A DNA stretch of 64,000 bases. It comes from an uncultured Oscillospiraceae bacterium (GTDB lineage: Bacteria > Bacillota > Clostridia > Oscillospirales > Acutalibacteraceae). Numbering within the stretch: the stretch's first letter is position 1; every line of letters starts with the position of its first letter. The notes under the pieces are model-generated. The model ran no database searches. It saw only the letters and a list, made by a program, of their open reading frames with translations, and was not told the origin of the DNA. The stretch covers positions 310,001 through 374,000 of the forward strand of contig CASEMN010000001.1 in the NCBI GenBank assembly GCA_949289045.1. Reading direction: 5' to 3'. Of this stretch, positions 1 to 64,000 are shown in pieces. The translations under genes and the position numbers were made by a program.

Positions 1-1530
1 TTTTTCAATAAGATAGTGACTTGACGCAAAGCTTGCAATTTGAGGAAGATGTGTAACGCATATTACCTGACGGAAAGCTGAAACTTCTTTTAATTTCATG
101 GCAATTTTAATTGCTGCATTTCCGCTGACGCCTGTATCTATTTCATCAAAAATCAGAGTATCTATGCTGTCATTTTTAGAAAGCACATTTTTTACAGCAA
201 GCATAATTCGTGAAAGCTCACCACCTGAAGCTATTTTTGAAATTGGTTTAAGCTTATCACCTACATTAGTCGAAATTAAAAACTCAACTATATCAAATCC
301 GTTTGACGATAAATTTCCTTTCTCAAAAGAAACACTGAAATGCACAGATGGCATATTCATAAAAACAAGCTCGTTTTCAACATTTTTTGAAAAATCGTCA
401 GCTGCTTTTTTTCTTTTTGCTGAAATATCCTCCGCCATGGCAACACATTTTTCCAGCAAATTATTATATTCATCTGTTACCTGATTTATAAGCTCATCGG
501 AAGATTCGAGTTTTTGAAGCTCAGATTCGATTTTAGAGAGATATTCAAGCATTTCTTCTTCTGTATCACCGTATTTAAGAGACAAACGATAAATGAAATC
601 AAGCCTCTCCTCAATTTCTTCAAGCTCCTCAGGATTATAATCCACTTGAGCGAGGAAATCGGTTAAATCATTCTTTAATTCACCCAAAGAATAAAGATTC
701 TCTCGAAACTGAACAAGGAAATCCTGAATTTCACCGAAGTATGGCTGTATGCCTTCAAGACGGTTAAGTGCGTCTGCCATAAGTGAAAAAGTTCCCTGGA
801 CACCGGCAGCTTCATTTCCGTTTATACAATTGTAAGCGTTATCTAAAGCTGACGCAATTTTCTCTGAGTTCAAAATCGCGTTTTTCCTTTTTGTGAGTTG
901 TTCTCTTTCACCTATTTTTAAATCTGCCTGTGTGAGCTCTTCAATTTGAAATCTCCAAAGCTCTTCTGATTCTTCTTTAGCTTCCGCTTCTTCTTTTAAA
1001 GCAATCAATTTCCTTCTAACTTTTTTCAGTTTGGTAAACTCATCCCTATATGTATTTAATTCATCAGAAATTCCTGCCATTGCGTCAATAAAACCACAAT
1101 GAGTTGAAGAATCAAACAGCACCTGATTATCATGCTGGCCGTGTATATTAATTAAATTTACTGCTATTTTTCTAAGCATAGCCGCAGTAATTGGCATACC
1201 GTTAATTTTGCATACACTTTTACCGTCTATGGAAATAGTACGCTGAATTAAACATTCATCAATAAATCCGGAAGGATCAAATCCAGCTTGGGAAATAGCA
1301 TCAAGAGCGCCTTGGCCTATTTTATCAAATAGGGCAACAACTTTTGCCTTATCTGCACCTCGTCGTATAAGATCTCTTGAAGAACGCTCACCGAGAATCA
1401 TATTGATTGAATCAATAATTATGGATTTACCTGCACCGGTTTCACCGGTTAATACATTAAAGCCACCTTCGAAATCGATGGTAGCTTTTTCTATAACGGC
1501 AATATTTTCAATACTTAAGCTTTTCAGCAT
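1..1530 (-). CDS. recN: DNA repair protein RecN, 3' end cut by window edge
   Basis: SMC-like ATPase that acts early in double-strand break repair and natural recombination in the cytoplasm. Reading from the ATG at 1530, the Walker A motif GETGAGKS lies at residues 29-36. A long coiled-coil middle follows, then the ABC signature region with ASGGELSR and the Walker B/D-loop stretch IFDEIDTGVSGNAA near the C-terminus. About 510 residues are present and the family is usually about 550-570, so only the last few dozen are missing beyond base 1. It is the last gene of the xseA-xseB-ispA-dxs-tlyA-nadK-argR-recN run, 12 bases after argR, an order common in Clostridia. No stop is seen because the reading frame leaves the window. 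Confidence 0.96.
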   Translation of the reverse strand, partial: MLKSLSIENIAVIEKATIDFEGGFNVLTGETGAGKSIIIDSINMILGERSSRDLIRRGADKAKVVALFDKIGQGALDAISQAGFDPSGFIDECLIQRTISIDGKSVCKINGMPITAAMLRKIAVNLINIHGQHDNQVLFDSSTHCGFIDAMAGISDELNTYRDEFTKLKKVRRKLIALKEEAEAKEESEELWRFQIEELTQADLKIGEREQLTKRKNAILNSEKIASALDNAYNCINGNEAAGVQGTFSLMADALNRLEGIQPYFGEIQDFLVQFRENLYSLGELKNDLTDFLAQVDYNPEELEEIEERLDFIYRLSLKYGDTEEEMLEYLSKIESELQKLESSDELINQVTDEYNNLLEKCVAMAEDISAKRKKAADDFSKNVENELVFMNMPSVHFSVSFEKGNLSSNGFDIVEFLISTNVGDKLKPISKIASGGELSRIMLAVKNVLSKNDSIDTLIFDEIDTGVSGNAAIKIAMKLKEVSAFRQVICVTHLPQIASFASSHYLIEK

Positions 1531-1542
1531 AAAAATAACCCC

Positions 1543-1995
1543 TTAACCGTTAATAAGTTTGTTTATGCTCTTTTTGAGAGCGGCAGCCTTTTCGTTATCG
1601 GTACAAAGAACGAAAATGGTATCATCTCCAGCTAAAGTACCTACTACTCCGTCCCAATGCATTGCGTCAATTCCTGCACATGCTGCCGGAGCCATACCGG
1701 AATAACATTTAATTGAGCAGATATTTCCCGCATAGTTAATTGAAATAACTGATTCCTTAAATATAGCGTGAAATTTAGCACTGTGATCTGTTGTAGTAGA
1801 CTTATTGAGAGAATAACAGTACTGTCCTGACGCATTCATGGTTTTTACCAGACGTAACTCCTTAATATCACGTGAAATTGTTGCCTGTGTTACATCAAAA
1901 CCGTTTTCCGAAAGTTTTTCCAAAAGTTCGTCCTGAGTTGTAATATTATACTTTTCAATGATCTCCAAAATTAATGCATGACGTTTTCTTTTCAA
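1543..1995 (-). CDS. argR: Arginine repressor ArgR/AhrC
   Basis: Hexameric transcription factor that represses arginine biosynthesis and activates catabolism when arginine is bound. The N-terminal winged helix holds the recognition segment with TQATISRDIKELRLVK (about residues 35-55). The C-terminal oligomerisation and arginine-binding domain shows GTLAGDDTIFVL. I choose the TTG at 1995 as start because GGAGGG sits 6 bases upstream and the resulting 151 residues match the family (about 150). A longer reading frame starting at 2016 would lie inside nadK. The TTG starts one base after the nadK stop, so translation is probably coupled. Its place beside recN and nadK is the usual Firmicutes arrangement, not an arginine operon. 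Confidence 0.95.
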   Translation of the reverse strand: MKRKRHALILEIIEKYNITTQDELLEKLSENGFDVTQATISRDIKELRLVKTMNASGQYCYSLNKSTTTDHSAKFHAIFKESVISINYAGNICSIKCYSGMAPAACAGIDAMHWDGVVGTLAGDDTIFVLCTDNEKAAALKKSINKLING

Positions 1996-1996
1996 T

Positions 1997-2860
1997 TTAC
2001 ACCCTCCGTTCAGCAAGCTTTTTATTCAAAATATCGATGAAAGTATCTGACTTAATCCTTATAAGCTGGGCATAGTCGGTAGCTCTTTCAATTGATACTT
2101 TATAATTACTATCAAGTTTAATAGCTTCTTCACCATCACATGAAAAGAAAAAGTCATCACAGCAAGATTCATCCGGCTGTACAAAAAGTTTAGAATCCGG
2201 CCTAAAAATTAAGGATCTGGCAAAAAGAGAATGAGTGCAAATTGGAGTAAGCAAAATGCTTTCGATTACCGGATCGACAACAGGACCTCCCGCTGAAAGA
2301 CAGTATGCAGTTGAACCTGTCGGAGTAGAAATAATTAAGCCGTCGGCAAGATAATTGTTTACTAGATTGCCGTCACAATAAACTTTTGTTTTAATCATTT
2401 TAAGCTGAGAGCCTCTTGAAAAAACAGCATCGTTTATTGCATAAAAAGTACCGGTATAATCCCTATCGGCGTTGATTGTAACTTTAAGCATCATACGCTT
2501 ATCAATTTTAAATTCACCGTTAATAAGCTTCTCCAAAAGCTCAAGCTCATGCTTTTCAAGCCCTGCCATATATCCTAAAGTGCCGGCATTGATTCCTAAA
2601 ACAGGCTTTCCAAATTTTGCCGCTTCTTTTGCGCATCGCAAAATAGTACCGTCTCCTCCAACAGCAATTATTGCAGAACATTCTTTCATAATATCAGTGT
2701 GAGACAAAAAAACTGCTTTATCTAATTTAGCGAATTCTTTTTTGTTTTCTTCCGGAATGAAAACATGTGCACCAAGCTGAAAAAGTCTTTCACAAACAGC
2801 AAGAGCAACCTGCTCGGCATTTCTTTTTGTTAAATTTGGTATAACTGCAAATTTATTCAT
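1997..2860 (-). CDS. nadK: NAD kinase
   Basis: ATP/polyphosphate-dependent NAD kinase making NADP in the cytoplasm. The diagnostic GGDGT motif lies at residues 68-72 of the form beginning MNKFAV, followed by [12 protein letters not shown] and the substrate-binding [14 protein letters not shown]. The product is 287 residues, within the normal 260-300 range. The ATG at 2860 is preferred over an in-frame start 48 bases upstream, because the extra residues are unlike the family and lie in the tlyA coding end. The start overlaps the tlyA stop codon region (2853-2855), which points to translational coupling in the operon. Confidence 0.95.
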
Positions 2861-3692
2861 TTGTGTCACTACCTGCATTATTTTTATCAAGAGCACTATG
2901 GGAATCATCTACAACTTTTTTGATCATATCTGAATCCACCAAGCAAATAGAATCATCCATCTTTTTTATGTACAATAAATATTCTATATTACCTTCCGGT
3001 CCTTTTACCGGAGAAAAATCTAAGTTCAAAATAGAAAAACCGTTATCTGAAGCGTATCCAATAACATTCTCGATCACTTCAACATGTGTTGATTTTTCAC
3101 GAACAACACCTTTTTTCCCTACCTTTTCTTTTCCGGCTTCGAACTGAGGTTTAACAAGGCAAACACATTCGCCCTCTGTTTTAAGAAGAGGCATAAGTGC
3201 AGGAAAAATAAGCTTCAAGGAAATAAATGATACGTCTATACTTGCAAAATCAATTTCCTCAGGAATTTGTTCACGAGTAACATATCTAAAATTTGTTCTT
3301 TCAAGATTAACTACACGTGTATCCGAGCGAAGCTTCCAGGCAAGCTGTCCATAGCCTACATCAATTGAATATACCTTAACAGCACCGTTTTGTAGCATAC
3401 AGTCGGTAAATCCCCCTGTAGAGGCACCAATATCCATACATACTTTTTTATCTAATGTTAGAGGGAAAACTTTCATAGCCTTTTCAAGCTTTAATCCGCC
3501 GCGGCTTACATAAGGCAAAGTGTTACCCTTCAGCTCTATTTTATCACTGCTGTTTACGGTAACTCCCGGCTTTATAGCCTTCATACCGTTGACATAAATC
3601 TGACCCGCCATGATTAATGCTTTTGCTTTTTCACGGCTTTCCGATATTCCCAATTCAAAAACGGCTGAATCAAGCCTGATTTTGCTGCTCAA
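2853..3692 (-). CDS. tlyA: TlyA-family rRNA 2'-O-methyltransferase (S4 plus FtsJ domains)
   Basis: Predicted SAM-dependent 2'-O-ribose methyltransferase of rRNA; the mycobacterial family member modifies 16S and 23S rRNA cytidines. An S4 RNA-binding domain (about residues 4-62, with [19 protein letters not shown]) is followed by the FtsJ-type fold with SAM motif [11 protein letters not shown] (87-97) and the catalytic-region segment [12 protein letters not shown]. The start is TTG at 3692, inside the last 23 bases of dxs, with AAGGA just upstream. A charged tail of about 35 residues after the methyltransferase core is longer than usual. Whether the clostridial enzyme confers capreomycin sensitivity is unknown. 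Confidence 0.9.
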
Positions 3693-5559
3693 ATTTCCTT
3701 ACACTCCCACATATTTTATCAGCCATACCTCTGCTGTCAAGCTTATATTTTTTTAGCAAAGAATTAACTGATGCATGTTTAACAAATTGATCATCAATTG
3801 CTGTAATATTATAACTGCCTTTATAGTTATTTTCAAGAAGATGAAGAGCGAAGCGTTCTGCAACGCCTCCATTTTTAATTCCTTCCTCAAAGAAAAATAC
3901 GTGTTCACAGTTTAGAACACTGCGATAAGCTTCTCCGCTGATAGGGTGAATCTTATTGAGCTTGAGAATCTTAACGGAAATATTCTGCTCATCAGCTAAA
4001 ATATCCGCCGCTTCACATGCGTTTGCAAAAATTCTGCCATAGGTCACAATAGCAATTTTTGCATTATCGTCGCCAAATAAATCAAAATCAATACTTTTGG
4101 GTTTATATTTTTCTTCAAGAACATGTTCAGAACCTCTTGGATATCTGACAACGCAGACACCGGGCACATTATAAAACGCTTCGTCAAGAACATTTTTCAG
4201 GCCATAATAAGTTGACGGAGAAAATATAGTAATTCCGGGTACACTGCTGAGCATTGCGACATCAAAAAGTCCCTGATGGCTTTCGCCGTCCTCTCCTACG
4301 AAACCAGCACGGTCAATAGCTATTACTATTTTGAGTCTCTGCATTGCCACATCATGTATCATCTGGTCGTAGCATCTTTGCAGGAAAGTTGAATACACAA
4401 CAAATACGGGAATCATTCCATTTTTAGCAAGACCGGAAGCAAATGTTACAGCATGTTCTTCCGCTATTCCCACATCGAAAAATCTTTCCTTATACTTTTT
4501 GCTAAAATCATCAAGACCGGTACCTAAAGCCATTGCGGCTGTTATAGCACAAATTCTGCCGTCATCTTCGGCCAACTTGCAGATATAGTCCCCGAATTCA
4601 GCGGAAAAATTTGTTCCTGATGAAAGCGGCTCGCCTGTATTAATGTCGAATTTTGATATACCATGAAAATGACTTGGGTCTTTTTCGGCAAAATCATATC
4701 CCTTGCCTTTGATTGTATTGATATGAAGAAGCACAGGACGCTTTGTGAGTTTTGCACTTTCCAGCGCTTCGGAAAGAACTTTTATGTCATGACCGTCGAT
4801 GGGTCCCATATATCGAAATCCCATGTCTTCAAAAACAGTACTGCCGTAAATAAAGTCCTTTGCTTTCGATTTTAAATTAAATAAAATGTTAGAAAGACGT
4901 ACTCCGACAATCGGAATTGCCTTTAAAACCTTCTCAACACCGAATTTTAGGCGATAATATCCGGGTTTTGAGCGTATAACAGCAAGATGGCGTGCCATTG
5001 AACCGACGTTTTGAGAAATAGACATTTCATTATCGTTTAAAATAACAATAAGCCTATCTTTTGAGCGTCCTGCATTATTAAGAGCCTCATAAGCGAGACC
5101 GCCTGTGAGGGCTCCGTCTCCTATTACTGCAATAACGTGATGCTTATCATTGAGCAAAGTTTTAGCACTGGACAGACCAAAGGCAGATGAAATAGAGGTG
5201 CTGCTGTGACCGCTGTAAAAAATATCATGTTTACTTTCATAAGGTCTTGAAAAACCGGAAATACCGTTTTCGGTTCTCAATGTATGAAAATCCTTATAAC
5301 GTCCCGTCAGCAGTTTATGTGTATATACCTGATGTCCGACATCCCAGACAATCTGGTCATTTGGAGAGTCAAATACTCTGTGTAAAGCTAAAGTCAGTTC
5401 AACTACTCCTAAATTTGAAGCAAGATGTCCGCCGGTCTGCGAAACCGTATCTATAAGCTCTGTCCTTATTTCTTCTGCCAGAACCTCAAGCTGCTCTTCA
5501 CTGAGCTTCTTTACATCACTCGGATCATTGATTTTATCCAAAAAAGTGTATTCTTTCAT
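3670..5559 (-). CDS. dxs: 1-deoxy-D-xylulose-5-phosphate synthase
   Basis: First enzyme of the MEP isoprenoid pathway. It condenses pyruvate and glyceraldehyde 3-phosphate using thiamine diphosphate. The sequence shows WDVGHQVYTHKLLTGR, the TPP/Mg site GDGALTGGLAYEALNNAG, DRAGFVGEDGESHQG in the pyrimidine-binding domain, and a C-terminal transketolase domain. At 629 residues it is full length. The ATG at 5559 has a GTGAG ribosome site. It lies 18 bases after ispA. With ispA here and ispD/ispF at 60.5-61.6 kb, four steps of isoprenoid precursor supply are encoded in this window. Confidence 0.98.
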   Translation of the reverse strand: MKEYTFLDKINDPSDVKKLSEEQLEVLAEEIRTELIDTVSQTGGHLASNLGVVELTLALHRVFDSPNDQIVWDVGHQVYTHKLLTGRYKDFHTLRTENGISGFSRPYESKHDIFYSGHSSTSISSAFGLSSAKTLLNDKHHVIAVIGDGALTGGLAYEALNNAGRSKDRLIVILNDNEMSISQNVGSMARHLAVIRSKPGYYRLKFGVEKVLKAIPIVGVRLSNILFNLKSKAKDFIYGSTVFEDMGFRYMGPIDGHDIKVLSEALESAKLTKRPVLLHINTIKGKGYDFAEKDPSHFHGISKFDINTGEPLSSGTNFSAEFGDYICKLAEDDGRICAITAAMALGTGLDDFSKKYKERFFDVGIAEEHAVTFASGLAKNGMIPVFVVYSTFLQRCYDQMIHDVAMQRLKIVIAIDRAGFVGEDGESHQGLFDVAMLSSVPGITIFSPSTYYGLKNVLDEAFYNVPGVCVVRYPRGSEHVLEEKYKPKSIDFDLFGDDNAKIAIVTYGRIFANACEAADILADEQNISVKILKLNKIHPISGEAYRSVLNCEHVFFFEEGIKNGGVAERFALHLLENNYKGSYNITAIDDQFVKHASVNSLLKKYKLDSRGMADKICGSVRKFEQQNQA

Positions 5560-5577
5560 GATCTCACTTCTCTTTCT

Positions 5578-6468
5578 TTAATATTCTCTTTTAGCAAGAA
5601 AAAGAGTAAGCTCTTTCAGAAAATCAGAACCTTCAAAGCGGCTAAGTATGTCAATAGCTTCGTTTGTCAATTTGTCTACTATACGTTGTGACTCTTCAAG
5701 ACCTAAAAGTGAAACATAGGTTGATTTATCATTTTCGCTGTCGCTTCCAACCGGCTTGCCAAGAAGCTTGGCATCACCTTTAACGTCGAGAATGTCATCG
5801 ACAATCTGAAAAGCAAGACCAATTTTTTCAGCATATTCTCCCGCAAGGGTAATTGCTTCATCATCAGCACCGCCGACTATACATCCCATTTGACAGGCCG
5901 CTGAGATTAATGCACTTGTTTTTTTTGAATCCATTAATTTAAGAATCTCAACGTCTGCCTTTTTTCCTTCATTCTGAAGATCTATAACCTGTCCGCCGAT
6001 CATACCGTACACTCCCGCTTTTTCAGCGAGTACCCCGATGGCACGGATTGCCTGTAAAGGTGAAACAGCATCAAAGTCGGTTCTGTTTGCAATTGTATCA
6101 AAAGCCAGTGTAAGCAGAGCGTCACCAGCTAACAGAGCATTTGCTTCTCCGAATTTTTTGTGGCACGACGGCTTTCCTCTACGCATATCGTCATTATCCA
6201 TGCATGGGAGATCATCATGAGCAAGAGAATAAGAATGAATCATTTCAATTGCCGCTGCAAAGGGCATAGCTTTTTCATATTCTCCGCTGAACAGACGGCA
6301 AAACTCCAAAACAAGCACAGGACGTATGCGCTTTCCACCATCAGTTATGCAGTAAGTTACACTATCCGAAAGTACTTCCTGATAAGGTTTGGCTTCGGGA
6401 AGATAATCCGGCAAATTATTTTCAAAATAGTCCACATATGATTTTAAACGGTTTTTAAACTCACTCAT
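5578..6468 (-). CDS. ispA: Polyprenyl synthetase (farnesyl diphosphate synthase type)
   Basis: Head-to-tail prenyltransferase that builds farnesyl/geranyl diphosphate from IPP and DMAPP. The first Asp-rich motif DDLPCMDNDD is at residues 85-94 and the second, DDILD, near 225. The upstream GGKRIRP segment binds pyrophosphate. I place the start at the second ATG (6468, MSEFKN), because GGAG in the xseB coding end is then 9 bases away; the first ATG at 6474 would be only 3 bases from it. The 296 residues are normal for the family. The start overlaps the end of xseB by 8 bases. Chain length cannot be settled from sequence, but the small residues around the first motif suit a C15 product. Confidence 0.94.
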   Translation of the reverse strand: MSEFKNRLKSYVDYFENNLPDYLPEAKPYQEVLSDSVTYCITDGGKRIRPVLVLEFCRLFSGEYEKAMPFAAAIEMIHSYSLAHDDLPCMDNDDMRRGKPSCHKKFGEANALLAGDALLTLAFDTIANRTDFDAVSPLQAIRAIGVLAEKAGVYGMIGGQVIDLQNEGKKADVEILKLMDSKKTSALISAACQMGCIVGGADDEAITLAGEYAEKIGLAFQIVDDILDVKGDAKLLGKPVGSDSENDKSTYVSLLGLEESQRIVDKLTNEAIDILSRFEGSDFLKELTLFLAKREY

Positions 6469-6676
6469 TGTCATCTACTCCTGCAATTGCATTTTCGCTT
6501 AATATTGTAAGTTTGCCCTCTGCCTCATCAAGATATTTTTTGCAGAAAGCAGACAATTCAGTTGCTTCTTCATAAAGCTTTAATGATTTATCGAGAGAAA
6601 GTTCTCCGCCCTCCAACATTGTAACTATTTCCTCAAGTCTCTTTATTGCGGCTTCATATGTTATGTTTTTTCTCAT
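6461..6676 (-). CDS. xseB: Exodeoxyribonuclease VII small subunit
   Basis: Small subunit of ExoVII, which degrades single-stranded DNA to oligonucleotides with the XseA catalytic subunit. This short, all-helical protein of 71 residues has the family core YEAAIKRLEEIVTMLEGGEL and LDKSLKLYEEATELS. The ATG at 6676 is chosen because GAGGAG lies 8 bases upstream; a longer reading frame from 6709 would sit in the end of xseA. It lies 5 bases after xseA, and its own 3' end supplies the ribosome site for ispA, so the three genes are tightly coupled. Confidence 0.95.
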   Translation of the reverse strand: MRKNITYEAAIKRLEEIVTMLEGGELSLDKSLKLYEEATELSAFCKKYLDEAEGKLTILSENAIAGVDDNE

Positions 6677-6681
6677 TGGAA

Positions 6682-7899
6682 TCACTCCTCGCTTGAAAGA
6701 ACAACACACTCAGCGTTGCCTTTTGAAAATTTTATATTAACAATATCGTCTTTTTTTAGATTTTCAGATGAGGCGATAATTTTTCCATCTTTGTCAGTTA
6801 CCATACTGTAGCCTCTTGCCAGAACTTTAAATGGACTTAAAGTATCCAAAGTAGCCGTTGTTTTGGCAAATTTCATTTTTTCTTCTGCAACAGAAAATTT
6901 TACCGCATTATGAATTTTTGCCGTAACAGAATCAAAATATATCTGCTTTTGTCTTATTAACAAAAGCGGATTTTTCAGATAAGGACTAGAAGTTACATAT
7001 TCAAGCTCAGTTCTTCTTCTTGATAAAATATCAGACATAGCCTGAACGCAATGATGCGAAAGGTAATCCAGTCTGTCTAAAAGCTCTGCTTTATCCGGTA
7101 CGGCAAGCTCTGCTGCCGCTGATGGAGTAGGAGCACGAAGATCGGCGACGAAATCGCTTATTGTAAAGTCTGTTTCGTGACCTACTGCTGAAATTACGGG
7201 AATATGGCTCCTATATATTGCATAAGCTACAATTTCCTCGTTAAATGCCCATAAATCCTCAGCAGAACCGCCTCCCCTGCCGACAATTAAAACATCAGCT
7301 GAATTAGTCTCATTAAAATAATCAATCGCTTCAGCAATCTGAGGGGCAGCTCCATCACCTTGAACTAACACCGGATATAGAATTATTTCAGTACTCGGAC
7401 AGCGACGGAAAATAATGTTTCTAATATCCTGTATTGCGGCTCCAGTAGGAGATGTAATTACTCCTATTTTCTGAGGAAATTTAGGAATTGGCCTCTTTAT
7501 ATCCAAATCAAAAAGCCCTTGCTTTTGAAGCTTTGCTTTGAGCTGCTCGAAAGCTATGGTGAGTGCCCCGGCTCCGTCAGGCTGCATATCATCAATATAT
7601 ACCTGATACTGGCCGTCACGTTCAAAGACAGAAACTCTGCCTCGTACAATAACTCTCATGCCGTTCTCCGGAATAAATTTCAGCCTTGCAGCACTTGAAC
7701 GGAACATCACAGCTTTCACTGAGGCTTTTTCATCCTTTAAGGTCATATAAAGATGACCTGTACGGTAATGATTTGTAAAATTTGATATTTCGCCACTTAG
7801 AAAAATGTACGAGAGGTTTTCGTCTGAGTCAAAAAGTGATTTTATATAAAAGTTAAGCTGACTTACAGTAATAACGGTAGATTTATTTTGAACCATCAT
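6682..7899 (-). CDS. xseA: Exodeoxyribonuclease VII large subunit
   Basis: Catalytic subunit of ExoVII. An N-terminal OB-fold (about residues 12-105, with LSGEISNF and GHLYMTLKDEKASVKAVMF) is followed by the catalytic domain with GVITSPTGAAIQDI, the Gly-rich VGRGGGSAEDLWAFN, and SAVGHETDFTISD. Two adjacent ATGs (7899 and 7896) follow the GAGGTGG ribosome site; either could be used. I chose 7899, giving 405 residues. Its start overlaps the end of the preceding TsaD-like gene by 17 bases. Length and motif order are those of an intact enzyme. Confidence 0.96.
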   Translation of the reverse strand: MMVQNKSTVITVSQLNFYIKSLFDSDENLSYIFLSGEISNFTNHYRTGHLYMTLKDEKASVKAVMFRSSAARLKFIPENGMRVIVRGRVSVFERDGQYQVYIDDMQPDGAGALTIAFEQLKAKLQKQGLFDLDIKRPIPKFPQKIGVITSPTGAAIQDIRNIIFRRCPSTEIILYPVLVQGDGAAPQIAEAIDYFNETNSADVLIVGRGGGSAEDLWAFNEEIVAYAIYRSHIPVISAVGHETDFTISDFVADLRAPTPSAAAELAVPDKAELLDRLDYLSHHCVQAMSDILSRRRTELEYVTSSPYLKNPLLLIRQKQIYFDSVTAKIHNAVKFSVAEEKMKFAKTTATLDTLSPFKVLARGYSMVTDKDGKIIASSENLKKDDIVNIKFSKGNAECVVLSSEE

Positions 7900-8833
7900 A
7901 TACCACCTCACCGAGAACAGCAATTCCTGCAGCGTTGTCAGAGGAAAATTCCGTAAGAGAAAAAACTGCGTTTTCAGGAAACATCTCTTTTATCATACTT
8001 CTGATAAGTGTGTTTGATAATACACCGCCGGCAAAAACAATAGCTATACCAGGATATTTAGTCAATAAATACCGGCACATCTCACAAATAGAAGAACCGA
8101 TATATGTAAGGCAGTATTTTGCAATATCCTCCGTCTTTTCACCATCTTTAAGCATTTTAATGCATTTGTTTTCTATGCCCGATAAAGAACAATTACCTTC
8201 CTTGATAAATGGTTTGACTTTGTATTCCTTTAAGCTTTTTAGTGAAAGCTCATCAAGCATTTTTCCTGCAGGGAATTTAAGCCCCATAGATGTACCAACT
8301 CGGTCAATCGCCTGACCTGCTTTAAGGTCGGAAGAAGCACAAATGATTTCAGTATTAAATGAACCATTGTCATTAGGACTAACAAGAACCGCCTCTGTTG
8401 TTCCTCCGGATACATGAAAGGCTGCAAAATGTTCTGATTTAATTAAATCCATTCTATCGGCGGAAAAAAGTGCAGCCGCAATATGCCCGTCCTGATGAGA
8501 AAACTTATATAAAGGGATTCCCATAGCCGAAGCAACACTTTGCCCTGCCGAAACACCAGCAAGAAAACATGGCATATATGAGCCGTCAACGCTTCGCGGA
8601 CGTTCTGAAACACATACTGCGTTAATTTCTCCGGCATATTCTGAAAATAGTTCTTTGAACAGTTCAGGAAGCTGGACTGTATGGTGAAAAAGGGCGTCAC
8701 TCTGTCTTAGTCCAAGGCTGCCTTCCTTAACAGGAAGAAGTTTTCTTCTGTGAATAACTTTTTTCTCTATTGAATCGTACAGAGCGACTGAAGTTGTATA
8801 GTTACTTGTATCTATACCTAAAAAAACAGCCAT
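7883..8833 (-). CDS. TsaD/Kae1-like ASKHA-fold protein (paralogue, function uncertain)
   Basis: Protein of the Kae1/TsaD (old name O-sialoglycoprotein endopeptidase, M22) superfamily. It has the N-terminal phosphate loop LGIDTSNYTTSVAL, an H-x3-H metal motif HQDGH (residues 113-117), and the C-terminal nucleotide-binding FAGGVLSNTLIR. At 316 residues it is slightly shorter than housekeeping TsaD (about 335-345), and it lacks the usual TsaD neighbours (tsaB, rimI). It more likely belongs to the clostridial Kae1-like group found between nusB and xseA. The ATG at 8833 is one base from the nusB stop. A role in tRNA t6A formation cannot be assumed; the real tsaD is probably elsewhere in the genome. 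Confidence 0.82.
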   Translation of the reverse strand: MAVFLGIDTSNYTTSVALYDSIEKKVIHRRKLLPVKEGSLGLRQSDALFHHTVQLPELFKELFSEYAGEINAVCVSERPRSVDGSYMPCFLAGVSAGQSVASAMGIPLYKFSHQDGHIAAALFSADRMDLIKSEHFAAFHVSGGTTEAVLVSPNDNGSFNTEIICASSDLKAGQAIDRVGTSMGLKFPAGKMLDELSLKSLKEYKVKPFIKEGNCSLSGIENKCIKMLKDGEKTEDIAKYCLTYIGSSICEMCRYLLTKYPGIAIVFAGGVLSNTLIRSMIKEMFPENAVFSLTEFSSDNAAGIAVLGEVVYDGSK

Positions 8834-8834
8834 A

Positions 8835-9236
8835 TCATGCACCGATAGTTTTAAGAACCGAGCTTAAAACGCCGTTGATAAATCCTGCATCGTCTGCCGG
8901 AGCATAAGTTTTTGCAAGCTCGACAGCTTCGTTAACAGAAACTTTATTAGGAATATCGGAAAAATAAAGAATTTCGCTTATTGCAAGACGCAAAATAGAA
9001 GCGGCAACCTTTGAAATTCTATCCTTTCTCCAACCAACAAGGTTTTCGGCAATAAGTCCATCTACTGTATCAAGATTTTCATAAACTGTCTTTGAAAGTT
9101 TTTCTGAAAATTCTTCTCTTTCAAGAACTCCCGCTTCAAGTGCGTTATCAATAATTTCTTCAACTGAAAGATCATCCTGAAAGGATTTTTCAAAAACAAT
9201 AATAAAAGCCTGTTCTCTCGCTTGACGTCTTGTCAT
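8835..9236 (-). CDS. nusB: Transcription antitermination factor NusB
   Basis: All-helical RNA-binding protein that joins NusE (S10) on boxA during rRNA antitermination. The 133-residue product has the typical N-terminus RRQAREQAFIIVF and the C-terminal block ISEILYFSDIPNKVSVNEAVELAKTY (split here by family-conserved positions) ending GFINGVLSSV. A GAGGAGG ribosome site precedes the ATG at 9236. It heads the block of genes running to recN, after a terminator-like hairpin and a short AT-rich stretch that could hold its promoter. Confidence 0.96.
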   Translation of the reverse strand: MTRRQAREQAFIIVFEKSFQDDLSVEEIIDNALEAGVLEREEFSEKLSKTVYENLDTVDGLIAENLVGWRKDRISKVAASILRLAISEILYFSDIPNKVSVNEAVELAKTYAPADDAGFINGVLSSVLKTIGA

Positions 9237-9263
9237 TTTTTAGCCTCCTCAAAATGGAATTAT

Positions 9264-9304
9264 ATAAGAAAACAAGCCCTCCACAGGATACTGATGCGGA
9301 AGGC
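9264..9304 (-). terminator. Rho-independent terminator after asp23
   Basis: On the minus strand a GC-rich stem (GCCTTCC pairing with GGAGGGC, one G-T pair) with an 11-15 base loop is followed by TTGTTTTCTTATA. It stands between the asp23 stop and nusB and would separate the two transcripts. The T tract is interrupted, so some readthrough is likely. Confidence 0.6.
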
Positions 9305-9316
9305 ATAAATTCTTTG

Positions 9317-9682
9317 TTATTTATCAGTGTGTTCAGGTTCAGAAAAATCAATGCCTAAAATATCAATATCTACTCTTGAAACAATTTTACCCGTCATAGT
9401 TTGAACTGCAGACTTAATTTTCTGCTGAATTTGTTCAGACAGAACAGGTATTTTATAACCTGCAAAAATATTGATATAAACATGAATATAAACTTCGTTA
9501 TCTTTAATTTTAATTTTTACGCTTTTTAAAGACTGATCTCCAACTTTAAAAATAGTTTCTAAATCCGGAGGACGCTGTACAAACTTACTTACACCGGGTA
9601 AATCTTTTATGGAATTTATTACAATAGCGGCTAAAACATCTTCAGATATCATAAGTCCGCCTACATTTTTGGGATCTGTCAT
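9317..9682 (-). CDS. Asp23/Gls24-family envelope stress protein (YqhY type)
   Basis: Small cytoplasmic Asp23/Gls24-family protein of 121 residues. The conserved start GGLMISEDVLAAIVINSIKDLPGVSKF and the middle VKIKIKDNEVYIHVYINIF are characteristic (only short parts quoted matter: ISEDV, GVSKF, YIHVYI). Members next to nusB correspond to YqhY of Bacillus, linked to envelope stress and to acetyl-CoA carboxylase control. An AAGGAGG ribosome site lies before the ATG at 9682. It sits between the spoIIIA operon and nusB, as in Bacillus, where accB/accC-yqhY-yqhZ(nusB) follow spoIIIAH; the accBC pair is absent here. Confidence 0.88.
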   Translation of the reverse strand: MTDPKNVGGLMISEDVLAAIVINSIKDLPGVSKFVQRPPDLETIFKVGDQSLKSVKIKIKDNEVYIHVYINIFAGYKIPVLSEQIQQKIKSAVQTMTGKIVSRVDIDILGIDFSEPEHTDK

Positions 9683-9732
9683 CAGAAATCCTCCTTAAAT
9701 GTTACAACTGCGATATTTGAGCATAAAAATAA

Positions 9733-9767
9733 GTGGTATAACATCCTCTCTTCGGATATTATACCAC
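9733..9767 (-). terminator. Terminator after spoIIIAH
   Basis: Perfect 9-bp arms GTGGTATAA/TTATACCAC extend inward through ATCC/GGAT to a short loop. Reading on minus, the hairpin is followed by CTTATTTTTATG. It would end the spoIIIA transcript. Its 5' arm also contains the TATAAT of a possible asp23 promoter. Confidence 0.6.
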
Positions 9768-9787
9768 AAATTGACCTTAAGGCACAA
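9758..9787 (-). promoter_or_regulatory. Possible sigma-A promoter for asp23
   Basis: TTGTGC directly after the spoIIIAH stop and TATAAT 18 bases further on (minus strand). The -10 lies in the arm of the terminator hairpin, so asp23 mRNA would begin close to that structure. Only the -10 is a good match. Confidence 0.4.
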
Positions 9788-10372
9788 CTATTTTGCTTCA
9801 ATAATTGTAATATTTTCAACGGTAAATCCTGTTTGCTGAATTACTATTTCTTTTATCTGCAAAACAACAGTATCGTTTAGCTTTCCTTTTTCTACAATTA
9901 CCTGTGCTTTACCGTTATCAATTACCACAACACATCCGGAGGCAATTTTTGCTTTAATGAGATTTTCGGTATCAGTTTCCTTTTTTATGTTTGCTGACAG
10001 TTCTTCGAGAGCTTCAGAAGCAGCCTTCTTCGATTCGTCATCGGCTGTAGAAGAGTCAATTGTCTCCTGTAAGGTTTCTTTTGCTTTGTCATGGGCAACA
10101 GTTCTGTCAAGCTTTGCCTGTACAAAATATTCCGGTTCATCAGTTTGGCTTGTGTTTTCAGAAGACGGCAATGTTCCTGAAACAAACTGAGCGTCACCAA
10201 GGTTACCTGCCGTTGCAGCTTCCTGATTTTCTGTTTCTTGCTGTGAAGCGGATACAGGAGAATTCACCTGAGTTGTTGGAGGCTGCTTTGTATAATACCA
10301 GTTTACAAATACCGCTGCACCAAGTGCTACTACTAAAGCGGCCATTAATACCTGTCGTTTTTTAAAAATCAT
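9788..10372 (-). CDS. spoIIIAH: Stage III sporulation protein AH
   Basis: Mother-cell protein of the SpoIIIA-SpoIIQ channel (feeding tube) that spans the two membranes around the forespore. One membrane segment at about residues 8-26 (VLMAALVVALGAAVFVNW) is followed by a Gln/Thr/Ser-rich linker and a C-terminal ring-building domain related to EscJ/FliF ring motifs (VVVIDNGKAQVIVEKGKLND). The length, 194 residues, is close to the Bacillus protein (218). A GGAGG ribosome site precedes the ATG. It is the last gene of the complete spoIIIAA-AH operon and is followed by a terminator. Confidence 0.93.
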   Translation of the reverse strand: MIFKKRQVLMAALVVALGAAVFVNWYYTKQPPTTQVNSPVSASQQETENQEAATAGNLGDAQFVSGTLPSSENTSQTDEPEYFVQAKLDRTVAHDKAKETLQETIDSSTADDESKKAASEALEELSANIKKETDTENLIKAKIASGCVVVIDNGKAQVIVEKGKLNDTVVLQIKEIVIQQTGFTVENITIIEAK

Positions 10373-10384
10373 TTTTCTTTCCTC

Positions 10385-10960
10385 CTAATTTTCTGATGAA
10401 AGTTTTGTAACTTTAATTTTCGATGCATTTATATCAAAAACAGCCGATATTGTCTCAATAATTTTTTGCTGAACATATATCGAATCCCCTCCTTCGCAGA
10501 CAACTGCAACTCCTTTAACTTCCGGCTGTATAATTTTCAGTAGTAGTGCTTCTTCTTTTGATGAATCGGTTTTAATTAATACATAATCATTTTCTTTTGA
10601 TATTTTTTCACTGTTTTCATCGTTGCTTTCCATATCTGTTTTATCATTTTGAGCATACACAGCTTCTGAAGATGACTCCAGTGTCAGCATCACTTTTGTT
10701 GCACCTGCGCCTTCAATGGATAAAATTAAATCTGTAAGCTTTTTTTCGAGCATTTCGGCGTATTCATAGTGATTTTCTATGTTGTATTCACTGACTTGTC
10801 TCTCCTTTTCATCTTCTTTTGCTTTTTCTCCTTCCGGTATAAATTCAGAAGCTACAAGAATAAGTACACCTATTATTCCTGCCAAAACAATGAACATTGT
10901 TTTTTTATCGGCGGAAAGCTTCTTAAAAATGTCTTTAACTTTCTGTTTTAGAGAATCCAT
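10385..10960 (-). CDS. spoIIIAG: Stage III sporulation protein AG
   Basis: Ring-forming component of the SpoIIIA channel in the mother-cell membrane that surrounds the forespore. One membrane segment (about residues 20-38, FIVLAGIIGVLILVA) is followed by a charged stretch and a ring-building domain with YEYAEMLEKKLTDLILSIEGAGATKVMLTL (key part: LEKKLTDLLS-like plus GAGATKVMLTLE). The product is 191 residues. It starts 5 bases after spoIIIAF, with GGAGTG upstream. Confidence 0.93.
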   Translation of the reverse strand: MDSLKQKVKDIFKKLSADKKTMFIVLAGIIGVLILVASEFIPEGEKAKEDEKERQVSEYNIENHYEYAEMLEKKLTDLILSIEGAGATKVMLTLESSSEAVYAQNDKTDMESNDENSEKISKENDYVLIKTDSSKEEALLLKIIQPEVKGVAVVCEGGDSIYVQQKIIETISAVFDINASKIKVTKLSSEN

Positions 10961-10965
10961 TTTGT

Positions 10966-11472
10966 CTACACTCCGTCTGAAACTTCAAATTCCGGATCTA
11001 TACCGGTCAATTCTTTAATGCTTTCTTGTACATGTGATAAATCCTGTTCAGCTTCTTTGTCAGAAACAACAATTTTAATCTTATTAATTACTATGCCGTT
11101 ATCCTTAGTAATATCCGTACTGATTTCAATATCTGTATATTTAAATTTCAAAGAATCGAGAAGCTCTTCTATATTTTCTTTAATTATGGAAATGCTTTCG
11201 GTATATAGGGAATCATTATAAATTTTTGCATATTCCTCAGCCTTATCATCTGCCTGTAATTCTATTTCTTCAATACTCAGAAATACTGAGAAATCAATAT
11301 CTTTTTTGAAAACTCCATTAAGAAACGGATATAAAATTGATAAAATGAGTGAAAAGGATACTACAAGTCTAAGAGCCTTCTCCAAATTTCCTTTTGGGAC
11401 TAAAAAGTAAACAATGGCTCCCGCTATAGAGGTTGCCGCTATTGTCTTAATCCAGTCTACAATTATTTCCAT
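10966..11472 (-). CDS. spoIIIAF: Stage III sporulation protein AF
   Basis: Membrane component of the SpoIIIA complex with two N-terminal helices (about residues 8-26 and 33-52, IAGAIVYFLVPKG then LVVSFSLILSILYPF) and a soluble C-terminal domain, as in Bacillus SpoIIIAF. The length, 168 residues, fits (family about 200). Its ATG overlaps the spoIIIAE stop (TAATG), indicating coupled translation. Confidence 0.92.
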   Translation of the reverse strand: MEIIVDWIKTIAATSIAGAIVYFLVPKGNLEKALRLVVSFSLILSILYPFLNGVFKKDIDFSVFLSIEEIELQADDKAEEYAKIYNDSLYTESISIIKENIEELLDSLKFKYTDIEISTDITKDNGIVINKIKIVVSDKEAEQDLSHVQESIKELTGIDPEFEVSDGV

Positions 11473-12641
11473 TACAAATCCGACCTTATAAGTATCATAA
11501 CGCCTGTAGATATTATCAGCACAACGGCATTAAGAATTATTACTGTATTTAAAAGAGAAGCTCCAGCAGCTATGCCGCTCAAAAATTGTGAAGCTGATTT
11601 TCTTCCTAAAATCTCTGCAGCAGAAGAAAGTATATTAAGACATATGAGCCACGATGCTATTTTTATTATGCTTGGTAAACTTATAACCGCTACCGCGATA
11701 ATTCCAAAAGCGCCTACCGTGTTTTTTGCTATACTCACAGAACCGGCCAACGAGGTCAGCGCATCACTAACAGCACCTCCCACAACAGGGATGAAACTTC
11801 CTGAAACAAATTTTGCGCTTCTTAGCACAGCAGTATCTGCTGCACCGGCAAGAACCCCTTTGACAGTAAGCAAACCGGAGAAAACAGTAGCGGCAAAACC
11901 TAATAATACTGTGGCTGATTTTTTAAGCATATTACAAAGAGAATTAAGACCAAACTCCGGAGCGATAGATGAAACAATGTTCAAAGAAAAAAACATTCTT
12001 ATAAACGGTGAAATTACACTTTGAGCAACAGAAGAAATAATTTGAGCTAAAGTGAAAATCATCGTATTGCAGCTTAACGCCGCCGTCGGATTTCCGCTTA
12101 CAGCCACAAGGGCGGTAAGTACAGGAATCAGTGAAAGCATAAAGGTATTACTGAGCTTTATTACGGAACAAGCAGATGAAATGCACTCTGAAAGCGGAAC
12201 TAAAATCACCGTTCCCACCGCAAGACATTCTGCAAGAGAAAAGAGACTTCCGGATTTTGATAGATTTCCTCCTTCAGCAGCAGTAAGAATTGAGATAAGA
12301 GCAATAATGCCAAAGACAACTACCGAATATTTTATAGGGCTTACCATTTCTCCTGAGAAAAAAGATAAAACAGAAGAAAAAACGGTTTTTGCGTCAACGG
12401 TTATAACTGCATCGTAAGATATATCATCAATACCCAGCGATGACAAAATTTCCATCGAATCTTCAGGAAGCTCATCTAATAAAGCATCTGCATCATTTTC
12501 TTTTAAAAAATCATCTGCAATTTCTTCAGCTTCACTGTTATATGTACCGTTTTCCGAAGATTGAGCGTGTACTGGTAAAACAGTTATAAGAAAAATTGAA
12601 AGCAAAATAATTAACGTCATCAGCTTTTTTCTATTCCGCAT
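11472..12641 (-). CDS. spoIIIAE: Stage III sporulation protein AE
   Basis: Polytopic membrane component of the SpoIIIA channel, proposed to resemble a permease. An N-terminal signal-like helix (residues 8-26, ending VHA) is followed by an acidic segment rich in Asp/Glu/Leu and then about seven membrane helices with AEGGNLSKSGSLFSLAEC-type spacing and GSFIPVVGGAVSDAL, a strongly conserved family block. The 389 residues match Bacillus SpoIIIAE (399). It lies 2 bases after spoIIIAD. Confidence 0.95.
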   Translation of the reverse strand: MRNRKKLMTLIILLSIFLITVLPVHAQSSENGTYNSEAEEIADDFLKENDADALLDELPEDSMEILSSLGIDDISYDAVITVDAKTVFSSVLSFFSGEMVSPIKYSVVVFGIIALISILTAAEGGNLSKSGSLFSLAECLAVGTVILVPLSECISSACSVIKLSNTFMLSLIPVLTALVAVSGNPTAALSCNTMIFTLAQIISSVAQSVISPFIRMFFSLNIVSSIAPEFGLNSLCNMLKKSATVLLGFAATVFSGLLTVKGVLAGAADTAVLRSAKFVSGSFIPVVGGAVSDALTSLAGSVSIAKNTVGAFGIIAVAVISLPSIIKIASWLICLNILSSAAEILGRKSASQFLSGIAAGASLLNTVIILNAVVLIISTGVMILIRSDL

Positions 12642-12643
12642 AG

Positions 12644-13033
12644 TCAGCCTCCGATTAGGTCTATGGCAAAATCCGCCACTGCTTTAAGCATGGGCAGCAT
12701 CATCGCAATAATTAAAATTCTTCCTGCAAATTCAACTTTAACGCTTGCCGAAGAGTTGCCGTTATCCTTACATAAATCTGCTGTTATTTGCGTAATAACG
12801 GCAATTCCAAGAGCTTTTATCATTGGAGAAATGAACTCAGTTTTTAAACTATAGCTTTCAACTATATTTCTAATTTCACTTATTATTCCTCCTGCGTGAG
12901 ATAAAACAAAAATGAAAATAATAAGAACTGTTGCCGTTTGTACTGCTGTGGCGAGTTCCGGTTTATGTTGCTTTACAAATATGTAAAGTACAGTACCAGT
13001 AATAGCGATAGCAAAAATTTTAAAAATATCCAT
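12644..13033 (-). CDS. spoIIIAD: Stage III sporulation protein AD
   Basis: Small membrane protein of the SpoIIIA complex, 129 residues with three to four hydrophobic segments. The family block FISPMIKALGIAVITQITADLCKD (recognisable parts: KALGIAVITQ, ADLCKD) is present. It lies 2 bases after spoIIIAC and 2 before spoIIIAE. Confidence 0.94.
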   Translation of the reverse strand: MDIFKIFAIAITGTVLYIFVKQHKPELATAVQTATVLIIFIFVLSHAGGIISEIRNIVESYSLKTEFISPMIKALGIAVITQITADLCKDNGNSSASVKVEFAGRILIIAMMLPMLKAVADFAIDLIGG

Positions 13034-13035
13034 GG

Positions 13036-13230
13036 TTAAAGCCCAAAAACAGATTTTATTGTGTCAAAAAGTGAAGATATTCTCGGAACAAGCATTACAA
13101 GTACTGCAACAAGCCCGGCAAGAGTAGTTACCATAGCATATTCATCCTTACCCGCCCTGGATAAAATTTGATTGAGAACTGCGACAATTATGCCGATTGC
13201 GGCAATTTTAAAAATAAAATCAACATCCAT
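13036..13230 (-). CDS. spoIIIAC: Stage III sporulation protein AC
   Basis: Very small (64 residues) two-helix membrane protein of the SpoIIIA complex, with the family sequence MDVDFIFKIAAIGIIVAVLN and the basic loop SRAGKDEYAM between helices. The family is 66-68 residues, so this is intact. A GCGGG-type ribosome site precedes it. Confidence 0.95.
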   Translation of the reverse strand: MDVDFIFKIAAIGIIVAVLNQILSRAGKDEYAMVTTLAGLVAVLVMLVPRISSLFDTIKSVFGL

Positions 13231-13250
13231 TTTTTGTTCCCGCCTTTACT

Positions 13251-13760
13251 TTAAAGGATAAGTATTATTATTGCAGCACCGATAAAAATACCGCTTTGCC
13301 TGTAAATTTTTCCGTAATGTTCTTCGTAATTTTGAGCAGTTTTCAGTTTTTCCTCAAAAAGTTTCTGATAGAGGACACATAAGTTTATTTGACCGTTAAC
13401 ATCAGTTGTTCCAAGCTGAGAACCAAAAGAAAGCAAAAGCTGAACATCTTGGGGAGATAACAGAAAAACCGATTTATCGTTTTTAACTGATAATTCCCAT
13501 GCCGTCATAAAATCTTTTCCTTTCTCGGTGAGGGCAACACATTCAGTAATAAACGAAAATGATTTGGCAAAATTTCTGCTACTGTTTTCACGAAAAATTG
13601 AAATAATAGGTTTTCTGTTAAATTCGATTTCGTTTTTAACGGCGGAAATAAACAGCAGTATCTCTGTCAGCAGCTTTATACGTTTTTTCAGCCGCAGAGC
13701 CAAAATTTGTCCAGTCATTGCTGCTGAAACTCCTAAAAGTATTGCTCCTGCATATTTCAT
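13251..13760 (-). CDS. spoIIIAB: Stage III sporulation protein AB
   Basis: SpoIIIA membrane protein with a GspF/T2SS-like fold. An N-terminal helix (residues 2-22) precedes the family motif LRLKKRIKLLTEILLFISAV (short marks: KRIKLL, EIEFNRKP). A C-terminal helix IFIGAAIIILIL closes it. I use the ATG at 13760 (MKYAGA), which has GAGGT 8 bases upstream; a start at 13775 is less likely. It gives 169 residues, close to the 171 in Bacillus. The start lies inside the spoIIIAA reading frame (125-base overlap), which is unusually deep; see findings. Confidence 0.93.
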   Translation of the reverse strand: MKYAGAILLGVSAAMTGQILALRLKKRIKLLTEILLFISAVKNEIEFNRKPIISIFRENSSRNFAKSFSFITECVALTEKGKDFMTAWELSVKNDKSVFLLSPQDVQLLLSFGSQLGTTDVNGQINLCVLYQKLFEEKLKTAQNYEEHYGKIYRQSGIFIGAAIIILIL

Positions 13761-14709
13761 TAAGCAGTACCTCACAGTTAATTATTTTTTCTATTACACC
13801 GGGAACACGTCCAGATTTTAAAAGGACAATATTATTAAATTCTCCTGTTTCAAGAAGCATTTTAATTTGTTTTTTTCGTTTAAGCTCTTCATAGGAAGAA
13901 GCATGTACAGTTAAAATGAATTTTACTCCGGAATTTAAGCCATATTCTATTGCTTCAATTTCATCTTTTGTTCCTACTTCATCACAGATAATCACTTCCG
14001 GTGACATGGATTTCAGTGCATTCATTATTGCCGTTCCCTTTGGAAAACCGCAAATAACGTCGCTGTTTAGCCCTATATCATTTTGAGGTATGCCATCTTT
14101 CACCGCCGCTATTTCCCCTCTTTCGTCTGCTATAACCACTTTACGGTAACAGCATCCAAAACCTCCAGATAGCTCACGGGCCATATCTCGGATCAAAGTT
14201 GTCTTTCCAGAAGATGGTGGACCGGCAATGATGAGGCTTGATACATGTTCATAAAACACTTCATCAAGGATTTTTCGTGAAACGCCGTAAACTTCTCTTG
14301 CAATTCTGATATTAAGAGAAGAGATTTCACGCACTGACATTATTATGCTTTTCTCATTAACAGCTGTACCACAGATACCCACTCTGTGTCCGCCAGAGAG
14401 AGTAATGTATCCATCTACAAGGTTTTGCTGATATGTATGTATTGAAAAACTGCACATCCTGCTTAGTGTTGCATCAATTTCCTGTTTAGTCACAACCATC
14501 GGCGTTTTAGGATAAATAAGTGAAAATCTACCGTCTGAATTTATAAAGCCGCAACCATATGTTCCGTACAGTATTAATGCTCCTTCCGCACGAAGTCTTA
14601 TTTCGAATGTTTCTTTTTTTATGTCATCAGATATAGATAATAATCTTTCTTTTATTCTTGGTGCACAGGGTGCACAGGCTTCATTAAATTTTCCGCTTAC
14701 CTTTTCCAT
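13636..14709 (-). CDS. spoIIIAA: Stage III sporulation protein AA (secretion-type ATPase)
   Basis: Cytoplasmic ATPase related to type II/IV secretion motors that powers the SpoIIIA channel in the mother cell. Walker A GPPSSGKT is at residues 163-170, Walker B region VIICDEVG follows, and the His box ILTVHASS is present. CxxC-type cysteines occur early (ACAPCAP). The frame runs 357 residues while the family is about 305-330; the last 40 or so residues overlap spoIIIAB in another frame and look unlike the family. GGAGG lies before the ATG. First gene of the operon; I could not identify a convincing sigma-E promoter, although CATAGAAAT lies about 30 bases upstream. Confidence 0.94.
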   Translation of the reverse strand: MEKVSGKFNEACAPCAPRIKERLLSISDDIKKETFEIRLRAEGALILYGTYGCGFINSDGRFSLIYPKTPMVVTKQEIDATLSRMCSFSIHTYQQNLVDGYITLSGGHRVGICGTAVNEKSIIMSVREISSLNIRIAREVYGVSRKILDEVFYEHVSSLIIAGPPSSGKTTLIRDMARELSGGFGCCYRKVVIADERGEIAAVKDGIPQNDIGLNSDVICGFPKGTAIMNALKSMSPEVIICDEVGTKDEIEAIEYGLNSGVKFILTVHASSYEELKRKKQIKMLLETGEFNNIVLLKSGRVPGVIEKIINCEVLLNEICRSNTFRSFSSNDWTNFGSAAEKTYKAADRDTAVYFRR

Positions 14710-14775
14710 TTTTTCTACCTCCGATTAATTTCTATGACCACTTGTCCTTGTTTAGAACAAATTAACTACTTTTCA

Positions 14776-14804
14776 TTGAAAGTTAAGGTCCGATATGATA
14801 AAAT
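14776..14804 (+). promoter_or_regulatory. Sigma-A-like promoter of the yfhO-type gene
   Basis: TTGAAA, a 17-base spacer and TAAAAT, 25 bases before the start codon at 14830. Both hexamers and the spacing are good, and it points away from the divergent spoIIIAA. Confidence 0.6.
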
Positions 14805-14829
14805 CTTTCGGAAGGCAGGTGCATAAACA

Positions 14830-17637
14830 ATGAATTTAAAAGCAAACTCACCGCTGATAAAAAAAAGCAGCAATGTTTTTAAAAGAAATCGCAATATACT
14901 AATTGCTGCCGGCGGTTCCGCACTTTTAATGGTGCTTATTTATTACTTTTTCGATGTAATTCCGTTCGGAGAAAAAACTGTTCTGAGAATGGATATGTAT
15001 CATCAATATGTGCCGTTTCTTGCTGAAATGTATGAGCGGGTCACAAATTTTGATAGTTTTACATATTCTTGGACAACAGGTCTTGGAAATGCAATAATAG
15101 GCAATTATTTCAATTATCTTGCCAGTCCCTTTAATCTGCTAATTTTTTTATTTGGCCACGATAATATCACCGAAGCTGTAGCTTTGATAATTGTTTTAAA
15201 ATGTGCACTTTCGAGCGCAACTTTTGCTTATTTTTTCAAAAAATCGTTTAATAAAGATGATTTAACCATATCCGCTTTTGGTGTTCTTTATTCTTTCTGC
15301 AGCTTTTTTATCGCTTATTACTGGAACATTATGTGGACGGATGCTCTCTATCTTCTTCCCCTGGTTGCTCTTGGAATTGAATACATAATTAAGCGAGGCA
15401 AATGTTCGCTTTACTGTATAGCCCTTGCTTTGGCTATGGTTACCAATTACTATATGGCATTCATGATGTGCATTTTTGCCGTCATTTATTTCCTTTACTT
15501 CTATTTTATTTCAAATACACTTGATGCAAAATTTATTAAGCTTGAGCCCGAAGAAGAAAAAGCTCAAAGCTTTGCCTTTAAAATCAAGAATTCCAAGTTC
15601 CTTGTCTCTGGAGCAAAATTTGCAGTATTTTCAATTGTCGCTGCCGGAATTGTAGCTTTTGCTCTTCTTCCCACATATTTTGCTCTAAAACAGTGCTCGG
15701 CAACTTCCGGAACGTTCCCAGAGGAATTCAAAACATATTTCAATATATTTGATTTTGCAGCTAATCATTTGGCTGATATTACTCCCTCCATACGTAGCAG
15801 CGGCGGAAATGTACTGCCTAATGTATACTGCGGAATTTTAGTTGTTATTCTTCTTCCCCTTTTCCTGTTTACTAAAACTGTCAGCGCAAGAGAGAAAATT
15901 ATTTCCGCATTGGTTGTAGTATTTTTCTTTTTCAGTTTTAATACCAATTATCTCAATTATATTTGGCACGGTTTCCACTTCCCCAACGACTTACCCTATC
16001 GTTTTTCATATATGTATTCTTTCTTCCTTCTGATTTTTGCTTATAAGACGCTGATGAGGATCAATGAATTCAGTAGGAATATGATTTTAGCTACCGGATG
16101 TGCTATAGCCGTTTTTGTTGTTGTTGCACAGAAAACTGAATCCAAGAACTTCACAGAACTCTCAGTATATATTTCGCTTGCAATTATCGCTGTGTACACT
16201 ATTGTTCTTCTTATGATGCGAAGCAAAAAGTTTCAGGCTTCAGCCATGGCATCCTTGGTTTTGCTTTGTGCAATTGCCGAAGTGTCGGCAGCTGATACAA
16301 ATAATTTTTCCATGAGTCAGACAAAGAAAAATTATGCATCTGACCTTACATCTTTTGAAGCATTAAAAGACGAGCTTGATAGTGAAAATGACGGATTCTA
16401 CAGAATGGAACTTGCCCATTTAAGAACCAGAAATGATCCTTCATGGTATTACTACAACGGTGTTTCTACATTTACTTCTTTGGCATATGAGAAGTTATCA
16501 AATCTCCAAAAAAACATGGGTATGTTCGGTAATTATATCAACAGCTACACATATAATCCTCAAACCCCTGTTTATAACGCTATGTTCTCTTTAAAATATG
16601 TAGTTGATAACTCTACAGACTATGTTTTTGATGATACGTATTATACTAAAACCGAGTCATCCGGAAAATTTACTGCATATGAAAACAACTATTGCCTGCC
16701 GATAGGATTTACTGTAAACAGCGCTGTTCTTGACTGGACAACTGATTATTCTAATCCGTTTGATGTTCAGAATGAATTTTTCCAGTTTGCTACAGGACAG
16801 GTAAGTGTTTTCGAACCTATGGAGCTTTCATCAGCCGCCTATAATAACGTAGTTCCATTTGACACTCTTGAATCATCTTTTTACAGTTATTCGTTGGAAG
16901 ATACAAGCAGTGAAGGAAGCGTAACATTTAATGTGAACTGTGAAGAGGATTCACATATTTATGTTTATGTAAAATCTTCATCTATTACAAACATTAACGT
17001 TACATCAGACAGCACCAGCCTTTCACAGGACATTAGTAAGCCATATATTTTGGATGTAGGAGCATGTACTGCCTCTGATAATGTTTCAATTACTCTTAAC
17101 ATTCCAAATGAAAAGTCATCAGGAAGCTTTGATATTTATGTTTATCGCATAAATAACGAGAGATTTGTGAACGGCTATAATTATCTTGATTCAGGAAAAT
17201 TGAACGTAACTGAATTTGACGACACTTATATAAGCGGAACATTTACAGCCAAGAACTCACAGATTCTCTACACTTCAATTCCATATGACAGCGGATGGAG
17301 CGTCATCTTAGATGGTGAAGAGCTGGATGAAAACGATATTGTGAAAATTGGCGATTCACTTTTAGGTGTAAGAGTAAATGCAGGAGAACATACCATTGAG
17401 TTTAAATTTACTTCTGACGGATTGTTTATAGGTTTTGGAATAACTATCATATTTGCAGCTGTCTTTGCATTGCTTCTTATTAATAAAAAGCAAATTGAAA
17501 AAATGTTAAAACCTGTTCCGAAAAAAATTCAAAAGACTGATATACCACTGGAAAAGGATCTAATCATTAATAATATCGACAGCGAAAACAATACTAATAC
17601 AAACGATCCACCAGAAGATAATAAAGAAAACAATTAA
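14830..17637 (+). CDS. YfhO-family polytopic membrane protein
   Basis: Large membrane protein of 935 residues with the GT-C glycosyltransferase-like layout of the YfhO family. One helix at about 23-42 is followed by an extracytoplasmic loop with the acidic RMDMYHQYVPFL motif, about ten further membrane helices up to residue 490, a large extracellular region (about 495-855), then a last helix and a charged cytoplasmic tail. Members such as Bacillus YfhO and the related CsbB partners modify lipoteichoic acid with sugars at the outer membrane face; substrate here is unknown. It is transcribed alone, between its own promoter and a strong terminator, and diverges from spoIIIA. Confidence 0.85.
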   Translation: MNLKANSPLIKKSSNVFKRNRNILIAAGGSALLMVLIYYFFDVIPFGEKTVLRMDMYHQYVPFLAEMYERVTNFDSFTYSWTTGLGNAIIGNYFNYLASPFNLLIFLFGHDNITEAVALIIVLKCALSSATFAYFFKKSFNKDDLTISAFGVLYSFCSFFIAYYWNIMWTDALYLLPLVALGIEYIIKRGKCSLYCIALALAMVTNYYMAFMMCIFAVIYFLYFYFISNTLDAKFIKLEPEEEKAQSFAFKIKNSKFLVSGAKFAVFSIVAAGIVAFALLPTYFALKQCSATSGTFPEEFKTYFNIFDFAANHLADITPSIRSSGGNVLPNVYCGILVVILLPLFLFTKTVSAREKIISALVVVFFFFSFNTNYLNYIWHGFHFPNDLPYRFSYMYSFFLLIFAYKTLMRINEFSRNMILATGCAIAVFVVVAQKTESKNFTELSVYISLAIIAVYTIVLLMMRSKKFQASAMASLVLLCAIAEVSAADTNNFSMSQTKKNYASDLTSFEALKDELDSENDGFYRMELAHLRTRNDPSWYYYNGVSTFTSLAYEKLSNLQKNMGMFGNYINSYTYNPQTPVYNAMFSLKYVVDNSTDYVFDDTYYTKTESSGKFTAYENNYCLPIGFTVNSAVLDWTTDYSNPFDVQNEFFQFATGQVSVFEPMELSSAAYNNVVPFDTLESSFYSYSLEDTSSEGSVTFNVNCEEDSHIYVYVKSSSITNINVTSDSTSLSQDISKPYILDVGACTASDNVSITLNIPNEKSSGSFDIYVYRINNERFVNGYNYLDSGKLNVTEFDDTYISGTFTAKNSQILYTSIPYDSGWSVILDGEELDENDIVKIGDSLLGVRVNAGEHTIEFKFTSDGLFIGFGITIIFAAVFALLLINKKQIEKMLKPVPKKIQKTDIPLEKDLIINNIDSENNTNTNDPPEDNKENN

Positions 17638-17642
17638 CGTTA

Positions 17643-17674
17643 AGCAGCGAAGAAAAAACTTCGCTGCTTTTTTT
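17643..17674 (+). terminator. Strong terminator after the YfhO-type gene
   Basis: A perfect 10-bp stem AGCAGCGAAG/CTTCGCTGCT with a 6-A loop is followed directly by seven T. It starts 6 bases after the stop codon. Confidence 0.9.
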
Positions 17675-17684
17675 AAAAAAACTA

Positions 17685-17713
17685 TTGACTTATTTTACCT
17701 TTGCTGATATAAT
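17685..17713 (+). promoter_or_regulatory. Promoter of tRNA-Leu
   Basis: TTGACT, a 17-base spacer and a perfect TATAAT, 13 bases before the mature tRNA 5' end. It lies immediately after the preceding terminator, as expected for an independently transcribed tRNA. Confidence 0.85.
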
Positions 17714-17726
17714 AAACGAGTCGCTT

Positions 17727-17810
17727 GCGAGAGTGGCGGAATCGGCAGACGCGCACGTTTGAGGGGCGTGTGGTAATCCCGTACGGGTTCAAGTCCCGTC
17801 TCTCGCACCA
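17727..17810 (+). tRNA. tRNA-Leu, anticodon GAG
   Basis: Class II tRNA with a 7-bp acceptor stem GCGAGAG/CTCTCGC, a discriminator A and an encoded CCA. The anticodon stem CACGT/GCGTG encloses the 7-base loop TTGAGGG with GAG at positions 34-36. The long variable arm is followed by the T arm CGGGTTCAAGTCCCG. The length is 84 bases including CCA. It decodes CUC/CUU leucine codons. Confidence 0.97.
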
Positions 17811-17846
17811 AATAATCCTGAGCATTCGCTCGGGATTATTTTTTTG
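17811..17846 (+). terminator. Terminator after tRNA-Leu
   Basis: A 13-bp stem AATAATCCTGAGC/GCTCGGGATTATT (one G-T pair) with loop ATTC is followed by a T run. It begins directly after the CCA end. Confidence 0.9.
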
Positions 17847-17920
17847 TATTTGTACTACTAATCGCTATCTTTTCTTATAAGAATTTATCAAATAATTTAA
17901 TTAGAAAGGAGTGAAACTTT

Positions 17921-17959
17921 ATGATATTTATTCGATGTAATTACTCGGTGCAGTTTTAA
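17921..17959 (+). CDS. Short leader peptide ahead of the methyltransferase
   Basis: Twelve-codon reading frame MIFIRCNYSVQF. It has an excellent AGGAG ribosome site 9 bases before the ATG. Its last codons and stop lie inside the 5' arm of a long hairpin (17947-18014). This arrangement (leader frame, then a hairpin, then a second ribosome site and gene) is that of translational attenuators controlling antibiotic-resistance methyltransferases and other inducible genes. Nothing in the peptide identifies an inducer. Too short to prove as a gene from sequence alone. Confidence 0.6.
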   Translation: MIFIRCNYSVQF

Positions 17960-18014
17960 GTTATGATAACGAATTGCAGCAAGTAAACAATAATTGTTAT
18001 CAGATAACTGCACC
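17947..18014 (+). promoter_or_regulatory. Long hairpin overlapping leader peptide (candidate attenuator)
   Basis: The outer arms GGTGCAGTT and AACTGCACC pair perfectly (9 bp). Inside, TGATAAC/GTTATCA (7 bp) and AATT/AATT continue the stem after small internal loops, leaving a loop of about 16 bases. There is no T run after it, so it is not a simple terminator. The leader stop codon TAA falls in the 5' arm, so a ribosome stalled there would open the stem. Confidence 0.7.
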
Positions 18015-18057
18015 ATATCGTGAAATTAAAAGATGCGAAAAGGAGTAGTTATAAAAT

Positions 18058-18819
18058 ATGAATAAAGAAAAACTCTTGAATGAATGGTTACAGGAAGAAA
18101 AAGTTGCCCATATACAAGGATGGGACTTTTCACATATAGCAGGAAAATACGACGAAGAAAGCGATTTACCTTGGAATTACAAAAAAATTATAAACCGTTA
18201 TCTGTTGTCTAATATGAAACTGTTAGATATAGATACAGGTGGCGGAGAGTTTCTTCTCTCATTAAATCATCCTGCTTGCAATTTAAGTGCAACCGAAGCC
18301 TACCCTCCAAACGTCGAACTATGTAAAGAAAAATTGCTTCCTATGGGCATTGATTTTAGGGAGGCAAATGGTTTTAAATCACTTCCTTTTGAAAACGAGA
18401 CATTCGATATTGTTATAAACCGTCATGGAAGTTTTAACGAAAATGAGATTTGGAGAGTATTAAAACCAAAAGGAATTTTCATTACTGAGCAAGTAGGAGC
18501 AGAAAACGATAGAGAACTGATTAAACTCTTATTAAATAACGTTTATCCTATACCGTTTCCAAAACAATATTTAAAAACCATAAAGCATTCCTTTGAGAAA
18601 ATTGGTTTTAAAACTATAGAATCAGACGAAGCATTTCGACCAATAAAATTTTGGGATGTAGGAGCTCTTGTCTGGTTTGCACATATAATCGAATGGGAAT
18701 TTCCTGGCTTTAACGTCACTGATTGTCTGCCTAACCTATATCATGCACAAGAAATTTTAGAGCAAAATGGTGTGATTGAAGGGAAAATTCACAGATTTCT
18801 TCTCGTTGTTCAAAAGTAG
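18058..18819 (+). CDS. Class I SAM-dependent methyltransferase, substrate unknown
   Basis: Product of 253 residues with a Rossmann methyltransferase core: motif I LLDIDTGGGEFL (about residues 56-67), an acidic motif II near SATEAYP, a motif IV-like FDIVINRHGSF, and the post-motif block EIWRVLKPKGIFITEQVGAEN. The N-terminal 45 residues, rich in Trp and charge, are not part of the core. No zinc finger of the RlmA type and no Erm-type signature is seen. GGAG lies 9 bases before the ATG. The leader peptide and hairpin upstream suggest inducible expression, so rRNA modification or drug modification is possible but only inferred. It sits alone after the tRNA-Leu terminator. Confidence 0.75.
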   Translation: MNKEKLLNEWLQEEKVAHIQGWDFSHIAGKYDEESDLPWNYKKIINRYLLSNMKLLDIDTGGGEFLLSLNHPACNLSATEAYPPNVELCKEKLLPMGIDFREANGFKSLPFENETFDIVINRHGSFNENEIWRVLKPKGIFITEQVGAENDRELIKLLLNNVYPIPFPKQYLKTIKHSFEKIGFKTIESDEAFRPIKFWDVGALVWFAHIIEWEFPGFNVTDCLPNLYHAQEILEQNGVIEGKIHRFLLVVQK

Positions 18820-18907
18820 CTCATATAAGTAATAATTAACACTCCGAACATCCAACCTCTTATTTCCTGAATCATAGGCTTTATTTGAATCCTTTATGTT
18901 AATTGAC

Positions 18908-18930
18908 CATTCAACTTCCGGTTGAATTTT
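18908..18930 (+). terminator. Weak terminator after the methyltransferase
   Basis: Stem ATTCAAC/GTTGAAT with loop TTCCG followed by TTTA. The stem is AT-rich and the T run short, so termination would be partial. Confidence 0.35.
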
Positions 18931-18945
18931 ATCGTTTAGCAGTTT

Positions 18946-18974
18946 ATTGTCACTGTCATATCAAAATGATAGAA
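18946..18974 (+). promoter_or_regulatory. Promoter of the Xre-family gene
   Basis: TTGTCA, a 17-base spacer and TAGAAT, about 50 bases before the start codon at 19024. Good match to the vegetative consensus. Confidence 0.65.
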
Positions 18975-19023
18975 TAGAGTTACAAGAAGGCGCCCTCTTG
19001 AATTAATGTGGAGGTTAATAACT

Positions 19024-19809
19024 ATGAATATCGGCAATAAAATCAAAGTCCTTCGTAAAGAAAAAGGAGTAACACAGGAAGAACTAGCAAGCAGCGTCGG
19101 CGTTTCATTTCAGGCTGTAAGTAAATGGGAAAACAATATCGCTCTCCCCGACATTACGCTTTTACCTATATTAGCAGAATATTTCGGAGTTTCCATGGAC
19201 GAACTGTTTGATTTTAGTTTACGTGAAGCAGAAGCTGAAATTACGAAAATTGTATATGAAGCGGCTAAGTTTAGAGAGTGTGATCCCGCTAAAAGCCGCC
19301 ATATACTTGAAGAGGGAATGAAAAAACATCCGGGTAACGACATATTGCTCAACAACTTACTGTATGTTATAAATTATAACGACAACCCGGATGAAACCAT
19401 TAGAATTGCAAGTGCTTTAACGGAAAAAGCAGAAGATGAAGTTAAATATGATGCGTTGCGATTTCTTGCCTATGCCTATAAGGCTAAAGGTGACCTAAAA
19501 AGCGCTGAAGCAGCAATTGAACAAATACCCGAAATTTATTTTACTAAACTTACCGAAATAGCGTATCTTCTGGAAGGAAAGCCCAAATTTGATGCTGCTG
19601 AAAAGCAGAAATGGATTTCTTTTGAGCATCTTTTGCAAATGATTTGGAAAGAGGCTGAATATTATGAAAGCAACGGAGATATAGACAAGGCTGTTAGTGA
19701 AACAGAAAGAGCTCTGAAACTGATATCAATTATGGAGAATAAAAATTTTGACGTTTATATTGATTTTTTCACAAAACAGCTTTCAAGAATGAACGAAAAA
19801 GACTCATAA
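19024..19809 (+). CDS. Xre-family transcriptional regulator with helical-repeat tail
   Basis: Predicted DNA-binding protein of 261 residues. A Cro/C1-type helix-turn-helix (about residues 4-60, with KIKVLRKEKGVTQEELA and SFQAVSKWENN) is joined to a C-terminal all-helical, TPR-like region (about 75-255), where blocks such as DALRFLAYAYKAKGDLKSAE recur. Such tails often sense peptides or partner proteins. The ATG at 19024 follows GGAGG; six upstream in-frame codons are not needed. It is monocistronic, ending in a bidirectional terminator. The target is unknown; autoregulation or control of the neighbouring methyltransferase would be guesses. Confidence 0.85.
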   Translation: MNIGNKIKVLRKEKGVTQEELASSVGVSFQAVSKWENNIALPDITLLPILAEYFGVSMDELFDFSLREAEAEITKIVYEAAKFRECDPAKSRHILEEGMKKHPGNDILLNNLLYVINYNDNPDETIRIASALTEKAEDEVKYDALRFLAYAYKAKGDLKSAEAAIEQIPEIYFTKLTEIAYLLEGKPKFDAAEKQKWISFEHLLQMIWKEAEYYESNGDIDKAVSETERALKLISIMENKNFDVYIDFFTKQLSRMNEKDS

Positions 19810-19847
19810 ATAATAAATCGCTTTCTTTTCTCTATTAGCATAATGCT

Positions 19848-19887
19848 AAAACGGACCCCGAAAATCGGAGTCCGTTTTATTTTTTTA
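19848..19887. terminator. Bidirectional terminator between convergent genes
   Basis: Stem AAAACGGAC/GTCCGTTTT extended by CCG/CGG, with A and T runs on both sides. It serves the Xre gene on plus and the Cys-rich gene on minus. A small palindrome TTAGCATAATGCTAA lies just before it. Confidence 0.85.
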
Positions 19888-19888
19888 T

Positions 19889-20704
19889 TTAGTGTTTGCA
19901 GCCGCAACCGCAGCCCGAATCATCTGAATCTGTAGATCTCGGAGGGAAAAATTCCTCCACAGGGAATTTAATTTTCTTAAATACCTCGCAGGGATCGTCT
20001 GTATCACAGCAGCATTCCTTTTCAGGCATACAGAAGTCGTATGCGGGAATAAGCATCTGCACATCACGTTCAAGCTGAATTATTGTGAAAAGGCCAAGAG
20101 TTACATATACAGCTTTTTCAGCAGGAACAGCAGTAAATGTTCCATCAAAACGATTTCTGACACATTTGGGAACACAGCAGCATTCATGGCAGCTGGGAGC
20201 CGCACAAAGCTTGGCTTCAAGGCAAACAGGGTCAACGCACTGAACCTTAGCTCTCGGATTTGTGCCAGCGGGAAGGTTCTGTTTGTCATCCTCGTCCGCA
20301 GTGTATTCTGAAGAAAATACCTTAACATTACCTTCGCTGCCGTAAAGAATGCATTTTTTAGTGAAGGTTGCAAGTCCGTTTACGCATGTGGGCGGATTTA
20401 ACGGGTTAGAGTACACATCAAGAGTGATGCAGAAGAAATATGTGATATCAACCGAGTAGAAGCCGCGGTTGAACGGCACTTCTTCAACGTCAATAAAGGC
20501 GTTTTCAATTTCAACCTTTCGACATTTTACCGATGTAGCTTCATTTATAGCCGGCTGAGTTTTGTCGGTAAAATATACTCTCAGGTCTGTTAAACAATCC
20601 TTGTCAGCACAGGAATCATACACTCTGTTTGTATCTATGCAAACAGCTTCTCTGATGCCTGAAGCCAACGCTTCACACTGGGATACCTGATTGTTATCCA
20701 TCAT
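19889..20704 (-). CDS. Cysteine-rich protein of unknown function
   Basis: Not recognised as a characterised family. The product has 271 residues, 24 of them Cys (about 9 percent). Clusters occur in the centre (SCHECCCVPKC), later (ECCCD) and at the extreme C-terminus, which ends in alternating Gly-Cys and KH. There is no signal peptide or membrane segment. Between the clusters are beta-rich stretches such as RGFYSVDITYFFCITLDVY. GGAGG lies 7 bases before the ATG. Such Cys-rich, Gly-Cys-ended proteins are often spore coat or exosporium components crosslinked by disulfides; this is an inference supported only by the sporulating host. It is monocistronic. Confidence 0.75.
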   Translation of the reverse strand: MMDNNQVSQCEALASGIREAVCIDTNRVYDSCADKDCLTDLRVYFTDKTQPAINEATSVKCRKVEIENAFIDVEEVPFNRGFYSVDITYFFCITLDVYSNPLNPPTCVNGLATFTKKCILYGSEGNVKVFSSEYTADEDDKQNLPAGTNPRAKVQCVDPVCLEAKLCAAPSCHECCCVPKCVRNRFDGTFTAVPAEKAVYVTLGLFTIIQLERDVQMLIPAYDFCMPEKECCCDTDDPCEVFKKIKFPVEEFFPPRSTDSDDSGCGCGCKH

Positions 20705-20777
20705 AGTATAGCCTCCTATTAGAGTAGTGAAATTTATTTTAACTTCGTTACATACTATGATGTTACTTAAATTAAAG

Positions 20778-23144
20778 TTACACTTTTGTTAAGCCGGCAT
20801 ATTTTGCCATGAGTTTCTTTGTGCCTGCTGTTTTAAATGCAATTTCGAGAAATACATCGTTGCCCATGGGCTGTGCTTTTACTACCACACCCTCACCAAA
20901 GGTTTTGTGCATAACAGTATCACCGACACTGAATTTTTCGTTTGATGCCGAAAGTTTTTTGACATTTCCGATTCCAATTGAATGGGCCGAAGCACTGCTT
21001 GAACTTTTTTTGCCTGAGAACTCTTCTGGAGAAAAGCTGTGCTTGATGAATCCTGTATTAACCGGTGCATTTACTTCATCCAGCAATTCGTTTGGAATTT
21101 CGTTTACGAAACGAGAGGGTCTGTTTCTTGTTGTGGAACCGTGAAGCATTCTTGACTTTGCATTAACAAGATAAAGTTTTTTCTTTGCTCTGGTAATTCC
21201 AACATATGCAAGTCTGCGCTCCTCCTCCACTTCAGAGGGAACAAACATGGTCTGATATCCCGGGAAAACCCCTTCTTCCATTCCCGGAATAAAAACAAAC
21301 GGAAACTCAAGACCCTTAGCAGAGTGCAGCGTCATAAGTACAACTGTATCTGATTCTGAATCATAATTATCAATATCGCTCATAAGTGATACTTCTTCCA
21401 AGAAGCCGTTAAGGGTTGGCTCTTCATTTTCCTGGGAATAACGCTCAAGGTTAGATACAAGTTCGTCAATGTTGGCTTTTCGCTCTTCATAAGTTTCAGC
21501 ATCATTTCTCAAGGAAGCAAGATATCCGCTTTTTGCAAGTATGTACTCAAGTAGTTTGCTCAAAGACATATCATCAGCCGCTTCTATAAAATCTTCAATC
21601 ATATACACAAACATCTGAAGCTTTTCAGAAGCACGGCTGAGCTTCTGATACTCGTCTGCGTGCTTTATTACATCATATAAGCTTGTACCTACAACATCAG
21701 CAATCTCTGAGGCGTTATTTATTGTTGTTTCCCCTATTCCCCTTTTAGGCTCATTTATAATTCTTCTGAGCCTTACATTATCATCGGGATTGTTAACAAC
21801 ATGAAGATATGCGATTGCGTCACGAATCTCTTTACGATCATAGAAACGGTGTCCTGCCATAACTCTGTATGGCACACCCATTCTAACAAAAGCACGCTCA
21901 ACACCGTTTGATTGGGCATTCATACGGTACAAAACTGCATGGTCGCTCCATTTTAATCCCTTTTTATAGTTATTCAGAATTTCCTGAGCAATGTATGTGC
22001 CCTCATCCTGATCGTCATAAGCAGTTTTATAAACTATCTTTTCGCCACTGCCGTTGTCAGTCCATAAATTCTTGCCCTTTCGTTCAGTGTTGTTTTTTAT
22101 AACCGCATTTGCTGCATCAAGGATGTTTTGAGTAGAGCGATAGTTCTGTTCGAGTCTGATAACTGTTGCGTCGGGATACTGCTTTTCAAAACTCAATATG
22201 TTCTCAATTGTTGCTCCCCTGAATCTGTAAATACTCTGGTCGTCATCGCCCACGACGCATATATTGCGATGTTTAGCTGCAAGCAGAGAAGTGAGTACAT
22301 ACTGAGCATGGTTTGTATCCTGATACTCGTCCACAAATATGTATTTAAATCTGTTCTGATAATATTCACGGACATCGTCGTGCTCTCTAAGGAGTTTTAC
22401 TGTATTTACAATCATATCGTCAAAATCCATTGCGTCTGCTTGCTTTAGAAGCTTCTGATATTGGCGGTATGCCTTAGCGATATTTTGGAGCCTATAATCG
22501 CTGCCGGCATTTCTTTCAAATTCATCGGGAGAAATAAGACTATCTTTAGCTCGGCTTATCTCTCCTAAAATAGCCTTATGAGATAAAATTTTATCTTCTA
22601 TTCCCAGCAGTCTCTGACACTCTTTCATTACTCGTTTTGAATCGTCTGAATCATAGATTGTAAAGTGTGAAGAATAACCTATAAGCTCGCCGTAGCGTCT
22701 TAAAATTCTTGCACAGCATGAGTGAAATGTGCTGGCCCATATATCATTAGCCTGCGTTCCAAGCATTGCTTCAAGTCTGTCTTTAAGTTCTCCGGCCGCT
22801 TTGTTTGTAAATGTTATAGCCAAAATCTGCCATGGCTTTGCCGGATCAACGCCTACTATATCCGAAATTGTTTCAAAATCGCAGCTGCCATTAAGATAAT
22901 CGTTAAGTAAAGCCGCATCCCCTTCTGTTACTCCAAAAGGAATCTCATTTGAAAAATAGGCTTTTCCGTATTTTACAATGTTTGCAATTCTATTAATGAT
23001 AACCGTTGTTTTTCCGCTTCCTGCACCTGCAAGAATAAGCAGTGGTCCCTCTGTTGTAAAAACCGCTTTACGCTGCATATTATTCATTCTGCTGAACTCG
23101 TTCTCTATAATCTTTTTTCTTAAACTGATAAAATCTGATACCAT
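20778..23144 (-). CDS. pcrA: ATP-dependent DNA helicase, PcrA/UvrD type
   Basis: Superfamily 1A 3'-5' helicase acting in repair and in removing RecA and transcription complexes. Walker A GAGSGKT is at residues 40-46. Motif Ia (ITFTNKAAGELKDR), motif II (IFVDEYQDTN), motif III (VGDDDQSIYRFRGA), motif IV (LEQNYRST), motif V (TLHSAKGLEF) and motif VI (VGITRAKKKLYLV) follow in order. The C-terminal Tudor-like KFSVGDTVMHKTFGEGVV binds RNA polymerase in PcrA. I use the ATG at 23144 (788 residues); a longer frame to 23222 is less likely since it overlaps the previous gene end. The ribosome site (AGGAG, 13 bases away) is poorly spaced. Confidence 0.95.
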   Translation of the reverse strand: MVSDFISLRKKIIENEFSRMNNMQRKAVFTTEGPLLILAGAGSGKTTVIINRIANIVKYGKAYFSNEIPFGVTEGDAALLNDYLNGSCDFETISDIVGVDPAKPWQILAITFTNKAAGELKDRLEAMLGTQANDIWASTFHSCCARILRRYGELIGYSSHFTIYDSDDSKRVMKECQRLLGIEDKILSHKAILGEISRAKDSLISPDEFERNAGSDYRLQNIAKAYRQYQKLLKQADAMDFDDMIVNTVKLLREHDDVREYYQNRFKYIFVDEYQDTNHAQYVLTSLLAAKHRNICVVGDDDQSIYRFRGATIENILSFEKQYPDATVIRLEQNYRSTQNILDAANAVIKNNTERKGKNLWTDNGSGEKIVYKTAYDDQDEGTYIAQEILNNYKKGLKWSDHAVLYRMNAQSNGVERAFVRMGVPYRVMAGHRFYDRKEIRDAIAYLHVVNNPDDNVRLRRIINEPKRGIGETTINNASEIADVVGTSLYDVIKHADEYQKLSRASEKLQMFVYMIEDFIEAADDMSLSKLLEYILAKSGYLASLRNDAETYEERKANIDELVSNLERYSQENEEPTLNGFLEEVSLMSDIDNYDSESDTVVLMTLHSAKGLEFPFVFIPGMEEGVFPGYQTMFVPSEVEEERRLAYVGITRAKKKLYLVNAKSRMLHGSTTRNRPSRFVNEIPNELLDEVNAPVNTGFIKHSFSPEEFSGKKSSSSASAHSIGIGNVKKLSASNEKFSVGDTVMHKTFGEGVVVKAQPMGNDVFLEIAFKTAGTKKLMAKYAGLTKV

Positions 23145-23218
23145 GGGATTTTTAACGCTCCTATAACATAAAATATTAACGGTAAAATAAAGACGGGATA
23201 AAACCCGTCTTTGCGTAC

Positions 23219-23749
23219 TCATTGTTCAAATAAATTTCCTCCGCTGCAGTCAATAGCTACAATCAGCGGAAAATTTTCAATTGTAAGTTTTTTTACTGAT
23301 TCGCAGCCTAAGTCTTCATAAGCAATAACTTCGCAGGATTTTATGCATTTAGCTGCAAGAGCTCCAGCGCCTCCAATAGCACAAAGATATACTGCATTGT
23401 TTCGGCATATGGCTTCGCAAACCTCTTTAGAGCGACCGCCTTTGCCTATCATCCCAGTAAGACAGGAATCAAGTAATGTCGGTGCGTATGGATCCATTCT
23501 TCCGGAAGTAGTGGGACCGCAGCTTCCTATTGGTAAACCTTCGGGCGCCGGTGTCGGTCCGGCATAATAGATAACAGCGCCGCTAAGTTCATAAGGAAGC
23601 TTTTCTCCGTTTTTCAGTGCAGCGAAAATTCTTTTATGTGCGGCGTCACGCGAAGTATAGACAGTACCTGATAAAAGCACTCTGTCTCCCGCTTTAAGTA
23701 TTTTGGATTTTTCTTTAAGTTCACAGGTATTAATTGAATATTCTGCCAT
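23219..23749 (-). CDS. Class I fumarate hydratase/tartrate dehydratase beta-type subunit
   Basis: Matches the C-terminal (beta) domain of iron-sulfur class I hydro-lyases, which pairs with an alpha subunit holding the 4Fe-4S cluster to interconvert fumarate and malate or dehydrate tartrate. Family marks are AGDRVLLSGTVYTSRDAAHKR (key part TSRDAAHKR), YYAGPTPAPEG, GSCGPTTSGRMD and GKGG. The 176 residues equal the usual size of a separate beta subunit. No alpha subunit is adjacent: upstream is a DivIVA-like gene and downstream pcrA. The alpha gene must be elsewhere or absent. Confidence 0.9.
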   Translation of the reverse strand: MAEYSINTCELKEKSKILKAGDRVLLSGTVYTSRDAAHKRIFAALKNGEKLPYELSGAVIYYAGPTPAPEGLPIGSCGPTTSGRMDPYAPTLLDSCLTGMIGKGGRSKEVCEAICRNNAVYLCAIGGAGALAAKCIKSCEVIAYEDLGCESVKKLTIENFPLIVAIDCSGGNLFEQ

Positions 23750-23764
23750 TTTCTTTTGACCGCC

Positions 23765-24598
23765 TTAATTAATAATACTTCCGTTGAATCCTAAAAGGTC
23801 GTTAAATGCAGACGAAAAGTCACCGTATATTCCATTCTGTGAATTATTTACAGTGGGATATGATGAATCGGTATTCTGCAAACTTTCAGAGCCTAAAACC
23901 GGCTGGGGATGCTGTGCATCTGTTTGAGCATCTAATGAATATCCGCAAACGCCGGACGATAAATTCGACTTGTCATCGGTATTGGTAAAGGAGTTTTTGC
24001 TTTTTTCAATCTCATTTGACATCTTTATAAGAGAATCCATAATTGAAGAAAGAGAAGCAGATACTCCTGCAGATAAATCGTTAAGTTCATCAGTAAATGA
24101 ATCTATTTTTTCTGTTATCTCTTTTGCTGCGCTGCAATATGAAGCAGATATAGTGCTGATTTCATTTTTAGCGTCTGCAATAAGCTTTTCCTTATAAATT
24201 TTAGCATCTGCAATCATTCCGCCCACATGAGACTCTATTTCACTTGCTCTTTCTATTTTACTTTGACACTTTTCATTTTCTGCTTTTAAAAGTGAATTTT
24301 CCTCGCTTAAGCGTGCATATTCGTTTTTTGCATCACTGAGTTCGGCTTTTACTTTATTGAGAGTAATGGTGTTTTCTCCAAGTGATATAGAAAGAGAAGC
24401 ATTCTCGCTCCTGTATTTATCGGTCTCACTCGACAAAGCCTCATTGGCACTTTTTAGAGATGAGTTTTCCTCCCTTAACTCTTCTGCATCCTTTCTTGCT
24501 CTTTCAAGTTCTGACTTTAAATTATCTATATAGTTAATAACGTCTTCCCGTTTAAATCCGCCGAAAAGAGAACGTTTAAAAAAGGTGTTCTTTTTCAT
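23765..24598 (-). CDS. DivIVA-like coiled-coil protein
   Basis: The N-terminus FKRSLFGGFKREDVINYIDNL is the DivIVA membrane-curvature/pole-binding type (parts GFKREDV and YID). It is followed by a long coiled coil (about residues 20-190, repeats such as ELREENSSL and YARLSEENSLLKAE) and a Ser/Asn-rich low-complexity tail. The 278 residues exceed the 160-220 of classic DivIVA. The ATG at 24598 has GGGAGG upstream and is preferred to 24616. It is probably cytoplasmic and peripheral to the membrane, acting in division or pole organisation. First gene of a minus-strand unit with the fumarase-type subunit and pcrA. Confidence 0.75.
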   Translation of the reverse strand: MKKNTFFKRSLFGGFKREDVINYIDNLKSELERARKDAEELREENSSLKSANEALSSETDKYRSENASLSISLGENTITLNKVKAELSDAKNEYARLSEENSLLKAENEKCQSKIERASEIESHVGGMIADAKIYKEKLIADAKNEISTISASYCSAAKEITEKIDSFTDELNDLSAGVSASLSSIMDSLIKMSNEIEKSKNSFTNTDDKSNLSSGVCGYSLDAQTDAQHPQPVLGSESLQNTDSSYPTVNNSQNGIYGDFSSAFNDLLGFNGSIIN

Positions 24599-24759
24599 TA
24601 CCAATACCTCCCACACTATGTTAAGTATTATAACAGTTATTTACTATTAAAACAACTACATATTGTATTTTTTAAAAAAATTTCCTTCCTTATATTGTTT
24701 TTCTATAATTTGACAATAATTAACTTACTATGAATTTATTCACAGTTTGTTAACAAATA

Positions 24760-24788
24760 TTGACTTTATAAACCATATAATGTAAATT
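24760..24788 (+). promoter_or_regulatory. Possible promoter of the Na/phosphate symporter gene
   Basis: TTGACT with a 17-base spacer and TAAATT. A TATAAT lies nearby but at the wrong spacing. The whole 24617-24824 interval is very AT-rich, so chance matches are likely. Confidence 0.35.
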
Positions 24789-24824
24789 GTATAAAAAGAC
24801 ATAGAACGACAAAAGGGGTAAAAT

Positions 24825-26492
24825 ATGAGTATTCAAAATTTTCTTCTCTTTGCCGGAGGAATCGGCTTATTTCTGTTCGGAATTAAATTTATGGGTGACG
24901 GACTTGAACTTGCAGCTGGCTCAAAATTAAAAAAGCTGCTTGAAGTTCTCACATCGAACAGGTTTCTTGCAGTTTTAGTTGGTTTTGTTGTAACAGCCGT
25001 AATTCAGAGTTCCTCCGCTACAACCGTAATGGTAATAGGTTTTGTCAATGCAGGACTTATGAATCTTACGCAAGCAGTAGGCGTTATCATGGGTGCTAAT
25101 ATTGGTACAACTGTAACCAGTGTTCTTATTGCTCTTGATCTAACGGATATTGCTCCACTAGCAATTTTTATCGGCGTAATTTTGATGATTTTCTTTAAAA
25201 AGAAGATGACAACTCACATAGGTCAAATAATTTGCGGTTTTGGCCTTGTTTTCCTCGGAATGAGCACCATGTCTTCTTCAATGGAACCTCTTCGTGATTT
25301 TCAGCCCTTCCAAGATTTTATTATAAATGCAAACAATCCTTTTATGGGCGTTATGATAGGTCTTGTAATGACCGGAATTATTCAGAGTTCTTCAGCAACA
25401 ATAGGTATTTTACAGGCATTGGCTGGACAAGGACTTGTACCAATTGAATTTGCTGTATATGTTCTTTACGGCATGAACATTGGTACTTGCGTAACAGCAC
25501 TTATTTCTACAGCAGGAACAAAAGTAAATTCAAAACGTGCGGCAGTTATTCATTTACTTTTCAACATTATAGGTACGGGAATATTTATGCTAATAACCGC
25601 TTATACTCCGTACATTGAATTGCTAAAGATGATAAGTGACAGCCCGATGGTTCAAATTTCAGCAGCCCATATTATATTTAACGTAGTAAGCACTGTTGTT
25701 CTCTTTCCCTTTGCTAATGTTCTCGTTAAGCTTTCCTGCCGGCTTGTACCCGGCAAGGAAGCTTCCGATGAGGAAATGCATCTGAAATATTTGGACGAGC
25801 GTATCCTCAATACACCTCCTTTTGCAATCGTACAGGTTGGTAAAGAAGTTAAACGTATGGCTGAGATGGCTCAGAAAAACTTTGCAGCGGCCGCAAACGC
25901 CTTGATAAACATGGATGTTTCTGAAGTTGAAAAGATATCTGAAAGAGAAAAAGCAATTAACTTTTTAAATCACAAAATAACCTCCTATCTTATTAAGATA
26001 AATTCTCTTGACCTTCTGGAAAATGACTCAAAATACATTGGAAGTCTTTTCCATGTTGTAAACGATATTGAACGTATAGGCGACCATGCTCTTAATCTTT
26101 CTGAAGCAGCTCAAAAGAGTGTTGAGGACAAGCTCACTCTTTCTGATAAAGCCAAAGAGGAATTACGTGATCTATTCGATACAACTCAGCAGCTTTTAAG
26201 CGGTGCAATTGAAGCTTTTGATAAACAAACATTAACGGTAGACGAGAGCTTTAAACTGTATGAATTGGAAGAGCATATTGACGACCTTTCAGATTTGTAC
26301 CAAAACACACATATTGCAAGACTTAACAATATGGAATGTACAACAGAAGCAGGTATGCTTTTTGTAAACACTATTACAGATTTCGAGAGAGTCGGAGACC
26401 ATGCAATTAATATTGCTTTTTCTTCAAGAAAAGGTACAAAAGCATATAAACAAATGAAAGCTTCACTGAAAGCAGAAGAAGAAAACAGCTAA
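24825..26492 (+). CDS. Na+/phosphate cotransporter with PhoU-like tail
   Basis: NptA/YjbB-type symporter. Two inverted repeats of the Na/Pi domain carry the QSSSA signature (TAVIQSSSATTVMVIGF near residues 60-75 and TGIIQSSSATIGIL near 185), with GANIGTT and GMNIGTC in matching places. About eight membrane helices extend to residue 300. The C-terminal half (about 340-545) is a PhoU-like helical domain with two repeats marked by NDIERIGDHALNLSE and TDFERVGDHAINIA. The 555 residues are typical. Function is phosphate uptake or efflux at the cell membrane. GGGG-type ribosome site; alone in its transcript. Confidence 0.93.
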   Translation: MSIQNFLLFAGGIGLFLFGIKFMGDGLELAAGSKLKKLLEVLTSNRFLAVLVGFVVTAVIQSSSATTVMVIGFVNAGLMNLTQAVGVIMGANIGTTVTSVLIALDLTDIAPLAIFIGVILMIFFKKKMTTHIGQIICGFGLVFLGMSTMSSSMEPLRDFQPFQDFIINANNPFMGVMIGLVMTGIIQSSSATIGILQALAGQGLVPIEFAVYVLYGMNIGTCVTALISTAGTKVNSKRAAVIHLLFNIIGTGIFMLITAYTPYIELLKMISDSPMVQISAAHIIFNVVSTVVLFPFANVLVKLSCRLVPGKEASDEEMHLKYLDERILNTPPFAIVQVGKEVKRMAEMAQKNFAAAANALINMDVSEVEKISEREKAINFLNHKITSYLIKINSLDLLENDSKYIGSLFHVVNDIERIGDHALNLSEAAQKSVEDKLTLSDKAKEELRDLFDTTQQLLSGAIEAFDKQTLTVDESFKLYELEEHIDDLSDLYQNTHIARLNNMECTTEAGMLFVNTITDFERVGDHAINIAFSSRKGTKAYKQMKASLKAEEENS

Positions 26493-26513
26493 TAATTAAT
26501 ACTAATATACTGT

Positions 26514-26554
26514 AAAAGCACATCATTAGGATTAAACCTGATGATGTGCTTTTA
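26514..26554. terminator. Terminator between convergent genes
   Basis: Stem AAAAGCACATCAT/ATGATGTGCTTTT with inner GG/CC and an A-rich loop. A/T runs on both sides make it useful for the symporter gene (plus) and for the Bce-module tail (minus). Confidence 0.85.
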
Positions 26555-26581
26555 TTAATGTCTTCTTCTATAGGTAAACTT

Positions 26582-26800
26582 TTAAAATGTATTTCTATTA
26601 TCTATACAAGACAAAATCTTATCTGCTAAAGTCCAAATTCCTAAAATTAGTCCGGCGAAAATTATAAATGGTATTGCGAGCACGGCAATAATTATAAGTG
26701 CAGTATAAGTAATTATGTCGCTTAAAGGGCTGTTCACGTTCACAGATGAACTCCTTTCGTATATTGGATTTGTGCCGCACACGGAATTTGATGCATACAT
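26582..26800 (-). CDS. Small single-helix membrane protein, last gene of Bce module
   Basis: Unrecognised 72-residue protein. The first 30 residues are polar (Ser/Asn-rich). One long hydrophobic segment (about residues 32-60, TALIIIAVLAIPFIIFAGLI) is followed by a short charged tail. GGGAGG lies before the ATG, so it is a credible gene. It starts 23 bases after the lipoprotein stop and ends before a terminator, so it is probably co-transcribed with the Bce transporter. It could be an accessory or immunity-type peptide of the module; that is inference from position. Confidence 0.65.
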   Translation of the reverse strand: MYASNSVCGTNPIYERSSSVNVNSPLSDIITYTALIIIAVLAIPFIIFAGLILGIWTLADKILSCIDNRNTF

Positions 26801-26822
26801 CTATAAACCTCCCTTATCTTAA

Positions 26823-27314
26823 TTATATCTCTTGTATTGATCCTGAACAGTATTCTGAAATAAGCTCCACACTACCACTGAAATTTTTGTAGTCAATCAT
26901 AATATAGTTTCCGCCGCTCGTCATATCCAATATGGTTTCAAAATTTCCTTTTTCATCAGTTTTAAGCTCTGTTACAACAGTATTCATTCTTATACGTATA
27001 GTTGCTTTTCCAGATTTTTGGCAGATACGTCCGCGAATCCGTAAACTACGTTTTTGGATTGTACCTCCGCCAAAAATAACATCTCTCCATGTCTGTCCGT
27101 TACATTTTGCGATGTATTCCCCTGTATATGAATCTTCTGTATTATTTCTCACACCTACAAGAGATTCGTCTGAAGTTATTTGAGAATTGCTTATCAGTCC
27201 TACAATACCGTCAAGACGGTTTAGAACATTTTCAGGATTTTCATCGCTTAAATTACAGGCAGTCAAACTACTAATCAAAATTATAGCGGCTAAAAAAGCA
27301 AGAACTTTTTTCAT
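26823..27314 (-). CDS. Lipoprotein attached to the Bce-type transporter operon
   Basis: Product of 163 residues with a type II signal peptide: MKKVLAFLAAIILISSLTAC, lipobox L-T-A-C, lipidated Cys20. The mature part has a low-complexity start and a beta-rich domain with RGRICQKSGKATIRIRMN and the late GNFETILDMTSGGNYIMIDY, reminiscent of an Ig-like fold, but I do not recognise the family. Its ATG overlaps the stop of the permease gene (ATGA), which ties it to that operon. An extracellular lipoprotein with a Bce-type permease could capture peptide antibiotics; this is inference. Confidence 0.8.
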   Translation of the reverse strand: MKKVLAFLAAIILISSLTACNLSDENPENVLNRLDGIVGLISNSQITSDESLVGVRNNTEDSYTGEYIAKCNGQTWRDVIFGGGTIQKRSLRIRGRICQKSGKATIRIRMNTVVTELKTDEKGNFETILDMTSGGNYIMIDYKNFSGSVELISEYCSGSIQEI

Positions 27315-29371
27315 TCATTCTCCTCCTTGGCTCCGCTTACTATTGAATAATAGGCTCCAGAGGTCAATCGGTAAACTATTACATAGAACAGCGCAAAGAT
27401 AAGATAACACGCTACTGTGACACCTATAAGCAAACCGGTGTTAGTCAAGCTGAAAAGAAGCAGCAATTTTTTAATCAGAGGGAAAGCGAAAGCAAGGTGT
27501 ATTCCCGCAGTTACAAGAGGCAGGAAGAATACCGTAAGAATCTGAGAGTTTATGCTCTTTCTGATCTCTTTCTTTGTCATGCCCACTTTCTGCATAATAT
27601 CAAACCTTGACTGGTCTTCATATCCTTCGGAAACCTGTTTATAGTAAATAATAAGCACTGCGGCGAAAATGAATACAATTCCCAAAAGAATACCAAGGAA
27701 GAACAATCCACCGTAAAGGCCGTAAGCTCCTGCTCTTTCTGATGATGCACCCTCACACACAATATAGAAATCTTCATCCCCTGTTTCGCTTACTACCTGT
27801 TTCTGAATATCAAGCATTTCATTTGAAAGAGTCTTTTCAAGGGCGATTTGTGTTTCATCGTCTAAATCAAGGTCATAAGCGTAAAACCAACTGTACTGTA
27901 CGATTGGATCGCCTTTATTGTTTTTATATTCTTTGAGAGGGTCTATTTTCTCGTTGAAATCAGACACAAAAATACACATACTGGGGAATATCTGCATTGC
28001 ATCAACACCGTTATCAACAAAATCTGTAACCTTCTCTTTTATTTTGAGAGGTTCGCTGTCACCAATAGCAATAGTCGAATTATCATATTTCCCCATCTTT
28101 GTTGTGTATATCAGTGCTTCATCTTCCATAAGAGTTACATTTTTACCCATTAAGCGGTTATAGTCTTCTATAGGTACTATAAAGATCTGCCATATGTCAG
28201 AATAATCAGTAAAATTATTAATATGCTCTATATCAATAACACCGTCCGCAACATCGTATCCAGCAAGAGCAGCTACACGATAGTCGAGAACATTTTGTGG
28301 TTCTGCCCCAAGCTTAGCCGTTTCTTCTGAGGTAACAGAGCGGATTTCGTCAAGTCTTTCCGGACCGATTTCATCATATTCTGTTACGTTAACCTGAATA
28401 TTAATATGCCTCGGATACCTTGTGCGGATACTGTCCTCGGTACCTATAAAAAGACATACGGTTGAAGATACCATAACAAGAACCATAGTACAAAGGATGC
28501 AAATGGAAGCAAGACCTGCGCCGTTTCTTTTCATACGGTAAATCATTGAGGAAACTGAAACAAAATGGTTTGTCTTGTAATAATACTTTTTATTTTTCTG
28601 TAGTATTTTGCAAAGGACCACTGAACCTGCCACAAAGAGAAGGTAAGTTGCGATAATTACCATTACAACAGCAACGAAGAACCATGTAAGAGCACTCATT
28701 GGATCTTCAATCGAAACTGCAAGATAATAAGCACCACCTAAAATAACGGCACCTGCTAAAGCTAAAATCCAGTTTGTTTTAGGCGGTTTCTCACCGGCGT
28801 TTTCGCTGTGAAGCAGTTCGATAGGATTAGTAAGATGAATCTGACGCAAAGTGTTAATGAAAATAAGAAGAAAGATTCCTGCAAAAAGCAGCGCTGTCTG
28901 CAAAATTGAGGAAAATTTTACGGTCATACCAAACTCGGCTGTACCCTGAAGAATTTTAATAAGACAGAGCTCTGCAAGCTTTGAAAAAACAATACCTGAA
29001 AAAATTCCGCATACTATTGAGATACCTGCAATAAACAGGCTTTCCCACATTAGAACTACGGCAAGATTTCTTTTGCCCATTCCGAGAATATTATAAAGTC
29101 CAAATTCCTTTTTTCTTCTTCTGAGAAGAAATGAGTTTGTATAAAACAGGAAAATCAAGGAAAAAACACTCATTACACCGAAGCCTAAACCAAGAAAACC
29201 TTGAATCTCAGTTCCGCCGCGCATATTTTTAATAGTGTCACTGGAATTTAAGAAAGAAATGATATATGTCATCATAACCATACCTATACAGGTTAAAATG
29301 TACGGCGTATAAAGCTTTTTGTTTTTCTTAATTCCCGTAAAGGCGAGCTTTTCGTAAAATCCTATTTTCAT
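27311..29371 (-). CDS. Bce-type ABC transporter permease
   Basis: FtsX-like permease of 686 residues in the BceB class, which removes peptide antibiotics such as bacitracin or lantibiotics from lipid targets and signals to a BceS kinase. It has one helix near 20-40, three more up to about 180, two between 195 and 255, one near 285-305, a large extracellular domain (about 310-525) typical of the class, and three C-terminal helices. The N-terminal YEKLAFTGIKKNKKLYTPYI is a family mark. It overlaps the ATPase gene by 4 bases and the lipoprotein gene by 4. Confidence 0.92.
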   Translation of the reverse strand: MKIGFYEKLAFTGIKKNKKLYTPYILTCIGMVMMTYIISFLNSSDTIKNMRGGTEIQGFLGLGFGVMSVFSLIFLFYTNSFLLRRRKKEFGLYNILGMGKRNLAVVLMWESLFIAGISIVCGIFSGIVFSKLAELCLIKILQGTAEFGMTVKFSSILQTALLFAGIFLLIFINTLRQIHLTNPIELLHSENAGEKPPKTNWILALAGAVILGGAYYLAVSIEDPMSALTWFFVAVVMVIIATYLLFVAGSVVLCKILQKNKKYYYKTNHFVSVSSMIYRMKRNGAGLASICILCTMVLVMVSSTVCLFIGTEDSIRTRYPRHINIQVNVTEYDEIGPERLDEIRSVTSEETAKLGAEPQNVLDYRVAALAGYDVADGVIDIEHINNFTDYSDIWQIFIVPIEDYNRLMGKNVTLMEDEALIYTTKMGKYDNSTIAIGDSEPLKIKEKVTDFVDNGVDAMQIFPSMCIFVSDFNEKIDPLKEYKNNKGDPIVQYSWFYAYDLDLDDETQIALEKTLSNEMLDIQKQVVSETGDEDFYIVCEGASSERAGAYGLYGGLFFLGILLGIVFIFAAVLIIYYKQVSEGYEDQSRFDIMQKVGMTKKEIRKSINSQILTVFFLPLVTAGIHLAFAFPLIKKLLLLFSLTNTGLLIGVTVACYLIFALFYVIVYRLTSGAYYSIVSGAKEENE

Positions 29372-30132
29372 TTGCGCTCACCGCCTGTTGCCAAAAGTGT
29401 AAGAGTATCTGAAATTTTCTGATAGAACTCGTTTTCGCTACTGTTGCCTTTATAAATCTGATGGAATACCTCTCCGTCCTTTATAAACAACACACGTCCT
29501 GCATGGCTTGCGGCTTTGACTGAATGGGTAACCATTAGAACTGTCTGTCCTTCAGCGTTGATTTTTCCAAAAAGGCCTAAAAGCTCATCTGTCGCCTTCG
29601 AGTCAAGAGCACCGGTAGGTTCATCGGCAAGAATAAGGCGAGGATTGGTTATAAGGGCTCTTGCAACAGCCGCACGCTGCTTTTGTCCGCCAGATACTTC
29701 ATAGGGATATTTTTTTAGAAGATCAGTTATTCCAAGAGTTTCAGCAATAGGCTTTATTTTTTCTTGCATCTCATTTGGATTCTTTCCCGCAAGGACAAGG
29801 GGAAGATAGATGTTATCTTCGAGAGAGAAAGTATCAAGAAGATTAAAGTCCTGAAAAACAAATCCTAAGTTATCGCGACGGAAAACTGCAATTGCCGATT
29901 CCTTTATTTTAGATAAATCCTGTCCGTCAAGTCTCACACTGCCTCCTGTGGGCTTATCAAGAGCTGCAAGAATGTTAAGAAGGGTTGTTTTACCTGAACC
30001 AGATTCACCCATTATGGCTACGTACTCTCCCTCTTCAACTCTGAAGGATACATTTTTCAAAGCCTCAACTTTGTTTCCGCCAAAACGGGTTGTATATGTC
30101 TTTTTAAGTGCGTCTACTTCCAAAATACTCAT
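29368..30132 (-). CDS. Bce-type ABC transporter ATP-binding protein
   Basis: ATPase partner of the permease, 254 residues. Walker A GESGSGKTT is at about residues 38-46, the Q-loop is VFQDFNLLDTFS, the signature is VSGGQKQRAAVARAL, Walker B LILADEPTGALD and the H-loop VTHS. The order and the ALDKPTGGSVRLDGQDLS segment place it in the MacB/LolD/BceA group. AAGGAGG precedes the ATG. A 112-base gap before it contains a BceR-type box, so it should have its own promoter activated by the neighbouring regulator. Confidence 0.95.
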   Translation of the reverse strand: MSILEVDALKKTYTTRFGGNKVEALKNVSFRVEEGEYVAIMGESGSGKTTLLNILAALDKPTGGSVRLDGQDLSKIKESAIAVFRRDNLGFVFQDFNLLDTFSLEDNIYLPLVLAGKNPNEMQEKIKPIAETLGITDLLKKYPYEVSGGQKQRAAVARALITNPRLILADEPTGALDSKATDELLGLFGKINAEGQTVLMVTHSVKAASHAGRVLFIKDGEVFHQIYKGNSSENEFYQKISDTLTLLATGGERK

Positions 30133-30225
30133 AGACTTTTGCCTCCTTTCTTTTTTGCAGCCTTATTGTAACAAAAAAGGGAAAGTCGCCTCCATAGAAT
30201 CGGCTTACATTTCCCCTCTTATTTC

Positions 30226-30239
30226 TTACACTTTTGTAA
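30226..30239 (-). promoter_or_regulatory. BceR-type operator upstream of bceA
   Basis: The perfect inverted repeat TTACA-CTTT-TGTAA (extended to 8-bp arms TTCTTACA/TGTAAGAA at 30223-30242) equals the TnACA-N4-TGTAA motif known for BceR-type response regulators. It stands between the kinase stop and the ATPase start, where the inducible transporter promoter is expected. A clear -35/-10 pair was not found downstream of it. As RNA it could also form a short hairpin after the kinase gene, but no T run follows. Confidence 0.75.
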
Positions 30240-30244
30240 GAAGC

Positions 30245-31237
30245 TTATTCAACTTTAAGTTCTTTTTTATTAAGATCTATCCGTATAACCGTTCCGCTTT
30301 CCAGAGAAGAATTTACCGTTATACTATAGCCAAGATTATCACATATGCTTTTACATAAGTAAAGACCTAATCCGCTCGCCTTTTTATCGCTGCGTCCATT
30401 ATATCCGGTATATCCTTTTTCAAAAATACGGGGTAAATCCTCAGGAGCTATTCCAATACCTGTATCCCTGATACAAAGAGTTTTAGGCATTTCAAGGTCA
30501 ATTGTTATTTTTCCGCCGGATGGAGTATATTTGACGGCATTTGATAAAAGCTGCTCTATTATAAAGGCAAGCCATTTTTCATCGGTAAGCACTTTTATAT
30601 TAAGAGGATCATATTGCAGTTTAATCTTTTTGCGTATAAACTGGGATGCAAACTTTTTAACACATCCTTTTACGATTTCATCAAGGCTATATTCTTTAAA
30701 AACATAGTCGGTAGAATCGGAACCTATTCTTAAAAATGTCATTACCATATCAACATACTGCTCAATTCTGAAAAGATCGTCTAAAATCTGTCTTGCTATA
30801 TCCGAATCTTCGTTTTGAAGAGTGAGACGCATTGAGGCAATCGGCGTTTTAATCTGATGTACCCAGGTCGTATAGTAATCAACCGTATCCTGATAACGTA
30901 AGTCTTCTTTTGTCTGAAGTTCGTTTATTTCTTCCCTTAAAGATTCGATTATATTCTGATAGTCTATATCATTCTGGGTTTCTAAAGCCGGAAAATGTTC
31001 CATTAAAGCAGAATTAAGATTTTGTATTTCGTTAAGTCGTTTATGCTTACTAAGAGCCTTTCTATAATCCAAAAACAGAATTATTCCACCTATTATCAAA
31101 CATATAAGAGCAGGATAAAGTACGGCTTTCAAAGGCAAGTCATAAAGATAAAAAACTCCGCCAAAAATAATAATGAACAGAAAAAATACAAAAAGTGATT
31201 TTTTTCTCTTTTCGAAATACATAAACAGACATTTCAT
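30245..31237 (-). CDS. Intramembrane-sensing histidine kinase (BceS type)
   Basis: Sensor kinase of 330 residues. Two membrane helices (about 14-31 and 37-56) are joined by only a few residues, so there is no extracellular sensor domain, the hallmark of intramembrane-sensing kinases that read the flux state of a Bce transporter. The phospho-acceptor His127 lies in WVHQIKTPIASMRL. The ATPase domain has QLLSNAVKYTP (N box), DTGIGIAPEDLPRIFEKGYTG (G1/F) and GLGLYLCK (G2). AGGAG before the ATG. It follows the regulator gene by 11 bases. Confidence 0.95.
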   Translation of the reverse strand: MKCLFMYFEKRKKSLFVFFLFIIIFGGVFYLYDLPLKAVLYPALICLIIGGIILFLDYRKALSKHKRLNEIQNLNSALMEHFPALETQNDIDYQNIIESLREEINELQTKEDLRYQDTVDYYTTWVHQIKTPIASMRLTLQNEDSDIARQILDDLFRIEQYVDMVMTFLRIGSDSTDYVFKEYSLDEIVKGCVKKFASQFIRKKIKLQYDPLNIKVLTDEKWLAFIIEQLLSNAVKYTPSGGKITIDLEMPKTLCIRDTGIGIAPEDLPRIFEKGYTGYNGRSDKKASGLGLYLCKSICDNLGYSITVNSSLESGTVIRIDLNKKELKVE

Positions 31238-31248
31238 TTTAATCTCCT

Positions 31249-31923
31249 TTATTCAACCATGTATCCTACTCCGAATTTTGTTGTGATGAAGTCTTTAAGT
31301 CCAGAGGAATCCAGCTTTTTTCTAAGACGGTTTACGTTTACGGTCAATGTGTTCTCATCTACAAAGCTGTCAGTTTCCCAAAGTTTTTCCATGAGCTTCT
31401 CACGGCTTACAATTTTCCCCTTATTTTCCATTAAAGCTAATAAAATACGGTATTCGTTTTTAGTAAGTGATATTTTTTCGTCATTATAAGTAAGTGTATT
31501 GTCCCCTGTATTAAGGACAGCTCCTCTGTGTTCCAGAATAGGAACAGATGAGGCAAAATCGTAGGTGCGGCGAAGCATAGCCTGAATTTTTGCCATAAGT
31601 ACACTCTGGTCAAATGGCTTTGCTATAAAGTCATCAGCACCCATATTCATTGCCATAACGATGTTCATGTTATCGGAAGCAGATGAAATAAACACTATGG
31701 GAACCTTTGACACTTTTCGTATTTCATTGCACCAGTGATAACCATTAAAAAACGGCAAAGTTATATCGAGAAGTACTAAATGCGGATCATATTCGGAGAA
31801 TTCAGAAAGCACATTTCTAAAATTCTGCACACATTTTGCGCTTAAATTCCACATCTGGGCCTGTTTTTGAATTGCTCTAGCAATTCCGGGATCGTCTTCA
31901 ACTATTAAAATTCTGTATATCAT
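31249..31923 (-). CDS. OmpR-family response regulator (BceR type)
   Basis: Regulator of 224 residues. The receiver domain (1-115) has acidic pair ED-D at 9-11 and phospho-acceptor Asp53 in LVLLDITLP, with Lys in FIAKPFD. The C-terminal winged helix (about 130-222) carries ALMENKGKIVSREKLMEKLW and VNVNRLRKKLD. The start at 31923 (MIYRILIVEDD) follows GAAGG; a frame from 32019 is longer but unrelated to the family. First gene of the module, with its own promoter. It should bind the box at 30226-30239. Confidence 0.95.
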   Translation of the reverse strand: MIYRILIVEDDPGIARAIQKQAQMWNLSAKCVQNFRNVLSEFSEYDPHLVLLDITLPFFNGYHWCNEIRKVSKVPIVFISSASDNMNIVMAMNMGADDFIAKPFDQSVLMAKIQAMLRRTYDFASSVPILEHRGAVLNTGDNTLTYNDEKISLTKNEYRILLALMENKGKIVSREKLMEKLWETDSFVDENTLTVNVNRLRKKLDSSGLKDFITTKFGVGYMVE

Positions 31924-31987
31924 ATTAAATCCTTCTTTTAAAGACCTTTTTAAAACAGTGGGTATAAATCTACTGCTCTTGTAATTT

Positions 31988-32016
31988 TTTATATCACAAA
32001 AGCGCCACAAATACAA
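31988..32016 (-). promoter_or_regulatory. Promoter of the bceRS-type genes
   Basis: On minus: TTGTAT, a 17-base spacer and TATAAA, about 65 bases before the regulator start codon at 31923. No BceR-type box is seen here, so basal expression of the two-component pair is likely. Confidence 0.55.
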
Positions 32017-32098
32017 CACTTAGTATTTCTTTATTCTGAAACAAAACCCAAGCTAAATTATTTTCAAATGCCATAATTATATAAAAAAAGCTAATACT

Positions 32099-32113
32099 AC
32101 CCTTTGAAAGGGT
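32099..32113 (+). promoter_or_regulatory. Ribosome site held in a small hairpin
   Basis: ACCCTT-TGA-AAGGGT is a perfect 6-bp stem with a 3-base loop. Its 3' arm is the AAAGGGTG ribosome site for the gene starting at 32122. The structure may reduce initiation. Confidence 0.45.
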
Positions 32114-32121
32114 GAAAAACA

Positions 32122-33420
32122 ATGGATTTTCTATGGACAAAAGATATAGAACCGGTATCTTTTCCGGCAATAAATTCCGATCTTAAAACAGATATAATTG
32201 TAATCGGCGGCGGTATGGCGAGAATACTTTGCGCTTTGGAGCTGCAAAAATCAGGAGCAGACTATGTTCTCCTTGAGGCCGAAAAAATAGGCCATGGTAT
32301 AACAAAAGGCACTACTGCCGTTCTTACAGCTCAGCACGATACACTCTACCAAGACATGATTAAAAAATTCGGCATTGAAAAATCAAGGCTCTACCTTGAG
32401 GCAAACCTTGAAGCAGTTAAGAAATTTCGAAGTCTGTCAAAAGAAATTTCCTGTGATTTTGAGGAGAAACCCTCCGTCATGTACTCCACTGATAACCGCA
32501 GTCTTATGGAACGTGAAGCTGAGGCGGTGCAGTCACTTGGATTTAATGCTCAGTTTACCACAGATATAAACCTACCTGTAAAAATTGCAGGAGCAGTAGT
32601 TTATCCCGGCATGGCACAGTTTCATCCACTGAAATTTCTTTACTCAGCCGCCAAAAGCTTGAACATCTATGAAAATACCTTTGTGAGAAAAATAGAGGGA
32701 ACTGACGCCATTACAGACAGAGGAAGAATACGTGGCAAAAAAATAATCATCGCCACACATTTCCCCTTTGTAAACAGCCACGGACTCTATTTTATGAAGC
32801 TATACCAAAAACGCTCCTATGTTATTGCCTATGAAAACACAAAGCCTCTCGACATGACCGTAGAGGATATATCTGAAAACGGATTTTATATACGAAATTA
32901 CAAAAATTTTCTGCTTATAGGCGGAGGAGATCACCGCACAGGAAAACAGGGCGGCGGATATAAAGCGGTATCAGATTTTGCGAAAAAATATTTCCCCGGT
33001 TCAAAAGAAAAATACCGCTGGTCAAATCAGGACTGCGTAAGTCTTGACGGCATCCCATATATTGGGCATTACAGTCCCTCGCTTCCCGACGTCTATACCG
33101 CCTGCGGATTCAATCTCTGGGGAATGACTACCTCCATGTACTCAGCGGAGATTTTGGCAGATTTAGCTATGGGTAATGAAAACAGATATGCCAAAGTTTT
33201 CAGTACAAACCGCAGCATGATTACCACTCAGCTTTTTTCAAACCTCGGCAACACATTTATTGATTTCTGCATTCCCACCACAAAACGCTGCTCTCATTTA
33301 GGCTGCGCTTTAAAATGGAATCCGCTGGAACACAGTTGGGACTGCCCATGCCATGGCTCAAGGTTTACTGAAAGAGGACAACTAATAGACAATCCCGCTA
33401 TGAAAGATATTGATATTTAA
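32122..33420 (+). CDS. FAD-dependent oxidoreductase with C-terminal Rieske domain
   Basis: Two-domain protein of 432 residues. The N-terminal D-amino-acid-oxidase (DAO) fold has a dinucleotide motif VIGGGMARILCALEL (about 31-45), the ALLEAEKIGHGIT-type second block and a C-terminal FAD contact CGFNLWGMT. The last 60 residues are a Rieske 2Fe-2S domain: C-S-H (first ligands) and C-P-C-H (second ligands) about 17 residues apart. The family is known from clostridia and bacilli; the substrate is unknown. Oddity: the third Gly of GxGxxG is Arg here, which could weaken FAD binding. The bidirectional terminator follows. Cytoplasmic. Confidence 0.88.
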   Translation: MDFLWTKDIEPVSFPAINSDLKTDIIVIGGGMARILCALELQKSGADYVLLEAEKIGHGITKGTTAVLTAQHDTLYQDMIKKFGIEKSRLYLEANLEAVKKFRSLSKEISCDFEEKPSVMYSTDNRSLMEREAEAVQSLGFNAQFTTDINLPVKIAGAVVYPGMAQFHPLKFLYSAAKSLNIYENTFVRKIEGTDAITDRGRIRGKKIIIATHFPFVNSHGLYFMKLYQKRSYVIAYENTKPLDMTVEDISENGFYIRNYKNFLLIGGGDHRTGKQGGGYKAVSDFAKKYFPGSKEKYRWSNQDCVSLDGIPYIGHYSPSLPDVYTACGFNLWGMTTSMYSAEILADLAMGNENRYAKVFSTNRSMITTQLFSNLGNTFIDFCIPTTKRCSHLGCALKWNPLEHSWDCPCHGSRFTERGQLIDNPAMKDIDI

Positions 33421-33437
33421 ACTTGCATAATTAGAAC

Positions 33438-33474
33438 AAGAGACAGAAATGCATTTTCACTTCTGTCTCTTTTC
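33438..33474. terminator. Bidirectional terminator
   Basis: Perfect 11-bp stem AAGAGACAGAA/TTCTGTCTCTT with a 12-base loop, followed by TTTCTTAT on plus. It lies between the convergent oxidoreductase and MFS genes. Confidence 0.85.
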
Positions 33475-33506
33475 TTATCTAAAGTTATTTTCCGAGTTTT
33501 CTAAGT

Positions 33507-34760
33507 TTAAGCATTATCTACTTTTCTGCTCTTTTTTGACGATAAAATGTAAAGTGGTATGGCAGAAAGCTGAGCGATTACCGAAATTGCTACCATGGCG
33601 GGAATACTTATATCGTACATCACACCTAAAAGCCAGCTTCCAAGGAACCAAAATATGCCAAAAGAGCATTCAAAAATTCCGTAACCTGTAGCACGGCTTG
33701 TTTTAGGTACCATACTTGTAACAGCTGCTTTTAAAATAGATTCCTGAGCTCCCATGCCAACTCCCCACAGGGCTATACCTATAACAACTGCGGGAACTGA
33801 TTTACAGGAGAACACCAAAATCGGAAAGGGTGCTGAAATAATCGTTGAAACCACAAGGGCTTTTACACCCTTTTTATCGTACAGATACCCGAAAAACAGT
33901 GCCGCCACAGCATCTACGAGCATTGCTCCGGCGTATAACAGCGGCAATGTACCGCTGTTTACAAGAGAAGATGTTTCCGCTGCACTTGATGCAAGAGCGG
34001 TATATGTACGTGAAACGTGCATTATTACAATTGAATAATCTATAAATCCAAATGCGAATAGACTTATTCCTGCAATGTAAAGGATAAATTCCTTCTTCAG
34101 CTTAAAGGGAATATATTCTTTGGGTTCAGGCTCAAAATGTTCCGGATTCGGGAACTTCCGCTTTGTAATAAAAAGCAGAATGATTGTTATGGCTCCTGGA
34201 ATTGCAAGAAAGGCAAAGGCGGTAGAATAAATTTCAAAGGTTGTTCCGTCAGTTTTAAAGAGCATTACAAGATAAAGCAGGACTGGTCCTAAGAATGCGC
34301 CTATCTGGTCAAGAAGCTCCTGTATACCGAAGCTTTTTCCTATCCCCTCCTGAGAGGCGGCAAAAGAAAGAATGGTATCCTTTGCGGGCTTTTTTATGGC
34401 TTTACCCATACGCTGAACCACAAGCAGTGCACAGGCCCATATCCAGCCATGTTCACCTACAAGGGCAAGAGCCGGAACTGCTATAATATCGAGAATATAA
34501 CCGAGTATAGTCATGGGCCAATATTTTTTGGTTTTATCCGTAAGCTTTCCGAAAACATATCTCATTGAATATCCGATAAGTTCACCGAGGCCGGAGACAA
34601 AGCCTATAACTCCTGCGGAAGCTCCCAGCAGTGAAAGATAAACTCCACGTATACTTGATGCTCCCTCATGGGTCATATCTGAAAAAAGGCTGACTATGCC
34701 GAACAAAAGCACAAACAGCATAGCCTGAGAAAGCTTCTTTTTATAATCAGTCTTTTTCAT
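33507..34760 (-). CDS. MFS transporter, probable drug efflux
   Basis: Major facilitator of 417 residues with twelve predicted helices. The first ends with the acidic SDMTHEGASSIRGVYL; the loop 2-3 motif is FGKLTDKTKKYW. A central cytoplasmic loop (about 205-222, EHFEPEPKEYIPF) divides the two six-helix halves. LGASAGVIGFVSGLGE resembles fosmidomycin/multidrug MFS proteins. It overlaps the marR stop by 14 bases, so the two are an operon. Function as an exporter is inferred from the regulator pairing; the substrate is unknown. Confidence 0.87.
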   Translation of the reverse strand: MKKTDYKKKLSQAMLFVLLFGIVSLFSDMTHEGASSIRGVYLSLLGASAGVIGFVSGLGELIGYSMRYVFGKLTDKTKKYWPMTILGYILDIIAVPALALVGEHGWIWACALLVVQRMGKAIKKPAKDTILSFAASQEGIGKSFGIQELLDQIGAFLGPVLLYLVMLFKTDGTTFEIYSTAFAFLAIPGAITIILLFITKRKFPNPEHFEPEPKEYIPFKLKKEFILYIAGISLFAFGFIDYSIVIMHVSRTYTALASSAAETSSLVNSGTLPLLYAGAMLVDAVAALFFGYLYDKKGVKALVVSTIISAPFPILVFSCKSVPAVVIGIALWGVGMGAQESILKAAVTSMVPKTSRATGYGIFECSFGIFWFLGSWLLGVMYDISIPAMVAISVIAQLSAIPLYILSSKKSRKVDNA

Positions 34761-35226
34761 TTTGATTTTCCTCCCGTATAAGTTTACTCATATTTGGAAA
34801 ACCGGCTTTGCTTTCCTCTTTGCAGCGTCTATAGAGTACATCAAGCAAAGATGCAAACTGCTCACGTTCTCCTTCGTTTAACGGCTCTGCAAGCCACTGA
34901 TAAAAAAGCGCTTCAATATGAGCTTTTGAGTTCTTTAATCTTTCTGATTTCTCTGTTGCATATAGGAGACGGCTTCTGGCGTCGTTGGGATTAGACTCTT
35001 TAATCAGATAGCCTTTTGCTTCAAGGCTTGCCGCCTGCCTTGCAACTGCCGCTTTATCTATACCCAGTATCTTCTGAACTCCTGCCTGAGTAATACCTGG
35101 ATTTTTACGCACCGCATGAATAAAATCAAACTCAGAAGGGCCTATGCCTTCCTCTTTTAACGTTCTTACAGTGAATTTGCTTACTTCACGGGCAATTTTT
35201 GTTATTTTTCTTCGGGTTACATCCAT
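34747..35226 (-). CDS. MarR-family transcriptional regulator
   Basis: Winged-helix regulator of 159 residues. The core PGITQAGVQKILGIDKAAVARQAASLEAKGYLIKE (recognition part KAAVARQAASL) plus the wing NPNDARSRLLYATEK is the MarR pattern. The N- and C-terminal helices that form the dimer are present. GGAG precedes the ATG. It heads the operon with the MFS gene; its promoter overlaps a palindrome of the kind MarR dimers bind, so it likely represses itself and the transporter until a ligand binds. Confidence 0.92.
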   Translation of the reverse strand: MDVTRRKITKIAREVSKFTVRTLKEEGIGPSEFDFIHAVRKNPGITQAGVQKILGIDKAAVARQAASLEAKGYLIKESNPNDARSRLLYATEKSERLKNSKAHIEALFYQWLAEPLNEGEREQFASLLDVLYRRCKEESKAGFPNMSKLIREENQNEKD

Positions 35227-35244
35227 GTTATCAGCTCCAATAAA

Positions 35245-35278
35245 GATGATGCATCAACTAAACAGATGATATATCAAC
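35245..35278. promoter_or_regulatory. Tandem palindromic operators for the MarR regulator
   Basis: Two near-identical sites, GATGATGCATCAAC and GATGATATATCAAC, each with a perfect 10-bp palindrome (TGATGCATCA, TGATATATCA), begin exactly 20 bp apart, so they lie on the same face of the helix. The distal one covers the -10 of the marR promoter, the other lies downstream of the start point. This is direct sequence evidence for repression by a dimeric regulator. Confidence 0.8.
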
Positions 35279-35294
35279 TTTATTATAATGTCAA
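35266..35294 (-). promoter_or_regulatory. Promoter of the marR-MFS operon
   Basis: On minus: perfect TTGACA, a 17-base spacer and TATCAT, about 40 bases before the marR start. The -10 is inside one of the palindromic operators. Confidence 0.8.
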
Positions 35295-35322
35295 CTGTTT
35301 ACTTTGAAGAAATTTACTTCAA

Positions 35323-35351
35323 TTGACAAAATGGAAATTTAAGTATATTAT
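35323..35351 (+). promoter_or_regulatory. Promoter of the MATE leader
   Basis: Perfect TTGACA, a 17-base spacer and TATTAT on plus. Transcription from about 35358 would produce a leader of some 120 bases before the MATE start, holding the attenuator structure. Confidence 0.8.
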
Positions 35352-35362
35352 ATAAACATAAA

Positions 35363-35442
35363 CCGCCACAATAAGGCGGCGTGGATTTTAGGTATAAATT
35401 ACTTTTCGCCACACAATTCTTTTGGATTGTGCGGCTTTTTTT
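35363..35442 (+). promoter_or_regulatory. Terminator/antiterminator attenuator before the MATE gene
   Basis: Three elements: hairpin P1 CCGCC-ACAATAA-GGCGG (35363-35379); a terminator with GCCACACAAT/ATTGTGCGGC (35408-35435, one mismatch) and seven T (35436-35442); and a copy of the terminator 5' arm in P1 itself, CCGCCACAAT, which can pair with the 3' arm ATTGTGCGG (9 bp, one bulge). Pairing of the early copy would break both P1 and the terminator. So the leader can switch between ON and OFF. It matches no riboswitch class I recognise. Confidence 0.7.
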
Positions 35443-35481
35443 ATGAGCTGATTTTACTGTAATTAAAGGAGTTTACGATTA

Positions 35482-36834
35482 ATGAACCAGACTTTTATGA
35501 AAGACAAGCCAATTTTGCCACTTGTACTGTCAATGTCTCTGCCCATGGTACTTTCCATGATGGTAACATCACTGTATAACATAATTGACAGCTTCTTTGT
35601 GGCAAAAATAAGCGAAGACGCAATTACTGCACTGTCACTTATATTTCCTATGCAGAATTTTATTAATGCCGTTACAATAGGCTTTTCCATAGGAATAAAC
35701 GCTGTTATTTCCTATAATTTGGGAGCTAAGGACTTTAAGAAAGCAAATATCGCCGCAACTCAGGGTCTGTTTTTAAATACCCTCCATGGCGTTATCCTCA
35801 CAATAGGATGCATTACTATTCTCCCTGTATTTTTAAAAATGTTTACGGAAGATGAAGCAGTAATAGATCTTGGTCTCAGATATTCATACATAGCTTTTAG
35901 CTTCGGTGTTATTATAGCTTTAGGAATGTCCTTTGAGAAAATTTTCCAGTCCGTAGGAAAAATGACCCTTACAATGATTGCAATGCTCTGCGGATGTATA
36001 GCAAATATTATACTTGATCCCGTTCTTATTTTCGGAATAGGATTTTTCCCTGAAATGGGTATAGAGGGAGCGGCTTTGGCTACTGGCATCGGACAGACTA
36101 TAAGCCTTCTGATATATGTTGTATTCTATATTTTTAAACCCCTTCACGTTAAAATAAGTTTTAAGTATTTTTCATTTGACAAAAGCATCATCAAAAAGCT
36201 TTACACTATCGGCATACCGGCTTCGCTTAATATTGCGCTGCCGTCATTCCTTGTATCTTCACTGAATGTTATTCTTTCGGTTTATTCTCAGGCCTATGTA
36301 CTTGTACTTGGTGTTTATTATAAACTTCAAACTTTCCTATATCTTCCAGCAAACGGAATAGTTCAGGGAATACGTCCCTTAATCGGATATAATTACGGTG
36401 CTGGAGAACACGCAAGGGTTAAAAAAATATATATGACATCCCTTTCTCTTTCAACAGCAATAATGCTTCTTGGCACTGTTCTGTGCTGGACTATCCCCTC
36501 TCAGCTTATAGGACTGTTTACTTCGAACGCCGAAACCATTGCCATAGGCACGAGTGCACTGAGGATTATCAGCCTTGGTTTTATTGTTTCAACTGTATCT
36601 GTCATCTCCTCAGGGGCTATGGAAGGTCTTGGAAAAGGTATGCCATCACTGATTATCTCATTGATGAGATACGCCGTTATAACGGTTCCGGCGGCATATA
36701 TTTTAAATCTCATATTTGGCGCTGTAGGTGTGTGGCATTCTTTCTGGGTGGCAGAGTTGCTGACAGCAATTATTTCTTATTTCATTTATAAAAAATCAAC
36801 ATCAAGCAGAAACGTCAATAAAGTAAATAATTAA
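35482..36834 (+). CDS. MATE-family multidrug/Na+ efflux transporter
   Basis: Multidrug and toxic compound extrusion pump of 450 residues with twelve predicted membrane helices in two homologous halves. The N-terminal PILPLVLSMSLPMVLSMMVTSLYN block (PMVLSMM, YNIIDSFFV) and the middle ANGIVQGIRPLIGYNYGAGEH are conserved in the NorM/DinF-like MATE group. AAGGAG lies 9 bases before the ATG. It is transcribed away from marR, from its own promoter through a terminator-type leader, so expression is probably conditional. The substrate is unknown. Confidence 0.92.
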   Translation: MNQTFMKDKPILPLVLSMSLPMVLSMMVTSLYNIIDSFFVAKISEDAITALSLIFPMQNFINAVTIGFSIGINAVISYNLGAKDFKKANIAATQGLFLNTLHGVILTIGCITILPVFLKMFTEDEAVIDLGLRYSYIAFSFGVIIALGMSFEKIFQSVGKMTLTMIAMLCGCIANIILDPVLIFGIGFFPEMGIEGAALATGIGQTISLLIYVVFYIFKPLHVKISFKYFSFDKSIIKKLYTIGIPASLNIALPSFLVSSLNVILSVYSQAYVLVLGVYYKLQTFLYLPANGIVQGIRPLIGYNYGAGEHARVKKIYMTSLSLSTAIMLLGTVLCWTIPSQLIGLFTSNAETIAIGTSALRIISLGFIVSTVSVISSGAMEGLGKGMPSLIISLMRYAVITVPAAYILNLIFGAVGVWHSFWVAELLTAIISYFIYKKSTSSRNVNKVNN

Positions 36835-36861
36835 ATTTGATAGATATTAGATAATCACAAA

Positions 36862-36895
36862 CAGCCCAGACTTAACAAAAATGAAGTCTGGGCTG
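36862..36895. terminator. Hairpin between convergent MATE and lipase genes
   Basis: Perfect 12-bp stem CAGCCCAGACTT/AAGTCTGGGCTG with a 10-base A-rich loop. T runs after it are poor on both strands, so it may be a weak terminator or mRNA-end stabiliser. Confidence 0.6.
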
Positions 36896-36938
36896 CTACT
36901 TCTATAGATTCGATTTTAGAAATAAAGCCGGAATTTGT

Positions 36939-38192
36939 TTACATTCCCGCAGTGGTGACAATTTCCAAATGCTGCAAATAAAAGTTTCTGACTTTAGACC
37001 AGCTTATATTCAACATTCCACCGGAAAATTCAAGGTGATCCATATTTTGAGTAGGCATTATGTACCAGATTCCTGGCTGTACTTTTTCTCCGGAATAATA
37101 AACCCTTGAAGGTTCATCAAAGGGAGCTCGGGCTGAAATAGTGTTTACAAGGCCGTCGTTTTCAAGCCATTTTTCGTCTATTACCCTTCCTCCTGCCGTA
37201 ACGCCGGTATATTTTCCTATAGCATAAGCGTACGGGAACATCAATGCATTAATTCCGAAATTAGGTACATAGTTACCGGTCCAGCGACTTTTAGAAGTTT
37301 TTGTACCCGCATAGGAATAATAATAAACTCCCGGCTGAGTTCTGATGGTTTTGTTAATTTCCGCCGCTCCGTCGATTGTCAAATCATAAAAAGCGTTATC
37401 CTTTGAATTTATAAATGCTGAGAGTTTTGATATGTCATAATTCACTCCGGAAGATGAACCGGGTAAATATGAAAGGCCAAACTGATCAAGCATAGGATCG
37501 AAAAGCTTATTAAGCTGTGTTGAACCTGAAAGTGCAGCAAGTGAGCAAAAGATTTTAACCAAGGCGTTCGAAAAACCACCTGTAGCCTCAAAAAACGAAG
37601 TTCCGTTATGAGGAGCAGCCAATGTTGTTACAGAATAAACCTTATCTGTTTGGCCTCCTTTAAAAAGAGAAGACAATTCATTTTCAGGAGTAACTGCACG
37701 CTCTTCTTCAGAACCTTCTGCTAAAAGCTGAACCAAAAGTCTTACTGTAACTCCTCCGAAAGAATGACCTACAAGGTTAATTTTATGTTCCGAATCCCAC
37801 TGAGTTATTATTGGCTGATTATACGTCCTGCCGTATCTTGCGTGATTATGTTCCGCAGAATGTGCCGCACCGTAATCTACTGTACCGCCGGCAAGCTGTG
37901 CATAAAGCTCACATGCTCTATCCCATGCGCTGGATACCGTACCAACCCCAGCAGCAACGCAATTATATCCCTTTCTCTCCAGCTCAGTGAAAAGATTACC
38001 CGTCATCATTCCCCAGTATGAAAAATACTTGTTAGCACCGTCATCAGAGCCCCATCCGCACAGGCCGTGAACAAAAACAAACGTGTAGTCATTTTTATCA
38101 ATATCGGCAGCGGATACACCCATCGACATGGAACAGACAAGTATAGCTATACATAGTACAACACTTAATGTTCTGATGATTCTTTTCTTCAT
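36939..38192 (-). CDS. Secreted lipase, family I.5-like (copy 1)
   Basis: Secreted alpha/beta hydrolase of 417 residues with a Sec signal peptide (about 1-28, ending VSA). It resembles the large thermostable lipases of Geobacillus and Staphylococcus: VHGLCGWGSDD (oxyanion region), SSAWDRACELYAQL, GGTVDYGAAHSAEHNHARYG with the His pair of the structural zinc site, and the nucleophile elbow GHSFGG (Ser144). The region DLTIDGAAEIN holds the candidate acid residue and QNMDHLEFSG the catalytic His. Expected to hydrolyse triacylglycerols or other esters outside the cell. A paralogue lies at 40687-41943; GAAGG before the ATG. Confidence 0.88.
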   Translation of the reverse strand: MKKRIIRTLSVVLCIAILVCSMSMGVSAADIDKNDYTFVFVHGLCGWGSDDGANKYFSYWGMMTGNLFTELERKGYNCVAAGVGTVSSAWDRACELYAQLAGGTVDYGAAHSAEHNHARYGRTYNQPIITQWDSEHKINLVGHSFGGVTVRLLVQLLAEGSEEERAVTPENELSSLFKGGQTDKVYSVTTLAAPHNGTSFFEATGGFSNALVKIFCSLAALSGSTQLNKLFDPMLDQFGLSYLPGSSSGVNYDISKLSAFINSKDNAFYDLTIDGAAEINKTIRTQPGVYYYSYAGTKTSKSRWTGNYVPNFGINALMFPYAYAIGKYTGVTAGGRVIDEKWLENDGLVNTISARAPFDEPSRVYYSGEKVQPGIWYIMPTQNMDHLEFSGGMLNISWSKVRNFYLQHLEIVTTAGM

Positions 38193-38506
38193 TTATTTTC
38201 CTTCTTTCATTATATTTTTCCTGCGAGACGCAGCTTCACTTCGTCGCACAGGTTAACGCCCAATAAATAGAATTATAAGAAAAAATTTATAATTGGTACA
38301 GAAATTTTATCAATTAACAATATAAATGTCAATAACTTTTAATGTTTTATATATAAATTTACTCAATTAAAAATATCACCTATAACTATAAACAAAATAT
38401 AAAAAGCAGAGAAGCTATTTAAAATGGTGGAAATTTGTAAATCTACTATAACCAAAATAAACAGCTCTCTGCGATAATTTGTATATTTAATTTTAAGTTC
38501 AAAAAA
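38193..38506 (-). other. AT-rich gap of 314 bases with a possible terminator
   Basis: No gene is visible. At the lipase end lies a GC-richer inverted segment around 38220-38252 of unknown role. At 38406-38472 (minus) GCAGAGAGCT pairs with AGCTTCTCTGC across a long loop and is followed by TTTTTATA, a plausible terminator for the preceding glycosidase gene. The middle, about 38270-38400, is almost pure A/T and could hold the lipase promoter, but no convincing pair of hexamers stands out. Confidence 0.45.
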
Positions 38507-40506
38507 TTAGATGAGTTTCATAATACAGAAAATCTCTAAATTTGAAATTTTTAGCTCCGTTTTTCCGCTGTGATTATTAATTAAAACGTTCGTATTTGTA
38601 TCTGAAAGTATCTGAACATTATGAAAATTCCCCGCCACTGTTATATGAATATTGTCAAGAGGAAAAACAGGTGTTTTATCTTGTTGATTTATAACCGCAA
38701 GATAATTTTCTCCATCTTTTCCCAACGCACAATTTCAACAAATAATGGAGCATTTGATTCGAAAACACGTGGTTTTTCGCCACACAAAGAAAGAATTATA
38801 TCTGCTACAGCTTGCCGGCAATTGTGTGCCTGAGTAAGCTCAAGAGGAGTTGCCACCCAGATTACATATCCCTTTCCCCTCTTTACTTTTGTAATAGCAG
38901 GAATTTCAGTAGATATTCCGGGAGAATCAGAATGTATTGCTGCAAAATCCTGCTCGCTGCGTAAAGTATAGGGATATGTTAAAGTAGCAAGCACTTCGAC
39001 ATTTTTATCTTTAACCTTTGTCTCAATTGCTGTATGTTCCACAGGATATGGACTCTTTTCATCGAAGTTTTTCATTATTTCTTTGAATTTTTCTTTTGGA
39101 TTTATATAGCAGTAAGTATACTTGCTTATTCTTTCCTGTTCTACACCTATAAACTCTTCAAAAGCCTTATTGTTGCCAAAGGAACCGGTAACAAAAACAT
39201 TTCCGCCCTTTTCTACATACTTACATATTGCATTTAGTTCTTCATCTGTTATCTCCTGAGTATCAGCAATACACAGAACTTTTGTATTTAATTCCTTTAA
39301 GTTTTTACTTCCAACTACATCAAATGCAATATTTTTTTCACGAAGAATTTCGGCAATCAACATTGGTGACTTTATAAAATTATCGTTAACCTTATAATTT
39401 GTATTGTACCAAACGGCTACATCAGTTAATAAGTTTCCGGAAACATATTTTTCTAAAGGTTTTGTTTTGCTGAAAACCTGACGTATTGCACCATAATACA
39501 TATTTTCCGTAACAGTACCATCCGGATTCATTGCATCACATATTGAAAAGGCCCCGTTATGTACAAGAGCTGTAACACTATGAATAAGCAAATCTTCCAT
39601 TGTTCTTGATACAGTATGAAAATATAAATTATTGTCACATCTTGAAGTAATATAACAAAATGGCTTATTTTCTGTCACGTTATTGTAATATTTGCACATA
39701 AAACTTTGTTCTGAATATCCGCCGTAATAATCTCCTCCGGCATAATCTGAACAAATCATGTTATTTTCTGTATTGCCGTTAATCCAGCTTAGACCAATTC
39801 CTGCCATATTGTGCTCAACAGAAATATTAGGGTTAACTTTTTTTATTGCGTCGGTATTTACCTGCATAAATTCCTGAATCCATTTTTGTCTTGCATGGAT
39901 ATATTCACGCCATACAGGTTTACTGAAATTATATATACGAGGAATAAATTTACCGGTTTCTTTAAAAAACTTTTCTGTACAATGTTTGCAATAACACGGA
40001 TATGGCCAAAACGGCATATCCAAAAACATTCCATCAAACTCATAGTTTTCAGCAAGTTCCGTAAGAATATCACTGCAATATTTACGGTAATTTGGATTAT
40101 TGGGGCAGACTAAACCATATCGATTGACTTTTCCTGGCAAAGTCAATCGCGAAGGAGTCAAAACTGCACTGCGAAGTCTCCAGCTTTTGTGGTGTTCATA
40201 GGCATAATTATCATAAATCTGTGAAAAATATACTATTACATTAATTCCATTTTCGTGGCACTTTTTTGTCATTTCTCCTACATAATCCAGATTCCTTTTT
40301 TGTAGTACGCTGTGCATTTTTCCATTCTTACCAGGCCAATAATGCAAACCCACATGAGATTTTGCCTTTACAACAACACTGGTTGCATCTGCCTGTTTAA
40401 GACATTCTACAAATCTGTCAACATCAAGTTTAGAAAGATATGCTTCATTTGTATCATTTAAATGCATATCCATAAAAATTCTTCTGTAATCTTTTTCGTA
40501 CCACAT
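38507..40506 (-). pseudogene. Putative glycoside hydrolase (GHL6/GH42-like) with a C-terminal frameshift
   Basis: The first frame (40506-38689, 605 residues) reads YEKDYRRIFMDMHL, then EFDGMFLDMPFWPY plus Cys residues CYCKHC, and FSICDAMNPDGT: a TIM-barrel hypothetical glycosidase (GHL6 type) followed by a GH42-like trimerisation domain (VFSKTKPLEKYVSG onwards). No signal peptide, so cytoplasmic. At about 38721-38723 the frame shifts: ...FVEIVRW then a short out-of-frame tail, while the next frame continues as GKDGENYLAVINQQ to a stop at 38507. One extra G in the GGG run would restore one protein of about 667 residues. Real mutation or sequencing indel cannot be told apart here. The missing piece is a terminal beta domain, so activity may survive. 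Confidence 0.8.
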
Positions 40507-40630
40507 AACTTTCTCCCAATTTACTATTTTTTTTCAATTCGTCACTTCATTAAATGTAAATAATGCCAAGCAAGCGTTTGTTTAATATACCATATCTCTT
40601 ATAATTTTTCAATAGTAGAATTTTATGAAC

Positions 40631-40670
40631 AAAAAAACGTCCTGTATACGAGCTAACTCATATACAGGAC
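40631..40670 (-). terminator. Terminator after lipase copy 2
   Basis: A 10-bp stem GTCCTGTATA/TATACAGGAC with a 12-base loop; on minus it is followed by GTTTTTTT. It begins 17 bases after the lipase stop. Confidence 0.85.
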
Positions 40671-40686
40671 CTAAACTTTATTAAAC

Positions 40687-41943
40687 TTATTTACCCGATC
40701 TTGTTACGAGGAACATGAATTCGGTATAGAATCTGCTCAGCTGGAACCAGCCAATATTGAAAAGTCCTCCCGGGAAAGCCAGATGATCCATTTGCTGAAC
40801 AGGCATTACATACCATATACCAGGCTGAGTCTTTTGTCCAGTGCGGTATGTAACAGAAGGTTCGTCAAAAGGTGCTAAAGCTGAAATTTTGTTAACCAAG
40901 CCATCACTCTCAAGCCATTTTTCATCAATTACATATCCGCCTTCAGTAACACCGGTATATTGTCCTATAATTTTAGCAAAAGGCTTAAGAAGCGGCCACA
41001 TTTCATCATCAGGAACATAATTACCGGTGCTTTCATCTAAATGCGTTCTGCTTCCGGCATATGAATAATAATAGATATTAGGCTGAGCCTCAATTTGTGA
41101 GTTAAGTTCTGCAGCACCATCTATTGTTAAATCGTAAAATGCTGTATCCTTAGAATTCAAAAGCTGTTTTATAACTTCATAGTCAATATCCAACTTAGCT
41201 ACTGCATCTAAATCTAATTCATAGGAAACGCCAAATTGTCCTAATGTAGGATCAAATAAGTCGCTGAGTCTGGTAGAACCGGAGAAAACAGCTAATGAGC
41301 AGAACAGAGCAACAAGCAAATCTCCTGCCCAACCACTGGCTTCAAAAAATGATGTACCGTTATGGGGGGCAGCCAGTGCTGTTACAGAAAATACTCTGTC
41401 TCCAAGACCACCTTTAAATAAAGGTGACAACTCATCTTCAGGAGTAGCAGCTCTTTCTTCTTCTGAACCTTCAGCCAAAAGCTGAACAAAAAGTCTTGTT
41501 GTTGCACCGCCGAAAGAATGACCTACAAGATTAATTTTGTGTTCTGAATCCCACTGGTCAAGTAAGGGTTCATCATATGTTACTCCATAGCGGTCATGAT
41601 TATGCTCTGCTGAATGAGCTGCACCATAATCGACAGTTCCACCAACAAGCTGCGCATATAGCTCACACGCTCGATCCCATGCACTGGATATGGTACCAAC
41701 TCCTGCATTAATACACTCATAACCCTGTCTTTCCAGATAATTAAAAAGATTTATGTTTGTCATGCCCCAATAGGAAAAATAATCATTTACTCCATCGTCT
41801 GAACCCCATCCAAAGAGGCCGTGCACAAAAACGAACGGATAAACTGTACGATAGCTATATGCAGAAGCTCCTACTGACATACAGCAAATAAGTATTGCTG
41901 TGCATAACACAATGCAGATAACCTTTTTAACCTTACCTTTCAT
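40687..41943 (-). CDS. Secreted lipase, family I.5-like (copy 2)
   Basis: Paralogue of the 36939-38192 gene with the same architecture: signal peptide (1-28, ending ASA), VHGLFGWGSDD, SSAWDRACELYAQLVGG, DYGAAHSAEHNHDRYG and GHSFGG (Ser143). DLTIDGAAELN and MDHLAFPG supply the acid/His regions. A 15-residue insertion near 230-245 (DLDAVAKLDIDYE) separates it from copy 1. The start at 41943 (MKGKVKK) follows GAAGG and gives a normal signal peptide; a longer frame from 41988 does not. The product is 418 residues. Transcribed alone, ending in a strong terminator. Confidence 0.88.
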   Translation of the reverse strand: MKGKVKKVICIVLCTAILICCMSVGASAYSYRTVYPFVFVHGLFGWGSDDGVNDYFSYWGMTNINLFNYLERQGYECINAGVGTISSAWDRACELYAQLVGGTVDYGAAHSAEHNHDRYGVTYDEPLLDQWDSEHKINLVGHSFGGATTRLFVQLLAEGSEEERAATPEDELSPLFKGGLGDRVFSVTALAAPHNGTSFFEASGWAGDLLVALFCSLAVFSGSTRLSDLFDPTLGQFGVSYELDLDAVAKLDIDYEVIKQLLNSKDTAFYDLTIDGAAELNSQIEAQPNIYYYSYAGSRTHLDESTGNYVPDDEMWPLLKPFAKIIGQYTGVTEGGYVIDEKWLESDGLVNKISALAPFDEPSVTYRTGQKTQPGIWYVMPVQQMDHLAFPGGLFNIGWFQLSRFYTEFMFLVTRSGK

Positions 41944-42274
41944 CACTTTTCCTTCTTTCAAAATATATTTTATAATTTGAGCCTGCATGCCGACTCAAAT
42001 CATAAACAAAAATAGCATTGACAATTTTCTATGATTCTCCGATTTATTACATGTTAAAATCTTATCAATTGCACTTTAAAAATTCAATATGATTTAGCGT
42101 TATTTAATTTAGATTAACAATTTTTTAACCTTAGTTCACCTATTGTTTATTATTTTTTTCCAATAACAAACTATTTTCCCGCTTTTTTCATATTGAAAAT
42201 TAAATAAATAAAAGAGCAAAAGCAAAAAATAAAGACCGCAATTTTTTGCGGTCTTTTAAAATGTTATTTTAGAA
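41944..42274 (-). other. AT-rich intergenic region of 331 bases
   Basis: No gene is visible. Next to the carboxyltransferase gene it holds the terminator at 42231-42258. The remainder is very AT-rich; on minus a TTGTCA near 42020 has no good -10 at proper spacing, so the lipase promoter remains unplaced. Confidence 0.5.
42231..42258 (-). terminator. Terminator of the biotin-enzyme operon
   Basis: Perfect 11-bp stem AAAGACCGCAA/TTGCGGTCTTT with a 4-T loop and flanking A/T runs, 17 bases after the stop of the last gene. Confidence 0.9.
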
Positions 42275-43672
42275 TCAAACGGGATGAACTTTATTCTCTA
42301 TATCGAGATGTTCTCCGTCAATTCCGTATTTTTTGTTGCGTCTCTTCTCAAAGAACTTTACAGCAACCTGTCCAAACTGTGCATATGAAAGGATATCTTC
42401 ATCCTGTTCATAATACTCATTTATTTCGCTGCGGAAGTTCTCAAGCTCAGGCTTAAGAAGATCTGCAGGACGGCAGTCAATAATAGGATCATCTCCTACT
42501 ATCTTCTTTCTGAACTCCTCATCGATAGGCATAGGAGTTTTACCATATTTACCAGCAACAAGATCTTTGAACTCTTTAGTTACCATCTTGTAGCGCTCAC
42601 CCATGATAACATTGAAAACAGACTGGGTACCAACAATCTGAGATGTTGGAGTAACAAGAGGCGGATAACCTGAATCCTCACGAACACGGGGAACTTCATG
42701 AAGAACTTCTTCAAGTTTATCAGCCTTGCCAGCCTGCTTAAGCTGTGAAACAAGGTTAGAAAGCATTCCGCCGGGTACCTGATAGAGAAGTGTATTTGCA
42801 TCAACACTGAGCATCTTGGGATCAAGAAGTCCGTTTGCAAGATACTTTTCACGAAGTGTGTTAAAGTAGTCTCTGATGGCGGTGAGCTTTTTAATATCAA
42901 GGCCAGTATCGTACTCAGTGCCCTTAAGAGCAGCTACCATTGATTCTGTAGCGGGATGTGATGTGCCAAGAGCCAAAGGTGACATCGCTGTATCAATTCC
43001 GTCTGCACCGGCCTCAATAGCTTTAAGGTGAACCATGGAAGCAAGTCCTGATGTATAGTGAGAATGGATCTGAATCGGAACCTTAACATTTTCTTTGAGA
43101 GCCTTTACAAGCTCGCTTACACCGTAAGGAGTAAGAAGACCAGCCATGTCCTTAATGCAGATTGAGTCAGCACCACCGTTTTCAAGACGCTTAGCATAAT
43201 CAACATAGTACTGAGTATCAAAAACAGGACCAGTTGTATAAGAAATTGCTGCCTGCATATGTCCGCCCTCTTTTTTAGTGGCTTTCATAGCGGTTTCAAG
43301 GTTTCTTATATCGTTAAGAGCATCAAAAATTCTGATTATATTAATACCGTTTGCAATTGATTTCTGAACAAAATATTCTACAACGTCATCTGCGTAGTGA
43401 CGGTATCCAAGCATATTCTGACCGCGGAAAAGCATCTGAAGATTTGTCTTCGGGCACTTTTCACGGATAATACGAAGACGCTCCCAGGGATCTTCGTCAA
43501 GGAATCTAAGGCAAGAGTCAAATGTGGCTCCGCCCCAACATTCAAGTGAATAAAATCCGATATCATCAAGCATTTCGAGGGCAGGAAGCATCTCCTCGGT
43601 TGTCATACGGGTTGCAATAAGCGACTGATGAGCATCACGCAAAATGGTCTCGGTTACTTTGATTTTTGCCAT
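42275..43672 (-). CDS. Carboxyltransferase subunit of OadA / transcarboxylase 5S type
   Basis: TIM-barrel pyruvate/oxaloacetate carboxyltransferase of 465 residues. Family marks are VTETILRDAHQSLIATR, LECWGGATFD, the catalytic-metal block with KDMAGLLTPY (Lys for carbamylation) and IQIHSHYTSGLA (metal His residues). It ends after the conserved carboxylase domain (about 460); the biotin domain found in fused OadA proteins is a separate gene just upstream. It transfers CO2 between carboxybiotin and pyruvate. Third gene of the set after 12S-like and biotin carrier genes; no membrane OadB or OadG gene is near. GAGAGGC ribosome site. Confidence 0.93.
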   Translation of the reverse strand: MAKIKVTETILRDAHQSLIATRMTTEEMLPALEMLDDIGFYSLECWGGATFDSCLRFLDEDPWERLRIIREKCPKTNLQMLFRGQNMLGYRHYADDVVEYFVQKSIANGINIIRIFDALNDIRNLETAMKATKKEGGHMQAAISYTTGPVFDTQYYVDYAKRLENGGADSICIKDMAGLLTPYGVSELVKALKENVKVPIQIHSHYTSGLASMVHLKAIEAGADGIDTAMSPLALGTSHPATESMVAALKGTEYDTGLDIKKLTAIRDYFNTLREKYLANGLLDPKMLSVDANTLLYQVPGGMLSNLVSQLKQAGKADKLEEVLHEVPRVREDSGYPPLVTPTSQIVGTQSVFNVIMGERYKMVTKEFKDLVAGKYGKTPMPIDEEFRKKIVGDDPIIDCRPADLLKPELENFRSEINEYYEQDEDILSYAQFGQVAVKFFEKRRNKKYGIDGEHLDIENKVHPV

Positions 43673-43711
43673 TTTATTGCCTCTCTTTCTTTTTTGCAGT
43701 TAATCAAAATA

Positions 43712-44131
43712 TTACTGGAGAGAAACCAGAGCAGAACCGGACTCTACGCTGTCGCCCTTCTGAACATGAACAGCGGCAACAGTTGCGTCATGGGCTGCAA
43801 CAATATCATTTTCCATCTTCATAGCCTCAAGAACAACAAGAACGTCGCCCTTGCTTACTTTGCTGCCGGCAGAAACTTTAATATCAAGAATTGTACCAGG
43901 CATGGGTGAAGAAACAACCTCTGCGTCAGCTGCAGGTGCAGGAGCAGGAGCGGCAGCAGGTGCTGCGGGAGCTGCTGCAGCAGGAGCAGCTGTGGGTGCC
44001 GGTGCTGCTGCGGGAGCAGCAGGTGCTGGAGCTGCAACAGGAGCGGCTGCGGCAACAGGTGCTCCACTTGCATTCTCTTCTACCTGAACATCATAGGCCT
44101 GTCCATTAACGGTTATTGTATATCTTTTCAT
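43712..44131 (-). CDS. Biotin carboxyl carrier protein
   Basis: Mobile biotin arm of the enzyme, 139 residues. A short N-terminal strand region (1-20, YTITVNGQAYDVQV) is followed by a flexible Ala/Pro linker (about 21-70) with an almost pure A/P composition, then a biotinyl domain with the site EAMKMEN; Lys105 is the biotinylated residue. It resembles the 1.3S subunit of transcarboxylase and the MmdC/OadC type. The linker makes the local DNA GC-rich and repetitive. It is 28 bases after the 12S-like gene and 39 before the 5S-like gene. Confidence 0.95.
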   Translation of the reverse strand: MKRYTITVNGQAYDVQVEENASGAPVAAAAPVAAPAPAAPAAAPAPTAAPAAAAPAAPAAAPAPAPAADAEVVSSPMPGTILDIKVSAGSKVSKGDVLVVLEAMKMENDIVAAHDATVAAVHVQKGDSVESGSALVSLQ

Positions 44132-44159
44132 TTTATTTATCCTCCAAACAAGTGATTAA

Positions 44160-45572
44160 TTATAAAGGCATATTTGAATGCTTCTTCGGAAGTTTAGTAA
44201 CACGTTTTCCGTTCATTACCGAAAGAGCAGCAGCAAGTTTTTCTCTTGTAAGACCAGCGTCTATTATGTCATCAACTTTACCGCTCTGTGCAGCTTTTAA
44301 AGGTGATGCGTTAACTGTGCAATACTCTTTTACAAGATCATCTCTGTTCTCGCCTGCTGCAAGTCTGTCATTCATAAGAATAGCGACAGCTGCATCAGGC
44401 TCAAGAGCTGAAATAACTGCATTGGGCCATGCAAGAACCATATCTGCATTAGCGCTTCTTCCTGCAGCAGCAACATAAAGAGCTCCGTATGCTTTACCAG
44501 CAATTACAGCAACTTTAACTGTTGTTGCTTCAGCATATGCATGTGAAAGCATTGTAGCATATTTTAAAATTCCGCCGTTTTCGCTGAGAATGCTCTTTTC
44601 AAATCCGCAGCTATTTATAAATGTCACTACGGGAATTGCAAAAGCATCACAGAAACGTACAAAACGAGAAGCCTTAGTACACTCGTCAATAAATAAACTG
44701 TCTGTAAGACCAACAAAACCAACTGTAGTACCTTCAAGAGTACCGAGAGCTGTTACTGCTCCGTCGCCATACTCAGCCTGAAGATATACGAGGCTGTCTG
44801 CATCGGCAACTGAAGAAATTACAGTTTCAATCCCAACTGAATCAATATCCTCAGAAGCTGCACGAAGAACAGATGCAGTGTCTGCGTTAACAGAGAACTC
44901 AAAAGCAGGTACATCGGAAAGGTTATTCATCGGAAGTCTTGAAACGACATCCTTTGCTGCAGCAACAGCAGCCATATCATCCTCAGCAGTCATATGAACT
45001 ACACCAGACTGAGCACAAGCTGAAGCTGTTGCAATATCATCTTCCCATTTTTCGGATGCTTTAAGGACTGATGGTGCAGTCATGAAAAGCTCTGCTTTTT
45101 CTGACATAATAACTATATCTGCACCGCATGCCACCATAGCGGCAGTACCGGCACATGTTCCGGCAATTACAGAAATCTGAGGAACAACACCGGAAATGTT
45201 GTTTGACCAAAGGAGCATATCTCCATATGCGCCAAGAGCATCAAACTCCTCTGCAAGCTTAGCGCCGTTTGAATCATAAATACCGACTACCGGTGCACCT
45301 GTTTTTACAGCAAAGTCATATACTTTTTTAATTTTGTTGGCTTCTGCTGCTCCGACAGCTCCTCCGAGAACATCTTTATTCTGAGAAAAAGCATATACAG
45401 GCATACCGCAAACGGTACCGTATCCGCAAACAACACCGGAAGCACCATTGACACCGGCGAAAGCATCTATTTCATTGAAGCTTCCCTCATCAAAAAGAGC
45501 AGTTAAACGCTTATATGCATCACTGCCGGCAACAACTGAATTTTTTTCTGCAAGCTCGTTGAGCAAACTCAA
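44160..45572 (-). CDS. Acyl-CoA carboxyltransferase, MmdA/12S type (divergent)
   Basis: Carboxyltransferase of the crotonase-like fold, 470 residues against about 510-530 for MmdA/PccB. Marks are VVCGYGTVCGMPVYAFSQNKDVLGGAVG, the oxyanion block QISVIAGTCAGTAAMVACGAD, and the second half FINSCGFEKSILSENGG with AYGALYVAAAG. It would move CO2 between an acyl-CoA (methylmalonyl or malonyl) and biotin. The start is TTG at 45572 with GGAGG 8 bases upstream; the nearby ATG is out of frame. First gene of the three-gene unit, with a good promoter. Substrate not certain because of its divergence. Confidence 0.85.
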   Translation of the reverse strand: MSLLNELAEKNSVVAGSDAYKRLTALFDEGSFNEIDAFAGVNGASGVVCGYGTVCGMPVYAFSQNKDVLGGAVGAAEANKIKKVYDFAVKTGAPVVGIYDSNGAKLAEEFDALGAYGDMLLWSNNISGVVPQISVIAGTCAGTAAMVACGADIVIMSEKAELFMTAPSVLKASEKWEDDIATASACAQSGVVHMTAEDDMAAVAAAKDVVSRLPMNNLSDVPAFEFSVNADTASVLRAASEDIDSVGIETVISSVADADSLVYLQAEYGDGAVTALGTLEGTTVGFVGLTDSLFIDECTKASRFVRFCDAFAIPVVTFINSCGFEKSILSENGGILKYATMLSHAYAEATTVKVAVIAGKAYGALYVAAAGRSANADMVLAWPNAVISALEPDAAVAILMNDRLAAGENRDDLVKEYCTVNASPLKAAQSGKVDDIIDAGLTREKLAAALSVMNGKRVTKLPKKHSNMPL

Positions 45573-45641
45573 AATTCATTCCTCCATTCTGAAAATAAGA
45601 TCAAACATTATCACCGCAAATCTCGGCAATATACATCATAT

Positions 45642-45670
45642 ATTGTATACTAAAGTTAAAATTTTAACAA
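45642..45670 (-). promoter_or_regulatory. Promoter of the biotin-enzyme operon
   Basis: On minus: TTGTTA, a 17-base spacer and TACAAT, about 70 bases before the TTG start at 45572. It lies directly after the stop of the upstream gene. Confidence 0.6.
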
Positions 45671-45671
45671 G

Positions 45672-46046
45672 TCATAAATTGCCAAATTTATGACATTTCC
45701 CCATTAATATTTCGGGTATTTCCCCTGTATATCCATCCTTAGAAGGGTTAAAACCAAAGGGTAAAACATGATTTTTCTTAACCTTTTGACTACATATAGC
45801 TATATATGCTCCTTTGCCGGCAGCAAAATTCAGCGCTGACTTTATAAGTACTTCACCGATATACGGTGTCTCATCGCTGAATTGCAAAAGGATAATCCTG
45901 ACAAAGGTGTCTTCAATATTACAAACACAGTATCCGGTTTCCTTTCCGCCTTCAAAGGCAGTATATCCAATAATTCCTTCGGCAATATCAGTTCTTCCCA
46001 AAAGCTCATATATTTTTTCACTTGCACACGGTTTAAACTCAATCAT
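45672..46046 (-). CDS. Small GNAT-like protein, function unknown
   Basis: Protein of 124 residues. The order of a central beta stretch DTFVRIILLQFSDE, a following helix EVLIKSALNFAAGKGAYIAIC and a late GFNPSKDGYTGEIPEILMGKC resembles a short acetyltransferase (GNAT) fold, but the acetyl-CoA loop Q/RxxGxG/A is not obvious. I therefore do not assign an activity. Its ATG overlaps the rluB stop, so it is the last gene of that transcript. Confidence 0.55.
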   Translation of the reverse strand: MIEFKPCASEKIYELLGRTDIAEGIIGYTAFEGGKETGYCVCNIEDTFVRIILLQFSDETPYIGEVLIKSALNFAAGKGAYIAICSQKVKKNHVLPFGFNPSKDGYTGEIPEILMGKCHKFGNL

Positions 46047-46789
46047 TACTTTTTCTTCACTTTCATGCCGGAAGAAACCATCAGTTTGTGTACTTCATCA
46101 TCTGTAAGATTTCTCCACTTGCCTTGAGGTAGCATACCCAATTTAATTGAACCAATTTTGGTTCTTTTAAGCCTTATTACGTTAAGTCCGACTGCCTCAC
46201 ACATCTTTCTTATCTGGCGGTTTTTACCTTCTTCTATAATAAACTCTAAAACAGTTCTTTCGGGTTCTTTTAAAATCACATGAACCTGTGCCGGAGAAGT
46301 TTTACCGGAATCTATTTCGACTCCCTCTGATAACTGCTGCAGCTGTTCATCATCCACATCTTCACGAACAGTTACACGGTAAGTTTTAGAAACATGGTGA
46401 GAAGGGTGAGTCATAGCGTTTGCAAACTCTCCGTCATTTGTCATGAGAAGAAGTCCTTCTGAATCACGGTCGAGACGTCCTACGGGATAAACACGTTCTC
46501 CTACATCTTTGACAAGCTGAGCAACGCATTTTCTATCCATTTCGTCACTCATGGTAGTTATAAAGCCACGAGGCTTATGAAGCATGATATAGTAATGCTT
46601 TTTACCGCCTGAAACCTTCTTGTCTCTTACAGTTACCGTATCACGTTTAGGATCAAGTTTGTCCCCTAACTGTGCAACACGACCGTTTATTTTTACGACC
46701 CCTGCAGAAATGAGCTCCTCGGATTTTCTCCGGGAAGCTATTCCGCATTCAGATAAATATTTCTGCAGTCTGATTTTCCCATCAGTCAT
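46046..46789 (-). CDS. rluB: rRNA pseudouridine synthase, RluB/RsuA family
   Basis: Converts a uridine of 23S rRNA (RluB) or 16S rRNA (RsuA) to pseudouridine. An S4 domain (about 5-60, RLQKYLSECGIASRRKSEELI) is followed by the catalytic motif GRLDRDSEGLLLMTNDG, where the Asp after RL is the nucleophile, and the C-terminal EGKNRQIRKMCEAVGL. The ATG at 46789 follows AGGAG; a frame from 46813 overlaps dacF's end and is less likely. The product is 247 residues. In Firmicutes the gene next to scpAB and dacF is rluB. Confidence 0.93.
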   Translation of the reverse strand: MTDGKIRLQKYLSECGIASRRKSEELISAGVVKINGRVAQLGDKLDPKRDTVTVRDKKVSGGKKHYYIMLHKPRGFITTMSDEMDRKCVAQLVKDVGERVYPVGRLDRDSEGLLLMTNDGEFANAMTHPSHHVSKTYRVTVREDVDDEQLQQLSEGVEIDSGKTSPAQVHVILKEPERTVLEFIIEEGKNRQIRKMCEAVGLNVIRLKRTKIGSIKLGMLPQGKWRNLTDDEVHKLMVSSGMKVKKK

Positions 46790-46802
46790 TTTAATGCTCC
46801 TT

Positions 46803-47951
46803 TTATTTATCAAATATTCCCTTTATAAATTCAACTATGCGCTTAAACAAGCTTTTTTTCTTTGTCTCTTTTGTTATTTCTTTAGTGATGCATTCGCTGC
46901 TTTCATTAAGTATAAGTGCCTGAGAAGCTATCTGCTTGCCCTGAGAATAATACCTTACTTCACCAACAGTTTCTCCAATTTCCGCCGGAGCATAAATGAA
47001 ACTTTTAAGTAAAATTTCCGACTCAACGGAAGCATTTTTGTCCTTTAAAACCGGATAATAACATTCTTCACCCAACGAAACTGAAAGTACTGTTTTATCC
47101 CCTCCTATAACAGGAACACGGAGATTTGATGTGTCTATTTTCAGCTCCCGCTTATCTACAATAGAAAAACCATAATCGAACATTTTGATATGGTCATTCC
47201 AATCATCCGGAGCGTTTAAAGTTACTGCAATAAGCGTTATTCCGTTTCTCTGGGAAGCAGAAACTAAACATCTGCCGCTTTTTTTAGTAAAGCCGGTCTT
47301 AATTCCAAAAGCTCCTTCGCACATGGTAAGAAGCCGATTATGATTTGACAGCCTTCTTCTGTAAGGAGGATTTCCGTATTCCAAAGATATGCTGTTAGTA
47401 GAACACACTTTTGCAAACTCAGGATTTTCTACTGCATATGCGCCGAGAAGAGCCATATCATATGCGGTAGAATAATGTTCCGCAGCATCAAGCCCCGAAG
47501 GAGTAACGAAATTAGTGTTCTCCATACCGATAAGTTTCGCTTTTTCGTTCATCAAAACAGCAAACTTATCGGGTGAGCCGGCGACATCGTAGGCAGCCGT
47601 ATTTGCAGCATCGTTGCCTGATTCAAGTAGCATACCGTAAACCAGCGCTTCATGGGTAACCTTATCGCCGGGAAGAAGTCCCATCGATGTTCCCTCAACT
47701 GATACCATAGCCGAGGAAACGATTATCTCCTTGTCTGGAGTATTTTGTTCGAGCAACAGCAAAGAAGTCATTATCTTAGTTGTGCTTGCCATTGAAAGCT
47801 GTTTATTCTCATTTTTACCGAAAATTAGTTCACCGCTTTCAGCAATAATGAGAGCTGCACCCTCAGCAGAAACAGATACCTCATAAGAGCCATATACCGG
47901 AAAACTCAAAAATAAAAAAAGAAACGCAAATATAAAAACTCGTTTAATCAC
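46803..47951 (-). CDS. dacF: D-alanyl-D-alanine carboxypeptidase, DacF type
   Basis: Penicillin-binding carboxypeptidase that trims peptidoglycan side chains, in the DacF class used for spore cortex. A signal peptide (about 1-21) is followed by the three serine-type motifs: STTK (residues 56-59), SGN (near 110) and KTG (near 218). The C-terminal beta domain and a basic amphipathic tail LFKRIVEFIKGIFDK anchor it to the outer membrane face. The start is GTG at 47951; its AGGTGG ribosome site lies within the 3' arm of the hairpin ending the gerW transcript. The product is 382 residues. Confidence 0.92.
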   Translation of the reverse strand: MIKRVFIFAFLFLFLSFPVYGSYEVSVSAEGAALIIAESGELIFGKNENKQLSMASTTKIMTSLLLLEQNTPDKEIIVSSAMVSVEGTSMGLLPGDKVTHEALVYGMLLESGNDAANTAAYDVAGSPDKFAVLMNEKAKLIGMENTNFVTPSGLDAAEHYSTAYDMALLGAYAVENPEFAKVCSTNSISLEYGNPPYRRRLSNHNRLLTMCEGAFGIKTGFTKKSGRCLVSASQRNGITLIAVTLNAPDDWNDHIKMFDYGFSIVDKRELKIDTSNLRVPVIGGDKTVLSVSLGEECYYPVLKDKNASVESEILLKSFIYAPAEIGETVGEVRYYSQGKQIASQALILNESSECITKEITKETKKKSLFKRIVEFIKGIFDK

Positions 47952-47953
47952 AA

Positions 47954-47993
47954 AACAACCACCTGCCGATATTAAATATATGCAGGCGGTTGT
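47954..47993 (-). terminator. Terminator-like hairpin after gerW, covering the dacF ribosome site
   Basis: On minus ACAACCGCCTGC pairs with GCAGGTGGTTGT (11-12 bp, one G-T pair) with a 15-base AT loop, followed by TTTGTG. Its 3' arm is also the dacF ribosome site, so any readthrough transcript would hide that site. Confidence 0.65.
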
Positions 47994-48007
47994 TGATTTA
48001 TTATTTA

Positions 48008-48433
48008 TCAGTCTGCGCTGACAGCCTCTTCAACAGCAGCGGAAACTGCTGCTTCTTCCTTTTCCTTTTTGTTCTTGTTGATAAGGCTTGTAACTTTATC
48101 AAACATATCCGGAACAAGATTTACTGCACGCTCAGCAGCATTATCATAAGCTGTAATGTGTTTGATTGTAACTTCACCATTGTTGATTACGAGAAAAGCA
48201 ATTGGTGTTACTGTAATTCCGGCTCCGCCTGCACCGCCGAAAAGTTCAGCGTTTGTCTTTGAGGGGAAATCGGAACCGCCGGAAGCGAAACCGTATGTAA
48301 CCTTTGTTACAGGAATAATGGTTAAACCGCCATCGGCATAAATTGGATCACCGATAATCATGCTTGTATCTACAAGCTGACGAATTTTGTCAATTGTAAC
48401 GCCTAAGATTCCTGAAGCTGACTGTTCTTTCAT
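48008..48433 (-). CDS. gerW: Spore germination protein GerW (YtfJ)
   Basis: Forespore-expressed protein needed for normal germination in Bacillus. The family block SGILGVTIDKIRQLVDTSMIIGDPIYADGGLTIIPVTKVTYGFASGGSD (seen in short marks IGDPI, IIPVTKV, FASGG) is followed by the Gly-rich FGGAGGAGITVTPIAFLVI. The 141 residues match the family. Its ATG overlaps the DUF2953 stop, and the DUF2953-gerW pair is a common sporulation unit. Confidence 0.95.
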   Translation of the reverse strand: MKEQSASGILGVTIDKIRQLVDTSMIIGDPIYADGGLTIIPVTKVTYGFASGGSDFPSKTNAELFGGAGGAGITVTPIAFLVINNGEVTIKHITAYDNAAERAVNLVPDMFDKVTSLINKNKKEKEEAAVSAAVEEAVSAD

Positions 48434-49128
48434 TATTGAGCACCGCCTTGTTTTACTTTATTTTTATTGATATTATTATCACTGCTTTGTGGTTTACTGA
48501 AAAGCAGTTTAAATATGACCTTAAAGAGTAATTTTACTGCCAAAACTAATAACGCACCTAAAAGGAAAATCGGTCTAAATGAAATTTTGACGTGAAATTC
48601 CGCTGTGCTTACATCGGCAAGAAAATCGGGACTTACATCTGCGTTGTATTTTTTTACCTTTGCATGAGAACAAATATATCCCAGCGGAGGAAATACACTG
48701 GTAGATACCCTGCCGTACTTTATGGCTGTATCAGCAGCATCTCTGCCACCTACTACAATTGTAAGAAACAATTCATCGAAAATGACATGACGGAAAATAC
48801 TGCCGAAAAATCCTCCGATAATGCGAGCCGTATCATTTATCAGCCCTATTACACCGGATACACCTTCGTTTTCAAGAAAGGTTTTTATAGGATTTTTACC
48901 GCCTTTTTTTGTTCCCTGCTCTTCTTGAGCCGTAGTATCATCTTTTGTGTCTTTAGCCGTTTTTTCTTTCTTTCCGCTGCTTGGGTAAACAGGAATTTCT
49001 AAAAAAAGATATTTAACCTTTAAATAAAAATTCTTGCTGTAGTCTGCAATTACACTTACTTTGATGCTTAAGATAGCCGCAATTAAAATAATAATTGCAA
49101 GAAGTATGTACAGAACAATCAAAAGCAC
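48433..49128 (-). CDS. DUF2953 membrane-associated protein (YtfI type)
   Basis: Product of 231 residues with an N-terminal membrane helix (about 3-25), a Lys/Thr/Glu-rich linker (50-80), and a C-terminal half with GFFGSIFRHVIFDELFLTIVVGGRDAADTAIKYGR-like pattern (short marks: ELFLTIVVG, ADTAIKYG) then a second helix (190-215). This is DUF2953, which in Bacillus is ytfI next to ytfJ. Its role in sporulation is not defined. The start at 49128 lies 16 bases after scpB. Confidence 0.85.
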   Translation of the reverse strand: MLLIVLYILLAIIILIAAILSIKVSVIADYSKNFYLKVKYLFLEIPVYPSSGKKEKTAKDTKDDTTAQEEQGTKKGGKNPIKTFLENEGVSGVIGLINDTARIIGGFFGSIFRHVIFDELFLTIVVGGRDAADTAIKYGRVSTSVFPPLGYICSHAKVKKYNADVSPDFLADVSTAEFHVKISFRPIFLLGALLVLAVKLLFKVIFKLLFSKPQSSDNNINKNKVKQGGAQ

Positions 49129-49144
49129 TCACCTCGATTTTTCT

Positions 49145-49732
49145 TTATTTATCCTGCAAGCTGATATTGTCATTAACAATATCTTCGCCGGAATCTCCTT
49201 CACTTTCCTCTTTTTCATTGTCTTCATGTGGCAATGAGGGTAATTCATCAAGAGAAGAAACAGAAAAGCACCTTAAAAATTCATCAGTAGTACCATAAAG
49301 CAGAGGACGACCAGGTAAATCCAGTCTTCCCTTCTCTTCGAGCAGTCCTTTTTGACAAAGAGTATTCACAACGCCGGAACAATCTACGCCCCTGACTTGT
49401 TCTACAAAAGCTTTGGTAACAGGCTGATTATAAGCAACAACCGCTAAAACTTCAAAAGCTGCCTGAGACAACGGCGCATTCTTTTTAACTTCCAAAACGC
49501 TTCTCACATAGTCGGAGAAATCGCTTCGAGTTATCATTTGGTATTTATCTCCCAGTTTTACTATTTGAAGCCCGCTTTGTCTTTCATCATATTGAATGGA
49601 CAAGTTATCTACAAGCTTATGTACCGTGTCAGACTCCACTTCAAGGGCTTGAGCAATCTTTTCAGTTTCAACAGGCTCTCCGCTTGAAAACAAAATTGCT
49701 TCAATTGCTGCATTAAGCTTATTTATTTTCAA
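49145..49732 (-). CDS. scpB: Segregation and condensation protein ScpB
   Basis: Winged-helix kite subunit of the SMC-ScpAB condensin, which compacts and separates chromosomes. Residues 3-80 and 85-160 form two winged helices with AIEAILFSSGEPV and the typical FEVLAVVAYNQPVTKAFVEQVRGVD (marks AYNQPV, VRGVD). The 195-residue protein has an acidic tail (EDNEKEESEG). Its start overlaps scpA by 14 bases. Confidence 0.96.
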   Translation of the reverse strand: MKINKLNAAIEAILFSSGEPVETEKIAQALEVESDTVHKLVDNLSIQYDERQSGLQIVKLGDKYQMITRSDFSDYVRSVLEVKKNAPLSQAAFEVLAVVAYNQPVTKAFVEQVRGVDCSGVVNTLCQKGLLEEKGRLDLPGRPLLYGTTDEFLRCFSVSSLDELPSLPHEDNEKEESEGDSGEDIVNDNISLQDK

Positions 49733-50453
49733 GTAAAACAGCCTCCTTGGGATTTTTTATAAGTCTGACTTCGGGATTTTCAATATCACCTGTTACGTAT
49801 ATTCTTTTTGCTTTCACAAGCTCAAGCATGGCAAGAAAAGTTGCAACCATTTCTGATTTTGAATCAGCACAGGTAAAAAAGCTTTTGAAAGTACCTTTAT
49901 TATTTTTTATTAATCTTCTGAGTACGAAAACTATCTTTGAACCAACCGAAACTATTTTATGGGTTACTATCCCTTTAAACACATCTATGGGAGGAGGAAG
50001 CCTTCGTTTTCCTTTTCCTACAGCGCTGAGATATGCTTTTAAAAGCTCTTCAGGTTCATGGAGACGAGTATATGTGTAATCGATTTCAATTTCATCGGGC
50101 TCGCGGGAAAAGGTATCAAAACCATCAGTCATCTGTGAAAGCTTACCTGCCATAATTTGACAGTCACGGTATTCGAGCAGTTCACCGGTTAATTCTTTTT
50201 TCAGTTCATCAGCTTCTTCATGAACCGGCAAAAGTGAAACCGTTTTAATATAAACAAGTCTCGCCGCCATTTCTAAAAACTCACTGGCGATCTCCATATT
50301 TTCGCTTTCCATTTGCCTGACATAAGCCACATATTGTTCAACCAATTCTAAAATCGGTATATCATAAATATTAAGTTTATGTTTATTTATAAGATGCAAA
50401 AGTAAGTCCATAGGACCTTCAAAAACACTTAGTTTATACGAGATTTTTTCCAT
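49719..50453 (-). CDS. scpA: Segregation and condensation protein ScpA
   Basis: Kleisin subunit bridging SMC heads. The N-terminal YKLSVFEGPMDLLLHLINKHKLNIYDIPI (marks FEGPMDLLLHL, IYDIPI) and the C-terminal winged helix with TFLAMLELVKAKRIYV are characteristic. The 244 residues are full length. It follows the M50 protease gene by 6 bases. Confidence 0.96.
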   Translation of the reverse strand: MEKISYKLSVFEGPMDLLLHLINKHKLNIYDIPILELVEQYVAYVRQMESENMEIASEFLEMAARLVYIKTVSLLPVHEEADELKKELTGELLEYRDCQIMAGKLSQMTDGFDTFSREPDEIEIDYTYTRLHEPEELLKAYLSAVGKGKRRLPPPIDVFKGIVTHKIVSVGSKIVFVLRRLIKNNKGTFKSFFTCADSKSEMVATFLAMLELVKAKRIYVTGDIENPEVRLIKNPKEAVLLENK

Positions 50454-50459
50454 TAAAAA

Positions 50460-51146
50460 TTAGCCTACCAAATTCAAGATAAAATAAATTACTGTATTCA
50501 TTCCGTTGCACACGAAGTTTGATAAAAACTGCAACGGTTTTGTTAAGAATCCGAAAAACAACAGCACAAAGACTACAACCATAATCTGGCGCTCATATTT
50601 CATTATTTGGTAATAATACTTATCAGGAATTAAAAGGCCTAAAATTCTCGAACCGTCAAGAGGCGGAATCGGAATAAGGTTAAACACGGCTAAATTAACA
50701 TTAATTATTCCTGCAAGCAGGAAAAAGTCGCTGATGGCCGCTACAACATCGCCTCTCAAAAAGAAACTTAATGTATCGCCTACCGCAATAAAAACAAATG
50801 CCATTATAAGGTTTGCAACAGGACCTGCTACAGCAGTGATTGCCATTCCTTTTTTGCTATCTTTAAAGTTTCTGGGATTTACCGGAACAGCTCTTGCATA
50901 TCCGAAACCAAAAAGCACAATTAAAGCCAATCCGGAAAAATCAATATGCGCCAGCGGATTGAGAGTAAGTCTTCCGCTGAGCCTTGCTGTATCGTCGCCG
51001 AGTTTATGAGCGGCATATGCATGGGCAAATTCATGCACAGGCATTGTACAGAAGACAACGAACAGCGCAACGCAAATACTTATAAAAAAATCAAGAAAAT
51101 TAATCTGACGTCCCGTCAGAAGAGCTGAGATATACTGGTAAAGCAT
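50460..51146 (-). CDS. Site-2 protease family (M50) membrane metalloprotease
   Basis: Integral membrane zinc protease of 228 residues. The HExxH-type motif is HEFAHAYAAHKLGD (near 40-53) and the third ligand region is NLIPIPPLDGSRIL. About five membrane helices. The ATG at 51146 with AGGAG 7 bases upstream is preferred to a TTG one codon earlier. Members beside scpAB are common in Firmicutes and have no assigned substrate; a role in regulated intramembrane proteolysis is possible. Confidence 0.9.
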   Translation of the reverse strand: MLYQYISALLTGRQINFLDFFISICVALFVVFCTMPVHEFAHAYAAHKLGDDTARLSGRLTLNPLAHIDFSGLALIVLFGFGYARAVPVNPRNFKDSKKGMAITAVAGPVANLIMAFVFIAVGDTLSFFLRGDVVAAISDFFLLAGIINVNLAVFNLIPIPPLDGSRILGLLIPDKYYYQIMKYERQIMVVVFVLLFFGFLTKPLQFLSNFVCNGMNTVIYFILNLVG

Positions 51147-51239
51147 CAAATCGCTCCTTTAATTTATATCAAGACACATAATACTATATAGCTTACAGCA
51201 AAAGGTATAAACAGTCAACAAGGAAAATGTAAACATTTT

Positions 51240-52091
51240 TTAATTGCTGGTTTTGGCTATAACCATACGTTCATTTTCACAGTAATCCAAATAGAACATA
51301 GCCTTTTTAATACGTTCATTGTTTTTAAAAATATCGCAAATTTTTTTGCCCTGATTTTCTCCACACTCTACAATTACAGCTCCGTATTCTTTTAATAATG
51401 GAATCCAATGTGATGATATAGCCTTATAAAAATCCAAGCCATCATCACCACCGTCCAGTGCCATAACCGGCTCTTTCTGAACTTCTTCCTGCAGCGAAGA
51501 GATTATGCCGCTTTCAATATACGGAGGATTTGAAACTATTAAATCCGGCTTTAAATTACTAAACTTGAAAAAATCTGTGAAAATATCACCTTGAATCGGA
51601 AAAACATTTTTTGTTTTATGAAGCTCCATATTCTTTTTTAAGTAAACCATTGCTTCAGATGATTTTTCGAGTACATATACAGTGCTGTCAGGTTTTTCAG
51701 CGGCGACAGTTATACCTATACATCCGCTACCTGAGCAAAGGTCAAAAATTATAGGCTTTTCTATACACTTAACGAAATCAATTGCCGCTTCCACAATCAT
51801 TTCTGTTTCAGGGCGAGGAATAAGTACACCTTTGCCCACAAAAAAAGTTCGGCCCATAAAGTCCCATTGACCGAGAATATATTGAAGCGGCTCCCCGGCA
51901 GCTCGCCTTGTTGCAAGCTTTGTTAGCTCATCATATTTTTCATCTGAAACTTTATGGTCGGCCTTTAAATAATACTGTGTTCGGTCAAGGCCAAAGACTT
52001 TTTCAACAAGACACATAGCGTCAAACTGTGCATCGTCAGTTCTAGAAGAAATTATCTCAACGGCTTTTTTATATGCTTCTCTAAAATTCAT
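51240..52091 (-). CDS. prmC: Peptide chain release factor N5-glutamine methyltransferase PrmC
   Basis: Methylates the GGQ glutamine of release factors RF1/RF2. An N-terminal helical domain (1-85, with RRAAGEPLQYILGQWDF) precedes the methyltransferase core with FDLCSGSGCIGITVA (SAM motif I) and the diagnostic SNPPYIESG. The 283 residues are normal. Its ATG shares one base with the yqhQ stop (TAATG). prfA is not adjacent; the yqhQ-prmC order with DUF1385 is widespread in Clostridia. Confidence 0.95.
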   Translation of the reverse strand: MNFREAYKKAVEIISSRTDDAQFDAMCLVEKVFGLDRTQYYLKADHKVSDEKYDELTKLATRRAAGEPLQYILGQWDFMGRTFFVGKGVLIPRPETEMIVEAAIDFVKCIEKPIIFDLCSGSGCIGITVAAEKPDSTVYVLEKSSEAMVYLKKNMELHKTKNVFPIQGDIFTDFFKFSNLKPDLIVSNPPYIESGIISSLQEEVQKEPVMALDGGDDGLDFYKAISSHWIPLLKEYGAVIVECGENQGKKICDIFKNNERIKKAMFYLDYCENERMVIAKTSN

Positions 52092-53074
52092 TATTTTATT
52101 GCGTCATCCTCAGGATTGTCGGTAATCACTGCTTTAAAAGCTTCAATACCAACTTCTATCATATCATCTGTGGGTTCTTTTGTGGTAAGGCGCTGCATCC
52201 AGAGACCCGGAGCTGAAAAAATCTTTACAACAATATTATCGTGTTTGCCCGCATATTTTATAAATTCATATCCCAAAGACATAACTATGGGTAATAACAG
52301 CACTTTTGCGGTAATCCATATTGCTCGGTTTTCTCTGATTCCGGGAACTATAAGGGCTAAAGCGGACGAAAGAACAATGCTGATAATCAAAATGACAAAA
52401 ATAAAACTTGTTCCACATCTGGGATGAAATCTTGATTGCTTTCTTACGTTTTCTACGGTAAGATCACATCCGTTTTCATAACAAAAAATAGTTTTATGCT
52501 CTGCTCCATGATACATAAATACCCTTTTTATATCTTTAGAACAGGAAACAATCGCTATGTATGCAACAAATATGATCATTCTCATTATACCCTCAATTAA
52601 AGGCCTGTAGTCAGTTATTGCGCCAGAAAACAGATTGTTGAGAACATCCGCAACAAAAGCAGGAAGCCAAAAGAAAAGGAAAAAAGCCAAAACAAAGCCA
52701 AAAACCATTGCTATAGCAGATATTGCTGCCATGAATTTCTCGTTGAAATGTTCAGTAAGCCATTTATCAAGTTTTGACATGCTTTCAGGATTTGTCTCTT
52801 CGTCTTCCATCATTCCTGATTTTTCAGCCGATTCCATAAGACACTTATAGCCTATTATCATAGATTCAACGAAAGAAAACACGCCTCTTATAAAGGGCCA
52901 TCCTAATATTTTACAGCGGTCCTTGAAAGATTTAAATGTTTTATACTCCGTCTCAATAGTACCATCAGGCAAACGAACAGACATAGCAGAGCCGCGAGGG
53001 CCTCTCATCATTATACCCTCTATCAGTGCCTGACCGCCGACAGAGGTTTTGTGTATTCCTGTTTTTTCACTCAT
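52091..53074 (-). CDS. DUF1385 membrane protein (YqhQ type)
   Basis: Product of 327 residues. The N-terminal VGGQALIEGIMMRGPRGSAM is the DUF1385 signature, then GWPFIRGVFSFVESMIIGYKCL. Four to five membrane helices follow, and the loop FMYHGAEHKTIFCYENG is strongly conserved; the late segment HPRCGTSFIF too. The function in the cell is not established. The ATG at 53074 follows AGGAG; it overlaps the kinase gene end by 8 bases. Confidence 0.9.
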   Translation of the reverse strand: MSEKTGIHKTSVGGQALIEGIMMRGPRGSAMSVRLPDGTIETEYKTFKSFKDRCKILGWPFIRGVFSFVESMIIGYKCLMESAEKSGMMEDEETNPESMSKLDKWLTEHFNEKFMAAISAIAMVFGFVLAFFLFFWLPAFVADVLNNLFSGAITDYRPLIEGIMRMIIFVAYIAIVSCSKDIKRVFMYHGAEHKTIFCYENGCDLTVENVRKQSRFHPRCGTSFIFVILIISIVLSSALALIVPGIRENRAIWITAKVLLLPIVMSLGYEFIKYAGKHDNIVVKIFSAPGLWMQRLTTKEPTDDMIEVGIEAFKAVITDNPEDDAIK

Positions 53075-54551
53075 TCTCGTTACTCCTTTTATCACTTATA
53101 ATGATCGGGGTGAGTTCGGTATTTTCAATTGGGAAAGTGATCGTGACAGTAGTTCCTTCTCCGAGTATGCTTGCTATTTCCAGCTCGCCCCCGTGCATTT
53201 TTACTATCTCGGAAGCTACAGCCAAACCTATTCCGGCACCCTGTACCGAAACATTTGATTTAAAGAATTTCTCTTTAACCTTCGGCAAATCTTCGGCTGA
53301 GATTCCGCAGCCGGTATCGCTTATAAGAATATTAATCTTTCTTTCGAGCACTTGAGCGGAAACACCTACTTTTCCACCCTGAGATGTATATTTAAAGGCA
53401 TTGTCAAGAATATTGACGAAAACCTGTTTTATTCTATGAGGATCGCCTTCCATAGGAGCACATTCAGTAGGAGCATTATAGATAAGTTCAATGCCGTCTT
53501 TTGCAGAACGTTCCTTAAAAACGAAAACAGCTTCGTCAAGTTCCGCCAATACGTCTATACGTTCCTTATTTAGGGATAAACGACCGTTTTGCATTCTTGA
53601 GAAATCCAAAAGTTCTTCAACTAATTCGGCAAGGCGACCGGATTCGTTAATTATGATATTCATTCCTCTTTGCATTAAAACAGGATCGCTGTTTCCTATT
53701 TGCAGCAAAGTTTCTCCCCAACCTTTAATTGCAGTAAGAGGAGTACGCAATTCATGCGAAATAGTGGAAATGAAGTCGTTTTTCATTTTATCTGTTTCAC
53801 TTATTTCACGAGCCATAAAATTGATGGTTTCGCACAAATCGCCGATTTCGTCATCGTAGTATGTACTGTCAATTCGAGCATTGAGATCACCACCAGCAAT
53901 CTTTTTGGCCGTTTCATTTATTTTTTTTACAGGATTGACAATGGACTTAATAAAATAGGAACCTGAAAAAGCTACAATCAGCAAAGCAAGAGAGAAAATT
54001 ACAATAATCAAAGTTACAATTGCTGCAATTTGATGATCGATTTCCTCAAGTGAAATAATAAAACGCACAGCGCCGCTCCCGCTATTTCCAACAGTCGGTA
54101 ACATATAGGAAAGCGCCATAACTTTTTCACCGGACGACATTCTTCCATACCATATACCATAACCTAATCCAGACGTATAAGCATTATCATAGTCAGGCAT
54201 AGACTCATCTGCATTTGGCTGAAAACCATTTGAAGAAATGATTGGCTCGCCGTTGGAATCAATAACCCACACTTCCATTTTATCTTTATCTTCAAAATTT
54301 TCTACAAAAGTTCTTGCACCGCTTCTGAACCTTTCTTCAGTTCCGCCTATGTAGAGATTAAAAAAAGAAGTTACATTGTCGTTAGCATGAGTTTCCAACG
54401 TCATGGCTACACTTTCATAATAATAGGACTTAAGTGCAACAGAGGAAACAATTACAGTAATAAAAAATAAAAAAGCAATTATTCCAAATGAACTGATATA
54501 CCAGCGTTTTGTTATGCCTTTAAATTTACTCACAAGTCTCCTCCTTTTCAT
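53067..54551 (-). CDS. Membrane sensor histidine kinase with HAMP domain
   Basis: Kinase of 494 residues. A membrane helix (about 20-40), an extracellular sensing region (42-172) and a second helix (178-200) are followed by HAMP (about 200-250), a HisKA domain with FISTISHELRTPLTAIKGW (His266) and an ATPase domain with NILDNAFKYTSQG, ISDTGCGISAEDLPKVKEKF and GIGLAVASEIV. The extracellular part contains no recognised domain. Pairs with the response regulator 13 bases upstream, the lipoprotein before it and the CdaA/CdaR pair. Likely an envelope-sensing system. Confidence 0.93.
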   Translation of the reverse strand: MKRRRLVSKFKGITKRWYISSFGIIAFLFFITVIVSSVALKSYYYESVAMTLETHANDNVTSFFNLYIGGTEERFRSGARTFVENFEDKDKMEVWVIDSNGEPIISSNGFQPNADESMPDYDNAYTSGLGYGIWYGRMSSGEKVMALSYMLPTVGNSGSGAVRFIISLEEIDHQIAAIVTLIIVIFSLALLIVAFSGSYFIKSIVNPVKKINETAKKIAGGDLNARIDSTYYDDEIGDLCETINFMAREISETDKMKNDFISTISHELRTPLTAIKGWGETLLQIGNSDPVLMQRGMNIIINESGRLAELVEELLDFSRMQNGRLSLNKERIDVLAELDEAVFVFKERSAKDGIELIYNAPTECAPMEGDPHRIKQVFVNILDNAFKYTSQGGKVGVSAQVLERKINILISDTGCGISAEDLPKVKEKFFKSNVSVQGAGIGLAVASEIVKMHGGELEIASILGEGTTVTITFPIENTELTPIIISDKRSNENE

Positions 54552-54564
54552 TTTTTCTATTAAA

Positions 54565-55266
54565 CTAAATCATCCACTTATATCCGTGACCCCAAATTGT
54601 AACTAAATGTTTAGGCGCTGAAGAATCATCTTCAACTTTCATTCTTAAACGTCTAATGTTTACATCTACTACCTTTTCTTCACCAAAATAAGAGTCGCCC
54701 CAAACTTTATTTAATATATCCGTTCGACTGAGAGCTGCTTCGGGATTGCGAAAAAAGTATTCAATTATTTGAAATTCAACCTGAGTAAGCTCTATCATTT
54801 TACCAGATTTTTTTAAAGTACGGCTTCTTAAATCAAGGGTAAACTCACCCAAAACAATTGTGGTCTGAGAATTGGTTTCTTTTGTCTCCTTATTCATAAC
54901 TACTCTGCGATAAACTGCATCTACACGAGCCATAAGTTCTGTCGGAGAAAAAGGTTTTGTAACATAGTCGTCCGCTCCAACCAACAATCCGGTAACTTTG
55001 TCCATTTCCTGAGTTTTGGCGGTAAGCATTATTATTCCTATATTCTTATCTCTGGCACGCAGTTCTTTGCATAACTCAAGCCCATCCATAACCGGCATCA
55101 TTATATCAAGGAGAGCCATGTCTATATCACCGCCATGCTCTTCATATATTCTTAAAGCATCGGCACCATCGGCAGCCTGTAAAACTGTATATCCCACTCT
55201 CTGTAAATTTATTACAATAAATTCACGTATAGCGGCCTCATCTTCCGCTACAAGTATGTTTTTCAT
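54565..55266 (-). CDS. OmpR/PhoB-family response regulator
   Basis: Regulator of 233 residues. The receiver domain (1-118) shows acidic residues ED-E at 8-10, phospho-acceptor Asp54 in MALLDIMMPVMDG and the Lys in VTKPFSP. The C-terminal winged helix (about 135-230) has LTQVEFQIIEYFFRNPEAALSR (recognisable EFQIIEYF) and DVNIRRLRMKVE. AAGGAG precedes the ATG. Located between a lipoprotein gene and its kinase; it resembles WalR/PhoP by sequence flavour, but orthology was not established. Confidence 0.93.
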   Translation of the reverse strand: MKNILVAEDEAAIREFIVINLQRVGYTVLQAADGADALRIYEEHGGDIDMALLDIMMPVMDGLELCKELRARDKNIGIIMLTAKTQEMDKVTGLLVGADDYVTKPFSPTELMARVDAVYRRVVMNKETKETNSQTTIVLGEFTLDLRSRTLKKSGKMIELTQVEFQIIEYFFRNPEAALSRTDILNKVWGDSYFGEEKVVDVNIRRLRMKVEDDSSAPKHLVTIWGHGYKWMI

Positions 55267-55281
55267 AACGAACTCCTTTTA

Positions 55282-56700
55282 TTATTCGATAATTTCAAAT
55301 TGCTGCATTATAACATTAGATGTAATGCCATAATCTTTTGCACTGTCAAAAATTTTTGCAGCGTAAACCAAGCTGTTGTTTTCTGCAATTTTAACATAGT
55401 CGGTATATTTTTCTTCCGACCAATCCAAACTGGGAATTGTAGCAATACTAAACAGCTTGTCCCCTAAAGCGGCATCAGATTTTCTTATCTCATAAAAGGT
55501 CCAAACCCGATTTTCGACATCATTTTCTATGGTTATTCTGTCAAGCCATTCAGTTTTAAAATTAAAAACATAATAATCGGACGAATTTATAGCTGAATAA
55601 GCTACCGGAACGAATTTATTATCGGAAGAAAATGTGCACCATTTTGTTAAAAACACACTGGCTGTAGAGGAAATAGCCAGTGTAGCAGAAGAAGAATCAT
55701 CGGTAGTAGCTTCTGCTTTTAAAGAACTGCTGGTTGTGTAACTTCCTGGAAGTGGAACCTGTAATGGAGTTTCTATAAGTCCATCACCATTAATGTCACG
55801 TGATTCTATTCTCATACTTCTTACAGTAGAAGTGACGCTTTGAGTATCAGTATTCAGTAGCGGCGAAGAAAGACCATTTATATTGCTGTCCCAGTAGATT
55901 ATTTCTGTGGACATTGATATGTCTCCCTTAATCGCATCTACAAAGATTCTGTATGGTTTATTTTCAGTTGCAGGTTCTAACTTAATTGAAGCATATCCTG
56001 AAACGGTACTATCCATCGTTACCGAACTTACAGAGGCAATGCTGCCATCGGAACGTACCGCATACAGCGTACCAACTTTTTTAACATTTCCGTTGGACGT
56101 AATGCTTGAAATAAGAAAGATTTCTTTACCTCCGCTTCCGTCAACATCAAAAATCTTCATAGCGGAGTATGGCTCGTCAAATATTAGCTGAACTGAATTA
56201 ATAATGTTTTCTTCAGAAAAGCCAACATTGTAAATAGAAAGGATACTGGCTGTTTTAGTATCGAAAAATCCCCAGCTCACTACAACTTGCACAGAACTAT
56301 CGTTTCTTATGTCTTCAAAGTTAATTTGATTAATACTGTTACCAAGACCCTTAAAATCAGAAACAATAGACCATTCTTCCTCTACATAATCAAAGAAAGC
56401 CATTCTAACTGTTGTGCTTTCATTTTCTGGTGAATAAAATATAATCGCCTCGTCAGTACCATCATTATCCATATCATACATAACGCAAGGTGACTGATAT
56501 TCCCCGGAAAGAGGGTATTTTAACGAATACTTTCCTCCAACAGATGTTTCAAAAGCCTCCATTAACTGTGAATTTACTTCACCTGATATTTTAGGCGGCC
56601 GCATCAAATTATCTACTGATGAAAAGAGAATTGTATCGCAGCCGGACAACAGACAAAGGAGTAAAACAGATGAAGCAATAGCAAAAAGCTTTTTTAACAT
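55282..56700 (-). CDS. Lipoprotein with repeat (VCBS/FG-GAP-like) segments, upstream of a two-component pair
   Basis: Secreted lipoprotein of 472 residues. The signal peptide ends in LLSGC, so Cys21 is lipidated. The mature part shows calcium-type loops MYDMDNDGTDEAI, IFDVDGSGGKEIF and ESRDINGDGLIET, typical of VCBS/FG-GAP propeller repeats. The start at 56700 has GGAGG 9 bases upstream; a GTG at 56712 overlaps that site. It could be an extracellular sensor for the kinase in the same operon, but this is inference. Confidence 0.75.
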   Translation of the reverse strand: MLKKLFAIASSVLLLCLLSGCDTILFSSVDNLMRPPKISGEVNSQLMEAFETSVGGKYSLKYPLSGEYQSPCVMYDMDNDGTDEAIIFYSPENESTTVRMAFFDYVEEEWSIVSDFKGLGNSINQINFEDIRNDSSVQVVVSWGFFDTKTASILSIYNVGFSEENIINSVQLIFDEPYSAMKIFDVDGSGGKEIFLISSITSNGNVKKVGTLYAVRSDGSIASVSSVTMDSTVSGYASIKLEPATENKPYRIFVDAIKGDISMSTEIIYWDSNINGLSSPLLNTDTQSVTSTVRSMRIESRDINGDGLIETPLQVPLPGSYTTSSSLKAEATTDDSSSATLAISSTASVFLTKWCTFSSDNKFVPVAYSAINSSDYYVFNFKTEWLDRITIENDVENRVWTFYEIRKSDAALGDKLFSIATIPSLDWSEEKYTDYVKIAENNSLVYAAKIFDSAKDYGITSNVIMQQFEIIE

Positions 56701-56733
56701 ATAATCAGTCACCTCCTTTTAAATTCATTAACA

Positions 56734-58011
56734 TTATTGGGATTTAATATTTACAATTATCTTATAATCTCCGTAAGCCCAGCAAGAGTTATTGTTCTTT
56801 ATACTTATATCAATCGGGAAAGTCATAGTACCCTGAGAAACCTGTACTGAACTTATATCAATTGTTCCTACTATATCAGAGCTTTTGATGTTGGCAATAT
56901 CTGAAGAAGGACCAACCAGAACAATTTCTTGAGAGAAATTTGAGGGGATTTCTACACTGATATTTTCCGAAAGGTTGCTTACAATTATATTTGAAGAATT
57001 AATTTCGAAATTGCCACTTACCATAGAACTTGCATCCACAGAAACTTCAAAATTCTCTGTACCATCAATAAATTTGAGCTCTTTTATACTTGAGGTACTG
57101 AACGAAAATTTATTGTTTAATGCTCCTATATCAGAAAAATCAATTGTGCCAACTGAAATTTTCTCCAGTTTATCAATATATGCCTCCTCACCGGCTACTG
57201 TAACCGTTGAAGGTTCTATAACAGTTTTAAGAGGCGTAGTGGTATAATCTTTTGGCGCATTAATAAAGTCTACAGTTACCGGCAATTCTTTAACCTTCAA
57301 AATGGGAATTGTGATAGTAACAACGGCATTATCCTTTACTGAAAGATAACGCAAAGTTCCGCTGTATTCGTTTACTGGCACAATTTCAGCATTTATAGTT
57401 GCCGTTGTAGTTAGAGGCTTATCCACCTGTACTCGAGCATAAACCTTGGTAATTTTATTTATTTCGGTAGCAGGACCACAAATTGTAATACTTTTTGCAG
57501 AAAGAATAGGTTCTTCACTTATATATCCGTCCGGCATAAGCTGGTCAGTTACAATATCCGTTTCAAGCTGATAGGTAGCTTCTTTATAAACGTCAAAGTA
57601 AGCCTCAATATAACTTTGAGACATTGATGTTATCTCAAAATCCGCACCTTCATCCTTAGGGACAGCCTTTAATGAAAGTGTATGCTTGCCGGCAGAATCA
57701 ACATAGTTTGTCTGTGCGGTAACCTCAATATCATCAGCAGTAAGATTTCCCACTGCATACCTTTTTCCTTTAACTGTCACCGAAACTGTATACTCTGTAT
57801 CTCCAAACATAGTTAAGTCAAACTGCTTCGGAACACTATTTTCAAGATCAACATTAACCTTGACATTTTCTATAGTCCTTTCTATTTCCGTTCCGGCAGT
57901 CATAGAAATGGTTACCCATATTGCAAAAGCGGCAATAACAGAAAAGAACATCAGAAAACGATCGTTATAAAAAAGGTTATGAAGATTAATTTTTCTTTTC
58001 TTTACTTTCAT
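56734..58011 (-). CDS. cdaR: YbbR-domain protein CdaR
   Basis: Membrane-anchored regulator of the diadenylate cyclase. An N-terminal helix (about 16-36, FLMFFSVIAAFAIWVTI) is followed by about four extracellular YbbR domains; the repeated beta-pattern is seen in GPATEINKITKVYARVQVDKPL and later GPSSDIANIKSSDIVG. 425 residues. Its start lies 26 bases inside the cdaA end, typical of the cdaA-cdaR pair. Confidence 0.93.
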   Translation of the reverse strand: MKVKKRKINLHNLFYNDRFLMFFSVIAAFAIWVTISMTAGTEIERTIENVKVNVDLENSVPKQFDLTMFGDTEYTVSVTVKGKRYAVGNLTADDIEVTAQTNYVDSAGKHTLSLKAVPKDEGADFEITSMSQSYIEAYFDVYKEATYQLETDIVTDQLMPDGYISEEPILSAKSITICGPATEINKITKVYARVQVDKPLTTTATINAEIVPVNEYSGTLRYLSVKDNAVVTITIPILKVKELPVTVDFINAPKDYTTTPLKTVIEPSTVTVAGEEAYIDKLEKISVGTIDFSDIGALNNKFSFSTSSIKELKFIDGTENFEVSVDASSMVSGNFEINSSNIIVSNLSENISVEIPSNFSQEIVLVGPSSDIANIKSSDIVGTIDISSVQVSQGTMTFPIDISIKNNNSCWAYGDYKIIVNIKSQ

Positions 58012-58912
58012 TTTCCTTATCCTTTCTTATTAATTGTTTTGCCTTCTTTACAGCAGAAGTAAAAATATTTTCTTCATTCTCATCTGAATCATCAAGAATA
58101 TGCTGAAGTAATTTTATTCTCAAATCGCCGTCAGAAAGATTGCGTGTAATGACTCCGTTAACAGCAATTGAAATAGCACCGGTTTCTTCGGAAACAACAG
58201 CAACCAAGGCATCGCTTTGCTCACTTAATCCCAGTGCGGCACGGTGTCTCGTACCCAGTTCGCTATCAAGAGAATTGTTTTGCGTTAATGGTAATATGCA
58301 TCCTGCAGCAAAAACTTTACCGTCACGAACTATCATGGCTCCGTCATGTAACGGTGCTTTAGGATAAAATATATTTTCTACAAGCTGGCTTGTAAGTTCC
58401 GCATTTATAATTGTACCTGTGTTAATAACTTCACCGAGAAGAGTGTACTTTTCAAATACTATAAGCGCTCCTATTTTCTTTTCGCTCATTGAGGCGCATG
58501 CACGACAAACCTGAGTTATCGCACTTGTAAGACGTTCGCGCTGTTTAAAAGAATCGGAATTTTTAGTGGCAAAAATGTTGAGTTTATTAAAGCTGCTTCT
58601 TCCTATACTTTCAAGTGCATGCCTGATTTCCGGCTGGAAAAGTATAACTATAATAACTACACCGAATTTAATAATCATATCCAAAATGTAGCTAATAGCC
58701 TGCATATCAAGAATATTTACTACAAGATAAATAAAAGCTAACAGTATAATTCCTTTAAGAAGCTGAATAGCTCTTGTTTCTCTTATAATTTTTATACCGT
58801 TATAGACAATAAATGCAACAAGGAGAATATCAAGAAAATCCTGAGGTCTGAAAGTAGACATCAGGCTAAAGAAAGAATCTAAGAAACTACTTATCCATTG
58901 TAATACAGCCAT
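57986..58912 (-). CDS. cdaA: Membrane diadenylate cyclase CdaA (c-di-AMP synthase)
   Basis: Makes c-di-AMP from two ATP at the membrane, controlling potassium and cell wall balance. Three N-terminal helices (about 15-95) are followed by the DAC (DisA_N) domain with the catalytic PLHDGAMIVRDGKV (DGA motif) and LGTRHRAALGLSE (RHR motif), then VSEETGAISIA. The tail is charged. 308 residues. First gene of a long minus-strand run that includes cdaR, a lipoprotein and a two-component system; glmM, often next to it, is not in this window. Confidence 0.96.
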   Translation of the reverse strand: MAVLQWISSFLDSFFSLMSTFRPQDFLDILLVAFIVYNGIKIIRETRAIQLLKGIILLAFIYLVVNILDMQAISYILDMIIKFGVVIIVILFQPEIRHALESIGRSSFNKLNIFATKNSDSFKQRERLTSAITQVCRACASMSEKKIGALIVFEKYTLLGEVINTGTIINAELTSQLVENIFYPKAPLHDGAMIVRDGKVFAAGCILPLTQNNSLDSELGTRHRAALGLSEQSDALVAVVSEETGAISIAVNGVITRNLSDGDLRIKLLQHILDDSDENEENIFTSAVKKAKQLIRKDKENESKEKKN

Positions 58913-58976
58913 TTTATCACCCTTACATATTTAACGCCCGGAGGATTTAAAATTTACTTCTATTTTGTTTATTTTA

Positions 58977-60134
58977 TCATATTTGTTTACCCTTTGCAAT
59001 TTTCTCTATACAATTTAATAAAAAAATCGCATCATTATAACTTGTAAATACTGAAGGACATACTCTTACTGTTCCTATCTCTAAAGTACCAAATTTTTTA
59101 TGAGCTGCCGGTGCACAGTGAAGTCCAGCTCTTGTGCAAATACCAAAACCATTTAGTTTTTCTGCTGCTGATTCACTTGATAATCCTTTAAAATTAAAGG
59201 ACAGAAGCGGAACTGTATATTCTTCTTCAGGTTCATCGGTATATAACAAAACATCGCTGCGTTTTTTCATTTCTCTATATAACATTTTAATAATATTCAT
59301 TTCATAGCTGTGTATTCTTCCGATTCCTTTTTTATTTATAAAATCAATACCGGAGCCTACACCTATTATTCCCGGAACATTTATAGTTCCGCTTTCAAAT
59401 CTGTCTGGCAAGAAATCCGGCTGATTGTAATTTATAGAGTCGCTCCCAGTACCACCCTCAATAACAGTTTCAGGCAAAGGAGCATTTTGACCGAAAACAA
59501 TCATACCGGTTCCCATTGGTCCATACAGACCTTTATGGCACGGCAAACAAAGGAAATCTATATTCATATCATCTATTTTTATAGGCAAAACTCCAGCACT
59601 TTGAGCTGCATCAACCACAAACAACAAACCGTTCTCGTGTGCAAGTTTACCTATTTCGGCAATAGGCAAAATGGTTCCGAAAACATTGGAGGCATGCATA
59701 CAAATTATAGCTTTCGTTTCCGGACGTATACAGCTTTTAAAGCTTACTACTGTTTTTTCAAAATCACCTGGAAAAGTTTTAGCTACACTATAAGATATGA
59801 TCCTTTTTTCAGACATAGTAAAAATCGGACGCATAACAGCGTTATGCTCCATATCTGAAACTATAACATGATCTCCAGGTTTTAATATTCCTTTAATAAC
59901 ATAATTCAAAGACATTGTACAGTTTTGTGTAAAAACAATTTTATCCGGTGAAGATGCTCCGAAAAAATCCGCTGCCTTTTTTCTGCTATCATAAACCTGT
60001 GTGGAAGTTTTTAAAGATAGGTCGTGCCCTCCTCTTCCCGGATTTGCCCCATATTTTCTTATGGCTTCAGAAACTGCTCTTTGTACATTTAGAGGTTTCG
60101 GGAAGGTAGTTGCGGCATTGTCGAGGTAAATCAT
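58977..60134 (-). CDS. Class V aminotransferase / cysteine desulfurase-like protein
   Basis: PLP enzyme of 385 residues in the desulfurase-like group. The N-terminal YLDNAATTFPKPLNV, the Lys for PLP in LPCHKGLYGPMGTGM, and a late GLHCAPAAHKKFG with the candidate catalytic Cys are seen. It lies beside a DUF3343 gene that overlaps it by 4 bases, as in Se/S carrier partner pairs, so sulfur or selenium transfer is likely. The adjoining DUF3343 gene suggests a specific sulfur/selenium acceptor instead of a general Fe-S assembly role. Confidence 0.87.
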   Translation of the reverse strand: MIYLDNAATTFPKPLNVQRAVSEAIRKYGANPGRGGHDLSLKTSTQVYDSRKKAADFFGASSPDKIVFTQNCTMSLNYVIKGILKPGDHVIVSDMEHNAVMRPIFTMSEKRIISYSVAKTFPGDFEKTVVSFKSCIRPETKAIICMHASNVFGTILPIAEIGKLAHENGLLFVVDAAQSAGVLPIKIDDMNIDFLCLPCHKGLYGPMGTGMIVFGQNAPLPETVIEGGTGSDSINYNQPDFLPDRFESGTINVPGIIGVGSGIDFINKKGIGRIHSYEMNIIKMLYREMKKRSDVLLYTDEPEEEYTVPLLSFNFKGLSSESAAEKLNGFGICTRAGLHCAPAAHKKFGTLEIGTVRVCPSVFTSYNDAIFLLNCIEKIAKGKQI

Positions 60135-60349
60135 ACTTTACCGCTCCCTGTAAGCTTTATCCCTGAATTGTTCAAAAGTTTTTCTGCTTTTTCTATATCT
60201 CCGGAAGAAATGAGCATATATCCACACCCCTGCTCAGATAAAGCCTTTTCCGCCCTTTTCATAGACACACGGTATCCATTATAAATCAAAAGTTCCTTAG
60301 CACGCAGAGCCGTAGTTATTGAATTGACTTTTATAAACCATTTATCCAT
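60131..60349 (-). CDS. DUF3343 putative Se/S carrier protein
   Basis: Small protein of 72 residues with the DUF3343 pattern: FIKVNSITTALRAKELLIYNGYRVSMKRAEKAL (short marks: TTALRAKELL), then GCGYMLISSGDIEKAEKLLN. The Cys in GCGY is the likely carrier residue. The family is proposed to carry selenium or sulfur from a desulfurase to an acceptor. It overlaps the class V enzyme by 4 bases and is probably the first gene of the pair, after a terminator. Confidence 0.85.
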   Translation of the reverse strand: MDKWFIKVNSITTALRAKELLIYNGYRVSMKRAEKALSEQGCGYMLISSGDIEKAEKLLNNSGIKLTGSGKV

Positions 60350-60386
60350 CTATCTTACACCACGCTTCTTTACTATGGTAAAAATA

Positions 60387-60411
60387 AAAGACCTGATTAA
60401 AACAGGCCTTT
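60387..60411 (-). terminator. Terminator after ispF
   Basis: AAAGGCCTG/CAGGTCTTT (9 bp, one G-T pair) with a 7-base loop, followed by TTATTTTTA on minus. Confidence 0.75.
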
Positions 60412-60470
60412 ACACCCGCACTACATAATATGCGGACAATGTTTAATTGTACAAATGAAACCGAAAATTG

Positions 60471-60953
60471 TCAGTTGAATTTTTCAATAAGGCAAACGCT
60501 ATGAGCACTTATTCCCTCTCCTGAACCAGTAAAGCCAAGCTTTTCTTCCGTAGTAGCTTTTACACTTACATCGTCAATATCAATATTGCAGGCTTCCGCA
60601 ATATTTTTACGCATTCGGTCTATGTAGCCGCTCATTTTCGGAGCCTGTGCAATTATGGTTGCATCTATGTTTGAAATTCTATATCCCTTTTCCGCAGTTT
60701 TTTCTACTACCTTTTTCAAAAGTAAAAGGCTGTCTGCTCCTTTGAACTTTTCGTCTGTATCAGGGAATAGTTTGCCAATATCCCCCATAGCGGCAGCACC
60801 TAAAATTGCATCAGATATTGCATGGAGCAAAACATCGGCATCAGAATGTCCAAGCAGACCTTTTTTATATTCAAGCTTTACGCCGCCTATTATTAAATCT
60901 CTGCCTTCAACGAGACGGTGTACGTCATAGCCGTGGCCTATTCTAAATTTCAT
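60471..60953 (-). CDS. ispF: 2-C-methyl-D-erythritol 2,4-cyclodiphosphate synthase
   Basis: Fifth MEP-pathway enzyme; cyclises CDP-methylerythritol 2-phosphate to MEcPP and CMP. The zinc ligands lie in GHGYDVHRL (Asp10, His12) and [12 protein letters not shown]. The C-terminal [15 protein letters not shown] is conserved. 160 residues. It overlaps ispD by one base (TAATG), a common coupled pair. Confidence 0.97.
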
Positions 60954-61642
60954 TATTTTCTCCTTTCAGATAAAAACTTTTCTGCTACCAGCAAATCATC
61001 CGGAGTAGTGATTTTTATATTTTCATAATCTCCGTCAGTGAGGTATACCGGATGTCCCATGCTTTCTATAAGCTGGCAGTCGTCTGTATACTGCTTACTC
61101 TCAGAAACTGCTTTATCTATTGCCTCTTTATAGAGAGCAAAATCAAAAACCTGAGGAGTCTGCACGGCACGAAGAGAAGCTCTATCCGGAGTGGTAACAA
61201 TTTTTCCGGAAGAATCAATAATTTTTATTGTATCTTTTACCGGAACAGCACAAGCAGCAGCACCTTTTTCAACAGCTTTCTCAATTACGCCGATTATAGT
61301 TTCCTTGCTTACCAAAGGTCTCGCTCCGTCATGTACAGCTATTATCTCTGTTTCTTCACTGACTTTTTTAACCGCTGCTGCGATGCTATCCTGACGGGTA
61401 GCACCACCTTCTACAACACTTTTTACTTTTTTAATATTGTACTGCTGCAAAAAACCTTCAATAACATCAAAGTCCTGTTTTCTCGCTGTAATAATTATTT
61501 CCTTTACTTCGTCAATCTGCTCAAAAGCCTGAACACTTTTAATTAAAACAGGTATCCCTTCAAGAAGTAGAAACTGCTTACTATTTCCTGTTCCGTATCT
61601 GGTGGAATTACCTGCAGCTGCTATTATTACAGAAACAAACAT
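60953..61642 (-). CDS. ispD: 2-C-methyl-D-erythritol 4-phosphate cytidylyltransferase
   Basis: Third MEP-pathway enzyme, coupling CTP to methylerythritol phosphate. The nucleotide loop [21 protein letters not shown], the VHDGARPLV block and the TDDCQLIE segment near the end are family marks. 229 residues. Upstream of ispF; the terminator 19 bases before its start belongs to the previous GH38 gene. Confidence 0.97.
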
Positions 61643-61660
61643 ATAATCACCTGCTATTTA

Positions 61661-61698
61661 AAAGACGGCACAGTAAACTTTCTGCGCCGTCTTTTTAC
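61661..61698 (-). terminator. Terminator after the GH38 gene
   Basis: AAAGACGGC/GCCGTCTTT (9 bp) with a loop of 16 bases and T runs on the outside. On minus it follows the GH38 stop at 61705 by a few bases. Confidence 0.85.
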
Positions 61699-61704
61699 TA
61701 TTTC

Positions 61705-64000
61705 TTAAAATTCTATTTCACTGTCAAAGTTTGCAGAACGGCTGCCGGGATCTCCGTATTTCATGAAATCCACTGCACTCCAAAGAGGAATTGCATCGCC
61801 GATAAGCTTTTCATAGAAGGGATACTTATAAGTACACTTTCTCTTTGACAGAGTATCATAGTGCTTTGAAGCTGTAGCACAGAAACCTGTATTTTCTGTT
61901 ACGCTGGCAGCAAGAATAACAATACTGCTGTCAGAAGTAAAGAATACACTGTCGGCGTTCTCCGGAAGCTCAAGAGTATATTTGAAGAAATAAAGATTCT
62001 TACCGTACTCGTCGCCCTGCATAGAATGGGTATGGGTTACATTCCATGCAAGAATGTCATTCTTTATATAACCCGTTTCACCGAGAGCATACATATCCCA
62101 TGCACCGACAGCCTCAACTGCATCGGAAACGATAAATGTATAATCTTTATCGCCAACTTTTACTGTATAAGGCTTATCTCCTGCGAAAGAAGCGGCTACA
62201 ATATGGAGTTTCTTGGCTCCTGCAGGTATTGATACAGTATTTCCGCTGGGAATAAGAGCATTTTTCTTATCTGCGGGACCAAACTTAAATACTACACCAC
62301 CACATTCAACAGTTTCAGGGAACATTTCTCTAGGAAGAGACTCTTTGTTGGGAAGTGCTCCGGGGATAAAGTTGTCGTTCTCAAGAGTTACACATGCGTT
62401 GTATTCCAGTTCTACCGGCTGCTGAGTAACAGGAGCTGCAGCTTTCTTAGCTTTTTTAAGAGTAAGAGCAAAAGTCTTAACTTCAAAGGGCTTAAGGTCA
62501 AACTTGATTTTGCCTGCCGTAACCTTAACGTTTTCAATTACATCTTCACTTGCATAAACAGATTTAGCCAGTCTTATTCCGTCGGCAAGAGTAAGCTCGA
62601 CACCTGTCTGGGCTTTTCCTGTAAGCTCGTTGACTCTTACAATAACTTCATCGGAATTCTGTGCCTTTTTAATGCAGCGAATTGCAGCATCGCCTTTAAT
62701 CTGAGCAAAAGAATAACTGGTTCCATAAACACCTGCATGAATATCAGTTTCAAAAGTATTCATCGGCTGGTTAAAGTAAGCGGCATTAAGCTGTGTTCCG
62801 AGAACACTCTCGCCTTCATGTGAATAAACCGCAAAGCCATAACGGTTAAGGCCAAGATCCAAAGTGTTCTGTGAACTGTTAGGAAGATAAGCAGAACGAG
62901 GAGTATGGATACCTGTAAGACGAAGTGTATTGCTCTCAGGCTTATCCCATCCATAACGAGAATCACTGAATACGGAAACGCCGTATTCTCCGCCAATATC
63001 GGTAATATCAGCCCACATCTGAGCGGGAACCTCATAAAGCTTTTTAGTATTATTGTTTCTGCTTATGTATCCGAGGCCTAAATCATACTTTGCTTTTGGA
63101 TTTTCGGCAGTAAAAGTAAAGTTGGTCTTAAGAAGCTTTCTCATGCTGCGCCAATCAATTTCATTAAAGAAATCAACATATTCGCCGTTAGCTGAAAGAG
63201 ACACTACCTGACGGAAAATAGATTCTCCGTAACGCTTTACAGTTTCAATTGCAACTCTTGCAGGACCGTCTTCCTTAATTCTGATGCTCTGAAGCTTCGG
63301 AACAGCAGTATGTTTTGCCATAACTTCATCGTAACAAAGCTCCCATGCTGGATAAACGCCGCTTCCGTTGTAATTAAAAATACGCATTTCAATAGGTTCT
63401 TCAAGAAGCTGCTTATTAAGCTTTTTATCAACAATGCTGCAAACATCGCCGTTATCATTAAGAGCGACTACAAATTTATCGTTTTCAAGTCTTCTTTCGT
63501 TTATGCGAAGGCCTGTAAAAATACCGCATGCCTTTGTACTTTCACGTACATCGTATACACGGTATCCCACTGAGGGAACCTCAGCAACGAAAGCAATTCT
63601 GTACATATTGCCTTTTTTGTAAACGATCTGAGAGGGAACTTCTTTGCCCTTATCATCATATACAGCAATGAAAACAGGACTGTTGTCAAATCGAAGTTCT
63701 GCAACTACTGTATCTTTTCTCACACCCTGAACAGGATTATTTACTACAACAGCTTTGCCCTTGACAAAAGAAGTATCAAGACGTGAAGCAACCTCGCCTA
63801 CTGCGCTTCTGTATTCCTCTGAAAATTCATTGAGAGAAAGCACATAGTCGTTCCAGTTACGCTTATAGCACTCCATAAGAGATGTGCCGGTTATATCATC
63901 ATGGAACTGATGAGAAATAACTCTCTTCCATGCTTTTTCAAGTTTAGCCTGTGGATAAGCATATCCGTTCATCCAAACAGCTGCGCTGGCACTTCTCTCA
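61705..64000 (-). CDS. Alpha-mannosidase (GH38), 5' end beyond the window
   Basis: Glycoside hydrolase of family 38, reading beyond base 64000, so 765 residues of the C-terminal part are seen. The region begins in the alpha-mannosidase middle domain with KAWKRVISHQFHDDITGTSLMECY; FHD and GTS are the family landmarks. After that, the long beta-sandwich C-terminal domains (FDNSPVFIAVYD, VSIPAGAKKLHIVAAS) are present. The catalytic N-terminal barrel is missing only because of the window edge. An in-frame ATG at 63972 is internal, not the start. Likely cytoplasmic, trimming mannosides from host or dietary glycans. Transcribed alone with the terminator at 61661-61698. Confidence 0.9.
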   Translation of the reverse strand, partial: ERSASAAVWMNGYAYPQAKLEKAWKRVISHQFHDDITGTSLMECYKRNWNDYVLSLNEFSEEYRSAVGEVASRLDTSFVKGKAVVVNNPVQGVRKDTVVAELRFDNSPVFIAVYDDKGKEVPSQIVYKKGNMYRIAFVAEVPSVGYRVYDVRESTKACGIFTGLRINERRLENDKFVVALNDNGDVCSIVDKKLNKQLLEEPIEMRIFNYNGSGVYPAWELCYDEVMAKHTAVPKLQSIRIKEDGPARVAIETVKRYGESIFRQVVSLSANGEYVDFFNEIDWRSMRKLLKTNFTFTAENPKAKYDLGLGYISRNNNTKKLYEVPAQMWADITDIGGEYGVSVFSDSRYGWDKPESNTLRLTGIHTPRSAYLPNSSQNTLDLGLNRYGFAVYSHEGESVLGTQLNAAYFNQPMNTFETDIHAGVYGTSYSFAQIKGDAAIRCIKKAQNSDEVIVRVNELTGKAQTGVELTLADGIRLAKSVYASEDVIENVKVTAGKIKFDLKPFEVKTFALTLKKAKKAAAPVTQQPVELEYNACVTLENDNFIPGALPNKESLPREMFPETVECGGVVFKFGPADKKNALIPSGNTVSIPAGAKKLHIVAASFAGDKPYTVKVGDKDYTFIVSDAVEAVGAWDMYALGETGYIKNDILAWNVTHTHSMQGDEYGKNLYFFKYTLELPENADSVFFTSDSSIVILAASVTENTGFCATASKHYDTLSKRKCTYKYPFYEKLIGDAIPLWSAVDFMKYGDPGSRSANFDSEIEF

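Follow-up and report, generated by a model that had tools for sequence, protein, structure and literature searches.

The leader of a MATE efflux transporter gene in the window, as we call the whole 64,000-nucleotide stretch of DNA analyzed here, very probably carries an attenuator with a conserved antiterminator helix, P2, and both are well supported by comparison among relatives. As a whole, the element is probably an orphan riboswitch-like ON switch, in which an A-tract and a U-run would form a pseudoknot or triplex and MATE efflux would be controlled by antitermination. The leader appears to belong to a previously unlisted and very compact RNA family present in Clostridia, many of them gut bacteria.

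Architecture and family of the MATE leader

The regulated gene (35482-36834, + strand) encodes a MATE efflux transporter (PF01554, E 5.7e-48; TIGR00797, E 1.2e-62) and has the Shine-Dalgarno sequence AAAGGAG at 35465-35471. Its leader lies downstream of a sigma-70 type promoter, TTGACA-N17-TATTAT (35323-35351, + strand), which matches the consensus at 11 of 12 positions, in agreement with the original prediction. Promoters with 9-12 of 12 matches were found in 62 of 77 homologue leaders, usually 8-10 nt 5' of an A-tract. This tract is AAA in the window (35360-35362) and AAAA in most relatives, and it lies near the RNA 5' end because the distance from the -10 box is 8-10 nt in 48 of 62 cases. 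It is followed by an optional hairpin, P1 (CCGCC/GGCGG, 35363-35379, CCGCCACAATAAGGCGG), which most relatives replace by a linker of 4-9 nt.

The conserved part of the leader comprises the P2 5' strand GUGG (35381-35384), a conserved A with the 5' U-run (A-Y-UUU, 35385-35389), the small hairpin P3 (GUA-UAAAU-UAC, 35392-35402), a 3' U-run UUUU with an internal-loop C and G (35403-35408), and CCAC (35409-35412), which is both the P2 3' strand and part of the terminator 5' arm. The 3' U-run with its C and G is near-invariant, as is A-Y-UUU in A1, A3 and A4, where the near-invariance was partly enforced by the selection of seeds. The intrinsic terminator predicted by folding, GCCACACAAUUC-UUUU-GGAUUGUGCGGC and then U7 (35436-35442), occupies 35408-35442. 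Its folding energy is -16.2 kcal/mol (z = -6.7 against 200 shuffles), which bears out the earlier claim that the leader contains a terminator, and the entire 86-nt leader gave z = -5.0 against shuffles.

Relatives' loci were gathered from genomes via the MATE protein, yielding 86 parsed, dereplicated examples of the family. The consensus consists of the A-tract, the short linker or P1, GUGG-A-Y-UUU(U), P3, UUUU-Y-G-CCAC and a terminator; in the relatives, the CCAC of the motif is included in the terminator 5' arm. A covariance model (R1, 48 seeds) recovered the element from 69 of the 83 sources, that is, the window and the loci, at E <= 2e-5, most of the matches being seeds or near relatives of seeds; the seed sequences were picked by pattern, so that the "invariant" positions were partly fixed by selection. 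Because the window's own locus had seeded R1, a second model (R2) was built from sequences outside the window's clade. R2 detected the window element with 29.1 bits (E 8e-7), and in a genome-wide search this element ranked first (E 1.8e-5), the next match having an E of 0.055.

Among sampled genomes, matches occurred in 11 of 391 of the class (weak terminator-less matches included), in 6 of 297 and 40 of 348 of two families, and in 24 of 392 of the order to which the latter family belongs; weak model matches lacking a terminator were counted as chance. The 98 pattern matches in viral contigs included none with an A-tract plus a matching terminator. No Rfam 15 family matched the leader element at gathering or relaxed thresholds, consistent with the original assessment that it falls into no known class, and the best sub-threshold score in the window was that of PyrR (19.8 of 54 bits). 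The sole Rfam hit in the window was a tRNA-Leu (GAG) at 17727-17810. Searches of open-licence literature returned no report of a MATE-linked riboswitch in Lachnospiraceae, which is weak evidence of absence given that coverage, and the main texts of the Breaker-laboratory motif surveys contained nothing relevant on MATE genes or efflux.

The antiterminator P2 and its exclusion of the terminator

The conserved antiterminator is P2, the helix of GUGG (35381-35384) with CCAC (35409-35412) around the U-rich internal loop and the small hairpin. Since CCAC is common to P2 and the terminator 5' arm, the two structures are mutually exclusive. P2 was paired in 99% of alignment cells and was nearly invariant, so that informative cases of covariation were few. 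These cases replace the usual GUGG/CCAC/GUGG of the three strands by AUGG/CCAU/AUGG, GUGG/CCGC/GCGG, GUGG/CCAU/AUGG or GUGA/UCAC/GUGA. Joint changes of the shared strand and its partners occurred in at least about six separate lineages of the MATE tree, as well as in a copy before a permease gene (L127) that lies off this tree; the covariation statistics ignore kinship. P3 also covaried, the best end-to-end stem averaging 4.07 against 3.09 (sd 0.09) for permuted homologues and exceeding both shuffled and slid controls, again in statistics that ignore kinship.

Partition-function folding of the window leader at increasing lengths gave P2 a probability of about 1 with the free 3' end at 35413-35429 and of 0 once 35435 was out, when the terminator reached 0.99-1.0. 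In 84 relatives, early P2 had a median probability of 0.89 and the terminator, at the end, one of 0.99, and about 29% of the relatives had an early P2 below 0.5 in this plain secondary-structure model. Comparison and folding together demonstrate a conserved family in which the predicted P2, P3 and terminator are conserved jointly, with P2 and the terminator as modeled alternatives. Holding P2 would block the base of the terminator and thereby turn the gene on.

A compact terminator/antiterminator switch upstream of the MATE gene and co-oriented with it had been proposed in the original prediction, and this logic is supported, ligand sensing as suggested there being plausible, whereas the helix that was named as the switching element is not the conserved one. 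The elements of that proposal are present: the near-identical segments CCGCCACAAT (35363-35372) and CGCCACACAAT (35407-35417), the GGCGG at 35375-35379 and the terminator 3' arm ATTGTGCGG (35426-35434). The early segment, which lies in the P1 loop, was supposed to break the terminator by pairing with ATTGTGCGG, but it forms just 6 contiguous base pairs with this arm (35367-35372 with 35426-35431). Folds that include these pairs reach -19.3 kcal/mol at best against a minimum of -27.6 kcal/mol, about 8 kcal/mol worse, and the probability of the pairing was below 0.001 at every transcript length. The segment is also unconserved: the sister copy L002 has CCGCCGCAAT, the loops of L032, L034 and L035 are unrelated, and the hairpin is altogether absent from most of the family. 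Over 74 homologues, helices between the leader and the terminator arm averaged 5.47 bp against 5.30 bp (sd 0.09) with permuted leaders, an excess too small to indicate a functional pairing. A switch operated by the duplicated arm is thus extremely improbable, even though both segments exist.

Regulated genes and genomic context

With few exceptions, the genes downstream of matches that keep a terminator belong to one MATE subfamily or to a nitroreductase-MATE-MATE operon. One exception is a switch with GUGA/UCAC as P2 (L127, 1489-1561, - strand), located before the second copy of a uracil permease gene. About 30 relatives had orthologues of this permease gene without the motif, and the permease context is therefore a single case. 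A variant with GUGG-G-UUUUU and CCGC (L291; G977:C49:231-291, - strand) precedes a partial ORF at a contig end, which we take to be YgjV-like, and another element precedes a MATE remnant (L122).

Near-identical operons consisting of the switch, nitroreductase and two MATE genes were found in L039-L050, L054, L057, L112, L258, L259 and L329-L332, which come from numerous genera of Clostridia and from a single Treponema MAG (L047). In L041, the operon adjoins a gene that presumably is MobC-like. The near identity across genera and this neighbor suggest a recent spread on mobile elements in gut bacteria. The genes neighboring the element included no recurrent linked regulator gene.

Some MATE orthologues (L063, L066 and L080) have only a simple terminator leader, GAGCCA...UGGCUC-U6, after the promoter. 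Two further orthologues lacking the switch (L033 and L105) share the tip GUUUCUGAG(A/U)UAAAC on a long terminator hairpin of another kind, possibly a further terminator-embedded element.

In the window, a MarR-family regulator (PF12802) and an MFS transporter form a putative operon divergent from the MATE gene (33507-35226, - strand). Two inverted-repeat blocks, GATGATGCATCAAC and GATGATATATCAAC (35240-35294), span the divergent promoter of MarR type, and the sister genome L002 largely retains them; they are probably an autoregulatory MarR operator, which may act on the MATE promoter too. We also considered a plain bidirectional terminator of an upstream transcript, which does not fit the arrangement: the upstream gene is transcribed in the divergent direction, and the MATE promoter precedes the terminator.

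Proposed mechanism, alternatives and relation to known systems

The lengths of the A-tract and the 5' U-run are correlated. AAA occurred with UUU in 7 members and with UUUU in 4, AAAA or longer occurred with UUUU or longer in 72, and AAAA or longer was never combined with UUU (Fisher p 8e-8 ignoring kinship, with UUU in two lineages and four exceptions). Three members (L095, L151 and L152) had no clear A-tract. From the topology, we propose that the A-tract may dock in the U-rich loop as a pseudoknot or triplex: given the strand directions, it could form Watson-Crick pairs with the 5' U-run, and the 3' U-run could join as a Hoogsteen third strand.

In the nascent RNA, the P2 hairpin capped by P3 would form with its U-rich internal loop, and the A-tract would dock in this loop by forming Watson-Crick pairs with the 5' U-run, possibly with the 3' U-run as a third strand. 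When the ligand is absent, the growing terminator would capture CCAC from P2 once its last GGC is made, and transcription would stop at 35436-35442. When the ligand is present, the pseudoknotted P2 would hold, the terminator base would stay open and the MATE gene would be transcribed. The ligand would most likely be a compound that is exported or detoxified by the pump. We consider a ligand-sensing riboswitch to be the best reading of the element and a likely one, and here we infer the docking of the A-tract, the sensing, the ON direction and the nature of the ligand. The near-exclusive tie to one gene family gives little hint of the ligand, and the sensing could be the work of a protein or another signal. 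A more specific version is tentative, and we would give it somewhat less than an even chance: a new riboswitch class, with an aptamer among the smaller ones (about 45-55 nt) beginning almost at the mRNA 5' end, which uses an A-tract triplex in the U-rich loop to sense directly a toxic compound exported by MATE and travels with the pump and nitroreductase on mobile elements of gut bacteria.

Only a few switches are known that control drug or toxin efflux in response to small molecules, and the guanidine riboswitches set the precedent that such RNAs may reveal an unsuspected natural compound. As the RNA is short and testable, its hosts include cultured bacteria (among them Eubacterium ramulus ATCC 29099 and Catenibacillus scindens DSM 106146) and it is tightly linked to one transporter subfamily, identifying its ligand would reveal the natural substrate of a MATE pump widespread in the gut. 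The existence of a mobile version with nitroreductase and two MATE genes points to a real toxin or drug as the selective agent.

Among the alternatives, protein-dependent antitermination, in which an RNA-binding protein binds P2/P3 and stabilizes them against the terminator, is unlikely but the best of those considered. It would follow the logic of the RAT antiterminators of BglG/LicT proteins, which are small hairpins with internal loops overlapping a terminator; the element is likewise such a hairpin, and its strong sequence conservation would suit a protein-binding site. However, its sequence and target genes differ from those of RAT, no cognate protein gene is linked to it, and it moves with the nitroreductase-MATE-MATE operon through many genera and into the Treponema MAG without a partner gene. 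An unregulated partial terminator, whose hairpins merely set a fixed low expression, is still less probable. A strong promoter and a terminator would suffice for it, and the orthologues with plain terminator leaders show such an arrangement, but it needs neither conserved unpaired nucleotides, nor a second helix, nor correlated lengths of the A- and U-tracts.

Nucleotide sensing at initiation is a slightly weaker and improbable alternative, in which slippage on the A-tract would yield a longer 5' poly(A), which would block the terminator by pairing with the U-runs. The usual position of the tract after the -10 box, the C or U that follows it in 77 of 77 cases and the one member before a uracil permease copy are in its favor. 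It also resembles the attenuation of Bacillus subtilis pyrG by reiterative transcription (G-slippage), where a 5' homopurine tract able to pair with a pyrimidine run prevents termination. In contrast to pyrG, the gene function is different and the A-tract does not always coincide with the start site: it lies 14-24 nt after the -10 box in L078, L293, L127, L276, L265 and L267, too far for start-site slippage. Moreover, nothing evident connects MATE with nucleotide supply.

That the element is a divergent guanidine-IV/mepA or Gd4v riboswitch is highly improbable. Guanidine-IV (GGAM-1, mepA motif) and its variant Gd4v occur in Firmicutes leaders of MATE genes among others, measure about 90-100 nt and contain a pseudoknot, and their intrinsic terminator is prevented in the ON state (PMC7736828, PMC11611296, PMC9788692). 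The element shares with them the type of gene and the ON-type terminator logic (PMC7736828, PMC9788692). In guanidine-IV, a highly conserved G/U/G in the terminator-hairpin loop is required for binding (PMC7736828), and both classes require conserved terminator-loop nucleotides (PMC7736828, PMC8632094, PMC9788692), the terminator hairpin itself carrying the binding loop that pairs with the loop of the first hairpin. By contrast, the terminator tops of our family (5-54 nt) were all different in 86 of 86 sequences and had no such conserved loop, and the conserved A-tract, GUGG-A-Y-UUU and UUU-Y-G-CCAC are all 5' of the terminator. The loci read had neither sugE/COG2076 exporters, which are associated with guanidine-IV, nor a transaminase downstream of the element.

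Attenuation through a leader peptide, with a ribosome stalled by a drug on GTG GAT TTT..., can be dismissed as extremely unlikely: the window has a 21-codon open frame from the GTG at 35381, but the GUGG-to-UUUYGCC spacing modulo 3 (21/16/14) does not keep the frame and many relatives have a stop after 4-5 codons, so there is no leader peptide.

The proposed ligand-sensing riboswitch has a structural likeness to H-type pseudoknot or major-groove triplex RNAs, which include SAM-II, preQ1-II and ENE elements. The proposed A-strand would lie in a U-rich internal loop with a polarity that permits U.A-U triples, and the likeness is a resemblance in proposed topology; in contrast to ENE elements, the A-tract is here 5' of the hairpin. 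As in transcriptional riboswitches in general, a conserved cis-acting RNA precedes related genes, with a terminator and an antiterminator that exclude each other. The mechanism is of a known kind, and the RNA family appears to be new within the resources searched.
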